Of a stretch of DNA of 64,000 nt, positions 1 to 64,000 are shown one piece after another. The stretch covers positions 124,001-188,000 of the forward strand of contig CAJWBE010000002.1 in assembly GCA_913020045.1 (NCBI GenBank), in the 5' to 3' direction. The translations under genes were made by a program, and so were the position numbers. This DNA is from an uncultured Oleiphilus sp. Lineage in GTDB: Bacteria > Pseudomonadota > Gammaproteobacteria > Pseudomonadales > Oleiphilaceae. Position 1 is the first letter of the stretch. Each line of letters begins with the position of its first letter. Below the pieces are notes generated by a model that saw nothing but the letters and a program-made list of their open reading frames with translations, ran no database searches and had not been told where the DNA came from.

Positions 1-1
1 T

Positions 2-73
2 GGTACATTATTGACGTGGTTGGCGTTGATAGGAATGGCGGTTATTAATATTTTGGTCGTGTTAACTCGGTAA
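2..73 (+). CDS. C-terminal tail of a membrane protein (partial)
   Basis: An open frame runs from the window edge to a TAA whose last base is the first base of the trmH ATG. The 23 visible residues are almost all hydrophobic and end in LVVLTR, which looks like the last membrane helix of an inner-membrane protein. The 1-base overlap suggests cotranscription with trmH. The family cannot be named from so little sequence. Confidence 0.5.
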   Translation, partial: GTLLTWLALIGMAVINILVVLTR

Positions 74-882
74 TGACGCCCGAAAGATTCGAGAAACTGG
101 TTAACACGCTGGATAGGCGTCAGCCAGACCTTACTCTCCTCACCGAGCAAATTCACAAACCCCGAAATATTGCGGCGCTGGTTCGAACTAGCGACGCCGT
201 GGGAATACACGAATTGCACATGGTTTGGCCGTGGGACAAGCATCGGCCCTATAGCGGCACAGCGATGGGTAGTGATCGTTGGGTCGATATCGTGCGTCAT
301 GAGTCAATGAGTGATGGCATAAGCACGTTACGGTCGCGAGGCTACAAAGTCTATGCAGCGCATTTGTCCTCGAGTTCCATTGATTATCGTGAAGTGGATT
401 TTACCCAACCGTGTGCTTTGCTAATGGGCAATGAGAAGAGGGGCGTAAGTGAAGATACCTTAGCCCAAGTGGATGAGCATATTACGATTCCCATGGAAGG
501 AATGGTTGAGTCATTTAATGTGTCGGTCGCGGCGGCAATTATTCTTTCTGAAGCGCATCGGCAGCGCCAGCAAGCGGGGCTTTATGATAAGCGCCGTTTA
601 GACGCTTCTGTTTATCGCGATACTTTTTTCCGTTGGGCGCATCCGAAAGTGGCTCAGTATTGCCACGATAAAGGATTAGACTATCCTGAGGTTAGCCAAG
701 AGGATGGTGAAATTATTGATCCGTCTGGTTGGTATGCTTCTGTTCGTTTACAGCGAGAAACAGCACCTCAAGATCAAAAGAAGGGTTCGGTATCTGATGA
801 TACTCACACCGGCAGTCGTAAAGTCGATGGATTACAACTTGATAAGCGTGAACCCCAAACTATCAGTAAGAAACTAGTATGA
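73..882 (+). CDS. trmH: tRNA (guanosine(18)-2'-O)-methyltransferase TrmH
   Basis: SpoU-family enzyme that methylates the ribose of G18 in the tRNA D-loop using S-adenosylmethionine. The three SpoU motifs are present: NIAALVRTSDAVG at residues 32-44, ALLMGNEKRGVSE at 115-127, and IPMEGMVESFNVSVAAA at 139-155, which form the knotted cofactor site. The helical C-terminal extension typical of TrmH follows to about residue 235. The last ~35 residues are polar and low in complexity, and at 269 aa the protein is longer than the roughly 230 aa of the E. coli enzyme. Its stop overlaps the start of the next gene as ATGA, so translation is probably coupled. Confidence 0.93.
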   Translation: MTPERFEKLVNTLDRRQPDLTLLTEQIHKPRNIAALVRTSDAVGIHELHMVWPWDKHRPYSGTAMGSDRWVDIVRHESMSDGISTLRSRGYKVYAAHLSSSSIDYREVDFTQPCALLMGNEKRGVSEDTLAQVDEHITIPMEGMVESFNVSVAAAIILSEAHRQRQQAGLYDKRRLDASVYRDTFFRWAHPKVAQYCHDKGLDYPEVSQEDGEIIDPSGWYASVRLQRETAPQDQKKGSVSDDTHTGSRKVDGLQLDKREPQTISKKLV

Positions 883-2237
883 CACTAGGCCGCGATCTGT
901 TCAGATTGTCTGTACCCATGGTTGTGGGGCAGCTTGCGTTTGCCTCTATGTCCTTCATCGATACAGTGCTGATGGGCCAGCTTGGAGTCGAAGTACTTGC
1001 TGGTGGCGGTTTGGCGGCGGTCGCATTTCAGTTTTTTTACGTGGTTGGTACCGGGGTATTGGTGGCAACCGCTAATCACATTGCCTTTGCTAAAGGTCAG
1101 ATTGATCATGCTGATGGGCAGTCGTCTGATATTCATCGAGCGCTGTTGTCGGGCGTTGTGGTGGTGTTTCTTTTGACGCTTCTATTTGGCGTAATTATCT
1201 GGAATATCACGCCGCTATTGCTTGCCTTAGGTCAAGAGCCAGCAGTGGTTGATATCGCAGAGCGCTATTTGCATGTATTGGTTTGGGCGCTACTTCCTGC
1301 GCTGTTTTTCATCTTAATGCGCAGCTTGGTATTAGGTGTTGGGCGACCTCAAGTTATTCTCCCGATTAGTATGATCTCTGCCGCGCTAAATTACCCTATT
1401 AGTTATGCCTTGATGACCGGCCAGTTAGGTCTGCCTGCGCTGGGTGTCGAGGGTGTCGCTTTGGGGACCTGTATTGTCTCAGTTGGTATGGCGGTGGCTA
1501 TTGTTTTGATGTCTTATCGCCAGACTACGTTTAAGCCTTATCCTTTTTGGACGGGGTGGCATCTTTTTTCTTTTGCTCAGTTGGCTCAGACACTGCGGCT
1601 CGGTGTGCCGATTGCGTTGGCGTATGCCATGGAAATTGGCATGTTTTCCGCTGCAGCTTTGTTGATTGGCTTGGTTGGCATCGAGGCGCTTGCGGCGCAC
1701 CAGGTTGCTCTTCAGTGTACGACAATTGCCTTTATGATTCCGTTGGGGTTTTCTCAAGCTGTGTCTGTCAAAGTTGGTGAGTTTTATGGTGCAGGTCAGT
1801 TTGACAACGTGAAGCGTACGGTTAAGTTAAGCTTAATGGCCGTAACGGCAACAGCCGTATGCTCGGGAAGTGTTTTTGTACTGATTCCTGAGCCCCTTAC
1901 ACAGCTATTTTTGGAGAGCGAGGTGTCGTCAACTGAGCACTTACTTCCCATTGCCGTTAGTTTGTTATTTGTTGCCGCGCTATTTCAAATGGTCGACGCG
2001 TATCAGGTGGTATTGATGGGTGTATTGAGAGGGTTTCGACTCGGTGCATCGCCCACGGTTGCGGCAACTGTCAGCTATTGGGTGATCGGGTTTCCGATTT
2101 CTTACTGGCTCCACGAAACGCACGGTGCTGTCGGTGTTTGGGCGGGTATGGGAATCGGTTTGGCGTGCAGTGCGCTCATATTGGCAACGCTTTACATGCG
2201 CTTTAGTGTCACGAGACTTACGGTGTCAGCTAGCTGA
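879..2237 (+). CDS. MATE-family multidrug efflux transporter
   Basis: Inner-membrane antiporter of the MATE (NorM/DinF) family that exports cationic drugs and toxins in exchange for Na+ or H+. The 452 aa protein shows about 12 hydrophobic segments in two halves. It begins with the family's typical LFRLSVPMVVGQLAFASMSF and has the MG-L-G loop after helix 1 (MGQLGVEVLAGGG). A second repeat starts near residue 235 (LRLGVPIALAYAMEIGMF). The ATG overlaps the trmH stop (ATGA). The substrate cannot be read from sequence. The gene converges on the next gene with only 6 bases between stops. Confidence 0.9.
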   Translation: MTLGRDLFRLSVPMVVGQLAFASMSFIDTVLMGQLGVEVLAGGGLAAVAFQFFYVVGTGVLVATANHIAFAKGQIDHADGQSSDIHRALLSGVVVVFLLTLLFGVIIWNITPLLLALGQEPAVVDIAERYLHVLVWALLPALFFILMRSLVLGVGRPQVILPISMISAALNYPISYALMTGQLGLPALGVEGVALGTCIVSVGMAVAIVLMSYRQTTFKPYPFWTGWHLFSFAQLAQTLRLGVPIALAYAMEIGMFSAAALLIGLVGIEALAAHQVALQCTTIAFMIPLGFSQAVSVKVGEFYGAGQFDNVKRTVKLSLMAVTATAVCSGSVFVLIPEPLTQLFLESEVSSTEHLLPIAVSLLFVAALFQMVDAYQVVLMGVLRGFRLGASPTVAATVSYWVIGFPISYWLHETHGAVGVWAGMGIGLACSALILATLYMRFSVTRLTVSAS

Positions 2238-2243
2238 AATGGA

Positions 2244-2906
2244 TTAGTGTCCGTTGATGTCTGAATAAATGGACCGTTCTGTTTGATCAGATACGTGCTT
2301 TTTCGCTAGGTGAGGGTACGCGTTTGTTATGGCTTCAATGATTTTTTCTCTAGGGACTGACTCGAAAACACCATGCTCAACTAAATACTCCATGTGCCGT
2401 GAACCATTATTGTCGAACTCGTGAAATATTGAGTCTCTCGTTCCGTCAAACTCAAGTGGTGCCAAAGCCATTAAGGCGCAAAGTCTTTTGTCGAAAGCGG
2501 GCGTTGCTTTTACCCACTTTCCTTCCAAATAAATGTCGGTATATCCATGCATGACAAACACATCGCTTTGCAGATACTCAAGAAACTGAGGGCTAGCGAG
2601 ATGGTTTTTGACGTCGGCAAGCCCAATTCGAGCGGGAATGCCGTTAAGCCGGCAGAGCGCGGCGAGTAAAATGGCCTTGGGTATGCAATAGGATTCTTTC
2701 TTTAAGAGACAGTGACTCGCGCTGAAACTCTCTGCGCTAGGGTCAAACGTGTAAGGGTTGTAATGGATGTCGTCACGAACGCCAAGATATAAACGCTGTG
2801 CAGTCTCTTTAGGAGATAAGTCGTTGTCTAACAGAGAGTTAGAGTAGGCGATTAGCTCAGGGTGTTGGAAGTCAAAATAAGCATCGTCTTGAAGGTAGTT
2901 CTGCAT
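2244..2906 (-). CDS. Transglutaminase-like domain protein
   Basis: Small (220 aa) soluble protein of the transglutaminase-like/papain-fold superfamily. The triad can be placed: Cys74 in SYCIPKAILLAALCR, His120 in VMHGYTDIYLEGKW and Asp139 in TPAFD. The stretch CRLNGIPARIG is the usual continuation after the catalytic helix. No signal peptide is visible, so it is probably cytoplasmic. Proteins of this type act as proteases or amidases, and the substrate here is unknown. It stands alone on the minus strand, converging with the MATE gene. Confidence 0.75.
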   Translation of the reverse strand: MQNYLQDDAYFDFQHPELIAYSNSLLDNDLSPKETAQRLYLGVRDDIHYNPYTFDPSAESFSASHCLLKKESYCIPKAILLAALCRLNGIPARIGLADVKNHLASPQFLEYLQSDVFVMHGYTDIYLEGKWVKATPAFDKRLCALMALAPLEFDGTRDSIFHEFDNNGSRHMEYLVEHGVFESVPREKIIEAITNAYPHLAKKHVSDQTERSIYSDINGH

Positions 2907-3072
2907 TTAAATATTCCATTCGGAAAGTACATCGTGTTTTTCTGTCGATAGAATGGAATTGTAGCAAAGGGCGGGAGCGTCTTGGTGGAATGAAATATTC
3001 CTAGGATGAGATGATGGCTGGAGTATTCTGTTTTGCTATACATCTCAGAGTCGGCGGTAAGGTGTGTTCAGT

Positions 3073-3489
3073 TTAAGGCCGGCAGGAGTATTCGATGCTC
3101 CAGGGAGACCAAAGGTCTAGCGCTGCAGAAGAAGCGTTAAATAGAAGTGCGTTGTCAAGAAGGCCAACAAATGCATCAAAGGGGGTAACCTCTGTAGTGA
3201 TTTGGTTCCATTCCAATCCGCGACAGACTTTTGTGGTTTCAAGTGGGTTGCTTAGCTCGGCCACTTGGAAGATCGCATGGTGGTACCAGCGTCGATAGCG
3301 CAGTGAGTCGGCTTCATCTAGGTTGGCTCGCTGATCGTCACCGAGGAGGCCAAAGCTCCAGAACTCCCACGACATTACTTCTCTGGTTTCTGGGTCTGGC
3401 GTTACAGGTCCGTTTTCAAAATGAATAACGGCGCAGCCATTTAAGGACATCACACAGACGAGAGCCATTAGCTGGAGAATTTTCTTCAT
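3073..3489 (-). CDS. Bor-like lipoprotein, second of a tandem pair
   Basis: 138 aa predicted lipoprotein. The start is the ATG at 3489, which overlaps the stop of the upstream paralogue as ATGA and gives a clean signal peptide ending in a lipobox (LNGC, Cys19). The mature part keeps the Bor pattern seen in its neighbour: an aromatic WSFGLLG segment, a Cys (KVCRG), a hydrophobic run, then a C-terminal WSIEYSC. It has about 30 extra residues in the middle. Bor/Iss proteins of enterobacteria are small surface lipoproteins linked to serum resistance; that role is not shown here. It was probably formed by duplication and divergence from the neighbour. Confidence 0.65.
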   Translation of the reverse strand: MKKILQLMALVCVMSLNGCAVIHFENGPVTPDPETREVMSWEFWSFGLLGDDQRANLDEADSLRYRRWYHHAIFQVAELSNPLETTKVCRGLEWNQITTEVTPFDAFVGLLDNALLFNASSAALDLWSPWSIEYSCRP

Positions 3490-3800
3490 TCGACTTCCTC
3501 CTCGCGTTCGCACCATACACGCGCTGTTCTCGGCAGGTATATCCCGAGCGTTAGAGCTGCGTAAACCACATCCATGGTTGAAAATTTTGTCTGCATTTGG
3601 CTCACGGGCGTCTCTTTGCAGACGGCGCGCGTATTAACGGTGTGTTCCCCGACAAGGCCCCATAAATAGAAGTGTTGGCTTTGCTCAAAATTAGGGCGGT
3701 AGCGGAAGTCTGACTGACCTGACGCGGTGATGGTAATGGCGGCACAACCGCTAAGCGTGAAAATGACAAGAATTGTCATGAGGGTTTTGGCAGTGTTCAT
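3486..3800 (-). CDS. Bor-family lipoprotein, first of a tandem pair
   Basis: 104 aa lipoprotein starting at the ATG at 3800, which places a signal peptide directly before the lipobox LSGC (Cys19). The mature region matches the layout of the Bor/Iss family: FYLWGLVGEHTVN, then RAVCKE, a hydrophobic stretch ending in LGIYLPRTARVWCE. The two cysteines are conserved in the family. The frame is also open further upstream to about 3842, but that start would spoil the signal peptide. It is coupled to the following paralogue by an ATGA overlap. Function is unknown beyond an envelope location. Confidence 0.75.
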   Translation of the reverse strand: MNTAKTLMTILVIFTLSGCAAITITASGQSDFRYRPNFEQSQHFYLWGLVGEHTVNTRAVCKETPVSQMQTKFSTMDVVYAALTLGIYLPRTARVWCEREEEVE

Positions 3801-3925
3801 TTCATGTCCGTTGAGCGTCATTGTAAGGCTGTGCAAGCGCAAAGAGGATCAGTATATACAAGGCGCTTAACTAAACGGGTGATTCAGTAGGCAAAACGAT
3901 TAACTGGTTCTGCCTAGGTCATTAA

Positions 3926-4945
3926 TTAGTCTTGCTTCTCTTTAATGTGTTCGAGAATTTGTTGCTTCAAGCTCTTTGGGATCGACGTGATGGTTAGGGT
4001 GTCTTGTTTTTCATCGAACAAAATAGTTTGTTGGATCAGGTCGGATGAAAACGAAAGGCTGAGGCCATTGCCTTTGCCTGAGATGCGCACCAGGTGCTTA
4101 AGCTTGCGGGTATCTGGGTGGAGTGCTTTATCTTCAGTCAACTCCGAGCTTTCCGTTGCAAATTGCGCGAACCGAGTCGGCTCGTTTTCGTCAAGGTGGT
4201 TCGATAGTTCGGTGAGCGGCACCGCTTCGCCTACTTGTTGTTGCTCTACACAGAATTCATAGGCTTTTTGCCGAAGGTTTGCGCCTTCTTTGGGGTCATT
4301 GCCTTTAGTGTAGTTAGCTAAAACCTGCATGAGGGTTTCTGTTTCTTTAGCGGTGTCGATGGAGCTGCTGAAACCTACGCTTTGCGCGAAGGCTTCGCCA
4401 AGCTTGCCAGCGCCGCGGGCTTTAACGAAGACAAGTGGAGGCTCTTCGCTATCGTCGGGCGTATTTATCGAATCTAGTTCGATACGTATAGCGAGATCAA
4501 GTTTGCTGGTGTTCAGATGTTCTACTGTGTCGAGGTTAAGAGAATTATCGATTAGTAAGCCGGCAGACGTTTCAAGAAGTAAAATGTAGAGGCGTTGTCC
4601 ATCGGCGCGGTCTTCGTGAATGCAGCATATGTAGTTGGCAAAGATGTCGCTTGTTTTATCTGCAAGCTCTTTGAATTTGTCTGCATAAAGTAGGCTTAGG
4701 CGTTCAAAACGAATCTTACCGTCTAAATATTCTTTCAGCCAAACTTGGAAGGGGTAGTCCGCGATATTGTTGTCGAACTGACCAAAAAGCTTACCCGCTT
4801 TAAATTGGAATTGCTTTTTTAACTGGCTGAATAGTGCTTCGTGATCTGCGCCGGAGGTAACGCTGGCCTCAGCCAAAGAAACTTGACTAGGCTGGTCGTC
4901 TTGGTAGCGCTGGATACGATGAAAAACTAGTGACTGAATCGCCAT
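3926..4945 (-). CDS. yejK: Nucleoid-associated protein YejK (NdpA)
   Basis: 339 aa, close to the family's usual ~335. The N-terminus (MAIQSLVFHRI), the FERLSLLYADKFKELADKTSDIF region and the C-terminal basic segment KHLVRISGKGNGLSLSFSS are characteristic. The E. coli protein is abundant on the nucleoid. Its exact role is not settled; it has been reported to interact with topoisomerase IV. No membrane or signal segment. It lies downstream of cysN on the same strand but is separated by a strong hairpin, so it probably has its own transcription unit. Confidence 0.9.
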   Translation of the reverse strand: MAIQSLVFHRIQRYQDDQPSQVSLAEASVTSGADHEALFSQLKKQFQFKAGKLFGQFDNNIADYPFQVWLKEYLDGKIRFERLSLLYADKFKELADKTSDIFANYICCIHEDRADGQRLYILLLETSAGLLIDNSLNLDTVEHLNTSKLDLAIRIELDSINTPDDSEEPPLVFVKARGAGKLGEAFAQSVGFSSSIDTAKETETLMQVLANYTKGNDPKEGANLRQKAYEFCVEQQQVGEAVPLTELSNHLDENEPTRFAQFATESSELTEDKALHPDTRKLKHLVRISGKGNGLSLSFSSDLIQQTILFDEKQDTLTITSIPKSLKQQILEHIKEKQD

Positions 4946-4984
4946 GCTAAATACGTGCTCTTCTTTTATATTGAAGTCGGAGGC

Positions 4985-5012
4985 ATCAAGAGAGGCGCTA
5001 GCCTCTCTTGAT
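4985..5012. terminator. Perfect 12-bp hairpin between cysN and yejK
   Basis: ATCAAGAGAGGC and its exact complement flank a 4-base loop (GCTA). It lies 31 bases after the cysN stop and 40 bases before the yejK start. Neither side has a clean T-run, so it is not a textbook intrinsic terminator. It may terminate weakly or protect the 3' end of the cysDN message. Confidence 0.45.
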
Positions 5013-5042
5013 CGGTGTTGACGATTGAAATGCTACAGAAAG

Positions 5043-6683
5043 TTAGGCATTTACTTTCGCGACTTGTTTGATGATGTCGTCATCACTGTCGGCTGCTATG
5101 TGTTGATCAGCAAAGTCTGCGTCAGCGTCCGTACTCATGATAGCAATCAAACCAGCTTGCTTGATAACCTTTGCTGCGGTCAGTAATGCCTTATCATCTG
5201 AGGCAATCGATTTATCAATCACAACGGCGGTTCGACCGAGGTTGAACAGCTTACGCTCAACCGCTTGGGCTAGGATGTCGCTAGCGGCTCCGCCACAGGA
5301 AATTATTGCGCCTTCTTGCTGGAGTCTTGCTTTGCGCTCAGATGCGCTCACTGGTTGCCAATTGTTAGCTGCATCATCGTCTAGTTTTTTCTGGATCATA
5401 CCGGCGCCAACGGTGACATTGGTGAGTCGGTCTATGATGATAAATGCGCCGGTGCCTTGGTTTTGCCGGTAAGGGTCGAATGCAACCGTTTGATTTAAAT
5501 GCAAATCACACAGTGCGATGCTGTTGAGCTCCAGCTCGTCAGCAGTGCCTTTCTCTAGTGTGTTAACGTCAATAACATGCTCAATTCGTTGGATTGAGCC
5601 GGATGCGACTTTCGAGCCGAGTTTTATGTCGAATAGTTTTCCGGGCTTCAAATGTTCCTCGGCCATCCACACAATATGTGCGCTAAAGGCTGAGCCAATT
5701 TGAGGGTGGTTGTCGGGCTTCACAATCATGTCGCCACGACTGATATCGATTTCATCTTCAAGCGTTAGTGTAATTGCTTGTTCTGCAAAGGCTTCGTCAA
5801 GCTCACCTTCATAGGTAACAATCGATTTAACAGTGCTACTTTTACCTGATGGCAGTGCCATGATTCGTTCGCCGGGTTTAATAATGCCCGAAGCGATGGT
5901 GCCACAGAATCCCCGAAAGTTAAGGTTGGGGCGGTTGACGTATTGAATGGGAAGGCGGAAGTCTTCGAAGTTGCGGTCTTCTGCAATGGAGACAGTTTCG
6001 AGGATCTCCATTAAAGGCTGGCCTTTAAACCATGGCGTTAGCTCGCTGACGGACACAACGTTCGTGCCTTTCAGTGCTGATAGAGGGACAAACTGAATGT
6101 CGCCAAGCTCTAGTTCTGAAGAGAATGCTAAGTAGTCGTCTTTGATTTCGTTGTAGCGATCTTCGCTATAGTCGACCAAGTCCATCTTGTTGATCGCGAC
6201 AACGACGTGCTTGATGCCAAGCAATGATGCGATGAAAGAGTGGCGTCTTGTTTGCGTCAACACGCCATAGCGAGCATCGATTAGTATGATTGCTAGGTCG
6301 GCAGTTGATGCGCCGGTTGCCATGTTGCGAGTGTACTGTTCATGCCCTGGCGTATCGGCAATGATAAATTTACGTCGTGCGGTAGAAAAATATCGATACG
6401 CGACATCAATAGTAATGCCTTGTTCGCGCTCAGCTTGCAGCCCGTCTACTAGCAAGGCAAGGTCGATTTCGCCTTCGTTTGTGCCAGACTTAACGCTGTC
6501 TTTTTTGATGGCTTCTAGTTGATCTTCATAGATCATTTGCGAGTCATGCAAAAGTCGACCAATAAGCGTGCTTTTGCCATCGTCTACGCTGCCGCAGGTC
6601 AGTAGGCGTAAAAGCTCTTTTTGCTCATGCTGTTTGAGGTACTCGTTAATATCTTCACTAATAAGTTCTGACTGGTGTGACAT
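5043..6683 (-). CDS. cysN: Sulfate adenylyltransferase large subunit CysN with a degenerate APS-kinase-like tail
   Basis: GTPase subunit of ATP sulfurylase, which with CysD makes adenosine 5'-phosphosulfate from ATP and sulfate. EF-Tu-like G motifs are intact: GSVDDGKST (31-39), DTPGH (110-114), NKMD (165-168). Two beta-barrel domains follow to about residue 430. E. coli CysN is about 475 aa. Here residues ~445-546 resemble the APS kinase (CysC) part of CysNC fusions: [11 protein letters not shown] and [11 protein letters not shown] line up with conserved kinase helices. The kinase P-loop (GLSGAGKST type) is replaced by ISCGGAASD, and the substrate-binding half is missing. The tail is therefore probably non-catalytic. 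It lies 59 bases after the cysD stop, in the same operon. Confidence 0.93.
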
Positions 6684-6742
6684 GTAATCTATCTCTCAAA
6701 TTCTTTTGACGCGAAAAAGTTTGTGTTTCTTTGGAAGAGCGC

Positions 6743-7651
6743 TTAGAAATATCCTTCGCGTTTCTTTTGCTCCATCGAGCCGGCTTGGTCGTGGTCAATC
6801 ATTCTGCCTTGTCGCTCTGAACTTGTGGTTAGTAGCATTTCCTGAATGATCTCGGGCAGCGTCTTCGCTTCCGACTCCACCGCGCCTGTCAGTGGGTAGC
6901 AGCCTAGTGTTCTGAATCTAACGGACTTCATCTCAGGGACTTCGCCTTCTCTTAGTGGCATGCGTTCATCGTCAACCATAATAAGGGTGCCGTCACGTTC
7001 GACAACAGGGCGCTTGTCAGAAAAGTAAAGCGGTACTATGTCGATGTTCTCTAGGTGGATATATTGCCAGATATCAAGCTCTGTCCAGTTAGATAGAGGG
7101 AAGACACGAATGCTTTCGCCTTTATTTACTTTGCCGTTGTATAGGCTCCATAGCTCTGGGCGCTGACTTTTTGGGTCCCAGCGATGGTGATCATCGCGGA
7201 ATGAGTAGACGCGCTCTTTTGCTCTAGATTTTTCTTCATCGCGGCGCGCACCACCAAATGCTGCATCAAACTGATGCTTGTTTAGTGCTTGCTTTAGTGC
7301 CTGCGTTTTCATGATGTCAGTATGTTTGGCACTGCCATGAGTGAACGGGCCAACCCCCTGTTCAACACCTTCTTGGTTAGTATGGACGATTAGGTCAAAG
7401 CCATACTCTTTTGCGAGATTATCCCGAAACTTGATCATTTCTTTGAATTTCCATGTTGTGTCAACATGGAGTAGCGGAAAAGGAGGTTTTCCTGGAGCAA
7501 AGGCTTTGCGAGCTAAATGCAGCATCACCGCAGAATCTTTACCAATCGAATACAGCATGACGGGGTTATCGAACTCCGCTGCAACTTCGCGAATGATATG
7601 AATGCTCTCAGCTTCTAGCTGTTTGAGGTGAGTCAGGTTGTATTTAGACAT
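6743..7651 (-). CDS. cysD: Sulfate adenylyltransferase small subunit CysD
   Basis: Catalytic subunit of ATP sulfurylase, an N-type ATP pyrophosphatase. The PP-loop [10 protein letters not shown] is at residues ~34-43, and [16 protein letters not shown], a conserved family block, is near the middle. The C-terminus [20 protein letters not shown] is the classic CysD ending. Starting at the ATG at 7651 gives 302 aa, the same length as the E. coli protein; the frame is open further upstream but those residues do not resemble the family. First gene of cysDN, divergent from proA. Confidence 0.95.
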
Positions 7652-7739
7652 CTTATCAGGGGTCTCATTTGTAACTAACTTGCAAAATGAACGAGGTTTC
7701 GAGCATTTCGGGGAAATAATAACTGCCAAAAATCGCGCG

Positions 7740-7770
7740 CTACTATACCAGAAAAATCGCTCGAGACTAA
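7740..7770 (-). promoter_or_regulatory. Candidate extended -10 promoter for cysDN
   Basis: Read on the minus strand, TGGTATAGT (about 7742-7750) is an extended -10 element (TGnTATAnT). The -35 position 17 bases upstream (TTAGTC) is weak, as extended -10 promoters tolerate. It lies about 90 bases before the cysD ATG. Confidence 0.35.
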
Positions 7771-7860
7771 GCATTTTACAGACTCCTTGAGGCCAAGGAT
7801 CAAAACTCTGGTAAATCGGGTTATACTCCGTTTTTTTAGATCTAATTGAAGAGAATGTTG

Positions 7861-9117
7861 ATGGATGTTTCTAAGTATATGACCGACCTTGGCATTGCGG
7901 CTCGCGCAGCGGCAAGCGAAATGGCATCGGTTAGTACCGCACAAAAGAATCAAGCGTTGATCGCGACAGCTCAAGTTATAGAAGAGCGGCGAGAGCAGCT
8001 GGTGGCGGCGAATGCTTTGGATATGGAGAAGGGTCGTGCCAACGGCTTGGAGGACGCAATGCTAGACCGCCTAGCACTGACGCCGGCGCGGATCGAAACG
8101 ATGATAGAGGGGTTGCGTCAAGTAGCTGGTTTGCCTGACCCTGTTGGCATCATTAATGACCTCAAGTACATGCCATCGGGTATTCAGGTTGGCAAGATGA
8201 GAGTACCTCTAGGCGTGATCGGTATTATTTATGAGTCGCGTCCTAATGTGACAGTAGAAGCGGCGAGTCTGTGTATTAAATCTGGCAATGCAACGATTCT
8301 GCGAGGCGGTTCTGAGTCGATTAACTCTAACCAAGCCATTGCAGAATGTATCGCGCTGGGTCTAGAGCAGGCGGGACTGCCTGCGACAGGTGTCCAAGTT
8401 GTGACAACCACCGATCGTGCGGCAGTGGGTGCACTTATCACGATGCCTGAATATGTAGATGTTGTTGTGCCACGCGGTGGCAAAGGCCTTATCGAGCGAA
8501 TAAGCCGAGATGCTAAAGTCACCGTAATTAAGCATTTGGATGGTATCTGCCATGTCTATATAGACAAAGATGCTGATCTAGATAAAGCGTTGTCTATTTC
8601 ACTTAACGCGAAAACACATCGCTATGGTACGTGCAACACAATGGAAACGCTGCTTGTGGATGAGTCGGTTGCTGCTGACATTTTACCGGCTCTTGAAAAA
8701 GAGTATGCGGCGAAAGGTGTCGAGCTGCGAGCGTGCGAGAAGAGTGCAGCGTTGTTAAGTTCATGCATTGCGGCAACTGAAGATGATTGGACGACTGAGT
8801 ATTTAGCGCCAATTTTGGCGATTAAGGTGGTAAGTGGTTTGGATGAGGCAATTGCTCATATTAATCGCTATGGCTCCCACCATACTGACTCGATCGTGAC
8901 CGAAAACTATACGACGGGCCGTTCGTTTTTAACGCGTGTCGACTCTAGTTCTGTGATGATTAACGCGTCGACACGGTTTGCCGATGGCTTTGAATACGGA
9001 CTTGGTGCAGAAATTGGTATCTCAACTGATAAAATTCACGCGCGTGGACCGGTTGGTCTAGATGGGCTGACATCTGAGAAGTATGTGGTTTTAGGTGATG
9101 GCCACATTCGCCAATGA
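7861..9117 (+). CDS. proA: Gamma-glutamyl phosphate reductase ProA
   Basis: NADPH-dependent enzyme of proline synthesis that converts gamma-glutamyl phosphate to glutamate 5-semialdehyde. The catalytic cysteine is in [14 protein letters not shown] (Cys258 from this start), and [14 protein letters not shown] and [12 protein letters not shown] are family signatures. I use the ATG at 7861 because a GAAGAG sits 6-7 bases upstream and it gives 418 aa, close to the 417 of E. coli; the frame also allows ATG at 7855 or TTG at 7846. proB is not adjacent. The stop overlaps nadD (ATGA). Confidence 0.95.
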
Positions 9118-9779
9118 AGGTTGTGTTTGGCGGAACGTTTGACCCTGTGCATATTGGTCATGTGCGAATGGCGCTTGAATTAATTGAGGCATTGCAGGGC
9201 TCAATACCAAAAGATTCGGCCCCGCGTTCTGTTGATTTTTTGCCGTGTTACGAGGCTGTGCATAAATCTGGTGTTGCGGCCAGCCCAGATCAAAGAAAGG
9301 CCATGCTGGATCTTTCGATCCTAGGTAGCGAACAGCTGGCGCTCGACGAGCGAGAGTTACGACGAAGAACACCCAGTTTTACGGTCGATACCTTACGCGA
9401 GCTGCGCGCTGAGTTGGGTGCTGAGCCCCTAATATTTGCGATGGGGAGCGATTCTGCCAGTTCAACGAGATTTTGGCGGGATATCGCCGAATATGCTGGT
9501 TTATGTCATGTTGTTGTGATGCGACGTTCGCAAGTTGAAGCTGGTTTTTGTGGAGATTTTTTTGGCTCAGTCGGATATGAGCTCGCGAGCTCCCTAACGG
9601 ATCTCGCGAAGCGCCCAGCGGGACGGGTTATTGAGCTAGAACTTAAGCTGTTGGATATATCGAGCAGTGATATCCGGGAGCGCGTCGCGTCAGGGCGGAG
9701 TATTCGTTACCTTGTTTCAGGTGCAGTCGAGCAATATATTTGTGATAATGCGCTTTATACCAAAACCCTTGGAGGTTAG
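9114..9779 (+). CDS. nadD: Nicotinate-nucleotide adenylyltransferase NadD
   Basis: Adenylylates nicotinate mononucleotide to deamido-NAD, the central step of NAD synthesis. The nucleotidyltransferase signature is complete: [11 protein letters not shown] at residues 6-16, and the second motif [13 protein letters not shown] near residue 182-194. At 221 aa it has normal length. It starts inside the proA stop (ATGA overlap) and is followed after 11 bases by rsfS, the usual nadD-rsfS-rlmH order in gammaproteobacteria. Confidence 0.94.
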
Positions 9780-9790
9780 TCTTTAGATTT

Positions 9791-10144
9791 ATGCAAACCA
9801 ATGAACTTAAAAAAGTCGCTCTGCATGCGCTTGAAGAGCTAAAAGCTGATAACGTAAATGTGATCGATGTAAGTGAAAGAACGAGTGTCACAGATGTGCT
9901 TATTATTGCGTCAGGCACGTCGAGCCGCCACCTAAAGTCGCTTGCGGATAACGTGGTTTCTGAAATAAAAGAAAAGGGCGGTAAGCCGCTTGGCGTTGAA
10001 GGCGCTGACTCGAGTGATTGGGTGTTGGTTGATCTAGGCGGTGTTGTCGTACACGTTATGATGCCAGCTGCTCGATCATTTTATGACCTTGAGCGATTTT
10101 GGACGGATGACCCTGGTGATATGGGTGTCATGACAGAACACTAG
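9791..10144 (+). CDS. rsfS: Ribosomal silencing factor RsfS
   Basis: 117 aa protein of the Iojap/RsfS family, which binds ribosomal protein uL14 and blocks joining of the subunits during starvation. Family motifs include [36 protein letters not shown] and [20 protein letters not shown]. It lies between nadD and rlmH as in many bacteria. Confidence 0.94.
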
Positions 10145-10198
10145 GTTTTATCGTTTTTTTTGTTTCTCTGATGTTTGATCAGGACTTTTCTTGGCGCC

Positions 10199-10669
10199 AT
10201 GAAAATAAAGATATTAGCGGTGGGCTCAAAAATGCCTGCGTGGGTGCTAGAAGGTGTCAAAGAATATTTCAAACGCTTTCCTCGCGACATCAAAATTGAA
10301 TTCATCGAGATTCCATTAGGTAATCGTGGAAAAAATGCTGATGTGCAACGCGCAATTAAGCAGGAGTGCGATCAGCTTTTGTCTCATGTCGACAGCTCTG
10401 ACCACGTTATTGCACTTGAGGTTAAAGGGCGCAGTTGGAGCACCGAAAAATTAGCAGAAAATATGAAAGCGTGGCAGATGGATGGGCTTAATGTGGCCTT
10501 GCTCGTTGGCGGGCCGGACGGCCTTAATGATGACTGCCGACGCCGTGCGAACCAGCAATGGTCTTTGTCCGCTCTCACACTGCCTCACCCTATTGTTAGG
10601 GTTATTCTCGCCGAACAACTTTACCGAGCTTGGACTGTCACGCAGAATCATCCATATCATCGAGCATGA
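10199..10669 (+). CDS. rlmH: 23S rRNA pseudouridine(1915)-N3-methyltransferase RlmH
   Basis: SPOUT methyltransferase acting on pseudouridine 1915 in helix 69 of 23S rRNA. From the ATG at 10199 it has 156 aa, against 155 in E. coli. It begins MKIKILAVGSKMP and carries LLVGGPDGL and the C-terminal knot segment ILAEQLYRAWTV, ending in NHPYHRA. The frame could start at a TTG at 10175, but the family N-terminus fits 10199. Confidence 0.94.
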   Translation: MKIKILAVGSKMPAWVLEGVKEYFKRFPRDIKIEFIEIPLGNRGKNADVQRAIKQECDQLLSHVDSSDHVIALEVKGRSWSTEKLAENMKAWQMDGLNVALLVGGPDGLNDDCRRRANQQWSLSALTLPHPIVRVILAEQLYRAWTVTQNHPYHRA

Positions 10670-10745
10670 ACAGCTATGATCACACAGCGTTACCGGCCTT
10701 TCATTGTCATGCTTTGCGTCAGGCAAAGCTAAAGTGTGTTAATTA

Positions 10746-12623
10746 ATGATCTCTGATCGCCGCCTTAAAGACTCCAATAGGGAGCAGCGAATTTTTGCAT
10801 TTAGGTCGCTCGTTGCGCTTTTTTTCGTGGCCGTAATGAGTATTGCTTTGGTTGTCCGACTCTATGATCTGCAGCTCGTCAACGCTGACCACTTTCGTAC
10901 GCTATCCGATAAAAATAGAATGCAGCTGCAGTCTATTCCACCAACTCGCGGATTAATCTTTGATCGCAACGGCGTGTTGCTAGCGGATAATCGTCCTGTT
11001 TTTAGTGTGAGTCTTATTACTGAGCGTGTTGAGGACAAAGATCTCACTATAAAGCGTTTGGGGCAGGTCATAGATATTACGCCTGAGCAGGTGGAGCGTT
11101 TCCATAAACGCTTGAAACGAGCACGCCGCCCCTATCAACCGGTCGTGCTGAAAAGTAAGTTGACTGAAGAGGAGATCGCTAGAATAGAGGTGCGTAAACA
11201 CGACTTCGACGGTGTCGAAGTGCATGCAGAGCTTGCGCGTTATTACCCGCTAGGTGATGCGACAGCGCATTCGTTGGGTTATGTTGGACGCATCAATGAA
11301 AAAGACCTTGAAAAGGTCGATCAAAAAAATTACTCGGCCACTAATTATATTGGAAAGCTTGGTGTCGAGCGTTTCTACGAGTCGGAATTGCACGGTACTG
11401 TTGGTTTACAGACTGTAGAAACGAATGCAGGAAACCGAGTAATGCGAGTGCTTGATCGTGTAGATCCTGAGCCTGGTAAAGACCTTATTCTACATATGGA
11501 CTCTAGGCTTCAGTTAAGCGCAGTCGAGTTGTTAGGTGATCGCCGAGGCGCGGTTGTTGCAATCGAGCCTGCAACAGGCGGTATTTTAGCGCTCGTCAGT
11601 ACCCCAAGCTTTGATCCTAATAAATTTGTCACGGGAATCGATTACAAAAGCTACGCACAATTGCGCGACTCGTTGGATTTGCCGCTATTTAATCGCGCAT
11701 TGAAGGGGCAGTATCCTCCGGGGTCTACGATCAAACCGATGATTGCTTTGGGGGGGTTGGATGTTAAAGCAACCACTCGAAATTATTGGATTCAGGATGA
11801 AGGTTGGTACCAGCTAAAAAATGATGAGCGGATCTACCGTGACTGGAAGCGCCGTGGGCATGGCAAGGTCGATTTGCACGAGGCGATTGTCCAGTCTTGT
11901 GATACGTATTATTACGACCTTGCATTTAAGATGGGCGTTGACGAAATGTCTCGATATCTGGGTTATTTCGGGTTCGGTAAAAATTATGCACTTGATATTT
12001 CTGAGGCCCGCAGTGGCATTCTCCCTAGTCGGGACTGGAAGCGGGGTTTCAAAGGTCGGTCATGGTATCCAGGTGATAGTTTGAATATGGGGATCGGTCA
12101 GGGTTATATGCTGGCGACACCATTGCAGCTTGCGACAGCAACGGCGGTTATGGCGAAAAGCGGCGACTGGAAGCGACCTGCGATGCTTAAAGAGACTGGC
12201 GATGGTTCAATAGTGCTTAGTCAGCGATCGATGGAGACGCCTACCTTTTCGATTACCAATCAAGATGATTGGGTTTATGTCCAGGAGGCAATGGAAGGTG
12301 TCATGCATGGTCGTCATGGAACAGCTCGTGCCAGTGGTAAGAATGCGGAGTATCGTATGGCGGGAAAAACCGGCACTGCGCAGGTAGTCTCGATTCCTCA
12401 AGGAGAGGAATACGATGCGGAGGCTCTGGCGGAAAGGCATCGTGATCACGCGCTATTCGTCGGATATGCACCGACAAAAGACCCCCAGATTGTGGTCGCT
12501 GTGATCGTTGAAAATGGTGGTGGTGGGAGTACCTCGGCCGCGCCGATCGCCAGGGCAATGTTTGATCGATGGCTTGCGTTACAAAGCGCTGACGATGCGA
12601 GTGAACCACTTAATGAGCAGTAA
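10746..12623 (+). CDS. mrdA: Peptidoglycan transpeptidase MrdA (PBP2)
   Basis: Class B penicillin-binding protein that crosslinks lateral-wall peptidoglycan in the elongasome with RodA. One N-terminal membrane anchor (about residues 20-40) is followed by the non-catalytic dimerisation domain, with PPTRGLIFDRNG at 65-76. The transpeptidase domain has all motifs: SxxK at Ser327-Lys330 (GSTIKPM), SCD at 384-386 and KTGT at 541-544. Length 625 aa is typical. It overlaps rodA by 11 bases. Confidence 0.95.
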   Translation: MISDRRLKDSNREQRIFAFRSLVALFFVAVMSIALVVRLYDLQLVNADHFRTLSDKNRMQLQSIPPTRGLIFDRNGVLLADNRPVFSVSLITERVEDKDLTIKRLGQVIDITPEQVERFHKRLKRARRPYQPVVLKSKLTEEEIARIEVRKHDFDGVEVHAELARYYPLGDATAHSLGYVGRINEKDLEKVDQKNYSATNYIGKLGVERFYESELHGTVGLQTVETNAGNRVMRVLDRVDPEPGKDLILHMDSRLQLSAVELLGDRRGAVVAIEPATGGILALVSTPSFDPNKFVTGIDYKSYAQLRDSLDLPLFNRALKGQYPPGSTIKPMIALGGLDVKATTRNYWIQDEGWYQLKNDERIYRDWKRRGHGKVDLHEAIVQSCDTYYYDLAFKMGVDEMSRYLGYFGFGKNYALDISEARSGILPSRDWKRGFKGRSWYPGDSLNMGIGQGYMLATPLQLATATAVMAKSGDWKRPAMLKETGDGSIVLSQRSMETPTFSITNQDDWVYVQEAMEGVMHGRHGTARASGKNAEYRMAGKTGTAQVVSIPQGEEYDAEALAERHRDHALFVGYAPTKDPQIVVAVIVENGGGGSTSAAPIARAMFDRWLALQSADDASEPLNEQ

Positions 12624-13761
12624 AGATTTTATTAGGCAGATGCCGGGTGCCGATCAGCACTTAGGTAAAGGGTTGGGGCTTGCATATCGCCTTCATATTG
12701 ATTGGGTGATGTTGGTCTTGCTGATCATTCTTTGCCTTGTAGGTTTGGGTGTTCTTTACAGTGCCAGTGGCCAAAGTATCGTGCATGTCAAAGCCCAGCT
12801 GACTCGCTATGGCATTGCTTTTGGTGTGATGTTTGTGTTTGCGCAAGTGGAGCCCGAAACCTACAGGCGTTGGTCTCCATGGCTATTTCTGGCTGGCTTA
12901 GCCGCATTAATTGGCGTGCTGCTTTTTGGCGCTGGTGCAAAGGGTGCGCAGCGTTGGTTGCAAGTGCCGGGCCTTCCTCGATTTCAACCGTCTGAATTTA
13001 TGAAACTTGTCGTGCCAATGATGATTGCTTGGTACTTATCGCGTCGTTTTATCCCTCCTAATGTTAAGAATGTTTTGGGAGCATTGGTGCTCGTTTTTGT
13101 TCCTGTTATCTTGATCTTCAAACAGCCCGATCTTGGAACGTCGATTCTTATTGCAGCATCGGGATTGTTTGTCTTGATGTTTGCGGGAATCAGCTGGCGC
13201 TTGGTGTTTGGTTGTGGCGGGTTGGTGGCCTGTTTTGCGCCGGTGATGTGGATGTTTGTCATGCGCGACTATCAGAAGCAGCGTGTGTTGACGTTTTTGG
13301 ATCCTGAAAGCGATCCCTTGGGTTCGGGTTGGAATATTATTCAATCAAAAACGGCTATCGGCTCAGGTGGCGCATGGGGGAAGGGTTGGCTTGAAGGTAC
13401 TCAGTCACAGCTTAACTTTCTTCCGGAAAGTCATACCGACTTTATCATCGCGGTGCTGGCGGAAGAGTTCGGATTTGTTGGTGTAATTCTTTTGCTGTGT
13501 TTATATTTGATGATCGTGATTCGAGGTTTGGTGATCGCGATGAATGCGCAGAGTTCTTACGCTAGATTATTGGGTGGCAGCTTGGTATTAACATTTTTCG
13601 TCTACGTGTTTGTCAATATCGGGATGGTTTCGGGGATTCTGCCAGTGGTGGGCGTTCCTCTTCCGTTGGTAAGTTATGGCGGGACCTCTGCTGTGACGTT
13701 GATGGCGGCCTTCGGTGTGCTAATGTCGATTCATACACACCGAAAAATGCTGTCTCGTTAA
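12613..13761 (+). CDS. rodA: Rod-shape SEDS glycosyltransferase RodA
   Basis: SEDS-family polytopic membrane enzyme that polymerises glycan strands from lipid II during elongation, paired with PBP2 just upstream. About ten membrane helices are visible, with family motifs GAKGAQRWLQVP, RFQPSEFMKL, FKQPDLGTSI, FLPESHTDFI and LPLVSYGGTS. The start is uncertain. ATG at 12613 gives 382 aa and overlaps mrdA by 11 bases; ATG at 12595 is also possible. The open frame back to 12508 lies inside the mrdA coding region. Confidence 0.93.
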   Translation: MSSKDFIRQMPGADQHLGKGLGLAYRLHIDWVMLVLLIILCLVGLGVLYSASGQSIVHVKAQLTRYGIAFGVMFVFAQVEPETYRRWSPWLFLAGLAALIGVLLFGAGAKGAQRWLQVPGLPRFQPSEFMKLVVPMMIAWYLSRRFIPPNVKNVLGALVLVFVPVILIFKQPDLGTSILIAASGLFVLMFAGISWRLVFGCGGLVACFAPVMWMFVMRDYQKQRVLTFLDPESDPLGSGWNIIQSKTAIGSGGAWGKGWLEGTQSQLNFLPESHTDFIIAVLAEEFGFVGVILLLCLYLMIVIRGLVIAMNAQSSYARLLGGSLVLTFFVYVFVNIGMVSGILPVVGVPLPLVSYGGTSAVTLMAAFGVLMSIHTHRKMLSR

Positions 13762-13842
13762 GGTGATGGCGTCTTTTTTAATTAAAGCAGTAAATAAACA
13801 TAAAATAAGCGATATCAATTAGCAGGAAAAGGAGTAGTTGTA

Positions 13843-14829
13843 GTGATAACAAGGTTAGCAGGCGTGTTTAGTAAGGTGGTTGGTCTGTCTGTACTGGTCG
13901 TTTCGCAGGCTTCTTTTGCGGGTTACGAGGGACGAGAAGATGTTGATGCCTTTATTGATGACTTGGTGTCTGAGCATCAGTTTGACCGTGAGTCTCTTCG
14001 CGCGGTTTTTAAAAAAGCTGAGCAGAAAGAAAGTATTCTCAAAGCGATCGCTCGACCAGCCGAAAAACGCCTAGAGTGGGCGGGTTATCGGAAGATTTTT
14101 ATTCGCGATGATCGCATAAAGCGTGGCAAAGCCTTTATGAAAGAGCATGCGGAAACGTTCGCGCGCGCCGAAGCCAAATTTGGAGTGCCAAAGGAAATTA
14201 TCGCGGCGATCATTGGCGTTGAAACGCGTTATGGCTCTAACAAGGGTAGTTATCGTGTGATCGATGCTTTAGCGACATTGGGTTTCGACTATCCTCCGCG
14301 CAGTAAGTTTTTTAAAAGCGAGTTGAAGCAGGTATTTTTGTTGGCGCGTGAACAAGGTTTTGATGTGGAGGAGCTTAAAGGCTCTTACGCTGGAGCGATG
14401 GGGTACGGTCAGTTTATTCCCAGTAGTTACCGGCATTATGCGGTGGATTTTGATGGCGACAATGTCGCTGATATTCTGAATAATCCTGTTGATGCGATCG
14501 GCAGTGTTGCGAACTACTTTATAAAACATCGCTGGAAGGCCGGGCAGCCCGTTGCTGTGCAAGCTCAGTATTCTGGTGCCGAAGATAGTGAGCTTTTTTT
14601 CAAGAGTTTAAAGCCTAAGCATACCTTGGCAGACCTTTATGAGGGAGGCGTAGCAACGCTTGATGGTTTGGATCCTACTCGAAGTGCCCGTTTGCTTCGC
14701 TTAAATGCAGAAGATGGTGTTCAGCATTGGGCGACCTTTCAAAACTTTTATGTGATTACGCGGTATAACCATAGCCACCTTTATGGCATGGCGGTGTTTG
14801 AATTGTCCGAAGCATTGCGTGCCGAATAG
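13843..14829 (+). CDS. mltB: Lytic murein transglycosylase B (MltB)
   Basis: Cuts peptidoglycan glycan strands to leave 1,6-anhydro ends. GTG start with AGGAG 9-10 bases upstream. The N-terminus is a signal peptide ending near SQASFAG. The catalytic Glu is E127 in IIGVETRYGSNKGSYR. AGAMGYGQFIPSSYRHYAVD and the following Asp-rich segment are MltB hallmarks. Unlike E. coli MltB I see no lipobox, so it may be a soluble periplasmic form. Its place next to mrdA-rodA and rlpA is conserved. Confidence 0.92.
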   Translation: MITRLAGVFSKVVGLSVLVVSQASFAGYEGREDVDAFIDDLVSEHQFDRESLRAVFKKAEQKESILKAIARPAEKRLEWAGYRKIFIRDDRIKRGKAFMKEHAETFARAEAKFGVPKEIIAAIIGVETRYGSNKGSYRVIDALATLGFDYPPRSKFFKSELKQVFLLAREQGFDVEELKGSYAGAMGYGQFIPSSYRHYAVDFDGDNVADILNNPVDAIGSVANYFIKHRWKAGQPVAVQAQYSGAEDSELFFKSLKPKHTLADLYEGGVATLDGLDPTRSARLLRLNAEDGVQHWATFQNFYVITRYNHSHLYGMAVFELSEALRAE

Positions 14830-14844
14830 AGGGGAGAGCTGAAC

Positions 14845-15726
14845 GTGTTCGTGTCCAGGTTTAGTGTTGTTGCATTGGCGGCGGTGATGCTTATCGTGTT
14901 GTCCGCATGTTCGCAGTCGCGTTATAAATTGCGCAATGATACCGCGCCGGTGGGCGATTTCGATTTTTCTAATGTGCCCGATGCAACACCTATTTGGGAG
15001 CCGATTTCGCCGCAGGGAAACGCAACACCCTACAAGGTGAATGGTAAGCAATATGAAGTTATTGAAACTGCTAGAGGGTATGCCGAAGAGGGTGTGGCGT
15101 CGTGGTATGGGCTGAAGTTTCATGGTGAGCTAACCTCGAATGGCGAAGTTTACAATATGTACGAAATGAGCGCGGCTCACAAAACGCTTCCGCTTCCGAC
15201 TTATCTAAGGGTCACTAACTTGGATAACACAAAGTCAATTGTTGTTCGCGTAAATGATCGAGGGCCGTTTCACAGTGATCGAGTTATTGACTTGTCATTT
15301 GCCGCTGCGAACCGTTTAGGTTTTGCCGACAAGGGGACGGCCCGCGTCAAACTGGAGGCGATTACGCCGGCGTTACCGGTTGCAGGTGGCGCTAAACCGT
15401 TAGACCCCGCAGCAAAAACTAAACTGGGCGTGCCTGTTTCTAAGGTATCCCCAGGCCCGGTGGATAAACTTGCTCCTTTTGTTCAGGTTGCTGCATTTTC
15501 AAACGAGAAGTCTGCGCAGAATGCACTGGCGGCACTGGAGAGAAGATTCTCTTTTGATAACGCCTTTGTGGCGCGTTCGACGGTGCAGGGGCGATCGGTT
15601 TTTCGTGTCAGAGTCGGGCCGTTAGCCGATGCGAAAGAGGCGCTGCGTATTCGGCAAAAAATTGAACAAGCAGGTATCGGTGAGCCAATTGTGATAACCC
15701 GTTCGGTTCTTGCGAAGGACCGCTAA
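14845..15726 (+). CDS. rlpA: Septal lytic transglycosylase RlpA (lipoprotein)
   Basis: Outer-membrane lipoprotein that in Pseudomonas cleaves peptidoglycan strands lacking stem peptides at the septum. GTG start preceded by GGGGAGAG. Signal peptide with lipobox LSAC (Cys22). A double-psi beta-barrel domain spans about 75-165 (GVASWYGLKFHGELTSNGE, then RVNDRGPFHSDRVIDLS), with the catalytic-type Glu and Asp-Arg-Gly-Pro motif. A C-terminal SPOR domain (about 215-290) for binding denuded glycans follows a proline-rich linker. Confidence 0.93.
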   Translation: MFVSRFSVVALAAVMLIVLSACSQSRYKLRNDTAPVGDFDFSNVPDATPIWEPISPQGNATPYKVNGKQYEVIETARGYAEEGVASWYGLKFHGELTSNGEVYNMYEMSAAHKTLPLPTYLRVTNLDNTKSIVVRVNDRGPFHSDRVIDLSFAAANRLGFADKGTARVKLEAITPALPVAGGAKPLDPAAKTKLGVPVSKVSPGPVDKLAPFVQVAAFSNEKSAQNALAALERRFSFDNAFVARSTVQGRSVFRVRVGPLADAKEALRIRQKIEQAGIGEPIVITRSVLAKDR

Positions 15727-15893
15727 AGCACCAGATTAACATTAGATTACTTATTGTAGATATGACCTAGCTTGTCGCTTGAAGCAGGGTGATTAAGGGT
15801 TTTAAATCGGTTACACTTCTGGCTCTTAAATCACCACTTAAAAAATCAGTGGTAGGCACTTATTTATCGTTACATTTCAGGTCCCAGCTATCA

Positions 15894-17051
15894 ATGAAAT
15901 CACCTTTTAGATTATCAGCTATCGCTCTTATCGTGTTGTGCTTATCAAGTCTTGCGCTTGCTAGGCCTGCTCTGATTCCGGCTCCCCCGCAAGTCTCTGC
16001 CAGCTCATATATTCTGCTGGATGCAGATAGTGGTGAAGTGATCGTCGAGAGCAATAGTCGTCAAGAGTTACCGCCTGCCAGTTTAACGAAAATGATGACG
16101 GCCTACATTGTTGAGGCAGAAGTTGCAGCCGGCAATATTAACCTTTATGACGAAGTGCCAGTCAGTGTTAAGGCTTGGCGTACAGGTGGCTCTAAAATGT
16201 TTATTAAGGAGGGCTCAAAAGTCGTCCTTGAGGATCTGTTGAAAGGGGTGGTTATTCAGTCGGGCAACGACGCAAGTATTGCGTTAGCTGAATATGTGGC
16301 AGGCAGTGAAGACGCCTTTGCTGACATTATGAACCAACAGGCTGTTATGTTGGGCATGACGAACACACACTTTATGAATGCAACTGGCTTGCCTGCCGAA
16401 GGCCACTACTCAACAGCTGCCGACTTAGCCGTGTTAGCGAAGGCTATTATTCAAGATTACCCTGAGCAGTACGCTCTGTATGCCGATAAGTACTTTACCT
16501 ATAACAATATCAGACAGCCTAACCGCAACCGTTTACTTTGGCGTGATAAGTCAGTCGACGGTTTGAAAACTGGGCACACGGAAGAAGCGGGTTTTTGTTT
16601 GGTCGCCTCGGCGGTTCGAGACAATATGCGCTTAGTTAGCGTTGTTATGGGGACCAATAGTGAAGAGGCTAGAGCCAAAGAAACGCAAAAACTATTGAAT
16701 TACGGTTTTCGCTATTACAAAACCCATCAGTTATATGCCCCGGCTGAGGAGCTGACAACTAGTCGAGTTTGGGGTGGCTTAACCGATCAGGTATCGCTTG
16801 GTGTTGCTCAAAATGTGATTGTTACGATACCTCGAGGTCATAAAGACGCCTTGGACGCAAAAATTGATCTAGACCCAACGATCAAGGCGCCAATTGAAGT
16901 GGGGCAAGAGTTTGGTCGCTTAGTGGTTAAGCTTGACGGAGAAATTGTCGTTAATGAATCTCTAGTTGCGTTAGAGCCGGTGGAAGAAGGTGGCTTTTTC
17001 AAGCGAATCTGGGATTGGATTAAATTACTATTTATCGGACTGTTCGCATAG
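15894..17051 (+). CDS. dacA: D-alanyl-D-alanine carboxypeptidase (PBP5/6 family)
   Basis: Low-molecular-weight PBP that trims the terminal D-Ala of peptidoglycan stems. From ATG 15894 (385 aa) it has a signal peptide ending near LALA-RPALIP. The active-site motifs are SLTK at 63-66, SGN at 123-125 and KTG at 225-227. A C-terminal beta domain and an amphipathic end (FFKRIWDWIKLLFIGLF) serve as membrane anchor, as in PBP5. A GTG at 15789 would add 35 residues and bury the signal peptide. ybeD starts directly after its stop. Confidence 0.94.
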   Translation: MKSPFRLSAIALIVLCLSSLALARPALIPAPPQVSASSYILLDADSGEVIVESNSRQELPPASLTKMMTAYIVEAEVAAGNINLYDEVPVSVKAWRTGGSKMFIKEGSKVVLEDLLKGVVIQSGNDASIALAEYVAGSEDAFADIMNQQAVMLGMTNTHFMNATGLPAEGHYSTAADLAVLAKAIIQDYPEQYALYADKYFTYNNIRQPNRNRLLWRDKSVDGLKTGHTEEAGFCLVASAVRDNMRLVSVVMGTNSEEARAKETQKLLNYGFRYYKTHQLYAPAEELTTSRVWGGLTDQVSLGVAQNVIVTIPRGHKDALDAKIDLDPTIKAPIEVGQEFGRLVVKLDGEIVVNESLVALEPVEEGGFFKRIWDWIKLLFIGLFA

Positions 17052-17330
17052 ATGACAAATGATCAAGCGCCTGATGCGCCGAAAATCGAATTTCCATTAG
17101 ATTACCCGATTAAGGTAATTGGAAATAATGATGACGACTTTGCGGAGTTGGTCGGCGCTATTATAAAAGACTATGACCCCAAGTTTGACGCAGCGACGAT
17201 TGTTAAAGTGCCAAGCTCGAAAGGAACGTTTGTTTCGTTGCGTTTTAGTATTTGGGCTACAGGTGAAGACCAGCTAGGAAAGATGCATCAAGCACTAATA
17301 AAACTAAATTGCGTAAAAATGGTTTTGTAA
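17052..17330 (+). CDS. ybeD: YbeD family protein (DUF493)
   Basis: 92 aa alpha/beta protein of the YbeD family, with IEFPLDYPIKVIGNND at the N-terminus and a conserved end (KLNCVKMVL). The fold resembles a small regulatory ACT-like domain, but the role is not established. The position between dacA and lipB is the same as in E. coli. Its ATG abuts the dacA stop. Confidence 0.9.
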   Translation: MTNDQAPDAPKIEFPLDYPIKVIGNNDDDFAELVGAIIKDYDPKFDAATIVKVPSSKGTFVSLRFSIWATGEDQLGKMHQALIKLNCVKMVL

Positions 17331-17341
17331 AAGGAGTAACG

Positions 17342-18025
17342 ATGACTGCGGTAAAAGGTGGAATTGCGAATGCTCAGCATTTAACTGTCAAAATGTTTGA
17401 TGGCTTGCTTCCGTATGAACCAGTATGGAAGGCAATGCAGGACTTTACGGATCAGCGTGATGCCGCGACCGAAGACGAAATTTGGGTGCTGCAGCATAAT
17501 CCTGTGTTTACTCAGGGCCAAGCCGGAAAAGCTGAACATGTGCTTTCTCCGGGAGATATTCCTGTTGTGCAGGTAGATCGAGGCGGTCAAGTTACCTATC
17601 ACGGCCCAGGTCAGCTCGTTGTTTACTTGATGCTGGATATTGATCGACTAGGTCTCGGTGCACGTGAGCTGGTTACGCAAATTGAAAAATCCATTATATC
17701 GGTTCTTAAGTTGTACGGGATCGAGTCAGAAGCAAAGCAAGACGCGCCAGGAATCTATATCAGTGATAAAAAAGTGGGGTCGATCGGCTTACGTATACGC
17801 AAAGGTAAGTCGTTTCATGGCTTGGCTTTAAATGTCGATATGGATATTGAGCCCTTTACACGTATTAATCCTTGTGGTCATGAAGGTTTAGAGATGACTC
17901 AGTTGGCCAGTTTTCCGAATACTGAGGCGTTGGAGCAGGTAGCAGGCCGTTTGGTTCGTGCGATTCAAGAAGCGTTTGGTTATACAGATATTCTGATGGA
18001 ATATTGCGACGCCATAGAGAAGTAG
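17342..18025 (+). CDS. lipB: Octanoyl-ACP:protein octanoyltransferase LipB
   Basis: Transfers octanoate from acyl carrier protein to lipoyl domains; LipA then inserts sulfur. The start at ATG 17342 has AGGAG at a good distance (AAAAGGAGTAACG). The catalytic dyad is visible as Lys144 (DKKVGSIGLR) and Cys178 (RINPCGHEGLEMTQ). Other family motifs are DRGGQVTYHGPGQLVVY and HGLALNV. 227 aa, normal length. It lies three bases from lipA. Confidence 0.95.
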   Translation: MTAVKGGIANAQHLTVKMFDGLLPYEPVWKAMQDFTDQRDAATEDEIWVLQHNPVFTQGQAGKAEHVLSPGDIPVVQVDRGGQVTYHGPGQLVVYLMLDIDRLGLGARELVTQIEKSIISVLKLYGIESEAKQDAPGIYISDKKVGSIGLRIRKGKSFHGLALNVDMDIEPFTRINPCGHEGLEMTQLASFPNTEALEQVAGRLVRAIQEAFGYTDILMEYCDAIEK

Positions 18026-18028
18026 ATT

Positions 18029-18985
18029 ATGACGGAAAGAAAAAAGGTTGTTCAGGGCGAAAAACTTCGTGGAGCGGATAAGGTCGCTCGTATTCCTGTG
18101 AAGGTAATTCCCACCGAAAAAATGTTGCGTAAACCTGATTGGATTAGAGTGCGCGTTCCCGCTACGCCGCGTATTGATGAGATTAAGAAGAAGCTTCGCA
18201 AGCATGGCTTGCATACTGTTTGTGAAGAAGCTTCGTGTCCTAATCTTGGTGAGTGCTTTGGCGGAGGTACTGCGACATTTATGATTATGGGTGATATCTG
18301 CACGCGGCGCTGCCCGTTTTGCGATGTTGCGCATGGGCGACCTAATGCCTTGAACGCGGACGAACCAAAAGAGCTAGCTGAAGCTATTGCTGATATGGCG
18401 CTTAATTATGTTGTGATTACATCCGTTGATCGAGACGATTTACGTGATGGTGGCGCACAACATTTTGCCGACTGTATCCGCGAAACGCGCGAACGAGCTC
18501 AAGATATTGAAATTGAAGTTTTGGTCCCTGACTTCAGAGGCCGCATGGACGTTGCACTAGAAATTATGAGTCAAACGCCCCCAGACGTGTTCAATCATAA
18601 CTTGGAAACAGTGCCTTCTCTGTATAAGAAAGTACGCCCGGGATCGGATTATGAGTGGTCCTTACAGTTGTTGCAGCGATACAAAGCACTTGTCCCTCAA
18701 GCGATGACAAAGTCTGGTTTGATGCTTGGAATTGGTGAAGAGTTAGCTGAAGTAGAGCAGGTGATGTCGGATTTGCGGGCTCATGATGTTGATATGTTAA
18801 CCCTAGGTCAGTACCTTCAGCCTAGTCGCGAGCACCTTGCGTTAGAGCGCTTTGTGACGCCTAAAGAGTTTGATGATTTGGCGGTGCTAGGCAAAAAAAT
18901 GGGTTTCAAGCATGTTGCTAGTGGCCCAATGGTGCGCTCTTCATATCATGCAGATAAGCAGGCGAAGGGCGAAAAGGTCGGTTAA
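18029..18985 (+). CDS. lipA: Lipoyl synthase LipA
   Basis: Radical-SAM enzyme that inserts two sulfur atoms into octanoyl groups. Both [4Fe-4S] sites are intact: the auxiliary cluster C65-x4-C70-x5-C76 and the SAM cluster C91-x3-C95-x2-C98 (CTRRCPFC). The conserved Ser near the C-terminus ([10 protein letters not shown]), a ligand of the auxiliary cluster, is present. 318 aa, normal. Last gene of the long plus-strand run before a change of unit. Confidence 0.96.
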
Positions 18986-19074
18986 GGGTCGCGGGTCTAT
19001 TTCTAGTTAGGGGCCTTTTGGCTCCAGTCTTAGGCTCTCAAGGCTTTGGTATGTTAAGCAAAGAGTAGTTCCTC

Positions 19075-20460
19075 ATTACGAAAAAGAATTCGACTCTCTC
19101 TGAGATAAAAACAGGTAGCTTTGAACGTCGCTTGAGTCTAACGAAAGCGGGGCTTATGGCAGGCTCACGTTTGGCTGGGCATATGACCCTATCAATGTTT
19201 CGGGGTCAAGAGGCTCGTCAGAAAAAACGTTCGCAAGTGCTCTCTGAACAGGCTGAGTTTCTGGCGTTTGAATTGGGTAAGTTAAAAGGCAGTGTCGTAA
19301 AAATTGGTCAAGTAATGGCGCTGTATGGCGAGCACTTTTTGCCCGTCGAAGTGACAGAGGCGCTGCATACACTTGAAGATAATACGCATGCGCTAGATTG
19401 GTCAGTGATTCGCGGCGTATTGTATCAAGAGCTTGGCGCAGAGAAGATGGCCCAGCTCGATATAGAGGACGAGCCGATAGGTACCGCCTCTCTTGGTCAG
19501 GTGCATTGTGCGACGGTACGAGCAACGGGCGAGAGAGTCTGTCTTAAAGTTCAGTACCCAGGCGTTGCTGAAGCGATTGATGCTGACTTGAATGGGGTTG
19601 CTCAGCTATTGCGCCTTGCGAGGGTTGTTCGCACTGGACCCATGTTTGACGAGTGGTTGGAAGAGGTGCGTCAAATGATGCATCGTGAAGTGGACTATGC
19701 GCTGGAAGCTAGGACCACTGCTCATTTTTTTGAGCTTCTTAGAGAGGATTCTAGGTATGTTGTGCCGAGAGTTTTTTTTGATTTTTCGAGTTCACATGTT
19801 TTAGCGACGAGCTATGAAGTGGGCGAGCATATTAGCAGTGCATCGGTTGCGTCACTGTCCCTTGAGCGAAGAAACCATCTTGCTTCAGCTGCGTTAGAGC
19901 TGTTTTTGAATGAGCTCTATGTCTGGCATGAAATCCAAACTGACCCCAATTTTGGTAATTATAGAATTCGTATCGACAGCAATGGCGATGCGGATCAAAT
20001 CGTTTTGCTCGACTTCGGCGCTGTCCAAAAATACCCGCAGACGTTTATCGACCCTGTTTGCCAAATGATTAATGCTGCCTATCACGAAAACTTAGATGAA
20101 GTTATCCAAGGCGGGATAGCTCTAAGATTTATGCAGTCTGATTGGCCAAGATCGGTGCTTGATGAGTTCGGTAAAATTTGTATAGCCGTCTTGGAGCCGT
20201 TAGCCAAAAACTTTAAAGATATTGATCCTGCAGCGTTGAACCAAGACGGGGCTTATTGTTGGTCAGAGAGCGACCTTCCTTCACGTATTGCAAAGCGAGC
20301 GGCGTTATCAGCAGTGAATCGTTACTTTAAGGTGCCTCCTAAAGAGTTCGTATTCCTAAATCGAAAGCTTGTGGGTGTCTACACCTTCATTGCTGTGCTT
20401 AGAGCGGAATTTAATGGGCAGGAATTGTTGTCTCGATATGCTGGGTCAACAAAAAGCTGA
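19075..20460 (+). CDS. ABC1/UbiB-type atypical kinase
   Basis: AarF/UbiB/ADCK-like protein kinase fold. Conserved blocks are visible: KLKGSVVKIGQVMALYG (the KxGQ motif), EPIGTASLGQVHCATV, VCLKVQYPGV (ATP-binding Lys), EVDYALEA, and LLDFGAVQ (metal-binding DFG). Homologues serve ubiquinone synthesis or lipid homeostasis. The start is a problem: family-like residues (KTGSFERRLSLTKAG) extend upstream of the first TTG (19132) to a stop at 19066-19068. The only plausible codons there are an ATT at 19075 or ATA at 19105. I give the ATT as the best guess; TTG 19132 is the alternative. Confidence 0.75.
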   Translation: MTKKNSTLSEIKTGSFERRLSLTKAGLMAGSRLAGHMTLSMFRGQEARQKKRSQVLSEQAEFLAFELGKLKGSVVKIGQVMALYGEHFLPVEVTEALHTLEDNTHALDWSVIRGVLYQELGAEKMAQLDIEDEPIGTASLGQVHCATVRATGERVCLKVQYPGVAEAIDADLNGVAQLLRLARVVRTGPMFDEWLEEVRQMMHREVDYALEARTTAHFFELLREDSRYVVPRVFFDFSSSHVLATSYEVGEHISSASVASLSLERRNHLASAALELFLNELYVWHEIQTDPNFGNYRIRIDSNGDADQIVLLDFGAVQKYPQTFIDPVCQMINAAYHENLDEVIQGGIALRFMQSDWPRSVLDEFGKICIAVLEPLAKNFKDIDPAALNQDGAYCWSESDLPSRIAKRAALSAVNRYFKVPPKEFVFLNRKLVGVYTFIAVLRAEFNGQELLSRYAGSTKS

Positions 20461-20617
20461 TAGCTGTCAAAATCATCGCAAACCCCCTTCAAATACTTTA
20501 GAATGCTGCGCTCTGTCGTATACAGAAAAGCCCTTTGCATGGCACCGCATGTCGCACAGGAATATAGTTTAGTTGGCCGTTTAGTATGAGCCGACGCCAT
20601 CGAGTGAATCAAAAGCA

Positions 20618-22417
20618 GTGAGTAGCCTAAAACACATACGTAATTTTTCGATTATTGCACACATTGATCATGGTAAATCGACCCTTGCGGATCGTTTTAT
20701 TCAGGTGTGTGGGGGCCTTTCTGAGCGCGAAATGGAAGCGCAGGTTCTCGACTCTATGGATATTGAGCGCGAGCGTGGTATTACCATCAAGGCGCAAAGT
20801 GTTACGTTAAATTATACAGCGAAAGACGGCGAAACCTATCAGTTAAACTTCATTGATACCCCAGGGCATGTTGATTTTTCATATGAGGTTTCGCGATCAT
20901 TAGCGGCCTGTGAAGGAGCCTTGCTTGTTGTCGATGCGGGTCAAGGTGTTGAGGCCCAGTCGGTGGCAAACTGCTATACGGCCATTGAAATGGGTCTGGA
21001 TGTGCTGCCAATCCTTAACAAAATGGATTTGCCGCAGGCTGATCCAGACAAAGTTAAGCAAGAGATTGAGGATATTATTGGCATCGATGCGACCGATGCC
21101 GTGCCCTGTAGTGCGAAGAGCGGCATGGGCGTAGAGGATGTATTAGAAGCGATTATTCATGCAATTCCATCGCCTCAAGGGAGTCCTGACTCGCCTCTGC
21201 AAGCGCTTATTATTGACTCTTGGTTTGATAATTATTTAGGCGTTGTTTCGCTGGTTCGTGTGGTTGAGGGTACCTTAAAGAAAAATGACAAGATAACGAT
21301 CAAGTCTACTGGAAAGGTTGAACAAGCTGACTCAATTGGAGTGTTTACGCCTAAGCGCCTCGAAACTGGTGTTTTGCGTGCCGGAGAAGTTGGCTTTGTT
21401 GTCGCGGGAATCAAAGACATTCATGGTGCGCCGGTGGGCGATACGATTACATCAGCTAAATCTCCTGACGTTGAGCAACTGCCTGGTTTTAAGCGGGTCC
21501 AAGCTCAAGTCTATGCCGCGCTGTTTCCGGTCAGTTCTGATGATTATGAAAACTTTCGTGAAGCACTTCAAAAGCTCACGTTAAACGATGCATCTCTACA
21601 ATATGAGCCTGAAACATCAGACGCTTTGGGTTTTGGCTTTCGCTGTGGCTTTCTTGGAATGCTCCATATGGAGATCATTCAAGAGCGCTTGGAGCGTGAA
21701 TATGACTTAGACCTGCTAACAACAGCCCCCACTGTTATTTACGAAGTGGTTCAGCGAAATGGTGACGTGGTTAGAGTCGACAATCCGTCTCGCCTTCCTG
21801 ACCCTGCCACGATTCTTGAAATGCGTGAGCCCATCGTCGAAGCGAATATCCTAGTTCCTCAGGATTATTTGGGGAATGTTATTAGTTTGTGTGTTGAGAA
21901 GCGCGGCGTGCAGAAAGACATGCAGTTCTTGGGTGGCCAAGTAGCGCTTAAATACGACTTGCCGATGGGGGAAGTTGTGTTGGATTTCTTTGATCGAGTT
22001 AAGTCTGTGAGTCGCGGGTTTGCATCGTTAGACTATCAGTTCGTGCGTTTTGAAGCCGCCAACTTGGTAAAACTTGATGTGATGATAAATGGCGATAAAG
22101 TCGATGCTTTGGCGCTTATCGTGCATAAAGACAATGCGCATTCCAAAGGCCGTTTGTTGTGCGAAAAAATGAAAGAGTTGATTCCTCGCCAGATGTTCGA
22201 TGTGGCGATTCAGTCTGCGATAGGCGGGCAAATAGTGGCTCGCCAAACTGTAAAAGCGTTGCGTAAAAACGTGACAGCGAAGTGTTACGGTGGTGATGTG
22301 AGTCGTAAGAAAAAGCTGCTTCAGAAGCAGAAAGAAGGGAAGAAGCGCATGAAGCAAGTTGGCAATGTGGAGATTCCGCAAGAAGCCTTTTTGGCAGTGC
22401 TTAAGGTTGACAGTTAA
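20618..22417 (+). CDS. lepA: Elongation factor 4 (LepA)
   Basis: Ribosome-associated GTPase related to EF-G, implicated in 30S biogenesis and translation under stress. GTG start. G motifs: [21 protein letters not shown]. The LepA-specific C-terminal domain is complete, with [14 protein letters not shown] and the basic [20 protein letters not shown]. 599 aa, normal. Directly upstream of lepB, as in E. coli. A TAGAAT hexamer at 20499-20504 may be a -10 element in the 157-base gap. Confidence 0.96.
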
Positions 22418-22455
22418 TAGTTCGGGAACTTCCCAGCTAAATTTTAGAGGCGTAA

Positions 22456-23232
22456 ATGGATATTGATTTCCCGCTAGTACTTGTCGTACTGACCTTTGTG
22501 ACAGGCCTGTTGTGGCTGTTAGATATTTTCTTATTGAGAGGACTGCGAGAGAAGAAAGCGATAGAGCAGGGGGGGGACGATATTGTCGCTAGAGAGCCTT
22601 GGCTAATTGAAACCGCTCGTTCTTTTTTCCCCGTTTTGGCAATCGTTCTGGTGTTACGTTCTTTTTTGGTTGAGCCGTTTCAGATTCCCTCAGGCTCCAT
22701 GCTGCCGACCCTCGAAGTGGGCGATTTCATTTTAGTAAACAAGTTTGCTTATGGCTTGAGACTTCCAGTCGCGGGTACCAAGGTAGTTGAGATTGATAAC
22801 CCTCAGCGCGGCGACGTGATGGTGTTTAAGTTCCCAGAGGACAAAAAGACGAACTATATCAAGCGCGTTATCGGTTTACCTGGCGACACCATTCGATATC
22901 AAGGTAAGCAATTGTTTATAAATGGTGAGCTGGTCCCTGAAATACATTTGGCTAACATTCCGCCAAATAAATTGTTTGAAGAGTCTTTAGGCCCCGTTAT
23001 ACATAAAATATTTGAGGATCCTCGTCGAAACCATGGTGCCGGAGAAGGGGAATGGCGCGTCCCTCAGGCTTCGTATTTTGTGATGGGTGATAATCGCGAT
23101 AATTCTAACGATAGCCGTTATTGGGGCTTTGTACCTGACGAGTTGGTGGTAGGTAAAGCATTCGCAATATGGATGCAGTGGGAGTCATTGACTTCGATTC
23201 CTAGTTTCTCCCGAGTCGGCCTGATCGAGTAG
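22456..23232 (+). CDS. lepB: Signal peptidase I (LepB)
   Basis: Inner-membrane Ser-Lys protease that removes signal peptides from secreted proteins. Two N-terminal hydrophobic segments (about 5-28 and 56-75), then the catalytic Ser81 in IPSGSMLPTL and Lys136 in YIKRVIGLPGD. The C-terminal box GDNRDNSNDSRYWG is present. 258 aa, somewhat shorter than E. coli LepB (324) but normal for other gammaproteobacteria. Confidence 0.95.
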   Translation: MDIDFPLVLVVLTFVTGLLWLLDIFLLRGLREKKAIEQGGDDIVAREPWLIETARSFFPVLAIVLVLRSFLVEPFQIPSGSMLPTLEVGDFILVNKFAYGLRLPVAGTKVVEIDNPQRGDVMVFKFPEDKKTNYIKRVIGLPGDTIRYQGKQLFINGELVPEIHLANIPPNKLFEESLGPVIHKIFEDPRRNHGAGEGEWRVPQASYFVMGDNRDNSNDSRYWGFVPDELVVGKAFAIWMQWESLTSIPSFSRVGLIE

Positions 23233-23317
23233 CCACGATAGCGCGGTAGCTGCGTTGAGTTATGGTGCAGTGACAGCTACGCTTAGAGTTAAGTTAATAA
23301 CAGATCGAGGGTAACGC

Positions 23318-23707
23318 ATGCTCAGCAATGAAATGAAACAGCATTCAAAACAAAAGGGTGCTTCCGGTATATTGATTCTTATTTTCTTGGGGATGACGGC
23401 ACTTATTTTGTTGGCGGCATTTAAGCTTTACCCCGTTTATTTCGACCAATGGGCGATTCAATCGGTAGCGGATTCATTTGAAGAAAGTGCCGACCTTAGT
23501 AGCATGAGCGAGCGTGAAATGACCAAGAGTCTGCAAAAACGCTTTATGACAAACGGTATTCGTGACGTTAAGTTTGAAGAAAGCATATTTGTTGAAAAGC
23601 TTGAAGGCGAAGTCATCATCGATATCGACTATGAGCGACGTGTAAATATTTATAAAAATATAGACGCGATTGTTAGTTTCAAAGAAGAGCGAATAATCAA
23701 ACTTTAG
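23318..23707 (+). CDS. DUF4845 family membrane protein
   Basis: 129 aa with one N-terminal hydrophobic segment (about 17-36, [19 protein letters not shown]) followed by the [13 protein letters not shown] stretch. Matches the small type IV pilin-like DUF4845 proteins found between lepB and rnc in Pseudomonas-like genomes. The function is not known. It probably belongs to the lepA-lepB-rnc-era unit. Confidence 0.8.
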
Positions 23708-23727
23708 TATTTGTATGGGAACTATGC

Positions 23728-24405
23728 GTGTCGGATAAAGATCTATCTCGTCTTGAAAGAAGGTTAGGTTACGAATTTCGTGATAAAGACCTTCTGCTGT
23801 TGGCACTGACTCATCGCAGTTTCAAAGGCCCCAATAATGAGCGCCTTGAATATTTGGGCGACGCAATTCTTAGCTTTATTATTGCAGAATATCTATACCA
23901 GCGTTTTCCAAAAGCAAAAGAAGGGCAGATGAGCCGCTTGCGTGCATCATTAGTGAAAGGTGTTACCTTGGGCGAAATTGGGAAAGAGTTTTGCTTGGGT
24001 GATTACTTGCGTTTAGGTGCGGGCGAACTTAAGTCTGGTGGGTTTCGCAGGGAGTCGATTTTGGCTGATGCGGTAGAATCTATAATGGGTGCGATTTACC
24101 TTGATAGTTCGCACGACCAATGCCGTGCAGTTGTTCTGCAGTGGTTTGATTCTCGCCTATCTACATTGACTCTTGAAGGCACAGTGAAGGACCCGAAAAC
24201 ACGTTTACAAGAGTACTTACAGTCCTTTAAGAAAACCCTTCCTGACTACCAAGTAACCAAAATTACAGGTGAAGCGCATGACCAAGTATTTAGTGTTCGT
24301 TGTGTTTTAGCCGACGATAAAATTGAAACAAAAGGCAGTGGGTCCAGTAGACGCTTTGCTGAACAAGAAGCTGCAGAAGCCGCTTTAAAGCTGCTAGAGG
24401 AATAA
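23728..24405 (+). CDS. rnc: Ribonuclease III
   Basis: Double-strand-specific endonuclease for rRNA and mRNA processing. GTG start. The signature [12 protein letters not shown] is at residues 37-48 with the catalytic Glu and Asp; a second acidic set is in [12 protein letters not shown]-terminal double-stranded RNA-binding domain covers about 154-223 ([11 protein letters not shown] ... [15 protein letters not shown]). 225 aa, as usual. It is followed after 5 bases by era. Confidence 0.96.
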
Positions 24406-24410
24406 GTCAA

Positions 24411-25322
24411 TTGAGTGAAGCCGATAATGAATTACCTACGCGCTGTGGTTATGTTGCAATTGTAGGGCGCCCCAACGTTGGTAAGTCGACGTTGATGAAT
24501 AGAATATTAGGACAAAAACTTAGTATTACCTCTAAAAAGCCACAGACGACTCGTCACCAGATTTTGGGCATCAAAACAGAAGGACAAACTCAAGTTATCT
24601 ATGTTGATACCCCCGGCCTCCACCTAAAAGAACATAAAGCTATTAATCGCTATATGAATAAAGCGGCGTCTAACTCTTTGCAGGACGTAGATCTAGTCAT
24701 CTTTGTCGTCGATAGAACCAAGTGGACGGATGAGGATGAGTTGGTGCTTGAAAAAGTAGCTAACGCTAAAGCACCGGTTGTTTTAGTGGTGAATAAAGTT
24801 GATCAAACGAAAGAAAAAGCGAAATTGCTGCCGCACCTAAAGGTGCTATCCGAAAAGTTCACTTTTGCGCAGATTTTACCAATTTCAGCGCAGCATGGGC
24901 ATAACGTCGATGAGTTGCAGTCGGTCATTGATGGTTACTTACCTGAGGGCTTTCATTACTTCCCTGATGACCAGGTGACTGATCGGAGCCAGCGTTTTTT
25001 GGCAGCGGAACTCGTTAGAGAAAAGCTTATGCGCCAATTGGGTGAAGAGCTTCCGTATTCAGTGACCGTAGAAATAGAAGAGTTCAAACGTACCAAGTCT
25101 GTTTTGCATGTAAGTGCGTTGATTCTGGTTGAGCGTTCTGGCCAAAAGAAAATCGTTATTGGTGATAAGGGTGAGCAGATAAAAATCATTGGCCGTGATG
25201 CCCGTAAAGATATGGAAAAGCTGTATGACAGTAAAGTGATGCTTAATCTCTGGGTCAAGGTCAAAAGCGGTTGGTCGGACGATGAGAGAGCACTGCGAAG
25301 CCTTGGTTACCGGGACGACTAG
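24411..25322 (+). CDS. era: GTPase Era
   Basis: Essential GTPase that binds the 3' end of 16S rRNA during 30S maturation. TTG start. G motifs: GRPNVGKST (19-27), DTPGLH, NKVD. Switch region [10 protein letters not shown] is typical. A C-terminal KH RNA-binding domain has [18 protein letters not shown]. 303 aa, normal. Part of the rnc-era-recO order. Confidence 0.96.
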
Positions 25323-25364
25323 ACCACGAGCCCATTGACCTCATACTGACATCGGATCAAGAAC

Positions 25365-26129
25365 ATGATTAACCTTGTCGATGACCAGCCTTGTTATGTT
25401 TTACACCGTCGTCCGTTCAAAGAGAGCAGCTTGATTATCGATCTGTTTTCACTGCAGCATGGGCGCTTGAGCGTGGTGGCTAAAAGTGTCTCTAAGTCGC
25501 GCACGTCAGGGGCGGCGTCATTGCAAGTATTCACGCCTTTATTGGTAAGCTGGCGTGGCAAGTCAGACCTAAAGACGCTTTCTTCTCATGAAGTTCCGAC
25601 CGCCGCAAACCAGCTAGTTGGAATGCCTTTATATTGTGGCTATTATTTGAATGAGCTGCTGCTTTATTTGCTTCCTGAGCATGAACCTTTTGTGACTGTT
25701 TTTGATGCCTATGCTGGCGCGATTGCTAAACTATGCCACGGCTCTCAACCCGATTTGATTCTACGTCGATTTGAAACAAATTTACTGGTATCGCTAGGCT
25801 TAGCTCCAGACTTTCAGACGGACTCGCACGGCAACGCTGTTGAAACAGAAAAGGCGTACCGCATTAACGCCGATAACTGCTTTGAGCTACGTTCTTCAAG
25901 TGTCGGTGTTAACGAATACTTTGATAAGATGGAGAGGGAGTTGATTTCCGGTGAAACATTGTTATGGCTGTCGAGCATAGTCGATAGCGCGCGTGATGAG
26001 TCTCCTGTGACAGAGAAAATTCGTCGAGAGTCGAAGTGGTTGATGCGGAAATTGATAGCGCATGCGTTACATGGACGAACGCTAAAAAGTAGAGAAATGA
26101 TCAGACAGCTTAGCGAGGCAAAGTGGTGA
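25365..26129 (+). CDS. recO: DNA repair protein RecO
   Basis: Mediator that loads RecA at gaps with RecR. N-terminal OB fold ([20 protein letters not shown], then [14 protein letters not shown]) and a helical C-terminal domain with [19 protein letters not shown]. The zinc cysteines of some RecO proteins are not evident. 254 aa. The stop overlaps the start of pdxJ. Confidence 0.93.
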
Positions 26130-26860
26130 ATAAACGAATATTGTTGGGTGTAAACGTTGATCACATTGCGACGTTACGACAAGCGCGTGGCACGACCTAT
26201 CCAGATCCAGCCTATGCCGCCATGCTGGCCGAAGAGGCTGGTGCAGATGGTATTACTATCCATCCGCGAGAAGATCGTCGTCATATTCAAGACCGAGACG
26301 TACGGGTAATGAAAGAGACGCTGCAGACGAGAATGAATTTGGAAATGGCGGTTACTGATGCGATGCTCAAATTCGCACTTGAAATTCAGCCAGAGCATTG
26401 TTGCTTGGTCCCTGAAAAGCGTGAAGAGTTAACGACCGAAGGTGGTTTAGATGTGGTCTCGAATGAATCTCGGGTTAAGGCTGTTTGTCAGCGCTTAGGC
26501 GAACAGGGTATTGAAGCTTCGCTGTTTATTGATGCGCAAGAGTCGCAAATTGATGCGGCTGTTCGTTGCGGAGCGCCGGCCATCGAACTGCATACGGGTG
26601 CATATGCCGACGCTATCTCACCCACTCAGCAGGCGGAAGAATTGTTGCGTGTTGCTAAAGGTGTTAAGTATGCCTTAGCAAAAGGTTTAATCGTTAATGC
26701 GGGTCACGGTTTGCACTACCACAACACTCAAGCGATCGCCGCATTGCCCGGAATCAATGAGCTAAATATTGGCCATAGTATTGTCGCGCGTGCAGTGATG
26801 ACCGGCTTTTCTCGAGCGGTCAAAGATATGCGGGCCTTAATTGATGGAGTAAGCGTTTAA
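26123..26860 (+). CDS. pdxJ: Pyridoxine 5'-phosphate synthase PdxJ
   Basis: Condenses 3-amino-2-oxopropyl phosphate with deoxyxylulose 5-phosphate in vitamin B6 synthesis. TIM-barrel motifs: [55 protein letters not shown] and [13 protein letters not shown] start at 26123 or the adjacent GTG at 26126. The recO-pdxJ-acpS order is conserved in gammaproteobacteria. Confidence 0.95.
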
Positions 26861-26894
26861 TGTTGCTCGTGAGTTGTTGGTGTAGGGCTGCCTA

Positions 26895-27275
26895 ATGACA
26901 GTGCTAGGTGTCGGAACAGATCTTGTTGATATTAGTCGTATCTCCGCGTCAGTTGAGCGGCGAAGCGCTGCGTTTGCGGCGCGAATATTGACAGAGCGCG
27001 AAATGGTTATCTATCAGGAATCTTCTCGACCTGACTTTTACCTCGCTAAGTGTTTTGCGCTTAAAGAGGCGGTATCTAAAGCGCTGGGAACAGGAATGAG
27101 TGGTGGTGTTAGCTGGCACACCATAGAATGTGACCGTCATAAAAGCGGGCAACCATTCGTGCGATTAAGCCAAGGCGCGGCAGAAAAGCTAACGCAGCTC
27201 GGCGGGCAGTCGGTTCACGTGAGCTTAAGTGATGAGGCGGGATACGTCACTGCTTTTGCTGTCATTAGTGCGTAA
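26895..27275 (+). CDS. acpS: Holo-[acyl-carrier-protein] synthase AcpS
   Basis: Attaches phosphopantetheine to acyl carrier protein. 126 aa with the metal-binding Asp in GVGTDLVDISRI (Asp9) and Glu in KCFALKEAVSKALGTG, and a typical C-terminus VSLSDEAGYVTAFAVI. It lies 34 bases after pdxJ. Confidence 0.95.
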   Translation: MTVLGVGTDLVDISRISASVERRSAAFAARILTEREMVIYQESSRPDFYLAKCFALKEAVSKALGTGMSGGVSWHTIECDRHKSGQPFVRLSQGAAEKLTQLGGQSVHVSLSDEAGYVTAFAVISA

Positions 27276-27307
27276 CCGCCCGACACGTCTATCTAGATTT
27301 TTTCTTA

Positions 27308-27901
27308 TTAAAATAACAGTTTAAGCCCTAGGAACATTCCGCTTTCAAAGGTGTTTTTTTCGCCGGTTTTCAATTTGGTGTTTAGGTAGCGATACCCGCC
27401 TGAAATATCAACAGTGCGAATGATCCGATAATTAGCTTGTAGACGCGCCCGTGTAAAACGTTTCGCGTCACTAAAGGCGAGCACGTCTGGTGCGAAGTGG
27501 ACCGCTGTTTCAATTGATAGTCCCGGGGCGTCGGGTAAGTTCACACGAACTGAGCCGCCTAATCCAATTGCCGCTCCTTTGATGTCGCTCTCTTTGAAGG
27601 CGTTACCTTGAATCCCAAGTCCTACCGTTGTCGGTAAATTACCAATTGCGGTCTGCCCAATCGAGTGTAAATCTAAGTTTAGAATGTTGATCGAATTATC
27701 GGCGTCTTTGTAAAAATAACCGCCGCCATACTTAATGTCGGATTCGTCGCTATCGGCTGCTAAGTTAACATGCAATGCGTCATCACTGAGTCGCAGGTCA
27801 AATTCATCACTGTGAGCGACATTTGCCCAGAGCAATAGGGGGCCAAAAAGGGCATATACGATGTGCTGATTGGTTCTATTCATGTATTTTAAAATGTCCA
27901 T
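27308..27901 (-). CDS. YfaZ-like outer-membrane protein
   Basis: 197 aa with an N-terminal signal peptide ending near NVAHS-DEF. The rest alternates short polar and aromatic stretches, as in a small beta-barrel, and ends in FLGLKLLF with a terminal Phe as in outer-membrane proteins. The sequence style and length resemble the YfaZ family of enterobacteria, whose function is unknown. It starts 8 bases after the upstream DUF3187-like gene, so the two probably form an envelope operon. A second ATG at 27883 is an alternative start. Confidence 0.65.
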   Translation of the reverse strand: MDILKYMNRTNQHIVYALFGPLLLWANVAHSDEFDLRLSDDALHVNLAADSDESDIKYGGGYFYKDADNSINILNLDLHSIGQTAIGNLPTTVGLGIQGNAFKESDIKGAAIGLGGSVRVNLPDAPGLSIETAVHFAPDVLAFSDAKRFTRARLQANYRIIRTVDISGGYRYLNTKLKTGEKNTFESGMFLGLKLLF

Positions 27902-27909
27902 GTGAGTAG

Positions 27910-28938
27910 TTAAAAGTCAGTTTGGAGCGCTAAGCCAAAGATGACATCTGGCGTTACGCGCGGCCTAAGGTCTTCGTTGATGGATAGTGTCATTGAGGTG
28001 TCGTGCGAAATGTTATATTGACCGGCAAAGCTAAAAAGCAAAGGAACCCACCCCAACTCGCGAATTTCACTGTCGAATAGCGGGCTATGGGTATCCAGTT
28101 GAGTTTTGAGTTGCCAGCGTTGTGCTATTTGCCACGCTAATCCCGAGTTCAGTGCAATAACGAGGTTGTTTTGTTCAAAGGCGGAGAGTGCCTTTGCTTC
28201 CGATAAATAACTAAGCCCTGCGCCCCACCAAACGGATAGCGGAACGTTTTTCAGCCAGCTTCTATCTCTCAGCCAGCTTGGGTTGAACTGTGTGGCTGAA
28301 AGCCCTAAATCAACGCCTTCGCTGCCGGTCTGTTTCTCGAACTTTCCGGTTGGTAGTTTTATGGAGGCACTGAGCTGCCATCCATCGTAGCGTTGAGTAA
28401 GGCTTATGCTTGCGTCCCCTAAGCCGCTGGTTCTGTCTGTGTTGTTATAAACGGTTTTGTCGCCTGTTTTAGCAAACCAAAAGAAACGATCATGCGCTTT
28501 ATCTGTGCGGCCATTCTGAGGCAAGCTTAAGATGTCATGGAACTCGTAAATGGAGCGGTCCAACTTACCGGCACTATGCTTTAACCATGGTATTGATACT
28601 GACCATTGAATGCTCCCCCAGTGGCTAGTGTCCCAACTAGACGTAAAGGTTTGGGTCAGTATTTTTGATTCACCATCGATAAAAAATAGCGCGTTATCGG
28701 ACTCATGCTTACTCAAATAGTTGGCCACATCCAGCTGGGTTGTCGAGCGCGTTTTATTGACAGCTAAATCGGTACTGAGGGTCGGCGTCACGACTCCAAA
28801 AAGCATGATAAAAGGAGAGCGGTTATTAACACTCAAGCTGCTGGTCTCGAACATTACAGCATCCTCCGCAAGCGCTTGGCCGGCGTTACAAAGGCAAGTA
28901 ATGAATAAGAAAAGCAAACCTAGGGAGTATTTCAGCAT
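27910..28938 (-). CDS. DUF3187-like outer-membrane protein
   Basis: 342 aa with a signal peptide (about 1-25, ending NAGQALA). The mature protein has repeated amphipathic strands with conserved-looking blocks SIYEFHDILSLPQNGR and GLGDASISLTQRYDGWQLSASIKLPTGK, and ends in LALQTDF with a terminal Phe. This fits the DUF3187 group of predicted outer-membrane barrels of unknown function. Cotranscribed with the YfaZ-like gene. Confidence 0.65.
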   Translation of the reverse strand: MLKYSLGLLFLFITCLCNAGQALAEDAVMFETSSLSVNNRSPFIMLFGVVTPTLSTDLAVNKTRSTTQLDVANYLSKHESDNALFFIDGESKILTQTFTSSWDTSHWGSIQWSVSIPWLKHSAGKLDRSIYEFHDILSLPQNGRTDKAHDRFFWFAKTGDKTVYNNTDRTSGLGDASISLTQRYDGWQLSASIKLPTGKFEKQTGSEGVDLGLSATQFNPSWLRDRSWLKNVPLSVWWGAGLSYLSEAKALSAFEQNNLVIALNSGLAWQIAQRWQLKTQLDTHSPLFDSEIRELGWVPLLFSFAGQYNISHDTSMTLSINEDLRPRVTPDVIFGLALQTDF

Positions 28939-29248
28939 ATGACTGTTGGCTCTCGCCTACCTATGTGATTTTTGAATCGCTAATTCGTGGACGTAGCAAA
29001 CTCAAAAAGAGGCGGTGTTAGCGCGTTATGGCTATGTTTTGACTACTAATTTTATGCAATATAGGTTAGCAGAGCGTTGTCAGACGGGCGAGTTATTATT
29101 TATTAATAGAGCGCTTTTTTAGCGCGAAATTCGGCTGGTAAGGTGTTAGTTTAGCTCTCAATAGTTTGCAAATATCGCGACGTGGTTAAGCGGGGCAGTG
29201 CTTTTAATAAAGCAGCGCTTTCAGCTAGTGATGGTCATGGAAAATTGA
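28939..29248. other. Divergent intergenic region, possible promoter
   Basis: 310 bases between the minus-strand DUF3187-like gene and the plus-strand hybrid kinase, with no convincing ORF. A TTGACT at 29039-29044 followed after 15 bases by TATAGG (29060-29065) could be a promoter toward the kinase, but the spacing is short. GCGC-TTTTTTA-GCGC near 29112-29126 is a small hairpin. Confidence 0.35.
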
Positions 29249-31606
29249 ATGTATAAGCTACTTGAAAATCTCAAGAAAGCTCCGCTAATTCGGCGGGTGT
29301 GTTTGTTAGCGTTGCTTTTTTGTTTGGCGCTTAGCGCTACCGCATTAGTGGTCGATTCAGTTGTAAGCTTTCAGCAGATAAAGAATAAAACACTCTCGTG
29401 CATCAACGACTTGGTTGATAGGGACTACGAAGAGATTGGCTTGCTAGCTTGGCAGCGCGAGCGGCGCATGCTGGCTGATCGCCTAGGTCAGTTTGGTGAG
29501 CGATGCGCAGGTGATCAAAGTGCGTTTTCGATGTTTAGTTGGCGCATCGATCTGCGTGACCAAAACCGCTGGCTGGAGCTTGGCTCGGTTCTGCAAAAAC
29601 AGCCTATTCATCACATTAGTTTTCCGATCAGCTATTGGGAGGAGCAAACAGATGGTTACGGAATTGGAGAGCTGCGGTTATCAGTGTCGTTTCACTCACT
29701 GTTCCAGCAGGTATCAAATCATGCATGGCGCTGGTTGATTATTGATAGCGTAATCTATCTGGCAACAGCGTTTTTTTCACTTTTATTGGGCTATTTTTGG
29801 CTCGTTAAGCGTTCGCAAGATTTTATGGAGGGAGTGCTAGGTGACAACAAAAACCTGCGAAAGGATGAGCGGGCTATTCTTGAAGAAATGGCAGCCGAAG
29901 ATTCGGAAATATCTAACTTGTGGAAGGTTGTTTTAAGGCACCGTAATGACTATTCAAAGGAAATCGAGCGACTTGATAATGAGTTGCAGGCGGCACTAAT
30001 TTCTAGAGATAAGGCGCTAAGAGATGTAGACGCCAAAAACCAGTTTATCTCCAGCTTAAGTCATGACTTAAGGACGCCAATGAATGGCTTGATTGGGTTT
30101 ACCGCTTTATTGTCGGAGACTAAGTTAGATGATTCCCAGAAAGAATATGTGAATACGATGCAGGCTTCGCTAGAGTCATTACTGCATGTTATCAATGATG
30201 TGTTGGATTTATCTCGAGTCGAGTCCGGAAACCTCCACGTTACCAGTATTCCATTTAGTTTTCGCAGTGTTGTCTCTGGGGTTACTGCGCTGTTGCGTTC
30301 AAGGGCGAAAGCGAAGGGCATCATATTAGAGACGCGTATTGGCCCAGAAACTCCCCGGTTTTTGCGAGGTGATCCGGCTAGGTTAAGACAGGTTCTTACG
30401 AACTTGGTTTCGAATGCTATCGCGTACACAAATCACGGTCACATTTTGGTTAACTTGGAGTTAATCAGCAAAAATAAGGAAGAAGCCCGATTAAGGCTCG
30501 CGGTAGAAGATAGTGGTGTGGCGACTGAGCTAAGAGGACAGTCTAGTTCTCAGTTGGAGCAGCTAGGAATTACGCGCTTTTCGACAGAGTTACGTGACAG
30601 GCGTTCGATTAGCTTGGACGCATGTGAGAAGTTAGCATCGCTGTTAGATGCCGAGCTAATGTCCGAAAACTTTGCCAATAAAGGGGCGTCGTATTGGATA
30701 GACATAACGTTACCGATTGTCATGCCAAGCTCTGAAAATGATTCGATCGACTGGAATTCGTTGAATCAAGTGCACGCGGTTGTATTCGACAGTTTTGAAC
30801 TGAGCCGACAAATTACTCTGGAGTTTTTGCAAGGCTGGGGTGTTGAGTTTGACAGTGTTGGCTCGTCGAAAGAGCTTGCTGAGTTTGTTGATCAGTACAA
30901 TGGTGATCAATGGTTGCTAGTACTCGTAGATGATCGTGGGCAAGGGAGTGATGCGGATCAGTTCGTGAGTAGACTAGTGAGCGACTTGGGTAGCAAGGGT
31001 AGTGTTATTGTTGTCAGCAGCTATCCGCAGCTGGGCGACGCTGAGCGATTCTTTTTGGCGGGTGCAAATGGCTTTCTGAGCAAACAGGATCGCGACCCCT
31101 ACCTTCGCGACGTGATGTGCCAGGTGTATGAAGAGCATGAGCGTAATGTAGGTCTTGATAGACGTCTTATGACGCGCTATACCGTGCAAGATATGACCGA
31201 GCCTAGGTTAGACTCATCTAGTCAAGCGTCGCGATATAAGGTCATGCTGGTAGAGGAGAATATAGTTAACCAGCAGCTCATCGAGCGTACCTTGCAGCAA
31301 AATGCGTGTCAGGCGGATATCGCAACAACCGGCTTTGAAGCAATAGAGTTGTTTAAAGCAAATCATTACGATTTGATTCTCATGGACTGCACGATGCCTG
31401 ATATGACTGGCTTTGAAACGGCCCAAATTTTAGGTGAAATTTCGCGCTCGGTTCGGCAACCCTTGAGCGCTCCAATTATCGCAATGATCGAGAGTGCGGC
31501 AGACGGTGATGAGGAGCGTTGCAGGGCGGTAGGAATGTGCGAAATTTTAGAAAAACCGATCAAACTCTCATCGCTTAAAATGGTTTTGAATAAACACTTA
31601 AGCTAG
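29249..31606 (+). CDS. Hybrid sensor histidine kinase with degenerate ATP lid and two receiver-like domains
   Basis: 785 aa, resembling BarA/GacS. Two membrane helices (about 17-37 and 162-186) enclose a ~125-residue periplasmic region; a coiled coil follows (200-260). HisKA has His272 in SLSHDLRTPMNG. The HATPase N-box is intact (QVLTNLVSNA, 381-390) and the G1 box reads DSGVA (421-425), but the usual F-box and GTGLGL lid are absent in 430-480. A first receiver-like domain (about 505-625) keeps Asp561 and Lys612 but has lost an acidic residue. The second (663-785) has Asp713 (LMDCTMPDMTG) and Lys769, with Ile747 where the switch Thr is expected. No Hpt domain. Autokinase activity is doubtful. 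Confidence 0.88.
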   Translation: MYKLLENLKKAPLIRRVCLLALLFCLALSATALVVDSVVSFQQIKNKTLSCINDLVDRDYEEIGLLAWQRERRMLADRLGQFGERCAGDQSAFSMFSWRIDLRDQNRWLELGSVLQKQPIHHISFPISYWEEQTDGYGIGELRLSVSFHSLFQQVSNHAWRWLIIDSVIYLATAFFSLLLGYFWLVKRSQDFMEGVLGDNKNLRKDERAILEEMAAEDSEISNLWKVVLRHRNDYSKEIERLDNELQAALISRDKALRDVDAKNQFISSLSHDLRTPMNGLIGFTALLSETKLDDSQKEYVNTMQASLESLLHVINDVLDLSRVESGNLHVTSIPFSFRSVVSGVTALLRSRAKAKGIILETRIGPETPRFLRGDPARLRQVLTNLVSNAIAYTNHGHILVNLELISKNKEEARLRLAVEDSGVATELRGQSSSQLEQLGITRFSTELRDRRSISLDACEKLASLLDAELMSENFANKGASYWIDITLPIVMPSSENDSIDWNSLNQVHAVVFDSFELSRQITLEFLQGWGVEFDSVGSSKELAEFVDQYNGDQWLLVLVDDRGQGSDADQFVSRLVSDLGSKGSVIVVSSYPQLGDAERFFLAGANGFLSKQDRDPYLRDVMCQVYEEHERNVGLDRRLMTRYTVQDMTEPRLDSSSQASRYKVMLVEENIVNQQLIERTLQQNACQADIATTGFEAIELFKANHYDLILMDCTMPDMTGFETAQILGEISRSVRQPLSAPIIAMIESAADGDEERCRAVGMCEILEKPIKLSSLKMVLNKHLS

Positions 31607-31624
31607 AATCGACAACAATGCCCA

Positions 31625-32104
31625 ATGGCACTGTTAACCCCTTATTTTAATAATAATATTGAGCCTTTCATGAGAGCATATATTCGTCATCCCTCGGATG
31701 TTCCGATCGAGTTTTTTCCGTTAACCAATGAGGACGCTGACGACCTTCCTGCGCCGCCAGAATCAAACCAAGTGCAAGACATTAGCTTAGGTGGCTTAAG
31801 TTTCTGTTCGGCGGAAAGCTTACCTGTGGAATCAAAAGTTTTAGTCAAGATACCTGCAGTTGCGCCACCATTTGAAGCACAGGCTCGTGTTATTTGGTGT
31901 GTACCTCGTGGTTCTCACTACGAAATGGGAATCGAATTTACCTCTTCAGAGGATGCTTATACAGCTCGGATGGTAGAGCAAATATGCCACATTGAGCACT
32001 ACCGTCTTTGGGTGAAAGAAGTGGAGGGTAGAGAGCTCGACTCAGAAGGCGCAGCAAGTGAGTGGATTGGCCGTTATGCGAAGGACTTTCCAAATATCGC
32101 ATAG
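31625..32104 (+). CDS. PilZ domain protein
   Basis: Single-domain c-di-GMP-binding candidate, 159 aa. The N-terminal RAYIRHPSDVPIEF holds the Arg-rich motif and DISLGGLSF is the PilZ DxSxxG signature. WCVPRGSHYEMGIEF is the usual closing strand. Start could be ATG 31625 or 31670; the second lies just before the conserved region. It follows the hybrid kinase by 18 bases and is likely cotranscribed. The partner is unknown. Confidence 0.8.
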   Translation: MALLTPYFNNNIEPFMRAYIRHPSDVPIEFFPLTNEDADDLPAPPESNQVQDISLGGLSFCSAESLPVESKVLVKIPAVAPPFEAQARVIWCVPRGSHYEMGIEFTSSEDAYTARMVEQICHIEHYRLWVKEVEGRELDSEGAASEWIGRYAKDFPNIA

Positions 32105-32126
32105 GTGGGTTCACTTTGACGCTGAG

Positions 32127-33932
32127 CTATAGGGTAGTCGCTGAGTCAGTTGCCTCGGCGTCAGTGATCACTTGGTTTCGTCCTAAGTTCTTAGCTTGAT
32201 ATAGGTGCTGAACAACCCGTTTCCACGCACTTTCTAGCGTATCGTCGGCACGAATGCGTGTTACACCGACAGACAAGGTGCTGCCTGCCATCTCGCCATT
32301 AATTCCTTTTACGCGAACGTTTCTTAATTCTTCTGTTAGTTTTTCTGCATACCGCTTCCCCTGAACCAGACTACAGTCTGAAAAAAGCAATGCGAACTCT
32401 TCGCCACCAACACGTCCAGCGATCGCCCTTCGTTCATCCGAATTGGTCTCGTTTGAGAGCAGTTTGGCGCTCAAATCTTCGCGGCGCTGCATATTGTTGA
32501 GGATGTTACCGAATCGCAACAGAAGTTGATCGCCAGCTTGATGGCCGTGCTCTTCATTAAACTTTCTAAAATGATCAATATCGAGGGCCAGCCAAACTCT
32601 TTCGGCTTCTCTGGTTTGCACAAGCTCATCTGCGTATTTGAGAAAGCCGCGACGATTCATAACGCCGGTTAGATCGTCTGTTTCGCTAAGTGTTTTAAAA
32701 GCTACTTTTGCTTGATTTAGCGCAAGCGTTTGATTTTTGAGGTGGCTGTAGCGGTAAGCTAGTAATAGAGACAGTAAGGTGATTTCAAGCATCGCGCCTA
32801 CTTTGAATACGTTTGTCACAAATAACGTTGGAGGCAGCACTCCAATCCACATTGCGACCCAGATCAATATTGCTGCGACAAAGAGGCTCCAAGCCAGTAA
32901 GAAATAGCCCGCGTACGGGTGTTGCTGTCGATAGCAAGTAACGCCTGCAGCAATGACCAATGCGGGGCCAGCCGCGCCAATGAGCACGACTAAGAGCAAT
33001 GCCATGGTGTCGGGTAGAAAGGTGATAAACATCAGGGATAGAAATAAGATCGACTGCATTACTCTTAGTAGTTTATCGATTCGAGGGGCGTACTGAGCAG
33101 TACTAAGCAAGTCTCTGACGAAGGCTGTTCCTGAGAATAGTACCAAGGCGGCACCCAGATTGCCCATGTTGCCCATGCTGCCCCACTCAGGAAACAGAAG
33201 CCTTAAGTAGCCAGATACGATGCTGATGTAGACGGCGTTACAGCCAACGTAAAATGCGTAGTAAAGATAAACGCGTTCGCCAGCGCTTATACCCACAACA
33301 AAGTTGTAAATAATAGCGAGAAAAAAGAACCCTAATAGGAATCCATTGAATAGGTTGTTGCTAACGGCATGCCACAGCAGTTCGTTTTGAGTTAGCGTGT
33401 TTATCTTGAAATGAAAAGCGAGTGTCGTACTTAGTTTTAAGTAAGCGTAGCGCTTTTCACTATTAAGATTCAGCTCAAAGGTAAGGAGGTTGACCGGTTG
33501 CCTTACATCGACTTGGGATTCAAGGCCTTCTGGATTAAACCAAGTCCAGCGTTCGTCATTAAACTGAGCGATACGCCCATCTAAACCTACATTAGGTGAA
33601 AACTCTAGCCATATCTTGTCAAACGCGCTACGTCGAGGAAGTTGTACGCGAACCCATAGTACTGTCGACTCAAGTTCACTTAAGTGAGTCCGCTCTAGTA
33701 AGCTCGAGGTGTGAATTCCATTTGGTATTGGCGTCCATGCGTTGTCAGGCATGGCTATCATATTGTTTATAGTACTGTTGTTGTCGGCGAGAAGGGCATC
33801 ATAGAAGAGGGTTGGTTTGCCGTAATTCATCGCAAACGCTTGTGACGCTGTGGCGACAAGTAACAGCAGCACGGCAGTAATCCTTAATGCCATGCTGCTA
33901 ATCTGACTTGCTCCTATTTTTGATGTTCCCAT
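32127..33932 (-). CDS. Diguanylate cyclase with 7TM-DISM sensor
   Basis: 601 aa. A signal-like N-terminus and a periplasmic 7TMR-DISM extracellular domain (about 35-175) precede seven membrane helices (about 185-400), then a GGDEF domain. The active-site loop is RVGGEEFALLF (GGEEF at 509-513), with substrate-type residues DIDHFRKFNEEHGHQAGDQLL upstream, so c-di-GMP synthesis is likely. No RxxD inhibitory site precedes the GGEEF. The DISM module usually senses small envelope ligands, not identified here. A PilZ gene lies convergently next to it. Confidence 0.9.
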   Translation of the reverse strand: MGTSKIGASQISSMALRITAVLLLLVATASQAFAMNYGKPTLFYDALLADNNSTINNMIAMPDNAWTPIPNGIHTSSLLERTHLSELESTVLWVRVQLPRRSAFDKIWLEFSPNVGLDGRIAQFNDERWTWFNPEGLESQVDVRQPVNLLTFELNLNSEKRYAYLKLSTTLAFHFKINTLTQNELLWHAVSNNLFNGFLLGFFFLAIIYNFVVGISAGERVYLYYAFYVGCNAVYISIVSGYLRLLFPEWGSMGNMGNLGAALVLFSGTAFVRDLLSTAQYAPRIDKLLRVMQSILFLSLMFITFLPDTMALLLVVLIGAAGPALVIAAGVTCYRQQHPYAGYFLLAWSLFVAAILIWVAMWIGVLPPTLFVTNVFKVGAMLEITLLSLLLAYRYSHLKNQTLALNQAKVAFKTLSETDDLTGVMNRRGFLKYADELVQTREAERVWLALDIDHFRKFNEEHGHQAGDQLLLRFGNILNNMQRREDLSAKLLSNETNSDERRAIAGRVGGEEFALLFSDCSLVQGKRYAEKLTEELRNVRVKGINGEMAGSTLSVGVTRIRADDTLESAWKRVVQHLYQAKNLGRNQVITDAEATDSATTL

Positions 33933-33987
33933 GTTCTTCTGTAGCGCTTATGTGACTGAGTAGTGTTAGAGCGCCTATTTAGTGGTT

Positions 33988-35337
33988 TTAAATGGCACCG
34001 TACGCAAGCATAGCGTCTGCGACCTTAATAAAGCCTGCTATATTAGCGCCTTTTACGTAGTCAACGTAAGTGTCAGATTCCCTACCATAGGCTTCACATT
34101 GGTCATGAATTCTACTCATGATGTCTTCGAGTAGGCGCTGAAGTTCTTTCTCTGTCCATGATATTCGTGCGCTGTTCTGGCTCATCTCGAGCCCAGAGAC
34201 TGCGACACCGCCAGCATTGGCAGCTTTGCTCGGTGCAAACAGTATTTTATGTTCTTGGAACAGTTTGATGGCCTCTAGTGAACTCGGCATGTTGGCCCCT
34301 TCAGAAACGCCTATGCAGCCGTTTTTAAGAAGTTCGCGAGCGTCGTCATGATCAAGTTCATTTTGCGTCGCACAGGGCAGTGCGATATCACAGCTCACAC
34401 TCCATGGGCGTTTGTCGGCATAGAACTTAGCATTTGGGTATTGTTCAACGTATTTGCTAATGCGGCCTCGTTGCACTGTCTTGAGGTCCTTAATGTAGTC
34501 CAGCTTGCTGCTATCGATGCCGTCGGCATCGTATATAAAACCTGAGGAATCAGAAAGTGTGACCACAGTACCGCCGAGTTGATTAACTTTTTCCGCCGCG
34601 TAAATAGCCACGTTACCTGAGCCGGAAATGGCTACACGCTTGCCTTCAAATGTGTCTTTATTGGTTTTTAGCATGTTGTTCATCATATAAACGGTGCCAT
34701 AGCCCGTTGCTTCGACTCGAATCAAACTGCCGCCAAACTCCATGCCTTTGCCGGTTAACACGCCGGTGAACTCTTTAGTTAAACGCTTATATTGGCCAAA
34801 CATATAGCCGATCTCACGCGCGCCGACACCGATGTCGCCTGCGGGAATGTCCATATTGGGGCCGATGTAGTGCCGCAGCTCTGTCATATAAGACTGGCAA
34901 AACCGCATGACTTCTCCGTCGGACTTCCCTTTAGGGTTGAAGTTAGCCCCGCCTTTGCCTCCACCCATTGGTAAACTGGTTAAACTGTTTTTAAATGTTT
35001 GTTCGAAAGCAAGGAATTTTAGAATGCTCTGATTGACCGAAGGGTGGAATCTTAAACCTCCTTTATATGGACCAATGGCATTGTTGTTTTGCACGCGCCA
35101 GCCGCGGTTTACTCGGACATGGCCTTCGTCATCTTCCCACACAACACGGAACGAAATAATGCGATCTGGCTCGCTCAGCCGTTCAATGATCTGTGCGTCT
35201 TTGTATATCGGTTTATCATCAATATAGGGGAACAGGTTGGCGACAACTTCGTATACTGCTTGATGGAATTCAGGCTCGCCGGGGTTGCGTCGAATTAAGC
35301 CTGTCATAAATTGGTCTAGGTCGTCTTTCCAAGCCAT
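33988..35337 (-). CDS. gdhA: Glutamate dehydrogenase (NADP-type)
   Basis: 449 aa hexameric enzyme that aminates 2-oxoglutarate. Catalytic region SLPMGGGKGGANFNPKGKSD with the active Lys, PAGDIGVGAREIGYMFGQYK, and the Rossmann GSGNVAIYAAEK are present. Length and sequence are of the E. coli GdhA type. The flanking genes are signalling genes, so no pathway link is evident from position. Confidence 0.95.
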   Translation of the reverse strand: MAWKDDLDQFMTGLIRRNPGEPEFHQAVYEVVANLFPYIDDKPIYKDAQIIERLSEPDRIISFRVVWEDDEGHVRVNRGWRVQNNNAIGPYKGGLRFHPSVNQSILKFLAFEQTFKNSLTSLPMGGGKGGANFNPKGKSDGEVMRFCQSYMTELRHYIGPNMDIPAGDIGVGAREIGYMFGQYKRLTKEFTGVLTGKGMEFGGSLIRVEATGYGTVYMMNNMLKTNKDTFEGKRVAISGSGNVAIYAAEKVNQLGGTVVTLSDSSGFIYDADGIDSSKLDYIKDLKTVQRGRISKYVEQYPNAKFYADKRPWSVSCDIALPCATQNELDHDDARELLKNGCIGVSEGANMPSSLEAIKLFQEHKILFAPSKAANAGGVAVSGLEMSQNSARISWTEKELQRLLEDIMSRIHDQCEAYGRESDTYVDYVKGANIAGFIKVADAMLAYGAI

Positions 35338-35576
35338 TCTGATGCCTCTATTTTGTTTTAGTTAGGAGTCGCGCAACACTAAAAGGCGCTAGTCTAATTG
35401 AGTATAGACAGTTATATAGCGCTGACGAATAGTAAATAATCCACGTGAAAGTTTGACTGATTGATATTGATGGTCTACCACTTAGTTTAAGCGCATGGCT
35501 TCATGCGTTTATACAATAAGAGCACGCAATAACAATAAGTAGTTAATACAAAAATGAGTAGTACAAGAGGCCTAAT

Positions 35577-36056
35577 ATGGTTAAGGATGAGTATTTAGTG
35601 GCTCGGGTTGGCGGTCTATACTTCGGCATATTTTGTCGAGACGTAAAGAACGTTTACTCACAACAGCTAAAACTTGCGAAGTTACACTACCAATCAAGTA
35701 TCTTTCGCGGGATTACGCACATTAACGGCTCCATGCTTCAGATTATCGATTTGAGACGGCGAATCGGAATGCCGGATGAAAAAGAACCAGAAGTCCTGAC
35801 GTTGGTTAGCTTTCAAACGGATATATCTAATTTGTTTGCGGTGGTTGTCGATCAGATTGTTGGTTTAAAAAGACTGCCTAAAGGCAGTGTTCAGCCACAT
35901 CCTGGGCATATGACTAATACGCACGAGAACATCAATCTTCTATTTCCCATGGTTGCGATTCTTGAAGATGGAATGATGATCCATTTGCTGGATTCCACTT
36001 ATTTGAACAAGACTGAGCCCGTCTTAGAAGAGGCTGGAGATTTAGAGCTTTTTTAG
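35577..36056 (+). CDS. CheW-like domain protein
   Basis: 159 aa CheW fold: YLVARVGGLYFGIFCRDVKNVY at the start, FRGITHINGSMLQIIDLRRRIG, and FAVVVDQIVGLKRL. Proteins of this type scaffold chemoreceptors to CheA. No receptor or CheA lies nearby, so this is an orphan and may serve a non-chemotaxis pathway. The neighbours are signalling genes. Confidence 0.8.
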   Translation: MVKDEYLVARVGGLYFGIFCRDVKNVYSQQLKLAKLHYQSSIFRGITHINGSMLQIIDLRRRIGMPDEKEPEVLTLVSFQTDISNLFAVVVDQIVGLKRLPKGSVQPHPGHMTNTHENINLLFPMVAILEDGMMIHLLDSTYLNKTEPVLEEAGDLELF

Positions 36057-36115
36057 TGAGTGTGCGCAGTCATACTCATATGATGCGGCGTTTGCGTTGC
36101 GTTTAGGTACGAACA

Positions 36116-36646
36116 TCAGCTAGCACAGCGAACCATACTGGCTGCGTTGTTGCTATTTTCTTTGCTGTCGTTCTTGTCCGGGTGACTGCTGCTATTTGCC
36201 GTGGGGTTATATAAGCTTTCAATTCGCGACAAAGCGTTATCGATCTTACGGCTGTAGTGTTTGCTATCAATTGCGTACCTGAAACGTATGCTTATGCGAT
36301 AGCCTGTGTCGATAGCGATGCACTCGGTCACGATGCCCGGAACGTTAGACTGCAGTATGTACTTACCTTTAAAGCTAATCATTACCCGCTCACGAGCACG
36401 CATTTGCTTATTGGTATGTATCGCCATTCCATAACGATTGAAGTCCAGGCAGGTGGCCGATATCGTCGGCTTGAGCCATCGCTTAACACCCATTGAACGC
36501 AAGTTGATGACAAGGTTGGGAGCCTTGTGTCGTCGCTTAATTCTGCGTTCTGCCCAGTTAATTACTTTCAATAGAAACCCTGTGGATTGCGGTTGTCGCA
36601 ATGCGAAATTTGAAAGAATGTTAATTTCGTGGATGAAAAAAATCAA
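36116..36646 (-). CDS. PilZ-like protein
   Basis: Up to 176 aa. A basic N-terminal motif (RRIKRRHKAPNLVINLR) precedes ISATCLDFNRYGMAIHT, which resembles the PilZ DxSxxG strand with Asn-Arg-Tyr-Gly in place of Ser-xx-Gly. A beta-rich middle and a polar Ser/Asn-rich tail follow. Binding of c-di-GMP is not certain. The first codon in this frame is TTG at 36646 without a good ribosome binding site, so the true start may lie downstream. Confidence 0.5.
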   Translation of the reverse strand: MIFFIHEINILSNFALRQPQSTGFLLKVINWAERRIKRRHKAPNLVINLRSMGVKRWLKPTISATCLDFNRYGMAIHTNKQMRARERVMISFKGKYILQSNVPGIVTECIAIDTGYRISIRFRYAIDSKHYSRKIDNALSRIESLYNPTANSSSHPDKNDSKENSNNAASMVRCAS

Positions 36647-36728
36647 CAGCAGGGCGTGAGATTGAGGATTAAATCAAGAATGGCCTGTTATGTTTCTCGG
36701 CGGTTTTGCTCTCTAAATTGAGGAAAAC

Positions 36729-37016
36729 TCAGGCTCTGATATCGATCAAGCGGCCCTTTCGTTTGTCGGCCAGGCGCTGAGGCGACTCTGTTGCCGTATT
36801 TCTTAGTGCATTGTTAAGTGCGGGCTGGCGCTTAAAGCGGCGATCGCGGCCTCGGCGATCGCTAAACTCAATTGAAACTTGCTGTTTTCGTCTCTCCTTT
36901 AAGCGCCTATCGGGTGCGGCCATGTTGCGCGTTACGGTTGCTGACCTCGCGGGCGCTATACCCTTGCGCATAGGCAGTGGCTGTCGAGATTCTGTTGGAA
37001 TTGGCGGTGTGTACAT
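36729..37016 (-). CDS. Small basic protein with repeated DRR motifs
   Basis: 95 aa, not recognised as a named family. It contains PDRRLKERRKQQ and FSDRRGRDRRFKRQ, two blocks of the type [DE]RRxx[DE]RR, and ends in ADKRKGRLIDIRA. ATG start at 37016, with no clear ribosome binding site; an ATG at 36971 is possible. The Arg/Asp spacing suggests charged helices or a nucleic-acid or membrane-surface contact. It lies near a PilZ-like gene on the same strand. Confidence 0.5.
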   Translation of the reverse strand: MYTPPIPTESRQPLPMRKGIAPARSATVTRNMAAPDRRLKERRKQQVSIEFSDRRGRDRRFKRQPALNNALRNTATESPQRLADKRKGRLIDIRA

Positions 37017-37099
37017 ATACTTGTCTAATAATGCTACGAGTTGATCATAATATCGTCAGTTTTGCCGCGATCTTTAGGGCTCCCTATTTAAGGATTGGT

Positions 37100-37125
37100 C
37101 AGGATGCGTTTTCGGTCGCATCCTG
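37100..37125. other. Hairpin upstream of the Lon-type protease gene
   Basis: A perfect 9-bp stem (CAGGATGCG / CGCATCCTG) around an 8-base loop TTTTCGGT, 73 bases before the protease GTG. No T-run follows on either strand. It could be a 5' leader structure or a regulator site. Confidence 0.4.
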
Positions 37126-37197
37126 TTGCTGAATTGCGATAACATCAAAAGCAATTCCAGAAAAATGTAACGTTCAAAAAAAATATCAGGAGTACCG

Positions 37198-39567
37198 GTG
37201 AAAGCGCTTCTCAATAACAAAGTTTATGCTTCGTGTCATATGGACGATTTGCCGTTTAGTTCGACCAAGGCGCTTGAGCCATTGAACGAAATTATTGGCC
37301 AGAGTCGTGCGCAGCAAGCCTTGCACTTTGCAATGGCAATGCCTGACAACGGCTACAACATATACGCGGTTGGGCGTAATGGTTTAGGAAAGCGAACGAT
37401 GATGTTGCGTTACCTAAATCATAAAATTGATGATCAAGGTAATGCCAACGACTGGTGCTACGTAGCCAACTTTGATGAGCCGCGCTGTCCTAGCGTACTC
37501 AAATTGCCGTCGGGCATGGGCTTGACCTTAAAACGCGACATGGAAAAACTAATGCAGCGTTTAGTCAAAGCGATTCCTTTGGCGTTCGACAATGACAGTT
37601 ATTACGAACGCTCTGAAAAGCTGAAAAACGACTACGCCGTGTTGCAAGAAGAAGCGCTCGAAAAAATCGCCAAACAAGCGCGTAGAAAGAAAGTTCTGCT
37701 ATCGGTTACCACGCCAGGTGGTTACCGTCTGACAGCAATGAATGGTGATGAGACCCATACGGTTGAGACATTTGCGGAACTGAGTAAAGAGGCGCAAGAC
37801 GCGTTTGAAACGGTGATCGCGAAACTTGAACTGAAGCTACGTAGCACGATACGGAAAATGGGCGTATGGGAGCAGGAGTTTTCGGACAAGCAAACAGCGC
37901 TGAATGAAGAGGTGACACGGGGTGTTTCGGAGTTGCCGATCAACAACTTGATAGAGAAATATACCGATCAGCAAGGCGTCGTTGAGTATCTACAAGCGCT
38001 ACAAACAGATCTGATCAATAATCTAGATATTTTTTTAGAAGATAACGAAGATCAGAACGCCCTTGCATATGCGACCCTCGATAAAAAGATGCCGCGTCGC
38101 TATCAAGTGAATGTCTTGGTGCAGCATAAAAATGATCGGCAACCGATCGTCGTTGAAGAGAATCCGAATTACCATAACCTCTTCGGATATGTTGAAAACG
38201 TTACCTATAAAGGCACTGTGTTTACAGATTATTCGTTGATTCGGCCAGGCTGTTTTCATCGCGCGAACGGTGGTTACTTGCTCATGGACGCGATTAAGGT
38301 TTTGGAGCAGCCTTTTGTATGGGATGGACTCAAGCGTGCGCTGCGCTCTAAACAGCTACATATTAATTCGTTAGAGCGTGAAGTCACTTTATCCGGCACT
38401 ATCTCATTAGAGCCGGAACCGATCCCCTTAGACGTCAAAATTATACTGTTTGGTGATCGAGAAACGTTTCTGTTGCTACAGCATTATGACCCAGAGTTTA
38501 AAGAGTTATTCAAAGTCACCGCTGATTTTGAAAATGAGATGCCTCGAAATAATAGCTCTCAGCTGCAGTACGCAAAATTCATTTCTAGCTTGGTTCATGA
38601 AAAAGGTTTTTTGCATTGCGATAAGCGTGCGATAGGAAGAATTATTGAATACAGCTCGCGGCTTGCAGAGGATCAGAATAAGTTGTCGTTGCATGCGTCT
38701 GATATCGCAAATCTTTTGCGTGAATCTAATTTTTGGGCCAAGGAGCAAAAGTCGACCATGATTAGGCTTGCTCATGTCGAGCGAGCGCTGGACAGTGACG
38801 CACACCGAAATAGCCGCCTCAAAGATCGTATGTTTGACAGCGTTAGGGATGGCTCGACATTACTGACGGTGACTGGCGAAGTGGTCGGTCAGATTAATGC
38901 GTTGTCTGTGCTTAGCACGGGCGGGGTTGAATTTGGTATGCCAAATCGCGTAACCGCAAATTGTTATTTTGGTTCAGGTGAGGTCGTCGACATCGAGCAT
39001 GGCGCTCGCTTGGGCGGAAGCATCCACACCAAAGGTGTGATGATTCTATCGTCGTTCTTGCAAACATTATTTGCCAGCGATAAGCCAATGCCCTTGTCTG
39101 CTAGTCTGGCTTTTGAGCAATCTTATGGTGAAGTCGATGGCGATAGTGCTTCGCTCGCTGAGCTCTGTGCGCTAATTTCTTCACTGGGTGATGTACCGAT
39201 CAAGCAATGCTTTGCAATGACGGGTTCGGTCAATCAGTTTGGCGAAGTTCAGCCAGTTGGCGGTGTGAATGAAAAGATAGAAGGCTTCTTTGATGCGTGT
39301 GAGATTCTAGGGTTGGAGTCGGCGCAGGCGGTTATTTTGCCTAAAACAAATGTTCAACACCTGATGCTAAACAGCAAGCTTCGCGATGCGATCAAACGTA
39401 AGCAATTCTCCGTTTATGCCGTTAGCTCTGTCGAAGAGGCGTTGACTCTGCTAACTGGGGCGCACCCAGGTAAGAAAAACAAGAAAGGGGACTACCCACC
39501 GACCAGCCTATATGGCCGGATTCTAGTTAAGTTTGACGCGTTGCGCGCGGCGAATAAAGAAGACTAG
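37198..39567 (+). CDS. ATP-dependent protease, Lon family (LonB/YcbZ-like)
   Basis: 789 aa of the AAA_32-Lon protease group: no N-terminal LAN substrate domain, an AAA region with insertion, and a C-terminal Lon protease domain. P-loop GRNGLGKRT (59-67), GGYLLMDAIKVLEQ near the Walker B position, and the Ser-Lys dyad: Ser650 in GDSAS and Lys693 in GGVNEKIEGFF. GTG start. It is longer than E. coli YcbZ (586 aa). The substrate is not known. It ends with a basic, disordered tail. Confidence 0.88.
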   Translation: MKALLNNKVYASCHMDDLPFSSTKALEPLNEIIGQSRAQQALHFAMAMPDNGYNIYAVGRNGLGKRTMMLRYLNHKIDDQGNANDWCYVANFDEPRCPSVLKLPSGMGLTLKRDMEKLMQRLVKAIPLAFDNDSYYERSEKLKNDYAVLQEEALEKIAKQARRKKVLLSVTTPGGYRLTAMNGDETHTVETFAELSKEAQDAFETVIAKLELKLRSTIRKMGVWEQEFSDKQTALNEEVTRGVSELPINNLIEKYTDQQGVVEYLQALQTDLINNLDIFLEDNEDQNALAYATLDKKMPRRYQVNVLVQHKNDRQPIVVEENPNYHNLFGYVENVTYKGTVFTDYSLIRPGCFHRANGGYLLMDAIKVLEQPFVWDGLKRALRSKQLHINSLEREVTLSGTISLEPEPIPLDVKIILFGDRETFLLLQHYDPEFKELFKVTADFENEMPRNNSSQLQYAKFISSLVHEKGFLHCDKRAIGRIIEYSSRLAEDQNKLSLHASDIANLLRESNFWAKEQKSTMIRLAHVERALDSDAHRNSRLKDRMFDSVRDGSTLLTVTGEVVGQINALSVLSTGGVEFGMPNRVTANCYFGSGEVVDIEHGARLGGSIHTKGVMILSSFLQTLFASDKPMPLSASLAFEQSYGEVDGDSASLAELCALISSLGDVPIKQCFAMTGSVNQFGEVQPVGGVNEKIEGFFDACEILGLESAQAVILPKTNVQHLMLNSKLRDAIKRKQFSVYAVSSVEEALTLLTGAHPGKKNKKGDYPPTSLYGRILVKFDALRAANKED

Positions 39568-39612
39568 TTTTTCTAATGCGAGCCCGTTAATACGAGAACT
39601 AATGTTTAGCGA

Positions 39613-40230
39613 TTAATTAATGTAGCGAAACGTTAGGTTGACTCGGGCTCCGCATTTGGCCGATATCTTTGGCAGCTGGTGCAGCCATTTAGCTTGGAAG
39701 CCTGCGGGCATAATTAGCAAACTGTTGTGCTTGAGGTTAAGTTTCATGGTTTTTCCGGCGTCTATTTTGTGTTTGATCTGGAAGCTTCTTGTGGCGCCAA
39801 GTGAGACGGAAGCGATGATTGGGCTAGGACCTAATTCGGGTTCGTCATCTGCATGCCATGAAACGCTGTCTCGTTCATTTCGATAGAGATTGCAGAGCAC
39901 GGCGTTAAAGCGTGTCTGGGTCTGCTGTTCGACTCGCTCTTTGAGTGAAAGGACGTCAGGGTGCCAGTCTTGTGAAACGAAGGTTTCACCTGAGTATTGA
40001 TAGCTAAGTCGGCCATCGCCCTGCCAGCTTTGCAGGCGTGGGATTGGAATGCGTTTGCCTGAAATGGTGAGGCTAGGTTGTTGCCAATCGAGCTGATGAA
40101 TCAGGTGCTCAAACAAACCGTTTGCATGATCAGGAGGTAAGAAACGCTCTTGATATTGCAGTCCGTCAAGTAACCCGCCGTCGGCGAGAGAGGGGTCATT
40201 TGTGTTATCGAACAGTGAGCCTTGTGTCAT
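39613..40230 (-). CDS. AlkB-like 2-oxoglutarate/Fe(II) dioxygenase
   Basis: 205 aa, of the ALKBH2/AlkB-like type that demethylates alkylated DNA or RNA bases. Iron ligands His126 and Asp128 (SWHADDEPELG) and His184 (WLHQLP), and 2-oxoglutarate-binding arginines Arg196 and Arg202 (ARVNLTFR), are all present. FNAVLCNLYRN is a family block. It converges with the Lon-type protease and is divergent from the M23 peptidase gene. Confidence 0.88.
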   Translation of the reverse strand: MTQGSLFDNTNDPSLADGGLLDGLQYQERFLPPDHANGLFEHLIHQLDWQQPSLTISGKRIPIPRLQSWQGDGRLSYQYSGETFVSQDWHPDVLSLKERVEQQTQTRFNAVLCNLYRNERDSVSWHADDEPELGPSPIIASVSLGATRSFQIKHKIDAGKTMKLNLKHNSLLIMPAGFQAKWLHQLPKISAKCGARVNLTFRYIN

Positions 40231-40269
40231 AAAAGTATGAGTAATTAACGAGTTTAATTAGGAGAGCCA

Positions 40270-41148
40270 GTGAGCCTTAGTATGTTGCGTTATTCTAGTG
40301 TATTTGTTGCGGTGTTGCTGCTGCTAAGTCCGTCGGTGTTATTGTCTGACTCGATCGATGTCACAGCAAGCAACGCTGCCTTACTCGAGATTAAAGGAGA
40401 ACTTACGCAAGGTGGTGTTGTTCGAGGGCACTTGCCTCCAGGTTCCGATATCCGGCTTGATGGCCGTAATGTTGCGCAAACGCCTGAAGGGTATTTCGTT
40501 TTTGGATTTGGGCGTGATGCCGACGCTAAAGCGACGCTAACCTGGGTGACGCTCGCCGGTGAAACCCAATCCAAAGTGTTGTCAGTTGCACAACGAGAAT
40601 ATCGAACTCAATATGTCGAAGGTGTGCCACAGAAAACCGTCACGCCTGCGGCATCTAAGCTCGCTAGAATTCGCAAAGAAACTGCAATGGTGAAACAGGC
40701 GCGAGCGACTGACAGTCAACAGCTTTATTTTTTGTCCAAATTTATTATTCCTCTCAACGGCCCAATTACCGGCGTCTACGGAAGCCAGCGGGTCTATAAC
40801 GGCGTACCCAAACGTCCGCATTTTGGTATTGACTACGCGGCGCCAACCGGTACGCCGGTTGTGGCGCCTGCCGATGCAACCGTCACGCTGGCGCATAATG
40901 ATATGTATTACTCAGGAGGCACTATGATCATGGATCATGGCTACGGCTTGAGTTCGACGTTCATTCACTTGAGTGAAGTTACCGTCGTGGTTGGCCAAAA
41001 AGTAAAACAGGGCGACGTGGTGGGAAAGGTAGGGGCCGGTGGGCGAGCGACGGGTCCGCACTTAGATTGGCGTTTGAACTGGTTTGATGTGCGGCTAGAT
41101 CCTGCGCTGTTGCTGAGCGCGCCAACCCTCGAAGGGAAAGTACCTTAA
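40270..41148 (+). CDS. M23 family metallopeptidase
   Basis: Peptidoglycan endopeptidase of the LytM group. Signal peptide (about 1-26, ending VLLSDS). The C-terminal domain has zinc ligands His184 and Asp188 (HFGIDYAAPTG) and His266-type HLDW (GPHLDWRLNWFD), with His233 in HLSEV. Since all ligands are present it may be active rather than a pure regulator. The middle region has an immunoglobulin-like look. GTG start. Its stop abuts the stop of the next gene. Confidence 0.9.
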   Translation: MSLSMLRYSSVFVAVLLLLSPSVLLSDSIDVTASNAALLEIKGELTQGGVVRGHLPPGSDIRLDGRNVAQTPEGYFVFGFGRDADAKATLTWVTLAGETQSKVLSVAQREYRTQYVEGVPQKTVTPAASKLARIRKETAMVKQARATDSQQLYFLSKFIIPLNGPITGVYGSQRVYNGVPKRPHFGIDYAAPTGTPVVAPADATVTLAHNDMYYSGGTMIMDHGYGLSSTFIHLSEVTVVVGQKVKQGDVVGKVGAGGRATGPHLDWRLNWFDVRLDPALLLSAPTLEGKVP

Positions 41149-42576
41149 CTACTTCCCTAAAATGCTTTGTCCACAAACGCGCAGAATGTTGCCGTTTAGC
41201 GCTTGTGACGCAGGATGGCAGAATAGACTGATTGCTTCAGCGACATCCAGAGGTTCACCGCCTTGAGCAAACGAGTTGCTGCGACGTCCTATTTGACGTG
41301 TGACAGCAGGGACTTTCTTGGTCATATCCGTTTCAATAAACCCGGGCGCAATGGCGTTAATTGTCCTACCATCGGCTAGCAACGTAGATATCTTCTCGAC
41401 ATAAGCGGCCACGCCTGCTTTTGATGTGGCGTAGTTTGTTTGCCCGAAATTCCCGGCAATACCAGAGATTGATGAAATACAGACAATACGCGCACGGTCA
41501 CTAAGAATTTTTTTCTCAAACAATGCCGCATTAATTTCCATGATCTTACCGAGATTAATATCGACGACTTGCTCCCAAAAATGCGCGGGCATTTTCGCTA
41601 GTGTTTTGTCGCGCGTAATACCAGCGTTATGAACAACGATGTCAATGACGCCAAGCTGAGAAGCGAGTGTAGACATTAAGCTCTCTGTCGCATCTTTATT
41701 GCTAAGGTCTAGCGCTAGCGCATGCCCCTCAATACTGTCCGCAACCTGTTTGAGTTTGGCCTCGTTGGCAGGAATATCTAAGCAAACCACCCGGGCGCCA
41801 TCACGCGCTAACACTCGCGCAGTTTCGGCGCCGATTCCTTGCGCCGCTCCCGTGACTAAGGCGTATTTTCCTTTCAAGGGCCGTTCCCAATTGATCTTCC
41901 TTGGTAATGCGCGTCCGCGGATCAACTTTAATGATTGCCCGGTGACGTACGCAGATTTGTCGCTTAAAAAGTAATAAAGCGCGGACTGAAGTTGCCGCTC
42001 AGTGCCTTTTGCTATCTTTATCAGGTTGCAGTTTGCCCCTTTTTTGCCGACTTCTTTTGCTAATGATTTAACGAAGCCATCAAGCGCCCCGGAAAGAGCT
42101 GCTTCGTTAACGCCGTCACCCGAGCGCGGCTCCGATGCGACAACGACGATATGACCGTTTTTCTTTAAACTCGTCACTGAGTGCTTAAAAAAATGATAGA
42201 GGGCTTTAAGCTCATCAGGGTGCTTGAGCCCGGTGGCATCAAACACGTAAGATTTAATGCGATGATTTGAATTTTCATTAAAACTAAGTTGTTCAATTTT
42301 TTGGTTTGGAACGCTGCGTGCATGCGAAGAGTAATACTGCGCAAGGTCTGCTTTCGGTTTGATGGTACATAACTTGATGGAATCATGATTGAGAGCCGTG
42401 ACGATCGCCTTCAATGCAAAATTGCTTTTTAATCCGGCCACTAATATCTGCCCACGAGGCACGTTAAGGCAGTATTCAGGCGAACGAAACAATTGTGGTG
42501 GCTTTGGCAAACTTAGTGCGTCAAAAAGGCTGCGGCCGACTTGTGATTGTGCAAACTCTAAATAAAGGTCATTCAT
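41149..42576 (-). CDS. High-molecular-weight 3-oxoacyl-ACP reductase (FabG4-like)
   Basis: 475 aa from ATG 42576; longer than the ~245 aa of FabG. The N-terminal half is a degenerate Rossmann-like domain. The C-terminal half is a full SDR: cofactor motif ALVTGAAQGIGAETARVLA, NAGITRDKTL, and Ser-Tyr-Lys catalysis in SSISGIAGNFGQTNYATSK. The double-domain layout matches mycobacterial FabG4 and Pseudomonas homologues, which reduce 3-oxoacyl-CoA or ACP. The frame is open 14 codons further upstream. Confidence 0.88.
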   Translation of the reverse strand: MNDLYLEFAQSQVGRSLFDALSLPKPPQLFRSPEYCLNVPRGQILVAGLKSNFALKAIVTALNHDSIKLCTIKPKADLAQYYSSHARSVPNQKIEQLSFNENSNHRIKSYVFDATGLKHPDELKALYHFFKHSVTSLKKNGHIVVVASEPRSGDGVNEAALSGALDGFVKSLAKEVGKKGANCNLIKIAKGTERQLQSALYYFLSDKSAYVTGQSLKLIRGRALPRKINWERPLKGKYALVTGAAQGIGAETARVLARDGARVVCLDIPANEAKLKQVADSIEGHALALDLSNKDATESLMSTLASQLGVIDIVVHNAGITRDKTLAKMPAHFWEQVVDINLGKIMEINAALFEKKILSDRARIVCISSISGIAGNFGQTNYATSKAGVAAYVEKISTLLADGRTINAIAPGFIETDMTKKVPAVTRQIGRRSNSFAQGGEPLDVAEAISLFCHPASQALNGNILRVCGQSILGK

Positions 42577-42722
42577 GATTCTGATGTATTTAATCCGGTA
42601 TGCTGAGTAAACTAACAACGCTTAGAATAATGCACGGTATTCTGGCGTTTTTCACATAATAATTAAACTGGTTTCTTTCTCTAGAAACCAACCTTCAGGT
42701 TTATTGTCGTTTGAGTAGAAAT

Positions 42723-43676
42723 ATGGGAAACACACAAGAACAAAGCGCGGCTGGCTCTGAGCAAGCAATTGCTAACCAGTGGATAGACTACCTTAAAAGA
42801 AAAAACCTACAGTTGACCTTTTTATGGGTGTTTTTTTTGTTGCTAGCGCTAACGACATCAGGGCTTGCGGCTTGGTCTTTTTGGACGAAGCAGCAGGGTT
42901 TGGAATCTTTATTGTTGGCAGAGTCAGCGCTAGCTGAACTTGAAGCGCGCAATGCCAGCATGCATGAGGAAGCGCAAGCAATGAGCGCACGTTTGGCTGA
43001 GTTAGACACAGCATTGCAAGCGGCAGAAAGTACTGTCGCGTCCCTTCAGAACTCCAATGGCGAAACGGGCTCTCAGTTGGATTTAACGACTCGCTTGGTA
43101 TCGGCACTTAAGCAGAAAATCGTGAGTGTGGAGTCAGAGAACTCATTGTTAGAAGAGGCGCTGATTGTTAGCGAATCTAAGGTGAATGAGGCTTTAGAGG
43201 GCAGTCGAAACTATAAGAAAACAACGCAAGAACAGCGTCAGTCGATCGCCGCACGTAAGTCAGCTTATGATGCGTTGGCTAAGCGTCAGATTGAAACGCA
43301 GGAAGAGATGCAGCGTTTGGCCACGGAGTTGAACGAAGCGAAAGAGCGAGAAGCTAATCTAGATCAGCGGAATGCGCGGCTATCCAAAGAATTGAAAAGC
43401 TCTAATGCAGAGCTAAGAAAAGTCGATGCTGAGAAAGTCAGTTTAGAAGCTAAGCTAAAAACGCTCACTATGCCGATACAAACGGCAGGTCCTAGTGTCT
43501 CGGCGCCGGCAATTGTTCGTAAGCCCAAAGTCAGTGAGCTTAGTCAGGGAGCAACAACGTCATCGGCAATTGTGCCCGCGTCGAAAGTGAGTAAAGAGGA
43601 GATCGGTAAAAAGAAAGAAAAGAAAATTACGGTTAATCCCGCGCCGTTAGACTTTGACAGTATTGCGGTTGAGTAG
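42723..43676 (+). CDS. Membrane-anchored coiled-coil protein of unknown function
   Basis: 317 aa from ATG 42723 (a TTG at 42711 is possible). A short cytoplasmic start is followed by one membrane helix (about residues 31-51, LWVFFLLLALTTSGLAAWSF) and a long heptad-rich, charged coiled coil (about 60-240) full of Glu, Ala, Leu and Lys. A Lys/Ser/Pro-rich tail follows. Not recognised as a named family. Resembles structural or tethering proteins of the envelope. Confidence 0.7.
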   Translation: MGNTQEQSAAGSEQAIANQWIDYLKRKNLQLTFLWVFFLLLALTTSGLAAWSFWTKQQGLESLLLAESALAELEARNASMHEEAQAMSARLAELDTALQAAESTVASLQNSNGETGSQLDLTTRLVSALKQKIVSVESENSLLEEALIVSESKVNEALEGSRNYKKTTQEQRQSIAARKSAYDALAKRQIETQEEMQRLATELNEAKEREANLDQRNARLSKELKSSNAELRKVDAEKVSLEAKLKTLTMPIQTAGPSVSAPAIVRKPKVSELSQGATTSSAIVPASKVSKEEIGKKKEKKITVNPAPLDFDSIAVE

Positions 43677-44050
43677 CCCTTTCAGAATCCGAGTGACTCA
43701 ATCAGTCGCGCAATCATTTTATTACTCAGCAACGTTCCAGTCGTAAGTGTTAGGGCGTTATCAGTTTTTGGGTCTTAAGAAACGTTAACTAGAGCAAAGT
43801 GTTCTAGTTTGTTTTTTGTAGAACCCGTCTTCCTATCCTATCTTTAATAGATTAGAAATCTCAGCACAACGCAATGTGGCGGTCTTGATCAGCTCGTTTT
43901 TGGTACTTGAACGGGTAAGGCCTCTTTCAATTTTTGCGTACAGCTGCCTTACGTCTCTTCAGTTGATGTGCCTTAGTCCTGGTATGTTGGTGAATTAGAG
44001 AACCAAGAAGTTTGTTGTATTTTGCGTATCTCTCGGAGTAATCGTTTTTA
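43677..44050. other. Intergenic region with one terminator
   Basis: 374 bases without a convincing gene on either strand. The only clear element is the hairpin at 43787-43818. Nothing else distinct is visible; a promoter for the downstream HD-GYP gene is expected but no good -35/-10 pair stands out. Confidence 0.5.
43787..43818 (+). terminator. Intrinsic terminator after the coiled-coil gene
   Basis: AACTAGA pairs with TCTAGTT around a 9-base loop and is followed by TGTTTTTTG. It lies 110 bases after the stop of the coiled-coil gene. Confidence 0.6.
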
Positions 44051-45223
44051 ATGAGTAGTCAAGATGGGGGGCTGGAGCGAATGGAAAATTTTCTCCAGGC
44101 CGATAGTTTGATGTCTGAATATCGCTTTTTTATCGAGCGCTATGAAAGTTTGTCTGCAATCGAGTCACGTGCTGGATGCTTGCCTGTGGTTGCGTCATTG
44201 TGCGCCTCCTTGGCTTCTAATATAGACGCGATGAAAGCAATTACTGCGATGTTTACGTCGTCACATATAGATTTTGATCGTGCGCTTTTTTGCAGTTGGT
44301 TTTGTCTGGTACAGGCGAGGGCGATTGGTTTAAATGAGCAGCACCAGAAAACGTTGTTTAATGCCGGTTTACTGCAGGATATTGGTAAGTACGTGGTCGA
44401 TAGCAGCGTACCCCAGTTCATTCGTAATATGTCCAGTACAAAAATGCCACCGCATGGCAGGCACGACCTGACTGATGCGCATCCTTTGCTTTCGAGCAGC
44501 TTTGTCGAGAAACATTTTCCTGATGATTTAGTGTTGCAAGAACTCGTGTTGCACCACCACGCAAGTGCCGACGGGACAGGCTATCCAAGTTATGTAGTTG
44601 AGTCCCAGTTGGGACTAGATGATCAGCTTCTCATTGTTGCCAATGAGTTGAGCGATCGGATTGATGACCTTGGCTGTTATGATGACATCGAAAAAAGTTT
44701 GCCGTTTATCAAATTGGCAGGAATGCTTTACTTCTCCCAGGTGCATCAAATTTGTTTCAAGGTCCTTTCGGGGTCTCTTTGGCGTCAGCAGGTCGAGCGC
44801 TGCGAGCCGAAGCGAGAGATCTCAGCGGTGGTAGCAAAACATGCAGAGCGAGCAATCGCCCTGCAAACCTGCTTAGATGCGTTAATTTCATTTAGCGGAG
44901 ATCTCATTCGTTACGATTTTGACCTCCTCATTAGAGGGATTAGGTCGACTATTGAGCGCCTTGTATTCCTGACGAATGAAACGGGTATTTTATGCGTTGA
45001 AGCGTTTTCCGGGGAGAGCGAACTAAGCGATCTAGAAATGGCGGAAGTCGAAGATATTTTTCATGCGCTTCCGGAAACCCTAATCAGGTTCAGAGGCTAC
45101 TTGTCTCATTTGAAAACCGAGCGGCAGTACGACCTAGACGACGCGAGAATGGCGTTTGCCATTGATGCGGTGAACCAATGTTTAAAAAAATTATCACCGC
45201 CTCGCGGTTTCGTGCTTCGATAG
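44051..45223 (+). CDS. HD-GYP-like protein with altered metal ligands
   Basis: 390 aa. Residues ~75-240 follow the HD-GYP phosphodiesterase pattern: LLQDIGK (107-113), AHPLL (143-147), HHHASADGTGYP (168-179) and IVANELSD. In active enzymes these read LHDIGK, HPxxG, HHExxDGxGYP and VADxxDA. Here the first His is Gln109, the Glu after HH is Ala171, and the Asp of VAD is Asn198. The GYP is kept. It may bind rather than cleave c-di-GMP. The C-terminal ~140 residues are helical and unrecognised. No membrane segment. Confidence 0.75.
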   Translation: MSSQDGGLERMENFLQADSLMSEYRFFIERYESLSAIESRAGCLPVVASLCASLASNIDAMKAITAMFTSSHIDFDRALFCSWFCLVQARAIGLNEQHQKTLFNAGLLQDIGKYVVDSSVPQFIRNMSSTKMPPHGRHDLTDAHPLLSSSFVEKHFPDDLVLQELVLHHHASADGTGYPSYVVESQLGLDDQLLIVANELSDRIDDLGCYDDIEKSLPFIKLAGMLYFSQVHQICFKVLSGSLWRQQVERCEPKREISAVVAKHAERAIALQTCLDALISFSGDLIRYDFDLLIRGIRSTIERLVFLTNETGILCVEAFSGESELSDLEMAEVEDIFHALPETLIRFRGYLSHLKTERQYDLDDARMAFAIDAVNQCLKKLSPPRGFVLR

Positions 45224-45280
45224 CGCAGAGCTTTGGTCTAGACTAGGCGCAAATTTCTTCAGACAGATTGACCTGATATT

Positions 45281-46582
45281 TTGAACCCTGTGCTTTATTT
45301 CTCAATGTTCGCTGCGCTCTACTTTGCGCAGGGGCTCCCTTCTGGTTTGATAGCACATGCGTTGCCCGCGGTGTTGCGTGATATGGGTACTTCTCTTGCG
45401 CTCATAGGTTTTCTAAAGCTACTGGCTTTACCCTGGTTGTTTAAATTTTTGTGGGCACCGTTCGTTGACCGCTCAAAGGGAAATCTCACGCGAGCGAGAT
45501 GTCGCTGGATTGTTTCGATGCAGATTTCCAGTGCGATAACCTTAGTGGCGCTTGCTTGGGCATTGAGCACCAATTCCGCTGAAAGTTTTATTCTCCCTTT
45601 GCTGCTGATTCTGTTGATCAATACTTTTTGTGCAACCCAAGATATCGCCACAGATTCTTTGGCTGTTTCGCTGTCGTCAAAGGGCGCCTTGGGAATGATC
45701 AATAGTATTCAGGTGTCGGGCTATAAGATCGGTATGATTGTGGGTGGAAGTGGCTGCCTTCTGTTGCTTGGTGTTCTGTCGTGGCAATCGATTCTGCTTG
45801 CGATCGCCGCTGTTCTGATTATCTTACTCGTTCCTTTGTATCTCTTTATGAGAGGCGAAGCGCAAGCTCACAAGGCCGCTGTTACTTTGTCTTCGTCAGA
45901 CCGTTCGCCTGATGAGGCAGTTTCGCCTCACGATGATAACCAAAACTCTCTGAAATTCATTTACTCGACTTATCGTCGGTTTTTTGCGCAATCGAATTTA
46001 GGTGTTTGGCTATGGGTGCTCGTGACTTATAAGATCGCTGACTCACTTGGATCAACAATGCTCAAACCCATGCTTGTCGACCAACATTGGAGTCTTGCCG
46101 ACATTGGTGAACTGACGCTCTATTCTTCCTTAGTTGGCCTTGTCGGCGCCGCATTGGCTGGCATACTGTTTACCCGAATTGGACGCTTCCATTCACTTGT
46201 GTGGTTTGGTTTGTTGCAAATGTTAAGTGTTGGCGCGTTCTATTTTATTTCGACGGGAACCGTGACCGGCTCGTTGATTACTTGGTTGGTTTGTTTCGAG
46301 CAGTTTAGCGACGGCCTTTCAACGGTGGCATTGTTTGCCTGTATGATGGCGCACTGCCGTGAGTCTCATGAAGGGGCGGATTACACGGTGCAAGCCAGCT
46401 TGCAAATTGTACTAGCGGGAATTTTTGGCGCCGCGAGTGGCTTGATAGCGCAAACGATGAGTTATCAGTCGCTATACGTTTTATGTTGTGTTGTTGGAGT
46501 TGTCGCCATGATGCTGGTGCTTCGTTATGTCGCGAGTGCTGGTCGGTTTGTGGTTGATGAGAAAAAAATAGAGCTCAGTTAA
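45281..46582 (+). CDS. AmpG/FptX-like major facilitator transporter
   Basis: 433 aa with about 12 membrane helices. The N-terminus (LYFAQGLPSGLIAHALPAVL, then LLALPWLFKFLWAPFVDR) and CATQDIATDSLAV match the AmpG/RhtX-FptX branch of the MFS. Relatives import muropeptides (AmpG) or siderophores (FptX). The substrate is not known here. TTG start with no clear ribosome binding site. Confidence 0.8.
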   Translation: MNPVLYFSMFAALYFAQGLPSGLIAHALPAVLRDMGTSLALIGFLKLLALPWLFKFLWAPFVDRSKGNLTRARCRWIVSMQISSAITLVALAWALSTNSAESFILPLLLILLINTFCATQDIATDSLAVSLSSKGALGMINSIQVSGYKIGMIVGGSGCLLLLGVLSWQSILLAIAAVLIILLVPLYLFMRGEAQAHKAAVTLSSSDRSPDEAVSPHDDNQNSLKFIYSTYRRFFAQSNLGVWLWVLVTYKIADSLGSTMLKPMLVDQHWSLADIGELTLYSSLVGLVGAALAGILFTRIGRFHSLVWFGLLQMLSVGAFYFISTGTVTGSLITWLVCFEQFSDGLSTVALFACMMAHCRESHEGADYTVQASLQIVLAGIFGAASGLIAQTMSYQSLYVLCCVVGVVAMMLVLRYVASAGRFVVDEKKIELS

Positions 46583-46627
46583 GTGTATTGGTGCGGATGT
46601 GCCGCAATAGGATGATAAGAAGAATTA

Positions 46628-48226
46628 ATGGATACTTTTTTTAAACAAGCCGTCACGCTTCATAAGTCAGGACGAGTAAGCCAGGCCATTGGCATGTATA
46701 AACAAATGCTGGTCAAAGAGCCCGCTCAGGCGGCCGTTAACGCTCGTCTCGCGATTGCGTATACACAGATTAGGCAGGCGCGGGCGGCGTTACCGCATTT
46801 TAGTGTGGCCGTTCAGATGTTGCCTGACGACATGGGCCTGCTGGGGAAAGCGGCAGATTGCGCGATTCAGTGCGCAGACCACGACAAGGCTGAAAAATGG
46901 CTCCGTGCTTATTTGTCTAAGGCGCCAGACAATTTACCGGTTGCCGAGGCACTGGCTGGCGTTTTAGTCGCAACACATCAAGAGGAAGAAGCGCTCCCGT
47001 TGATTGAGCGGGGGCTTAAGGCGAATAGCAAGAGCGCGTCGTTGCTCAATTTGAAAGGACTTGTGCTGTCGCGTTTGGGAGATTTGAGCGAAGGGTATGT
47101 ATGTTTCACGCAAGCACTTGCTGCTCAGCCTGGCCACCTTGGAGCTATTCGAAATGCCTTAGCGTACGCTTTTGATGAGAACCATACAGAAGGTAGCGCC
47201 AGTGATACTTTGTTATCTCCGATCATACCAGCGTTAGAATCTAACTATCAGCAGGTTGATGATAATGATGGCCTAAAGATGAACTTGGCTTACATTCTGT
47301 TTACGTATTACGAGCACAAGAATGCAGCGAAAGCGTTTCAGTATTTAAACGCTGCAAACGATATTAACCATGCGTTAACGCCATATCGTCATGAACGAAC
47401 GCAAACGTTGTTTTCTCGCTTAGGGCTGAGCCTTGCAGAGACACTTAAGCGCACTAGTACTGGCCATGAACTTGATAATGACGCTCCCATTTTTATTTTG
47501 GGTATGCCGCGTTCAGGCACCACCTTGATTGAGCAGATTATCTCTTCTCACTCACTTGTTGCCGCGTTGGGCGAGGTCGACTTTTTACGTCGTAGTTTCG
47601 AGCAGCATGGCACGCCCGCGTTAGACGATTCGAGTAGCGATGTCCAAAAAGTAAACGCTTGCCAAGCAACAATAAAAAGCTATTTATCAAAGGTTGCCGA
47701 TAACGCTGGCAACGGGGGCGCCAATGCAAAACGGTTTACCGACAAAATGCCCTATAACTTTATGTTGCTTGGTCTGATTGCCGTATTTTTACCGAATGCC
47801 AAAATTATACATTGCACGCGGGACCCCTTAGAAACCTGTTTTTCGGTGTACAAACATAACTTAAGTGGCAGCCATGGTTACACCAATAATTTGGTCGACC
47901 TAGGGAAATACTTTAATGCCTACGACGCCCTAATGCGTCATTGGAAGCAACAATTTGGCGACAGGATATATGAGGTGTCCTATGAACAAATGGTTCAGTC
48001 TCCTGAGCTTGAAACACAAAAGCTTCTAACGTTTTGCGGGCTTGATGTGGAGGGCGCTTGTTTAGTGCCGCACAACACTAAGCGCATTGTTCGAACCGCG
48101 AGCGCGGCACAAGTTAGGCAGCCAATCTATCATACCTCGCTTAAGGCTTCGGCTTCGTTTGAGGGCTTTCTTGAACCATTGATTGAAACGTTAAACTCGA
48201 AAGAGGGCGGTCAACTCGAACTTTAA
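46628..48226 (+). CDS. TPR-repeat sulfotransferase family protein
   Basis: 532 aa. About six tetratricopeptide repeats (residues 5-250) precede a sulfotransferase domain whose 5'-PAPS site reads GMPRSGTTL (292-300), with a 3'-phosphate-type segment IIHCTRDPLETCFSVYKH. Such fusions are common in marine gammaproteobacteria; acceptors are unknown, possibly peptides or glycans. Needs PAPS, which requires an APS kinase, so it is relevant to the degenerate tail of CysN. A good terminator follows. Confidence 0.88.
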   Translation: MDTFFKQAVTLHKSGRVSQAIGMYKQMLVKEPAQAAVNARLAIAYTQIRQARAALPHFSVAVQMLPDDMGLLGKAADCAIQCADHDKAEKWLRAYLSKAPDNLPVAEALAGVLVATHQEEEALPLIERGLKANSKSASLLNLKGLVLSRLGDLSEGYVCFTQALAAQPGHLGAIRNALAYAFDENHTEGSASDTLLSPIIPALESNYQQVDDNDGLKMNLAYILFTYYEHKNAAKAFQYLNAANDINHALTPYRHERTQTLFSRLGLSLAETLKRTSTGHELDNDAPIFILGMPRSGTTLIEQIISSHSLVAALGEVDFLRRSFEQHGTPALDDSSSDVQKVNACQATIKSYLSKVADNAGNGGANAKRFTDKMPYNFMLLGLIAVFLPNAKIIHCTRDPLETCFSVYKHNLSGSHGYTNNLVDLGKYFNAYDALMRHWKQQFGDRIYEVSYEQMVQSPELETQKLLTFCGLDVEGACLVPHNTKRIVRTASAAQVRQPIYHTSLKASASFEGFLEPLIETLNSKEGGQLEL

Positions 48227-48244
48227 CTAAGGAGCCCGTGAACG

Positions 48245-48283
48245 AAAAAACCACTATCGCTTTAAGCAGATAGTGGTTTTTTT
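48245..48283. terminator. Bidirectional intrinsic terminator
   Basis: AAAAAACCACTATC pairs with GATAGTGGTTTTTT around the loop GCTTTAAGCA. T-runs occur on both strands, so it can end the sulfotransferase gene (+) and the DUF934 gene (-), which converge here. Confidence 0.9.
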
Positions 48284-48309
48284 ATTACATGTTCAGCAAG
48301 CGTCGTTGA

Positions 48310-48798
48310 CTAGCCGCGTCGTCGAAACATTGGCTTTGGCTCGTCTACAGCGCATTGATAGCTGTTGCTAAAGTCGCTTAGTCCAGCCAGTGCCGCTTCC
48401 GTTGCCGTGTCTTCACGAACCGCGAATGCATCAAAGCCACAGCGCTTTAGGTAAAACATTTGGTCATGAAGTACATCGCCAATTGCTCTTAGTTCACCTT
48501 GGTAGCCAAGTTGGTCTCGCAAGATTCTAGCAATTGAGTAACCGCGACCATCCACAAATTTTGGGAAGTTGATGGCAATAACGGCGATGTTGTTAAGGTG
48601 CGGTTCAAGTGCATCAGCACGTTCGTCGCTGTCTATCCACACGCCAACGTTCGAGTTGTCGCTCAACGCTGCCGCGTTTTCCAAGTACAAGGCTAGAGGT
48701 AATAAAGCTTTACCGGTAACCGCATCTATCGTTGCGTCTTTTTCAAGCGTTAGCCACTCGTTGTCGATAATCGTCGCGTTCTTAATCAGCTTTGGCAT
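48310..48798 (-). CDS. DUF934 protein, sulfite reduction accessory
   Basis: 162 aa from ATG 48798 (MPKLIKNATIIDNEW). Family features include VWIDSDERADAL, INFPKFVDGRGYSIARILRD and GELRAIGDVLHDQMFYLKRCGFDAF. DUF934 genes follow the sulfite reductase gene in Pseudomonas-like genomes and are annotated as oxidoreductases probably involved in sulfite reduction; biochemical proof is lacking. It overlaps the cysI end by 17 bases, so it is translationally coupled. Confidence 0.85.
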   Translation of the reverse strand: MPKLIKNATIIDNEWLTLEKDATIDAVTGKALLPLALYLENAAALSDNSNVGVWIDSDERADALEPHLNNIAVIAINFPKFVDGRGYSIARILRDQLGYQGELRAIGDVLHDQMFYLKRCGFDAFAVREDTATEAALAGLSDFSNSYQCAVDEPKPMFRRRG

Positions 48799-50437
48799 AT
48801 ACACGCTCCTTGAATAGATCCATACCAATGCGGCGATAGGTATCAATAAATAACTCGTCGTCATGTCTGTTTTCGACAAAGACATTAATTATTTTTTCAA
48901 TCACATCGGGCATGTCATTTCGCGCAAATGAAGGGCCAAGAATTTTCCCGATGGCAGCATTCTTACCCGAGTCACCACCGAGCGAGACTTGATAAAACTC
49001 TTCGCCGCGTTTGTCGACGCCGAGTATGCCAATGTTGCCGATATGGTGATGACCACAGGCGTTCATGCAGCCAGAGATATTGAGCTCTAGCTCGCCTAGG
49101 TCATACAAGTAATCAAGGTCATCAAATCGCAACTGAATTTGTTCCGCTACAGGAATAGACTTGGCGTTGGCTAGACCGCAGAAGTCTCCGCCAGGGCAGC
49201 AAATCATATCCGTTAGCATCCCAAGGTTAGCGGTCGCAAAACCGGCTAACTTAGCTTCTTGCCAAAGTTCGTATAAACGAGCTTGCTGCACATCGGCGAG
49301 TACAATGTTTTGGTCGTGCGCGACACGCACTTCACCAAAGCTGTACTTATCCGCTAGGTTTGCAATGATCTCTACTTGTTTGTCACTGGCATCACCTGGA
49401 GGCGTTCCTGTCTTCTTCAGCGTCAGCGTGACAATGGCGTAGCCATCTTGCTTATGCGTGTTAACGTTACGTTTTACCCAGTTCGCAAACTCAGGATTGG
49501 CTGCTAGCTGTGCCTCATGCTCAGCGTTAGACACAGACACGTAGTCTGGGGCAACGAAGAATGTTTTAACGCGGTCAATTTCTGCTGATGTCAGCGTCGC
49601 ATCGCTATCTTTGTTATGCGCCCATTCTTTCTCGACGGCTTCTGCGAAGACACTTGGCGTCATCGCTTTGACTAATATCTTGATACGAGCTTTGTACTTG
49701 TTATCGCGTCGACCATTAAGGTTGTATACGCGAAGTATTGCATCCAAATAGGTGAGCAAGTGTTTTTCAGGTAAGAACGCTTTGATCTCAGAGCCAATCA
49801 CTGGCGTCCGACCAAGACCGCCGCCTACAAATACTTTAAAGCCTACTTCGCCGGCCTCATTCTTAATAATTTGAAGACCGATATCGTGGACCAATATAGC
49901 AGCACGATCTACGTCAGGAACGGAGTTTACGGCGATCTTAAATTTGCGCGGTAAGAATGCGAATTCCGGGTGGAAGGTAGACCATTGACGAATGATTTCG
50001 CAGTAAGGGCGAGGGTCGAGCACTTCGTCCTCTACTACGCCCGCGAACTGATCCGTTGTCGTGTTTCGAATACAGTTGCCACTGGTTTGGATAGCGTGCA
50101 TCTCAACTTCTGCTAACTCCTCAAGAATCGAAGGAACGTCCTTGATCTCGGGCCAGTTAAACTGCACGTTTTGGCGCGTTGTGAAGTGCACGTAGCCTTT
50201 GTCATAATCGCGGGAGACTCGAGCTAGGGTACGAAGCTGTGTTGACGAAAGCATGCCGTAAGGCACTGCTACACGAAGCATGGGCGCGTGGCGCTGCACG
50301 TACAGTCCGTTTTGAAGCCTGAGTGGCAGATATTCGTCTGCGCCTAAAGTGCCGTCGAAGAATCGTTCAGTTTGGCCGCGAAATTGCGCGACACGTTCTT
50401 GAACGATTTTTCTATCGTAATCGTCGTATTTATACAT
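48782..50437 (-). CDS. cysI: Sulfite reductase, hemoprotein (CysI-type)
   Basis: Reduces sulfite to sulfide. 551 aa from ATG 50437, which has GAGAGAG just upstream. Siroheme and [4Fe-4S] ligands are in CCPGGDFCGLANAKS and NISGCMNACGHHHIGNIG, near the C-terminus. Substrate-loop arginines are in FTTRQNVQFNWPEI and SGNCIRNTTTDQFAG. The pattern is that of the ferredoxin-type/nitrite-sulfite reductase group with DUF934, not the enteric cysJI pair. cysH and cysG are not in the window. Confidence 0.9.
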   Translation of the reverse strand: MYKYDDYDRKIVQERVAQFRGQTERFFDGTLGADEYLPLRLQNGLYVQRHAPMLRVAVPYGMLSSTQLRTLARVSRDYDKGYVHFTTRQNVQFNWPEIKDVPSILEELAEVEMHAIQTSGNCIRNTTTDQFAGVVEDEVLDPRPYCEIIRQWSTFHPEFAFLPRKFKIAVNSVPDVDRAAILVHDIGLQIIKNEAGEVGFKVFVGGGLGRTPVIGSEIKAFLPEKHLLTYLDAILRVYNLNGRRDNKYKARIKILVKAMTPSVFAEAVEKEWAHNKDSDATLTSAEIDRVKTFFVAPDYVSVSNAEHEAQLAANPEFANWVKRNVNTHKQDGYAIVTLTLKKTGTPPGDASDKQVEIIANLADKYSFGEVRVAHDQNIVLADVQQARLYELWQEAKLAGFATANLGMLTDMICCPGGDFCGLANAKSIPVAEQIQLRFDDLDYLYDLGELELNISGCMNACGHHHIGNIGILGVDKRGEEFYQVSLGGDSGKNAAIGKILGPSFARNDMPDVIEKIINVFVENRHDDELFIDTYRRIGMDLFKERVYAKAD

Positions 50438-50557
50438 GTACTCTCTCGAAATCAGATGCGTTGTTCTAAACAAAAAGCTAAAACAACCGGTCTTATAGCC
50501 TAAAAAAGGGCGTGAATGTTAGCAGCTTCGTGTATTCGTTAAAACTGGTTTAATTAG

Positions 50558-50590
50558 AAAAGCCATATCGACTGAGTCGATATGGCTTTT
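50558..50590. terminator. Strong intrinsic terminator between cysI and metH
   Basis: AAAAGCCATATCGACT pairs with AGTCGATATGGCTTTT across a very short centre (in practice a 5-7 base loop). A-rich and T-rich flanks allow termination on either strand; biologically it ends metH, whose stop is 38 bases upstream in transcription terms. Confidence 0.85.
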
Positions 50591-50627
50591 TATCCGCAAT
50601 GTGCAGTTGGCAGTCGGTTACGGCTAA

Positions 50628-53600
50628 CTAGATATCGTAGTTTAGGACCGGTGACAACCAGCGCTCGGCTTCGGCAACTGACATGTCTTTACGTTTGGCA
50701 TATTCGTCCACTTGTTCGCGACTAATTTTGCCAACATTAAAATATTTCGAGTCCGGATGTGAGTAGTAAAAGCCACTCACTGCCGCCGCCGGAGACATCG
50801 CAAAATGCTCTGTCAGCTCAATACCGGTATTGGCAGTTGCGTCGAGTAGGCGGAACAACTCTGTTTTCTCTGTATGGTCTGGGCAAGCTGGGTAGCCAGG
50901 AGCAGGGCGAATGCCTTGATACTTTTCCTTGATCAGCGCATCGTTATCGAACGCTTCATCTGCGGCATAACCCCAGTACTCTTTACGGACCCGTTCGTGC
51001 ATTCGTTCGGCAAATGCTTCTGCTAGTCGGTCTGCCAGTGCTTTTACCATAATCGAGTTATAGTCGTCATGATTGGCTTCATACTCTGCTGCAAGCGCTT
51101 CTGCTCCGATACCCGTCGTCACGGCGAATCCACCAATGAAGTCCGTTTTTCCTGTTTCTTTTGGCGCAATAAAATCTGCTAACGAAAGGTGGGCTGACGC
51201 GTCAGGCTTTTCTGCTTGTTGACGTAAGCTGTTCAGACGCAGTAACTCATCGCTTTGACTGTCGTCGCTGTAAACGGCAACTTCATCTGGGCTGACACGA
51301 TTGGCAGGCCAAAAACCAATCACACCGCGTGCGGTTAGTTTCTTGTTTTCAACTAGGTCCTTGAGCATTGCTTGGGCATCGTTATATAGGTTCTTGGCGG
51401 CTTCACCAATGGTTTTGTCTTCAAAAATTTTCGGATACTTACCTACTAGATCCCAGGTAATAAAGAACGGGGTCCAGTCAATGTATGGGACTAGATCTTC
51501 CAGCGGATAATTGTCGAACACTTTTGTGCCAGTAAATGCCGGTGCTGGTGGCGTATAGTTGTCCCAATCAAGGGCGAGCGCTTTGTCGACGGACGCGGCG
51601 TAACCTAAATGTTTTTTCTGCGATTTTCGGTTCTTTCTTCGTTCGCGCACAGTTTCGTATTCAGTGCGAAGGTCAGAAACAAACTTCTCTTTTTTGCTAT
51701 CGCTGAGTAGTGAGGTGGCAACGCTGACACTTCGAGAGGCATCGGTTACATAAACAACCGCCTCATTGGTGTACTGTGGCTCGATCTTAACGGCGGTGTG
51801 TGCTTTAGACGTTGTCGCGCCGCCAATCATCAGCGGGATACTAAAGCCTTCGCGTTGCAGCTCTTTAGCCACATGAACCATCTCGTCTAGCGACGGCGTA
51901 ATCAGTCCGCTGACACCAATAATATCGACGTTATTTTCTTTCGCCGCTTTGAGTATTTTATCGGCGGGCACCATGACACCCATATCGATAACTTCGTAGT
52001 TGTTACACTGTAAAACTACGCCAACGATATTCTTGCCGATATCGTGAACGTCACCCTTGGCAGTTGCCATGAGTATTTTGCCCTTCGCTTCTATCTTGTC
52101 GCCTTTTTCAGCTTCGATAAACGGTACTAGGTGCGCCACCGACTGCTTCATAACACGAGCGCTTTTAACAACCTGCGGCAGAAACATTTTTCCTGCGCCA
52201 AATAGGTCCCCGACGACATTCATGCCGTCCATCAGCGGGCCTTCGATCACCTCGATCGGGCGCGTCGCTTGCTGTCTAGCTTCTTCAGTGTCCTCAGTAA
52301 TAAAAGCGGTGATGCCTTTCACTAGAGAGTGTTCGAGTCGCTTGTTGACCGGCCATTCTCGCCATTCCAAGTTTTCGGCTTGTTTTTCAGAGCCTGCGCC
52401 ACGAAATTTCTCGGCAGCTTCTAACAGCCGATCGGTCGCGTCTGGTCGGGTGTTAAGAATGACATCCTCAACACATTGCTTTAGTTCGGGGTCGATCTCG
52501 TCATAAATGATTAGCTGGCCGGGGTTCACGATACCCATGTTCATGCCCGCTTTGATGGCATGAAACAAAAATACCGAATGGATAGCTTCTCGCACCGCAT
52601 CATTGCCACGGAACGAGAATGAGACGTTGCTCACACCACCCGAAATACTAGCGTGTGGTAGGTTTTTCTTAATCCAGCGAGTCGCTTCGATAAAGTCAAC
52701 GGCATAGTTGTTGTGCTCGTCGATACCTGTCGCGACAGCAAATATGTTCGGATCAAAAATAATATCGTCGGGCGCCATGCCTAACTTAACGAGTATGTGG
52801 TAAGAGCGTTCGCATATATCGATTTTTCGTTGCAAGGTATCGGCTTGACCGTCTTCGTCAAAAGCCATGACAACAACCGCTGCGCCGTAGCGGATACAGG
52901 TTTTAGCACGACTAATAAACTCTTCTTCACCTTCTTTTAGGCTGATAGAGTTTACGATCGACTTGCCTTGGACGCAGCGCAGACCCGCCTCAATGACATC
53001 CCATTTTGACGAGTCGATCATGATAGGTACGCGCGAAATGTCGGGTTCAGAGGCGATTAGCTTGAGATATATCTCCATGACTTCTTTGGACTCAAGCATC
53101 CCTTCGTCCATGTTGATATCAATAATTTGAGCGCCGTTCTCGACTTGTTGCCGGGCGACATCTAGCGCTTCTTCATATTGCTCTTCTTTGATTAAACGCA
53201 GGAATTTTCGTGACCCAGTGACATTGGTCCGTTCGCCAACGTTGATGAACAGAGAGTTTTCGTCCGCAACAAATGCTTCAAGCCCAGAAAGTCGAAGCTT
53301 ACTCGGAAGCTCTGGGATTTTTCGGGGTGAGTGCTTTTCCATACGTTCTGCAATGGCAGCAATGTGCTCTGGCGTAGATCCACAGCAACCCCCCATGATA
53401 TTGACAAAACCAGGCTCGGCGAAGGTCTCGATAATGTCAGCCATTTCTTCAGGTGTTTGATCATATTCGCCAAACTCATTTGGCAGGCCTGCGTTAGGGT
53501 GAGCACTCACGTAACATTCGGCTTTATTGGATAGCTCTTCGATGTAAGGGCGCAGTGCATCTGCGCCTAGTGCACAGTTAAATCCGATACTGAGGGGTTT

Positions 53601-54323
53601 ACAGTGCTTAATTGAAATAAGGAAAGCTTCTGCCGTTTGGCCGGATAGGGTGCGTCCCGATGCATCGGTAATCGTGCCCGAAATCATAATGGGTAGGCGT
53701 GTTCCCGAATCAATGAAGTACTGTTCCGTTGCGTAAATAGCTGCTTCGGCATTCAGCGTATCAAATATTGTCTCAATCAAGATAATATCTGAGCCACCGT
53801 CTACGAGGGCGTTCACGGCTTGGTAATAGTTGTCATAAAGCTCTTGAAACGTCACATTTCGATAGCCTGGATTGTTGACATCGGGGCTAATTGAGGCGGT
53901 TCGAGACGTTGGTCCCACCGCGCCGGCAACGAAGCGTGGTTTGTGCGGCGCTTCCTGAGTTTTTAAATCAGCTTGTTCTCGGGCGAGACGAGCGGCTTCG
54001 TAATTCAATTCATAAACCAGCTCTTCCATGTCGTAATCGGCTTGCGATACGCGGGTAGAGTTGAAGGTGTTCGTTTCGATAATATCCGCACCGGCGTCGA
54101 GATACTGACGATGGATATTGGAAATGGCCTCTGGCTGAGTCAGACACAGTAGGTCATTGTTGCCTTTGACATCGCTATGATGTTCGGCAAAGCGCTCACC
54201 GCGATACTCGGCTTCTTGAAAATTAAAACGCTGTATCATCGTGCCCATTGCGCCATCCAGAACCAAGATTCGGTCTTTCATTGCACGGTGGAGTAGTTCG
54301 ATACGTTCAGCGAGTGTCGCCAT
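50628..54323 (-). CDS. metH: Cobalamin-dependent methionine synthase MetH
   Basis: Methylates homocysteine using methylcobalamin recharged by methyltetrahydrofolate. 1231 aa from ATG 54323; E. coli has 1227. Four domains in order: homocysteine domain with the zinc cysteines (GFNCALG near 247, [10 protein letters not shown] near 310), pterin domain ([13 protein letters not shown] onward), cobalamin domain with [20 protein letters not shown] (the cobalt-ligating His), and the AdoMet activation domain ([15 protein letters not shown]). The frame is open 23 codons upstream but the family starts at 54323. Confidence 0.96.
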
Positions 54324-54421
54324 GAGTATTTGCGCCTTTATTGAGTCAAAGATAGTTTTAAATGGGGTGTCCCGCTCAGTATAGCGCGACACTAAAAACA
54401 GGCGAGATCATACAGCAATGA

Positions 54422-54451
54422 AATCTATATTGAAATATTTTGATATAGATT
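54422..54451. promoter_or_regulatory. AT-rich dyad in the metH/nfuA intergenic region, MetR-like
   Basis: AATCTATAT and ATATAGATT flank a 12-base centre, a 30-base interrupted palindrome. The core TGAAATATTTTGA (54431-54443), read on the minus strand, is one mismatch from the MetR consensus TGAANNTNNTTCA. It is about 100 bases upstream of the metH start, a plausible activator position, and about 105 bases before the nfuA ATG. Confidence 0.45.
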
Positions 54452-54555
54452 AAAAATAATTCCCCAGTAAAATACTAGGACTTTATTGATAGCCCCAAAA
54501 GGTCTATCATGCAGTGCGAAAAATACAGCTTAACCACCGTTTTAGGGTAGATCTT

Positions 54556-55137
54556 ATGGTAACAGTTTCAGAGTCAGCGCAATCATACCTATCTCAGCTT
54601 GTTAATAATCAAGAGGTGTCAGGGATGGGCGTTAGGATGTTCGTCACTCAGCCGGGAACGAAGTTCGCTGAGACGTGCTTGGCATATTGTCAGCCAGAAG
54701 ATTTCGTTGAAGATGATGAAGTGATTCAACTAGAAGGCTTTAAACTTTTTATCGAGAAAAAGAGTATTCCTTTTCTTGATGAAGCCATGGTGGATTACGC
54801 AGAAGAAAAAATGGGCGGGCAGCTCACCATTAAAGCGCCTAATGCCAAAATGCCAAAAATCGATGAAAACTCTTCATTAGATGAGCGGATTTCTTACCTG
54901 CTAGTGACAGATATTAATCCAGGCTTAGCGTCACATGGTGGTGAAGTGAGTTTGGTCGAGATCACCGAAGACAATATTGCTATTTTGAAATTCGGTGGTG
55001 GTTGTCAGGGCTGTAGTGCCGTGTCGATTACCTTAAAAGACGGTGTTGAAAAACGTTTGTTAGAAGTGATCCCCGAATTGGCCGGCGTTAAAGACTCCAC
55101 GGATCATACCGTGACTGAGAACGCATACTATAAATAG
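54556..55137 (+). CDS. nfuA: Fe/S biogenesis protein NfuA
   Basis: Carries [4Fe-4S] clusters to target proteins such as LipA. 193 aa from ATG 54556, near the 191 of E. coli. The N-terminal half is a degenerate A-type domain that has lost its cysteines' spacing; the C-terminal Nfu domain has C150-x2-C153 in [19 protein letters not shown]. The frame is open 14 codons further upstream. Two terminators follow. Confidence 0.95.
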
Positions 55138-55170
55138 GCGCTTACCGCGTTAAGCGCCGTTTTATTTTTA
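55137..55170 (+). terminator. Intrinsic terminator of nfuA (first)
   Basis: GGCGCTTA pairs with TAAGCGCC around CCGCGT, followed by GTTTTATTTTTA. The stem begins in the nfuA stop codon. Confidence 0.8.
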
Positions 55171-55182
55171 GTCACCGAAAAG

Positions 55183-55224
55183 AAAAGCCGCTGTTTCCGT
55201 TTACTGGAACTAGCGGCTTTTTTA
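55183..55224. terminator. Bidirectional intrinsic terminator (second)
   Basis: AAAAGCCGCT pairs with AGCGGCTTTT, with an inner TTCC/GGAA pairing, and ends in a T-run on the plus strand and an A/T-rich flank on the minus strand. It separates the converging nfuA and ybiB genes. Confidence 0.85.
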
Positions 55225-55245
55225 TGTGGACTTGGTTCTGGGTGC

Positions 55246-56259
55246 TTAGCTTAATTTCGTCTTATCCCGCTGTGACCAAAGTAGTGTTGCTTTCTCCATG
55301 GCGGCTGCCTGACTCAAAGATAGGTCTAGTTGCTTTAAGGCGAGTGCGCAGGTACTGAGGATAGCGCCTTCGGCATACTCGTCGTCTAAGTCGCCCTGCC
55401 AAACAGAGACCATGTGCTCCGCACTAAGCTCCTTCGCTTTAACGTGGCGACGAGGGAATAGCGACGGCCACTCTTCTTGAGATAACTCGCCATTTTGGCA
55501 ATGAAATACCGTGAGTGCATTGTCTGGGTTGCGCTCGATCTCGCCGCCTTCACCTTTTATGACAGCCAAATTAGGATATTCGAGTAATTGCGCTGCTTCT
55601 TGGTGTAACAGGCTATACGGCGGGTGAAAAATCCCCTGCAGTACGCAGCTCGCATCACAAGGGTTGATTAGCCGGGACAGCGAATGCACAGGGCTTCGTA
55701 AGCCGAGTGTATTACGCATATCAATCATTTCTGCCAGGGTCGGACTAAAGATTTGGAGTGGTAGGTACGAGAATCCGTGTTGGTCCATCTGCGAACGGCA
55801 AGTCTCCCAAGAATTCGCCACAGGCAAGTTGAGGTGAGACATAATTGTTTCGGTATACATACGATTAGTCGTATGGCCACTGGCGCCATGAATCAACACC
55901 CGGTAGCCCGCTTGTGCCAGCAACAGTATTGAAAATACAAACCAAGGCTGATGCCGACGTTTACCTGCATAGGATGACCAATCAAGGTCCACGTTCATGT
56001 CGAAAGGTGGTTTTGCATGCGCTTTTACCGCCTTTACGAACCCGCTTAGTTCTTCGGCCGACTCTTCCTTAACCCGCAATAGCATGAGGAAAGCGCCAAT
56101 TTGCAAGTCTTCGGCTTCTCCGTTTAATATCATCGACATGGCAGCGAAAGCTTCATCCTCGCTGAGGGAGCGGCTACCTTTTTTCCCTTTACCCAAGATA
56201 CGGACATACTGGGCGAAAGGGTGCTCTTCAATATCTAAAATTAAGCTGTCGTGTGTCAT
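55246..56259 (-). CDS. ybiB: YbiB/TrpD2-like protein
   Basis: 337 aa of the anthranilate phosphoribosyltransferase-like fold. Relatives (E. coli YbiB/TrpD2) bind nucleic acids and lack the biosynthetic activity. The N-terminal helical part has LSEDEAFAAMSMILNGEAEDLQIGAFLMLLRVK, then VLIHGASGHTTNR. Residues for anthranilate binding are not conserved. It is the last gene after tusE on the minus strand. Confidence 0.85.
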   Translation of the reverse strand: MTHDSLILDIEEHPFAQYVRILGKGKKGSRSLSEDEAFAAMSMILNGEAEDLQIGAFLMLLRVKEESAEELSGFVKAVKAHAKPPFDMNVDLDWSSYAGKRRHQPWFVFSILLLAQAGYRVLIHGASGHTTNRMYTETIMSHLNLPVANSWETCRSQMDQHGFSYLPLQIFSPTLAEMIDMRNTLGLRSPVHSLSRLINPCDASCVLQGIFHPPYSLLHQEAAQLLEYPNLAVIKGEGGEIERNPDNALTVFHCQNGELSQEEWPSLFPRRHVKAKELSAEHMVSVWQGDLDDEYAEGAILSTCALALKQLDLSLSQAAAMEKATLLWSQRDKTKLS

Positions 56260-56276
56260 AGAAAACTCTTGAAACG

Positions 56277-56594
56277 TTATAAGCAGTTAGTCGGTTTGGG
56301 CAGTCCGGCGATTTTGCTGGCAAGTTTAGCGGGGCTGCCGGGAAAAAGTTGCAGCAAGTAAATGCTATTGCCTTTTTCGTCACCTAGTTTTTCTTTGCAT
56401 AGTTTTACGAGTATTCGCATTGCCGGAGAAAGCTCGTACTCTTGATAAAAGTGCCTTAATAATTTGATGACTTCCCAGTGCGCGTCAGTCAGCGTTATCG
56501 CTTCAGTGTTTGCTATGTCAGAAGCAACGGAGGGCGTCCAGTCGTTTAGATTGACTAAAAATCCTTGCGGGTCGCGTTCTGGCAAACTATCCAC
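56277..56594 (-). CDS. tusE: Sulfurtransferase TusE (DsrC-like)
   Basis: Receives persulfide from TusBCD and passes it to MnmA for 2-thiouridine in tRNA. 105 aa with the family pattern ERDPQGFLVNLNDWTP and the essential penultimate Cys104 (PTNCL). A second conserved Cys further upstream, as in DsrC, is not in the usual place. It lies 5 bases from tusB. Confidence 0.93.
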   Translation of the reverse strand: MDSLPERDPQGFLVNLNDWTPSVASDIANTEAITLTDAHWEVIKLLRHFYQEYELSPAMRILVKLCKEKLGDEKGNSIYLLQLFPGSPAKLASKIAGLPKPTNCL

Positions 56595-56599
56595 TGTGC

Positions 56600-56887
56600 T
56601 CAGTACCAGTTAATCAATTTGTCAGTTCGCTCTGTTAGCCTGACATACTCTTCGTAGCTGGCTAACTTCACATCAGAACCTTCGAACGGGATTCCTCTCG
56701 CATGGACATCGTCTTTTAGCGCGAACACTTCGATATCCTGAATAGTGCGATTTAAATTATTTTTGATGCAGTAGTAAACCGCGTCTTCCAACAATAAAAG
56801 AGTGTCGCCTACACGGATGGTGCTCAAGAGTTGCTTGAACAACTGCGTATCTGCGGGAGAGCGGTTCAATGTATGAAGTGTTGTCAT
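56600..56887 (-). CDS. tusB: Sulfur relay protein TusB
   Basis: 95 aa DsrH-like subunit of the TusBCD complex. From ATG 56887 it reads MTTLHTLNRSP, with VGDTLLLLEDAVYY and DVHARGI. The upstream part of the open frame overlaps tusC and is not the start. Confidence 0.9.
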   Translation of the reverse strand: MTTLHTLNRSPADTQLFKQLLSTIRVGDTLLLLEDAVYYCIKNNLNRTIQDIEVFALKDDVHARGIPFEGSDVKLASYEEYVRLTERTDKLINWY

Positions 56888-56888
56888 G

Positions 56889-57305
56889 TTAAAACCTGAT
56901 AATGGTCTTGCTGCGATCATACAAGTCTTGAATTGACTTGGTGTTAAGTAGCTCGAAGTGAACCCCTTGAATAATATGTTTTTCAGGGTGCAGGTCACGT
57001 TCGAATAAGCTGTGACTTTCAACCGCCAACATTGACACGCCATAAAATGAAAGGGCATTGATCATTTTTTCAAGGCTCTTTTGCTGTAACGCATCCGGCG
57101 CCTGCTCAGACATCAGCTGGTATACGCCGTCCTCGATAAATAGCAGTGCAACTTTTTGTTCAAACGTTCCCGCTGCAAGCGCTAGGTCCAGCGCCTCGTT
57201 AGCACTGGCCGAAGAGTAGGGCGCCTGTTGAAGAACAATTAATAGGTCGAATTTGCTTTCGATGGCCGTGTCTTCATTCGAAATTTCGTCAAGCTCTATG
57301 GTCAT
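56889..57305 (-). CDS. tusC: Sulfur relay protein TusC
   Basis: 138 aa DsrF-like subunit. QQAPYSSASANEALDLALAAG, then VALLFIEDGVYQL, is the DsrE/F fold pattern. The ~15-residue N-terminal extension before the core is acidic. It lies 3 bases after tusD. Confidence 0.92.
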   Translation of the reverse strand: MTIELDEISNEDTAIESKFDLLIVLQQAPYSSASANEALDLALAAGTFEQKVALLFIEDGVYQLMSEQAPDALQQKSLEKMINALSFYGVSMLAVESHSLFERDLHPEKHIIQGVHFELLNTKSIQDLYDRSKTIIRF

Positions 57306-57308
57306 CCG

Positions 57309-57707
57309 TTACGCTCCGAAGGTCACGAGTCTGTCAGATACTGAATTAGCCTCGACCAGCTGCCCCAGGCCGGACAGGTCAAACCCTTCTGCGAGGTTAG
57401 CTGCGGGTAAATTATGCCGTTTCGATTCCGTATCGTTTAGTACACCACGACGCGCTGCGGCGGCAATGCAGGTTACGAAGTCTAGCGAATGCTCTTTTTG
57501 CAAAGACTGCCATGCCTCATAGATGTTGAACTCGTCTTGTGGCGGTGCGCTCAGTCGCGTGCTGGTGTGTACGCCATCCTGATAAAAGAACACGCGATAG
57601 ACTTCATGGCCCAACGAAATAGCTGCTTGTGTGTAACGAAGTGCTGAATAGGCGGCTTGAGAATTATAGGGACTGCCGAGCACTAGAATAGAAAGTTTCA
57701 ATGTCAT
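57309..57707 (-). CDS. tusD: Sulfurtransferase TusD
   Basis: 132 aa DsrE-like subunit that accepts sulfur from TusA. Active-site Cys80 in DFVTCIAAAARRG. Starts LSILVLGSPYNSQAAYSAL, with VFFYQDGVH. First gene of tusDCBE. Confidence 0.94.
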   Translation of the reverse strand: MTLKLSILVLGSPYNSQAAYSALRYTQAAISLGHEVYRVFFYQDGVHTSTRLSAPPQDEFNIYEAWQSLQKEHSLDFVTCIAAAARRGVLNDTESKRHNLPAANLAEGFDLSGLGQLVEANSVSDRLVTFGA

Positions 57708-57717
57708 ACCTTTAAAA

Positions 57718-57745
57718 GAAAAAAGCCCCGCAAAGGCGAGGCTTG
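57718..57745 (-). terminator. Intrinsic terminator of yccA
   Basis: On the minus strand AAGCCTCGC pairs with GCGGGGCTT (one G-U pair) around CTTT, followed by a T-rich run. It lies between yccA and tusD. Confidence 0.8.
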
Positions 57746-57760
57746 ATCAGTATCTTAAAG

Positions 57761-58471
57761 CTAGTCGTCGCCACCGAATGCCGACAGAATGCTTAACAAG
57801 CTCAAAAAGAGGTTGTAAATAGAGACATACAAACCAATTGTCGCCATTACATAGTTGCGCTCACCGCCGTGAATGATATTGCCTGTTTCGTACAAAATGG
57901 CTGCTGAAGAAAACAAGACAAACCCTGCTGAGATAGCAAGCTGCAAACCAGGAATGTTCATGAAGAAGCCAAGAAGCATTGCGCCGATTAAGACAAAAAA
58001 GCCTGCCGTAATGAAGCCTGCTAAAAAGCTGAAGTCTTTACGCGAAACAAGCGCGTATGCAGAAAGGCCAAAAAACACAAAAGCGGTTAGCCCTAAAGCA
58101 TTAGCCACTACAGGCATAGCGCCGGCACCCGCAAACATGCCAATGATTGGTCCCAGCGTATAACCCATAAAGCCAGTCAGCGCGAAAGTACTCACGATTC
58201 CCCAAGCGCTATTGCGAAGCTTGGCGGTCAAAAAGAACAAACCATAAAAACCAACCAAAATTACAATGAAGTTTGGACGCGGCATGTTCATTGAAAGGTA
58301 AGCAACCACAGCTGAGAACGTAATTGTCAGCCCAAGCAGCATATAAGTATTCTTCAAAACCGCAGAGGCCTCAGCGCCGACTAGCGCCTCAGGCTGCGAA
58401 CCCATCACTGATCCCAATTGGTCGCTTTGCGCGTTGGCCGCTCGAGATTGTGGAAAACGATTGTCCTGCAT
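57761..58471 (-). CDS. yccA: Bax inhibitor-1/YccA family membrane protein
   Basis: 236 aa with seven membrane helices after a 40-residue polar N-terminus. GYTLGPIIGMFAG and the C-terminal ILYETGNIIHGGERNYVMATIGLYVSIYNLF are the BI-1 signatures. E. coli YccA modulates FtsH proteolysis. CGGAG ribosome binding site. The yccA-tus neighbourhood matches that of E. coli and Pseudomonas. Confidence 0.93.
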   Translation of the reverse strand: MQDNRFPQSRAANAQSDQLGSVMGSQPEALVGAEASAVLKNTYMLLGLTITFSAVVAYLSMNMPRPNFIVILVGFYGLFFLTAKLRNSAWGIVSTFALTGFMGYTLGPIIGMFAGAGAMPVVANALGLTAFVFFGLSAYALVSRKDFSFLAGFITAGFFVLIGAMLLGFFMNIPGLQLAISAGFVLFSSAAILYETGNIIHGGERNYVMATIGLYVSIYNLFLSLLSILSAFGGDD

Positions 58472-58637
58472 GGTATTGCTCCGTTTGATGCTTACCGAAT
58501 ATAAAAATTTTTAGTACGTAGTACCTACTACCTTATAGTAATGGCGAAAATTCAAAATACAACACACAAAAAAGATAAGGTCTAACTGTGCTTAGGACCA
58601 CTCAAAATAAGATTGGTTTCAATCTAGGAATTAACCG

Positions 58638-58665
58638 TTGACAGTAAAAAAAAATCAGGTAATAT
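58638..58665 (+). promoter_or_regulatory. tRNA-Ser promoter
   Basis: TTGACA (58638-58643), 16 bases, TAATAT (58660-58665), then a GC-rich discriminator GCTCCCCGC, typical of stringently controlled stable-RNA promoters. It lies 38 bases before the tRNA. Confidence 0.75.
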
Positions 58666-58702
58666 GCTCCCCGCTGTCGCCGAGAGGGGGCAGTAATGTT
58701 GC

Positions 58703-58793
58703 GGTGAGCTGCCAGAGCGGTTGAATGGACTGGTCTTGAAAACCAGCGAAGGTTAATAGCCTTCCCGGGGTTCGAATCCCTGGCTCACCGCCA
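58703..58793 (+). tRNA. tRNA-Ser (anticodon UGA)
   Basis: Acceptor GGTGAGC pairs with GCTCACC, discriminator G and encoded CCA. Anticodon loop CTTGAAA is on a 5-bp stem (CTGGT/ACCAG), so the anticodon is UGA. A long variable arm (GAAGG...CCTTC) and TTCGAAT T-loop confirm a class II serine tRNA. Length 91 bases. Confidence 0.96.
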
Positions 58794-59362
58794 TTTTCTC
58801 CTTTTAAATCAATCTCTTATTCTAGTTGTTTAGCTTTGGTGCATTTCTCAAGCCTTATGACGCGGTTATTCGAGCGTTAAATCCTTAAATAGTCCAATTT
58901 CTTTTAGATCAGGCCGTTTCGTTGCCGATATCTTCTGATACCTCAGTACGATCCAAGTAGTTCCTAGATTTCCAATTGCTAGCAGAAGCGCTGCTTTTAA
59001 TTAGAGCAGAAAGAGTAACTTCGCCATTCTGATTTAAGCGGCCTTTCGCCAACCTTTTAATCGTAAATGCTATTCTCCTGAATGGTCACTATCTTGATTA
59101 GTCGTTCCATTCCAGCTTTGGGCACAAAGCACTCCTTTTTGCTTTGACTAAACAATACGCAAAGTTGCGCTCTAGAAAGGCGCCCTCTGGGGCATCAATG
59201 GCAAAGAAGCAGGCCTCGACTAAAGTTTTAATTCTATTGATCATGTCAATAAGCAGACATTTTTGAGGGGGCGTCTAGGAGAAGTATCTAGTTCAAAGCG
59301 GATTGTAAATATATTAGTTTGCGTGACAATCATCCGCTATTAAACGTCGTTCCTGTTTAGTG
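58794..59362. other. Gene-poor stretch after tRNA-Ser with decayed minus-strand frames
   Basis: No intact recognisable gene. Two open stretches on the minus strand share one frame: 59098-59244 (48 codons from an ATG) and 58909-59073 (54 codons). They are separated by three stops within about 15 bases. Neither is recognised. No repeat of the tRNA 3' end was found, so an integration event is not shown. Confidence 0.4.
58909..59244 (-). pseudogene. Possible decayed ORF, minus strand
   Basis: Reading from ATG 59244: 48 codons with coding-like composition (AIDAPEGAFLERNFAYC) up to a TAA at 59098-59100. After two further stops the same frame stays open for 54 codons (RLNQNGEVTLSALIKSS) to a TGA at 58909-58911. 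This may be a broken gene of ~115 codons, or chance. No family recognised. Confidence 0.25.
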
Positions 59363-60256
59363 TTAATAATCAGAAAACTCCGACACCAAGAAATCAAAGA
59401 CTCGTCTGATTCGACGGTTGGTTCGGAATTCATTGTGGGTAACTAGCCATATGTCCATGGTAATCAGAGGAAGATTGGAGGTAACCACGCGTTCAACCAG
59501 CGGCTCGTTATCTCCTATTTCTTCTAGCGTGGCAGAAATTGCCGCTCCTTGTTTGACCAATTCCCATTGAACTATATGGCTATTTGAAATAACTGGAAAG
59601 TTTTTCCGAGTTAGATTGAAGCCCTTAGAATTGAGCAAAGTCATGAGGCGACCTGGTTTCTCAGTATCAATAAAGTTCGCCTTGTTCAGCTCGGCGATTG
59701 ATGGAGGGTCACTCAGTTGCCGCAGATAGTTTTTGGCTGCGTAGAGGTGACCTCGAACACTGCACAGTTTTTTGGCAATCAACTCTGGCTGTGTTGGACG
59801 TACACTCCGAATCGCAATATCAGCTTCTCTTCGATTGAGATCGCGTATCTCGTTGCTTGAATAGATCTCGATGTCAATGCCAGGCTCCACTTCCCGCAGA
59901 GTCTTGATCATGCGTGGCAGCATAAACGTGGAAAGGAGTTCGGAAGCGGTGATGCTGACATCGCCCTCGATTACATCTGATTTGCCTGAAGCCGATAACG
60001 AAAACTGGTTAGCAGCATCCCCCATCAGTCGCACATGTTCCAATAATTTGATCCCATTAGGTGTTAGCTCCAGGCCGCGACCCCGTCGGGTAAACAGATC
60101 AAATCCAATTTCACTCTCGAGCGCTGCCACCTGCCGCCCTAAGGTAGGTTGCGTCATTCCCATTGACCGCGCTGCCGCAGCTAGAGAGCCCTCTTCCGCC
60201 GTTACTAAAAAAGCCCGAGCACGGTTCCAGTCGAATGTTATTGATTTCCAATCCAT
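59363..60256 (-). CDS. LysR-family transcriptional regulator
   Basis: About 297 aa from ATG 60256 (an upstream ATG at 60268 adds 4 residues). The winged helix-turn-helix is at about 8-65 (NRARAFLVTAEEGSLAAAARSMGMTQPTLGRQVAALE). A substrate-binding domain follows. The effector is unknown. Divergent from a small lipoprotein gene, which it may control. Confidence 0.9.
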   Translation of the reverse strand: MDWKSITFDWNRARAFLVTAEEGSLAAAARSMGMTQPTLGRQVAALESEIGFDLFTRRGRGLELTPNGIKLLEHVRLMGDAANQFSLSASGKSDVIEGDVSITASELLSTFMLPRMIKTLREVEPGIDIEIYSSNEIRDLNRREADIAIRSVRPTQPELIAKKLCSVRGHLYAAKNYLRQLSDPPSIAELNKANFIDTEKPGRLMTLLNSKGFNLTRKNFPVISNSHIVQWELVKQGAAISATLEEIGDNEPLVERVVTSNLPLITMDIWLVTHNEFRTNRRIRRVFDFLVSEFSDY

Positions 60257-60300
60257 ACAAATATGCATACCTGAAGTTAATTTTTCATTGTATCGGGGTC

Positions 60301-60314
60301 ATCAATGTATTGAT
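60301..60314. promoter_or_regulatory. Candidate operator between the LysR and lipoprotein genes
   Basis: ATCAAT-GT-ATTGAT is a 14-base dyad lying about midway between the two divergent starts (60256 and 60356), a typical place for LysR autoregulation. The spacing does not match T-N11-A exactly. Confidence 0.35.
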
Positions 60315-60355
60315 AGAGTTGTCGCTTCTTAATAACGTTTACAAAGTTGATAGAG

Positions 60356-60679
60356 ATGAAATTACCTACCATTGCATTATTAGCAGTAGCACTATCGCTC
60401 GGCGCATGTGCGAACTTGATTCAAACTGCCTCCATTTCCGAAGCGTATAAGCACTATGAGCGTCAGCAATACGATCGCACCTTGGAGCTGATCACGCAGG
60501 CAGAAAACGCAGAGGAAATGTCAGATGAAACGAAAGCAGAGCTGACCTATTTAAAAGCAATGACTTACGAGGATCTAGGTGAAGCTGAGACAGCTAACAC
60601 CCTATACGAATACTTGGTTCAGGAGCATGGCAATTCGCAATACGGGTATCTGGCTGTCAAGAACTTGAAAGTCAACTAA
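60356..60679 (+). CDS. Small TPR-like lipoprotein
   Basis: 107 aa from ATG 60356. Signal peptide with lipobox LGAC (LSLGACANL). The mature part reads as two or three helical TPR-like hairpins (AYKHYERQQYDRTLELI, KAELTYLKAMTYEDLGEAETANTLYEYLV). Probably an envelope protein-protein adaptor. Function unknown. Confidence 0.7.
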   Translation: MKLPTIALLAVALSLGACANLIQTASISEAYKHYERQQYDRTLELITQAENAEEMSDETKAELTYLKAMTYEDLGEAETANTLYEYLVQEHGNSQYGYLAVKNLKVN

Positions 60680-60727
60680 TCAACGTTAGCCATCCAGTTT
60701 TAGCAATTTTTACCTGAGACTTTACAA

Positions 60728-61414
60728 ATGAAAGACATCATTGTTTGGGCAATACATACCCCTGCGGGAACGATCGTCTTGGTAGCAGCTGTCCTTGCAA
60801 TGTACGCAAAGAAAGGAAGTGCACTTCATAGGAAGGCGGGTTCCTATTTTACTGTATCCATGATGGTCATGCTGGTTTCGGGTATAGCCGCTGCTTACCT
60901 CAAAAATTCCATCGATGACATGATGTTGGGTGCAATAGTGTTGTATACCGTGTTTACCGCTTGGCTGGCCGCTCACCATAAAAAGAATGAAACTGGACTC
61001 CTTGAAGTAACTGCTTTGATATGGGTTGTCGGTTTCGGCATTATCGCATTTGCTATCAGTCTGGGTTGGCAAGAGGTAATTGCACCCTTTGCCTATCTGA
61101 TGTGGGGTGGTTTAGCGATCCTGCTTGCATTGGGTGACATCCGTAACCTTTACCATTCAGGACTTTCTGGCACTCAACGTATTATTCGCCATGTCTGGCG
61201 CATTGGCTTTTCACTAGTATGGGCTGCATTAGCATTCACCGACAAAATCGTGAAAATGGTGGGAGCTAATCTTAAGAGCATGCAGGGAGAAGAGCTGTTA
61301 TTCATTGTGGCGATACCAACGATGCTCATACTGATTACCATCGTATATTGGATAATCAAAATATTGTTTTTCTCCCGCGATAAATTGGCGCCTTACGCCT
61401 CGCCAACTGAATAA
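60728..61414 (+). CDS. DUF2306-like membrane protein
   Basis: 228 aa with about six or seven hydrophobic segments. The start HTPAGTIVLVAAVLAMYAKKG followed by LHRKAGSYF is the pattern of DUF2306/DoxX-like integral membrane proteins, in which the His and Arg-Lys motif recur. No function is known. It lies 49 bases after the lipoprotein. Confidence 0.7.
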   Translation: MKDIIVWAIHTPAGTIVLVAAVLAMYAKKGSALHRKAGSYFTVSMMVMLVSGIAAAYLKNSIDDMMLGAIVLYTVFTAWLAAHHKKNETGLLEVTALIWVVGFGIIAFAISLGWQEVIAPFAYLMWGGLAILLALGDIRNLYHSGLSGTQRIIRHVWRIGFSLVWAALAFTDKIVKMVGANLKSMQGEELLFIVAIPTMLILITIVYWIIKILFFSRDKLAPYASPTE

Positions 61415-61438
61415 GGAAAACTGGAAAACTGGAAAACT
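61415..61438 (+). repeat. Three tandem copies of an 8-base unit
   Basis: GGAAAACT repeats three times exactly, immediately after the stop of the DUF2306-like gene, and continues into GGGGTCAGGTCTTGCA. The latter resembles sequences I associate with REP-like/transposase-linked termini, but this needs a search. Confidence 0.6.
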
Positions 61439-61491
61439 GGGGTCAGGTCTTGCATGGTGCATATCAAACTCAAAGCAGAATAATTTGCGTT

Positions 61492-61557
61492 TAAGGTTAG
61501 CGAGTAGTGGACTTCCCAGGTATTGCTAGAAATTTTCTAACCTTAGTTGGGAAGTCC
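61492..61557. repeat. Interleaved inverted repeats (pseudoknot order)
   Basis: Arm A TAAGGTTAG (61492-61500) pairs exactly with CTAACCTTA (61537-61545). Arm B GGACTTCCCA (61509-61518) pairs exactly with TGGGAAGTCC (61548-61557). Order A-B-A'-B' means both stems together would form an H-type pseudoknot, or they are alternatives. Confidence 0.7.
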
Positions 61558-61798
61558 AGCCTGCTGCCTTCCATTCGAGCATTCTGAATGAGGGTGCCAG
61601 CGAGGCGCTATCTATCAAACTCTCGAATGCAGACTTAAATCCGAGAGCTGCGCTAGTTAACAAGTAAGGACAGGCATCCCATCGTAATGACTCGGTGTCA
61701 GAGGATAGTCTCTTTGACGCTTAGCTAGTCTTCAATAAGCTAGTTCAACCGACTAGTAGAAATATGACCTGAGTAAGCCGGTTAGACCAAAGCTAGCG

Positions 61799-61833
61799 TC
61801 ATATAGCGTCTTTAAAGTGAGAACGCTATATGA
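61799..61833. repeat. Perfect 11-bp hairpin next to a 16-base palindrome
   Basis: TCATATAGCGT and ACGCTATATGA flank a 13-base spacer. The last base overlaps the palindrome AATGGCCTAGGCCATT (61833-61848). No T-run follows. It is about 70-120 bases before the ImpA-like ATG and may be an operator or leader structure. Confidence 0.6.
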
Positions 61834-61916
61834 ATGGCCTAGGCCATTTGGGGAATACCTGAACGGCACTACCTTCTCTATATTGACGCCACTATCCATA
61901 GAGTAAGGTTTTAGGT

Positions 61917-64000
61917 ATGTCTACGCGTTCATTATTAATTCTATCATTGCTTACCAGCACTATACTGATGACCGCTTGTGGCGGTGGAAGTGGGAAAAGC
62001 GGCGCAGATAGTGATTCGCAGCAGCCAAGTTTTGGTGGAAATAGCTCTCAAGTAAACCCAGATGAAGGTGAACCGAGTCAAACAACTGATAACGAGCGAG
62101 TCACTATGGCCATGGCCTCTGGTGACCCTTCGCAGCTGCCAGATAGTGCCAGCCCGATTATCAGTAGAATTCGAACCGTTATCGAAGAACAGAAAGCCGA
62201 AATAGAAAACGTGTTGCGAGCAATTTACGGCAATAACCGCATCGATTATCTGCCAAACAGAAACTCTCAATTTTTGACCTTCAGTCAGCGTGAAGGAGTT
62301 TATCCGTTGATTCGAGGTAATAAGGGGCTTAGTTTGGCGGCGGCGGTGGATAACGACGGTCAGCGCAGCGCAGCCTTTGGCACCAATATTATTCGTAGTA
62401 TGAATGATGGCAGCTATCAGGAATACGAAGAGAATTTCATCAGCCTTCTGGGCTGGTTGCTTGACCGCAGCACTCTTAGTGTTGGAGAACGCGCAACAGT
62501 AAGCTTGGCGTTGATGGATAACACAACGGCAAGCCGAACAACCTCATGGATTAATGATCATTTTGAAAAGTGGGAAGTCACGCATTGCGCTGATGAAAGC
62601 ACTTTAAAAAATTGCATGGCTAATGCGACTTTAGTTATTACGGGCTCAAGTACGGGGGCCGGTAACGCTGTTGCGACGTCCGCACTAGAGGGCGCACAAG
62701 CGAATGGCGCTGCATTGCTCTATGTGCACCTTCATAGCTGGAATACGGCCGCGCTAACCAATTCGGTGCTGTCAGTAATGAATCTTACTATGCAAGATCC
62801 AGGTGGTTCGGGTAACTATTTCTCGAAGGACACAGCTAGTTGGGATAACTATCAGCAAATGCTCGAAGCTGCGTGGGATTTGGAGGATATTTATCAACTG
62901 GTCAACAGCATAGACGACAGTACGTTTAGTTTTGACCTAAGCAATTGTGCTACCGATTCAGGCTGCGACGCTTCATTCGCTGCAGAGTTTAAAAATGTTA
63001 TTGCAGTGCTTCGTTCATCGATTCAAGGATTAGACAAAAACAAGATCAATATTTTTGATCTCGAAGGCTACCAGGTTGAAAAACTATTGGTGTTGTTGGG
63101 CGACTTTTATCGTCGCAGTATTGAATATCCAATGGATGTTATAACCAGTAACTCTGATAGCTTTTTACAAGCCTATTTTGCGGATCATTTAGTGTATAAC
63201 AGCCGCGCCTTTAACCCTGTGCAACCAGATTTAGGAAACTTTAGTCGTTCTGATTTTAGCCATATTAGGCCTAGCGACAAAACGGTTAGCTTGGTTAGTA
63301 AAAAGAGTTTCCGTTCCGCGGGCGTTTACGCTCTCCCTGGGCAGACCGTTTCGATAACACGCAATGACAATAGTGATGTGAATGTATCGGTATTTATTAA
63401 CACTCAGCGTTCCGCTTCGACAAAAGAATTCGGTAGCAATCAATATAATCGGCCAAAGTTTCTAAAATCTACGTCGTTTAACATTAAGTCTGGAGAAACG
63501 ATTCAGCTAACTTCACCTTATGGTGGCCCAGTCCAGCTCTCTTTCAGTGCGAATGATGAGCCGGTTGAGTTGCACTTTCGGGACATTGGTTTACATCCTC
63601 ACTGGTCCAGTCCGGCTGACAATACCGTTTTTGCTGAGCAAATGGCAGCGGGTGACTTTGATTGGGCAGAAGTAGTCACGCCACACTTTGAAATTCATTC
63701 CCAGCTAACTAAATTACGAAACACCTTAGCCAATGAACATTTTGAAGGTGCCGAATCGTTAGCTAACGGTACTGAGCAATATATCCACAACTACCCTCAT
63801 GTGCTTGCCGGCTTTCAAGGGCCAGGGATTGATGTGATTCCTGAAATCCATGACTTCGCTGAACTCAAAGGGTGGACTATCAACAACCTCGATATGGTCA
63901 AACATATGAATGCTGATCAGCCCACCTGCGGAGCAGGTTGTTCTGGTAACCCTTATGACGCAGGGTGGGATTTTAACCCCATTGGTCATGGCGACATTCA
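61917..64000 (+). CDS. ImpA-like metalloprotease lipoprotein (partial, cut by window end)
   Basis: The frame is open from ATG 61917 (AAGG 8 bases upstream) to the window edge, 694 codons. A signal peptide ends at a lipobox TAC-GGG (LMTACGGG), so it is a lipoprotein. Following a Ser/Asp-rich linker, the block MASGDPSQLPD and the region around LITGSSTGAGN resemble the N-terminal part of ImpA-family (M88/M60-like) proteases. The last ~150 residues (LHPHWSSPADNTVFAEQMAAG, then GAGCSGNPYDAGWDFNPIGHGDIH) lead into what should be a zinc HExxH motif, cut off here after DIH. ImpA of Pseudomonas cleaves O-glycosylated host proteins. Exact family should be confirmed with the missing part. Confidence 0.7.
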   Translation, partial: MSTRSLLILSLLTSTILMTACGGGSGKSGADSDSQQPSFGGNSSQVNPDEGEPSQTTDNERVTMAMASGDPSQLPDSASPIISRIRTVIEEQKAEIENVLRAIYGNNRIDYLPNRNSQFLTFSQREGVYPLIRGNKGLSLAAAVDNDGQRSAAFGTNIIRSMNDGSYQEYEENFISLLGWLLDRSTLSVGERATVSLALMDNTTASRTTSWINDHFEKWEVTHCADESTLKNCMANATLVITGSSTGAGNAVATSALEGAQANGAALLYVHLHSWNTAALTNSVLSVMNLTMQDPGGSGNYFSKDTASWDNYQQMLEAAWDLEDIYQLVNSIDDSTFSFDLSNCATDSGCDASFAAEFKNVIAVLRSSIQGLDKNKINIFDLEGYQVEKLLVLLGDFYRRSIEYPMDVITSNSDSFLQAYFADHLVYNSRAFNPVQPDLGNFSRSDFSHIRPSDKTVSLVSKKSFRSAGVYALPGQTVSITRNDNSDVNVSVFINTQRSASTKEFGSNQYNRPKFLKSTSFNIKSGETIQLTSPYGGPVQLSFSANDEPVELHFRDIGLHPHWSSPADNTVFAEQMAAGDFDWAEVVTPHFEIHSQLTKLRNTLANEHFEGAESLANGTEQYIHNYPHVLAGFQGPGIDVIPEIHDFAELKGWTINNLDMVKHMNADQPTCGAGCSGNPYDAGWDFNPIGHGDI

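Follow-up and report, generated by a model that had tools for sequence, protein, structure and literature searches.

Does the CysN protein of an uncultured Oleiphilus sp. carry the remains of an APS kinase at its C-terminus, and, if so, why would they have been kept? The window, by which we mean the whole 64,000-nucleotide stretch of DNA analyzed (contig CAJWBE010000002.1, positions 124,001 to 188,000 of the forward strand), encodes cysN, the GTPase subunit of the CysDN ATP sulfurylase (546 aa; 5043..6683, minus strand). Upstream lies cysD (PF01507; 6743..7651, minus strand), whose start was set by eye at MSKYN within a listed open reading frame that extends to 7774; also beside cysN is a 37-kDa nucleoid-associated protein (NA37; 3926-4945). 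The protein passes the curated cut-offs of NF003478 (E = 5.1e-220), TIGR02034 (E = 6.2e-197), and the CysNC model NF004035 (E = 1.8e-231; 769.8 bits vs. a cut-off of 715), and these matches, together with the adjoining cysD, identify it as a CysN. Its nearest solved chain, 1zun_B, spans residues 1-430 only. The tail, delimited with NCBIfam, profiles, and predicted structure, comprises residues 441-546 and, with the stop codon, occupies 5043..5363 on the minus strand. It is almost certainly an inactive APS-kinase remnant, and we lean toward the view that selection retains it as a module for structure or assembly; that role, and the direction of change, we infer.

Results

How firmly can the tail be tied to APS kinase? 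A single tail sequence reveals the kinship only weakly. Pfam returned nothing above cut-off for the ~106 residues, the only match being an unrelated one (E = 0.11); a PHROGs search returned 0 families; and the tail alone gave weak NCBIfam matches to the CysNC model NF004035 (E = 0.0039) and the apsK model TIGR00455 (E = 0.074). When a tail profile was searched against PDB sequences, APS kinase was the best match (E = 0.0039) with an epimerase near behind (0.038), a result that is indecisive taken alone. By contrast, the kinship is clear from the family profile and the predicted structure. In hhalign, the tail matched a CysC alignment from which type-1 CysNC rows had been excluded (E = 1.4e-9, probability 96.4, 77 columns); a second, separate tail set matched it at E = 6.8e-9, and the negative control, the tail against a CysH alignment, gave E = 0.4 and a probability of 0.1. 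The tail profile also recovers true, P-loop-bearing CysNC at ~1e-12 over positions 2-57.

The predicted fold agrees. A tail model built from alignment A1, which holds 20 of the 30 tails of the window's family, has a pLDDT of 91.6 and a pTM of 0.83. In a Foldseek search of the PDB with this model, all of the first 27 rows were APS kinases or PAPS synthases, and 16 rows had E <= 0.001. With VIA-align, Arabidopsis APS kinase (residues 86-268) was the top match, aligning 104 residues to model residues 3-106 (Z = 11.4, rmsd 2.4), and Penicillium APS kinase aligned with the full 106 residues of the tail (Z = 11.0); thymidylate kinases came lower (Z <= 6.9). A second model, of the most diverged tails of other families (~25 percent identity outside their own group), shows its elements in unchanged order (pLDDT 88.0, pTM 0.77); its best VIA matches are again APS kinases, at a modest Z of 8.8 and 8.7 with unrelated rows at ~5.7 and below, and its Foldseek search gave no row at E <= 0.001 (best 0.010). 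Profile and fold similarity thus run across the domain, the negative control is clean, and the tail descends from the APS kinase superfamily; a chance resemblance or an unrelated tail is ruled out by the profiles, the models, and the negative control. The first-pass annotation had proposed this kinship, which Foldseek, VIA-align, and hhalign bear out, and the open reading frame, its coordinates, the kinase-like helix residues, and the ISCGGAASD that it placed at the P-loop are all present.

Which parts of the kinase have gone, and which remain? Aligned with type-1 and type-2 CysNC, the tails retain the linker helix, strand 1, helix 1, and strand 2, then a helix ending AGLIAI, and lastly a strand and helix that align with the kinase end ADLVIDT..VEEGVK. 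In the window's protein, DSSP of the model and the alignment locate the linker helix at residues 447-454 (5322..5345), the first core helix (VERKLFN) at residues 468-481 (5241..5282), and, with whole-length structural alignment in addition, the C-terminal strand and helix at residues 525-546 (5046..5111), all on the minus strand. Missing from the tails are the P-loop residues, ~16-22 residues past strand 2, and some 50 mid residues; the middle and lid are deleted in 36/36 aligned tails of the main set. The domain's second half had been thought absent, but structural and sequence alignments show that the middle was deleted instead. Loss of the P-loop, also claimed, holds throughout: by alignment and motif search, its place in the window's protein is taken by ISCGGAASD (residues 461-469; 5277..5303, minus strand), and Walker A (GxxxxGK[ST]) stands at this position in 0/79 tailed CysN frames vs. 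22/22 CysNC frames. A loose Walker A regex matches 3/79 tails, always in LERGLFERGKT further along.

Having lost the P-loop, the segment that follows strand 2, and the lid-bearing middle, the domain is not expected to bind ATP normally or to make PAPS, and by sequence the tailed proteins, which have neither Walker A nor the lid and middle, would not class as active APS kinases or as CysNC. The linker helix pattern ERxxR also recurs in tailed CysN and type-1 CysNC, and the charged residues that recur in this helix and in the first helix are found in type-1 CysNC as well. These shared residues are not known to be catalytic and so hint at some function other than catalysis.

Is the tail a quirk of one genome? 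In the window's family, it forms the end of CysN at 30/30 sampled loci (out of 61 genomes), which makes it a lineage-wide architecture. A match to ordinary CysN C-termini had been named in advance as evidence against a kinase origin; CysN in this family does indeed usually end in such a tail, but the match of the tail to APS kinase stands. Across the order, 93/194 genomes matched CysN at 1e-100, 13 of the 93 were left out (including L062, with no parsable frame), and 53 of the 80 genomes with CysN examined carried at least one tailed CysN (15 family codes). The class sample, in which 50 genomes matched and 20 further loci were taken from 19 genomes, yielded 6 tailed loci from 5 genomes, 9 loci with a P-loop, 1 with a tail-less end, 1 cut by N, and 3 without a frame. 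The named scan took in 11 of 80 loci, and the rows of alignments A2 and A3 were chosen by hand. All 79 tailed frames continue without a stop to a comparable length (513-561 aa), a uniformity that the selection of open frames favors; L144 and L149 are counted in the 79 and the 53, but seem to be of separate origin or are poorly alignable. Tail-less CysN exists as well (14 frames), so the tail is inessential to CysN as such. One genome (G381) encodes two CysN (L233 and L234), whose ends match as far as the first tail helix and diverge beyond it.

Is the tail still under selection? We estimated dN/dS by the Nei-Gojobori method (NG86), which is rough at dS near or above 1, as medians over pairs with dS < 2 (97/168 pairs usable; 0/10 in the window's own genus). 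Across seven groups, with 74, 10, 2, 3, 3, 3, and 2 usable pairs, respectively, median tail dN/dS was 0.111, 0.145, 0.060, 0.086, 0.163, 0.064, and 0.138, and median body dN/dS, in the same order, was 0.042, 0.057, 0.014, 0.028, 0.034, 0.044, and 0.035. The highest tail dN/dS was 0.25, and tail values were 1.5 to 5 times those of the body. For CysNC, two groups gave similar values for the kinase and the body (0.115 vs. 0.133 and 0.072 vs. 0.060). The tail is constrained, though more loosely than the body; measured against its body, it is also under weaker constraint than a working kinase domain. A tail looser than its body, while the CysNC kinase is close to its body, fits partial decay. The first-pass annotation had offered either a structural or regulatory role or a fusion in decay; a role fits these ratios better, and plain decay fits them less well.

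Could the tail nonetheless be a passive relic, without function and slowly disappearing? Such a relic would account for a constraint looser than that of the body, for the strong divergence among families (19-30 percent identity to the first row across groups), for the existence of tail-less CysN, and for L144, whose frame ends early, but it sits poorly with median tail dN/dS of 0.06-0.16 where measurable, with two tail models that fold confidently, and, as far as the selection of open frames allows, with 79 frames all open to a similar end. We consider it unlikely and continue with the retained module as the preferred reading.

Did the tails arise once? Trees of the CysN body were built with 18 near relatives dropped (61 rows) and then with 5 long-branched rows dropped too (60-row tree), and the tail label changes 6 times on the former and 7 times on the latter. 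An AU test against the tails as one clade gave P = 0.028 (59 rows), on a body tree with a poorly resolved backbone and for a group named after the tree had been seen. A single origin of all tails is, on this mild evidence from tree and test, not supported. The kinase probably came first and the remnant later, the family being catalytic. The 513-aa frame of L144 stops shortly past AGLIVL and is nested within the type-2 CysNC clade; it looks like a separate decay. In five Myxococcales/Deltaproteobacteria CysNC (L193, L194, L199, L201, and L204), the P-loop of a longer CysC domain reads GLPGSGRW, with the Walker A lysine and Ser/Thr replaced, and these appear to represent yet another independent loss that is under way. 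Tentatively, a noncatalytic module governing assembly or output may have arisen convergently, more than once, from a fused APS kinase in CysDN: in the Pseudomonadales-type tails, in the type-2-derived L144, and in the Myxococcales GLPGSGRW CysNC.

How do tailed cells activate and reduce sulfate? A separate active CysC had been expected, and the host has one that is intact and active-looking, with the P-loop GLSGAGKS (L001, G000:C25). By eye, it adjoins a UDP-glucose dehydrogenase-like frame and a TPR protein, neighbors hinting at sulfated polysaccharide, not cysteine synthesis. The window itself encodes a TPR-sulfotransferase (46628..48226, plus strand; PF13469 E = 6.6e-43 and TPR matches), a likely PAPS user; directly downstream is a sulfite/nitrite reductase (NIR_SIR; 48782-50473). 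The host CysH carries KECCG and CEPC cysteines, scores over the APS reductase cut-off (261.2 vs. 235.3 bits), and is predicted to be an Fe-S APS reductase. This reductase lets the cell reduce APS directly to sulfite, and the separate CysC can provide the PAPS needed for sulfation.

The expectation of a separate CysC does not extend to the order, because 23/53 tailed genomes show no APS kinase, so PAPS is often dispensable. The 24/53 without a strong kinase match were rechecked singly: 17 had no match, 1 had a broken CysC (G042), and 6 had matches at 21-24 bits, of which, by eye, five are of the Ffh type and one is a larger P-loop protein resembling L002. The CysC matches of G042 lie in pieces on two contigs (L281, L288, and L289), one with internal stops, and are broken or poorly assembled. 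APS reductase scored over the curated cut-off in 43/53 tailed genomes, 9/13 with type-1 CysNC, 2/9 with type 2, and 8/14 with tail-less CysN. Among the 23 kinase-less tailed genomes, it did so in 18, the exceptions being G123, G143, G181, G195, and G205. In all ten tailed exceptions (L265-L274, from G239, G195, G218, G181, G205, G123, G143, G067, G096, and G231), CysH lacks the CC/CxxC cysteines that mark Fe-S APS reductases. Four of these ten genomes lack an APS kinase match and a fifth has an Ffh-type match only, which suggests that the kinase-less ones have either an APS reductase of the Fe-S-less kind or a source of PAPS that escaped detection. The idea that APS reductase alone explains the kinase loss is only partly borne out.

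Discussion

How might an inactive kinase come to be kept on CysN? An APS kinase domain would once have been fused to CysN, as in CysNC, and would then have lost its P-loop, the stretch past strand 2, and the mid region with the lid. Where the cell reduces APS directly, this loss would have been free of cost to cysteine synthesis. The leftover core may have been retained for a noncatalytic job on CysN, most likely stabilizing CysN or an interface within the CysDN assembly. According to the available part of one source, the CysN-fused kinase CysC of Mycobacterium tuberculosis is a dimer (PMC4373884), and on that basis the domain in its ancestral form may have had a part in assembly.

The tail might instead be a regulatory domain that binds APS or PAPS and tunes CysDN, like the inactive domain of Penicillium ATP sulfurylase. 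The two are the same kind of domain at the same relative place, the structural rows include the Penicillium (1m8p and 1i2d, Z = 8.3) and yeast (1j70, Z = 6.7) ATP sulfurylases, and the part of the literature available to us describes the Penicillium chrysogenum domain as one that binds PAPS but lacks kinase activity (PMC3734648). However, most known ligand contacts went with the P-loop, the post-strand-2 stretch, and the lid, and PAPS is an unlikely ligand in the 23/53 tailed genomes without APS kinase; we judge ligand-based regulation distinctly unlikely. Very unlikely is a docking site at which APS reductase or a separate CysC, as the enzyme that acts next, is kept close to where APS is made, since the CysH-like domain at the CysN C-terminal place of L148 (G187), by which a reductase can sit there, is a single fusion, and tails co-occur with Fe-S and Fe-S-less CysH alike. 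The 658-aa CysN frame of L148 ends, by eye, like an Fe-S-less CysH and has a long tree branch; it is possibly an ATP sulfurylase-reductase fusion.

How does a retained structural or assembly module compare with known systems? CysNC (NodQ type), which joins CysN to an active APS kinase, shares with tailed CysN the body, the linker helix, the first strand and helix, and the final strand and helix, but keeps the P-loop, LDG motif, and lid and is longer (~630-657 aa). CysN of the E. coli type (~475 aa) shares the body and has a short end without the tail domain. The C-terminal domain of yeast ATP sulfurylase, likewise APS-kinase-like but on a Sat-type enzyme, has a role in hexamer formation. One source states that this yeast domain lacks a defined function (PMC3779200). 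The Penicillium domain, too, sits on a Sat-type enzyme unrelated to CysN, and it is larger than the tail and binds PAPS. By analogy, the fungal and yeast enzymes would be a convergent precedent for the tail.

Among open-access titles and abstracts on CysN tails and inactive APS kinase domains, we found no such tail described. In the part available to us, one study sorted CysN as with or without a CysC domain by means of the Pfam APS kinase model (PMC1780047); tailed CysN is a third architecture, which such two-way sorting files as plain CysN. Conversely, a CysNC-like annotation is no proof of PAPS synthesis, as the window's CysN clears the CysNC cut-off. Should the tail prove functional, two unrelated ATP sulfurylases have each retained an inactive APS-kinase domain, and this would point to a shared need in sulfate activation.
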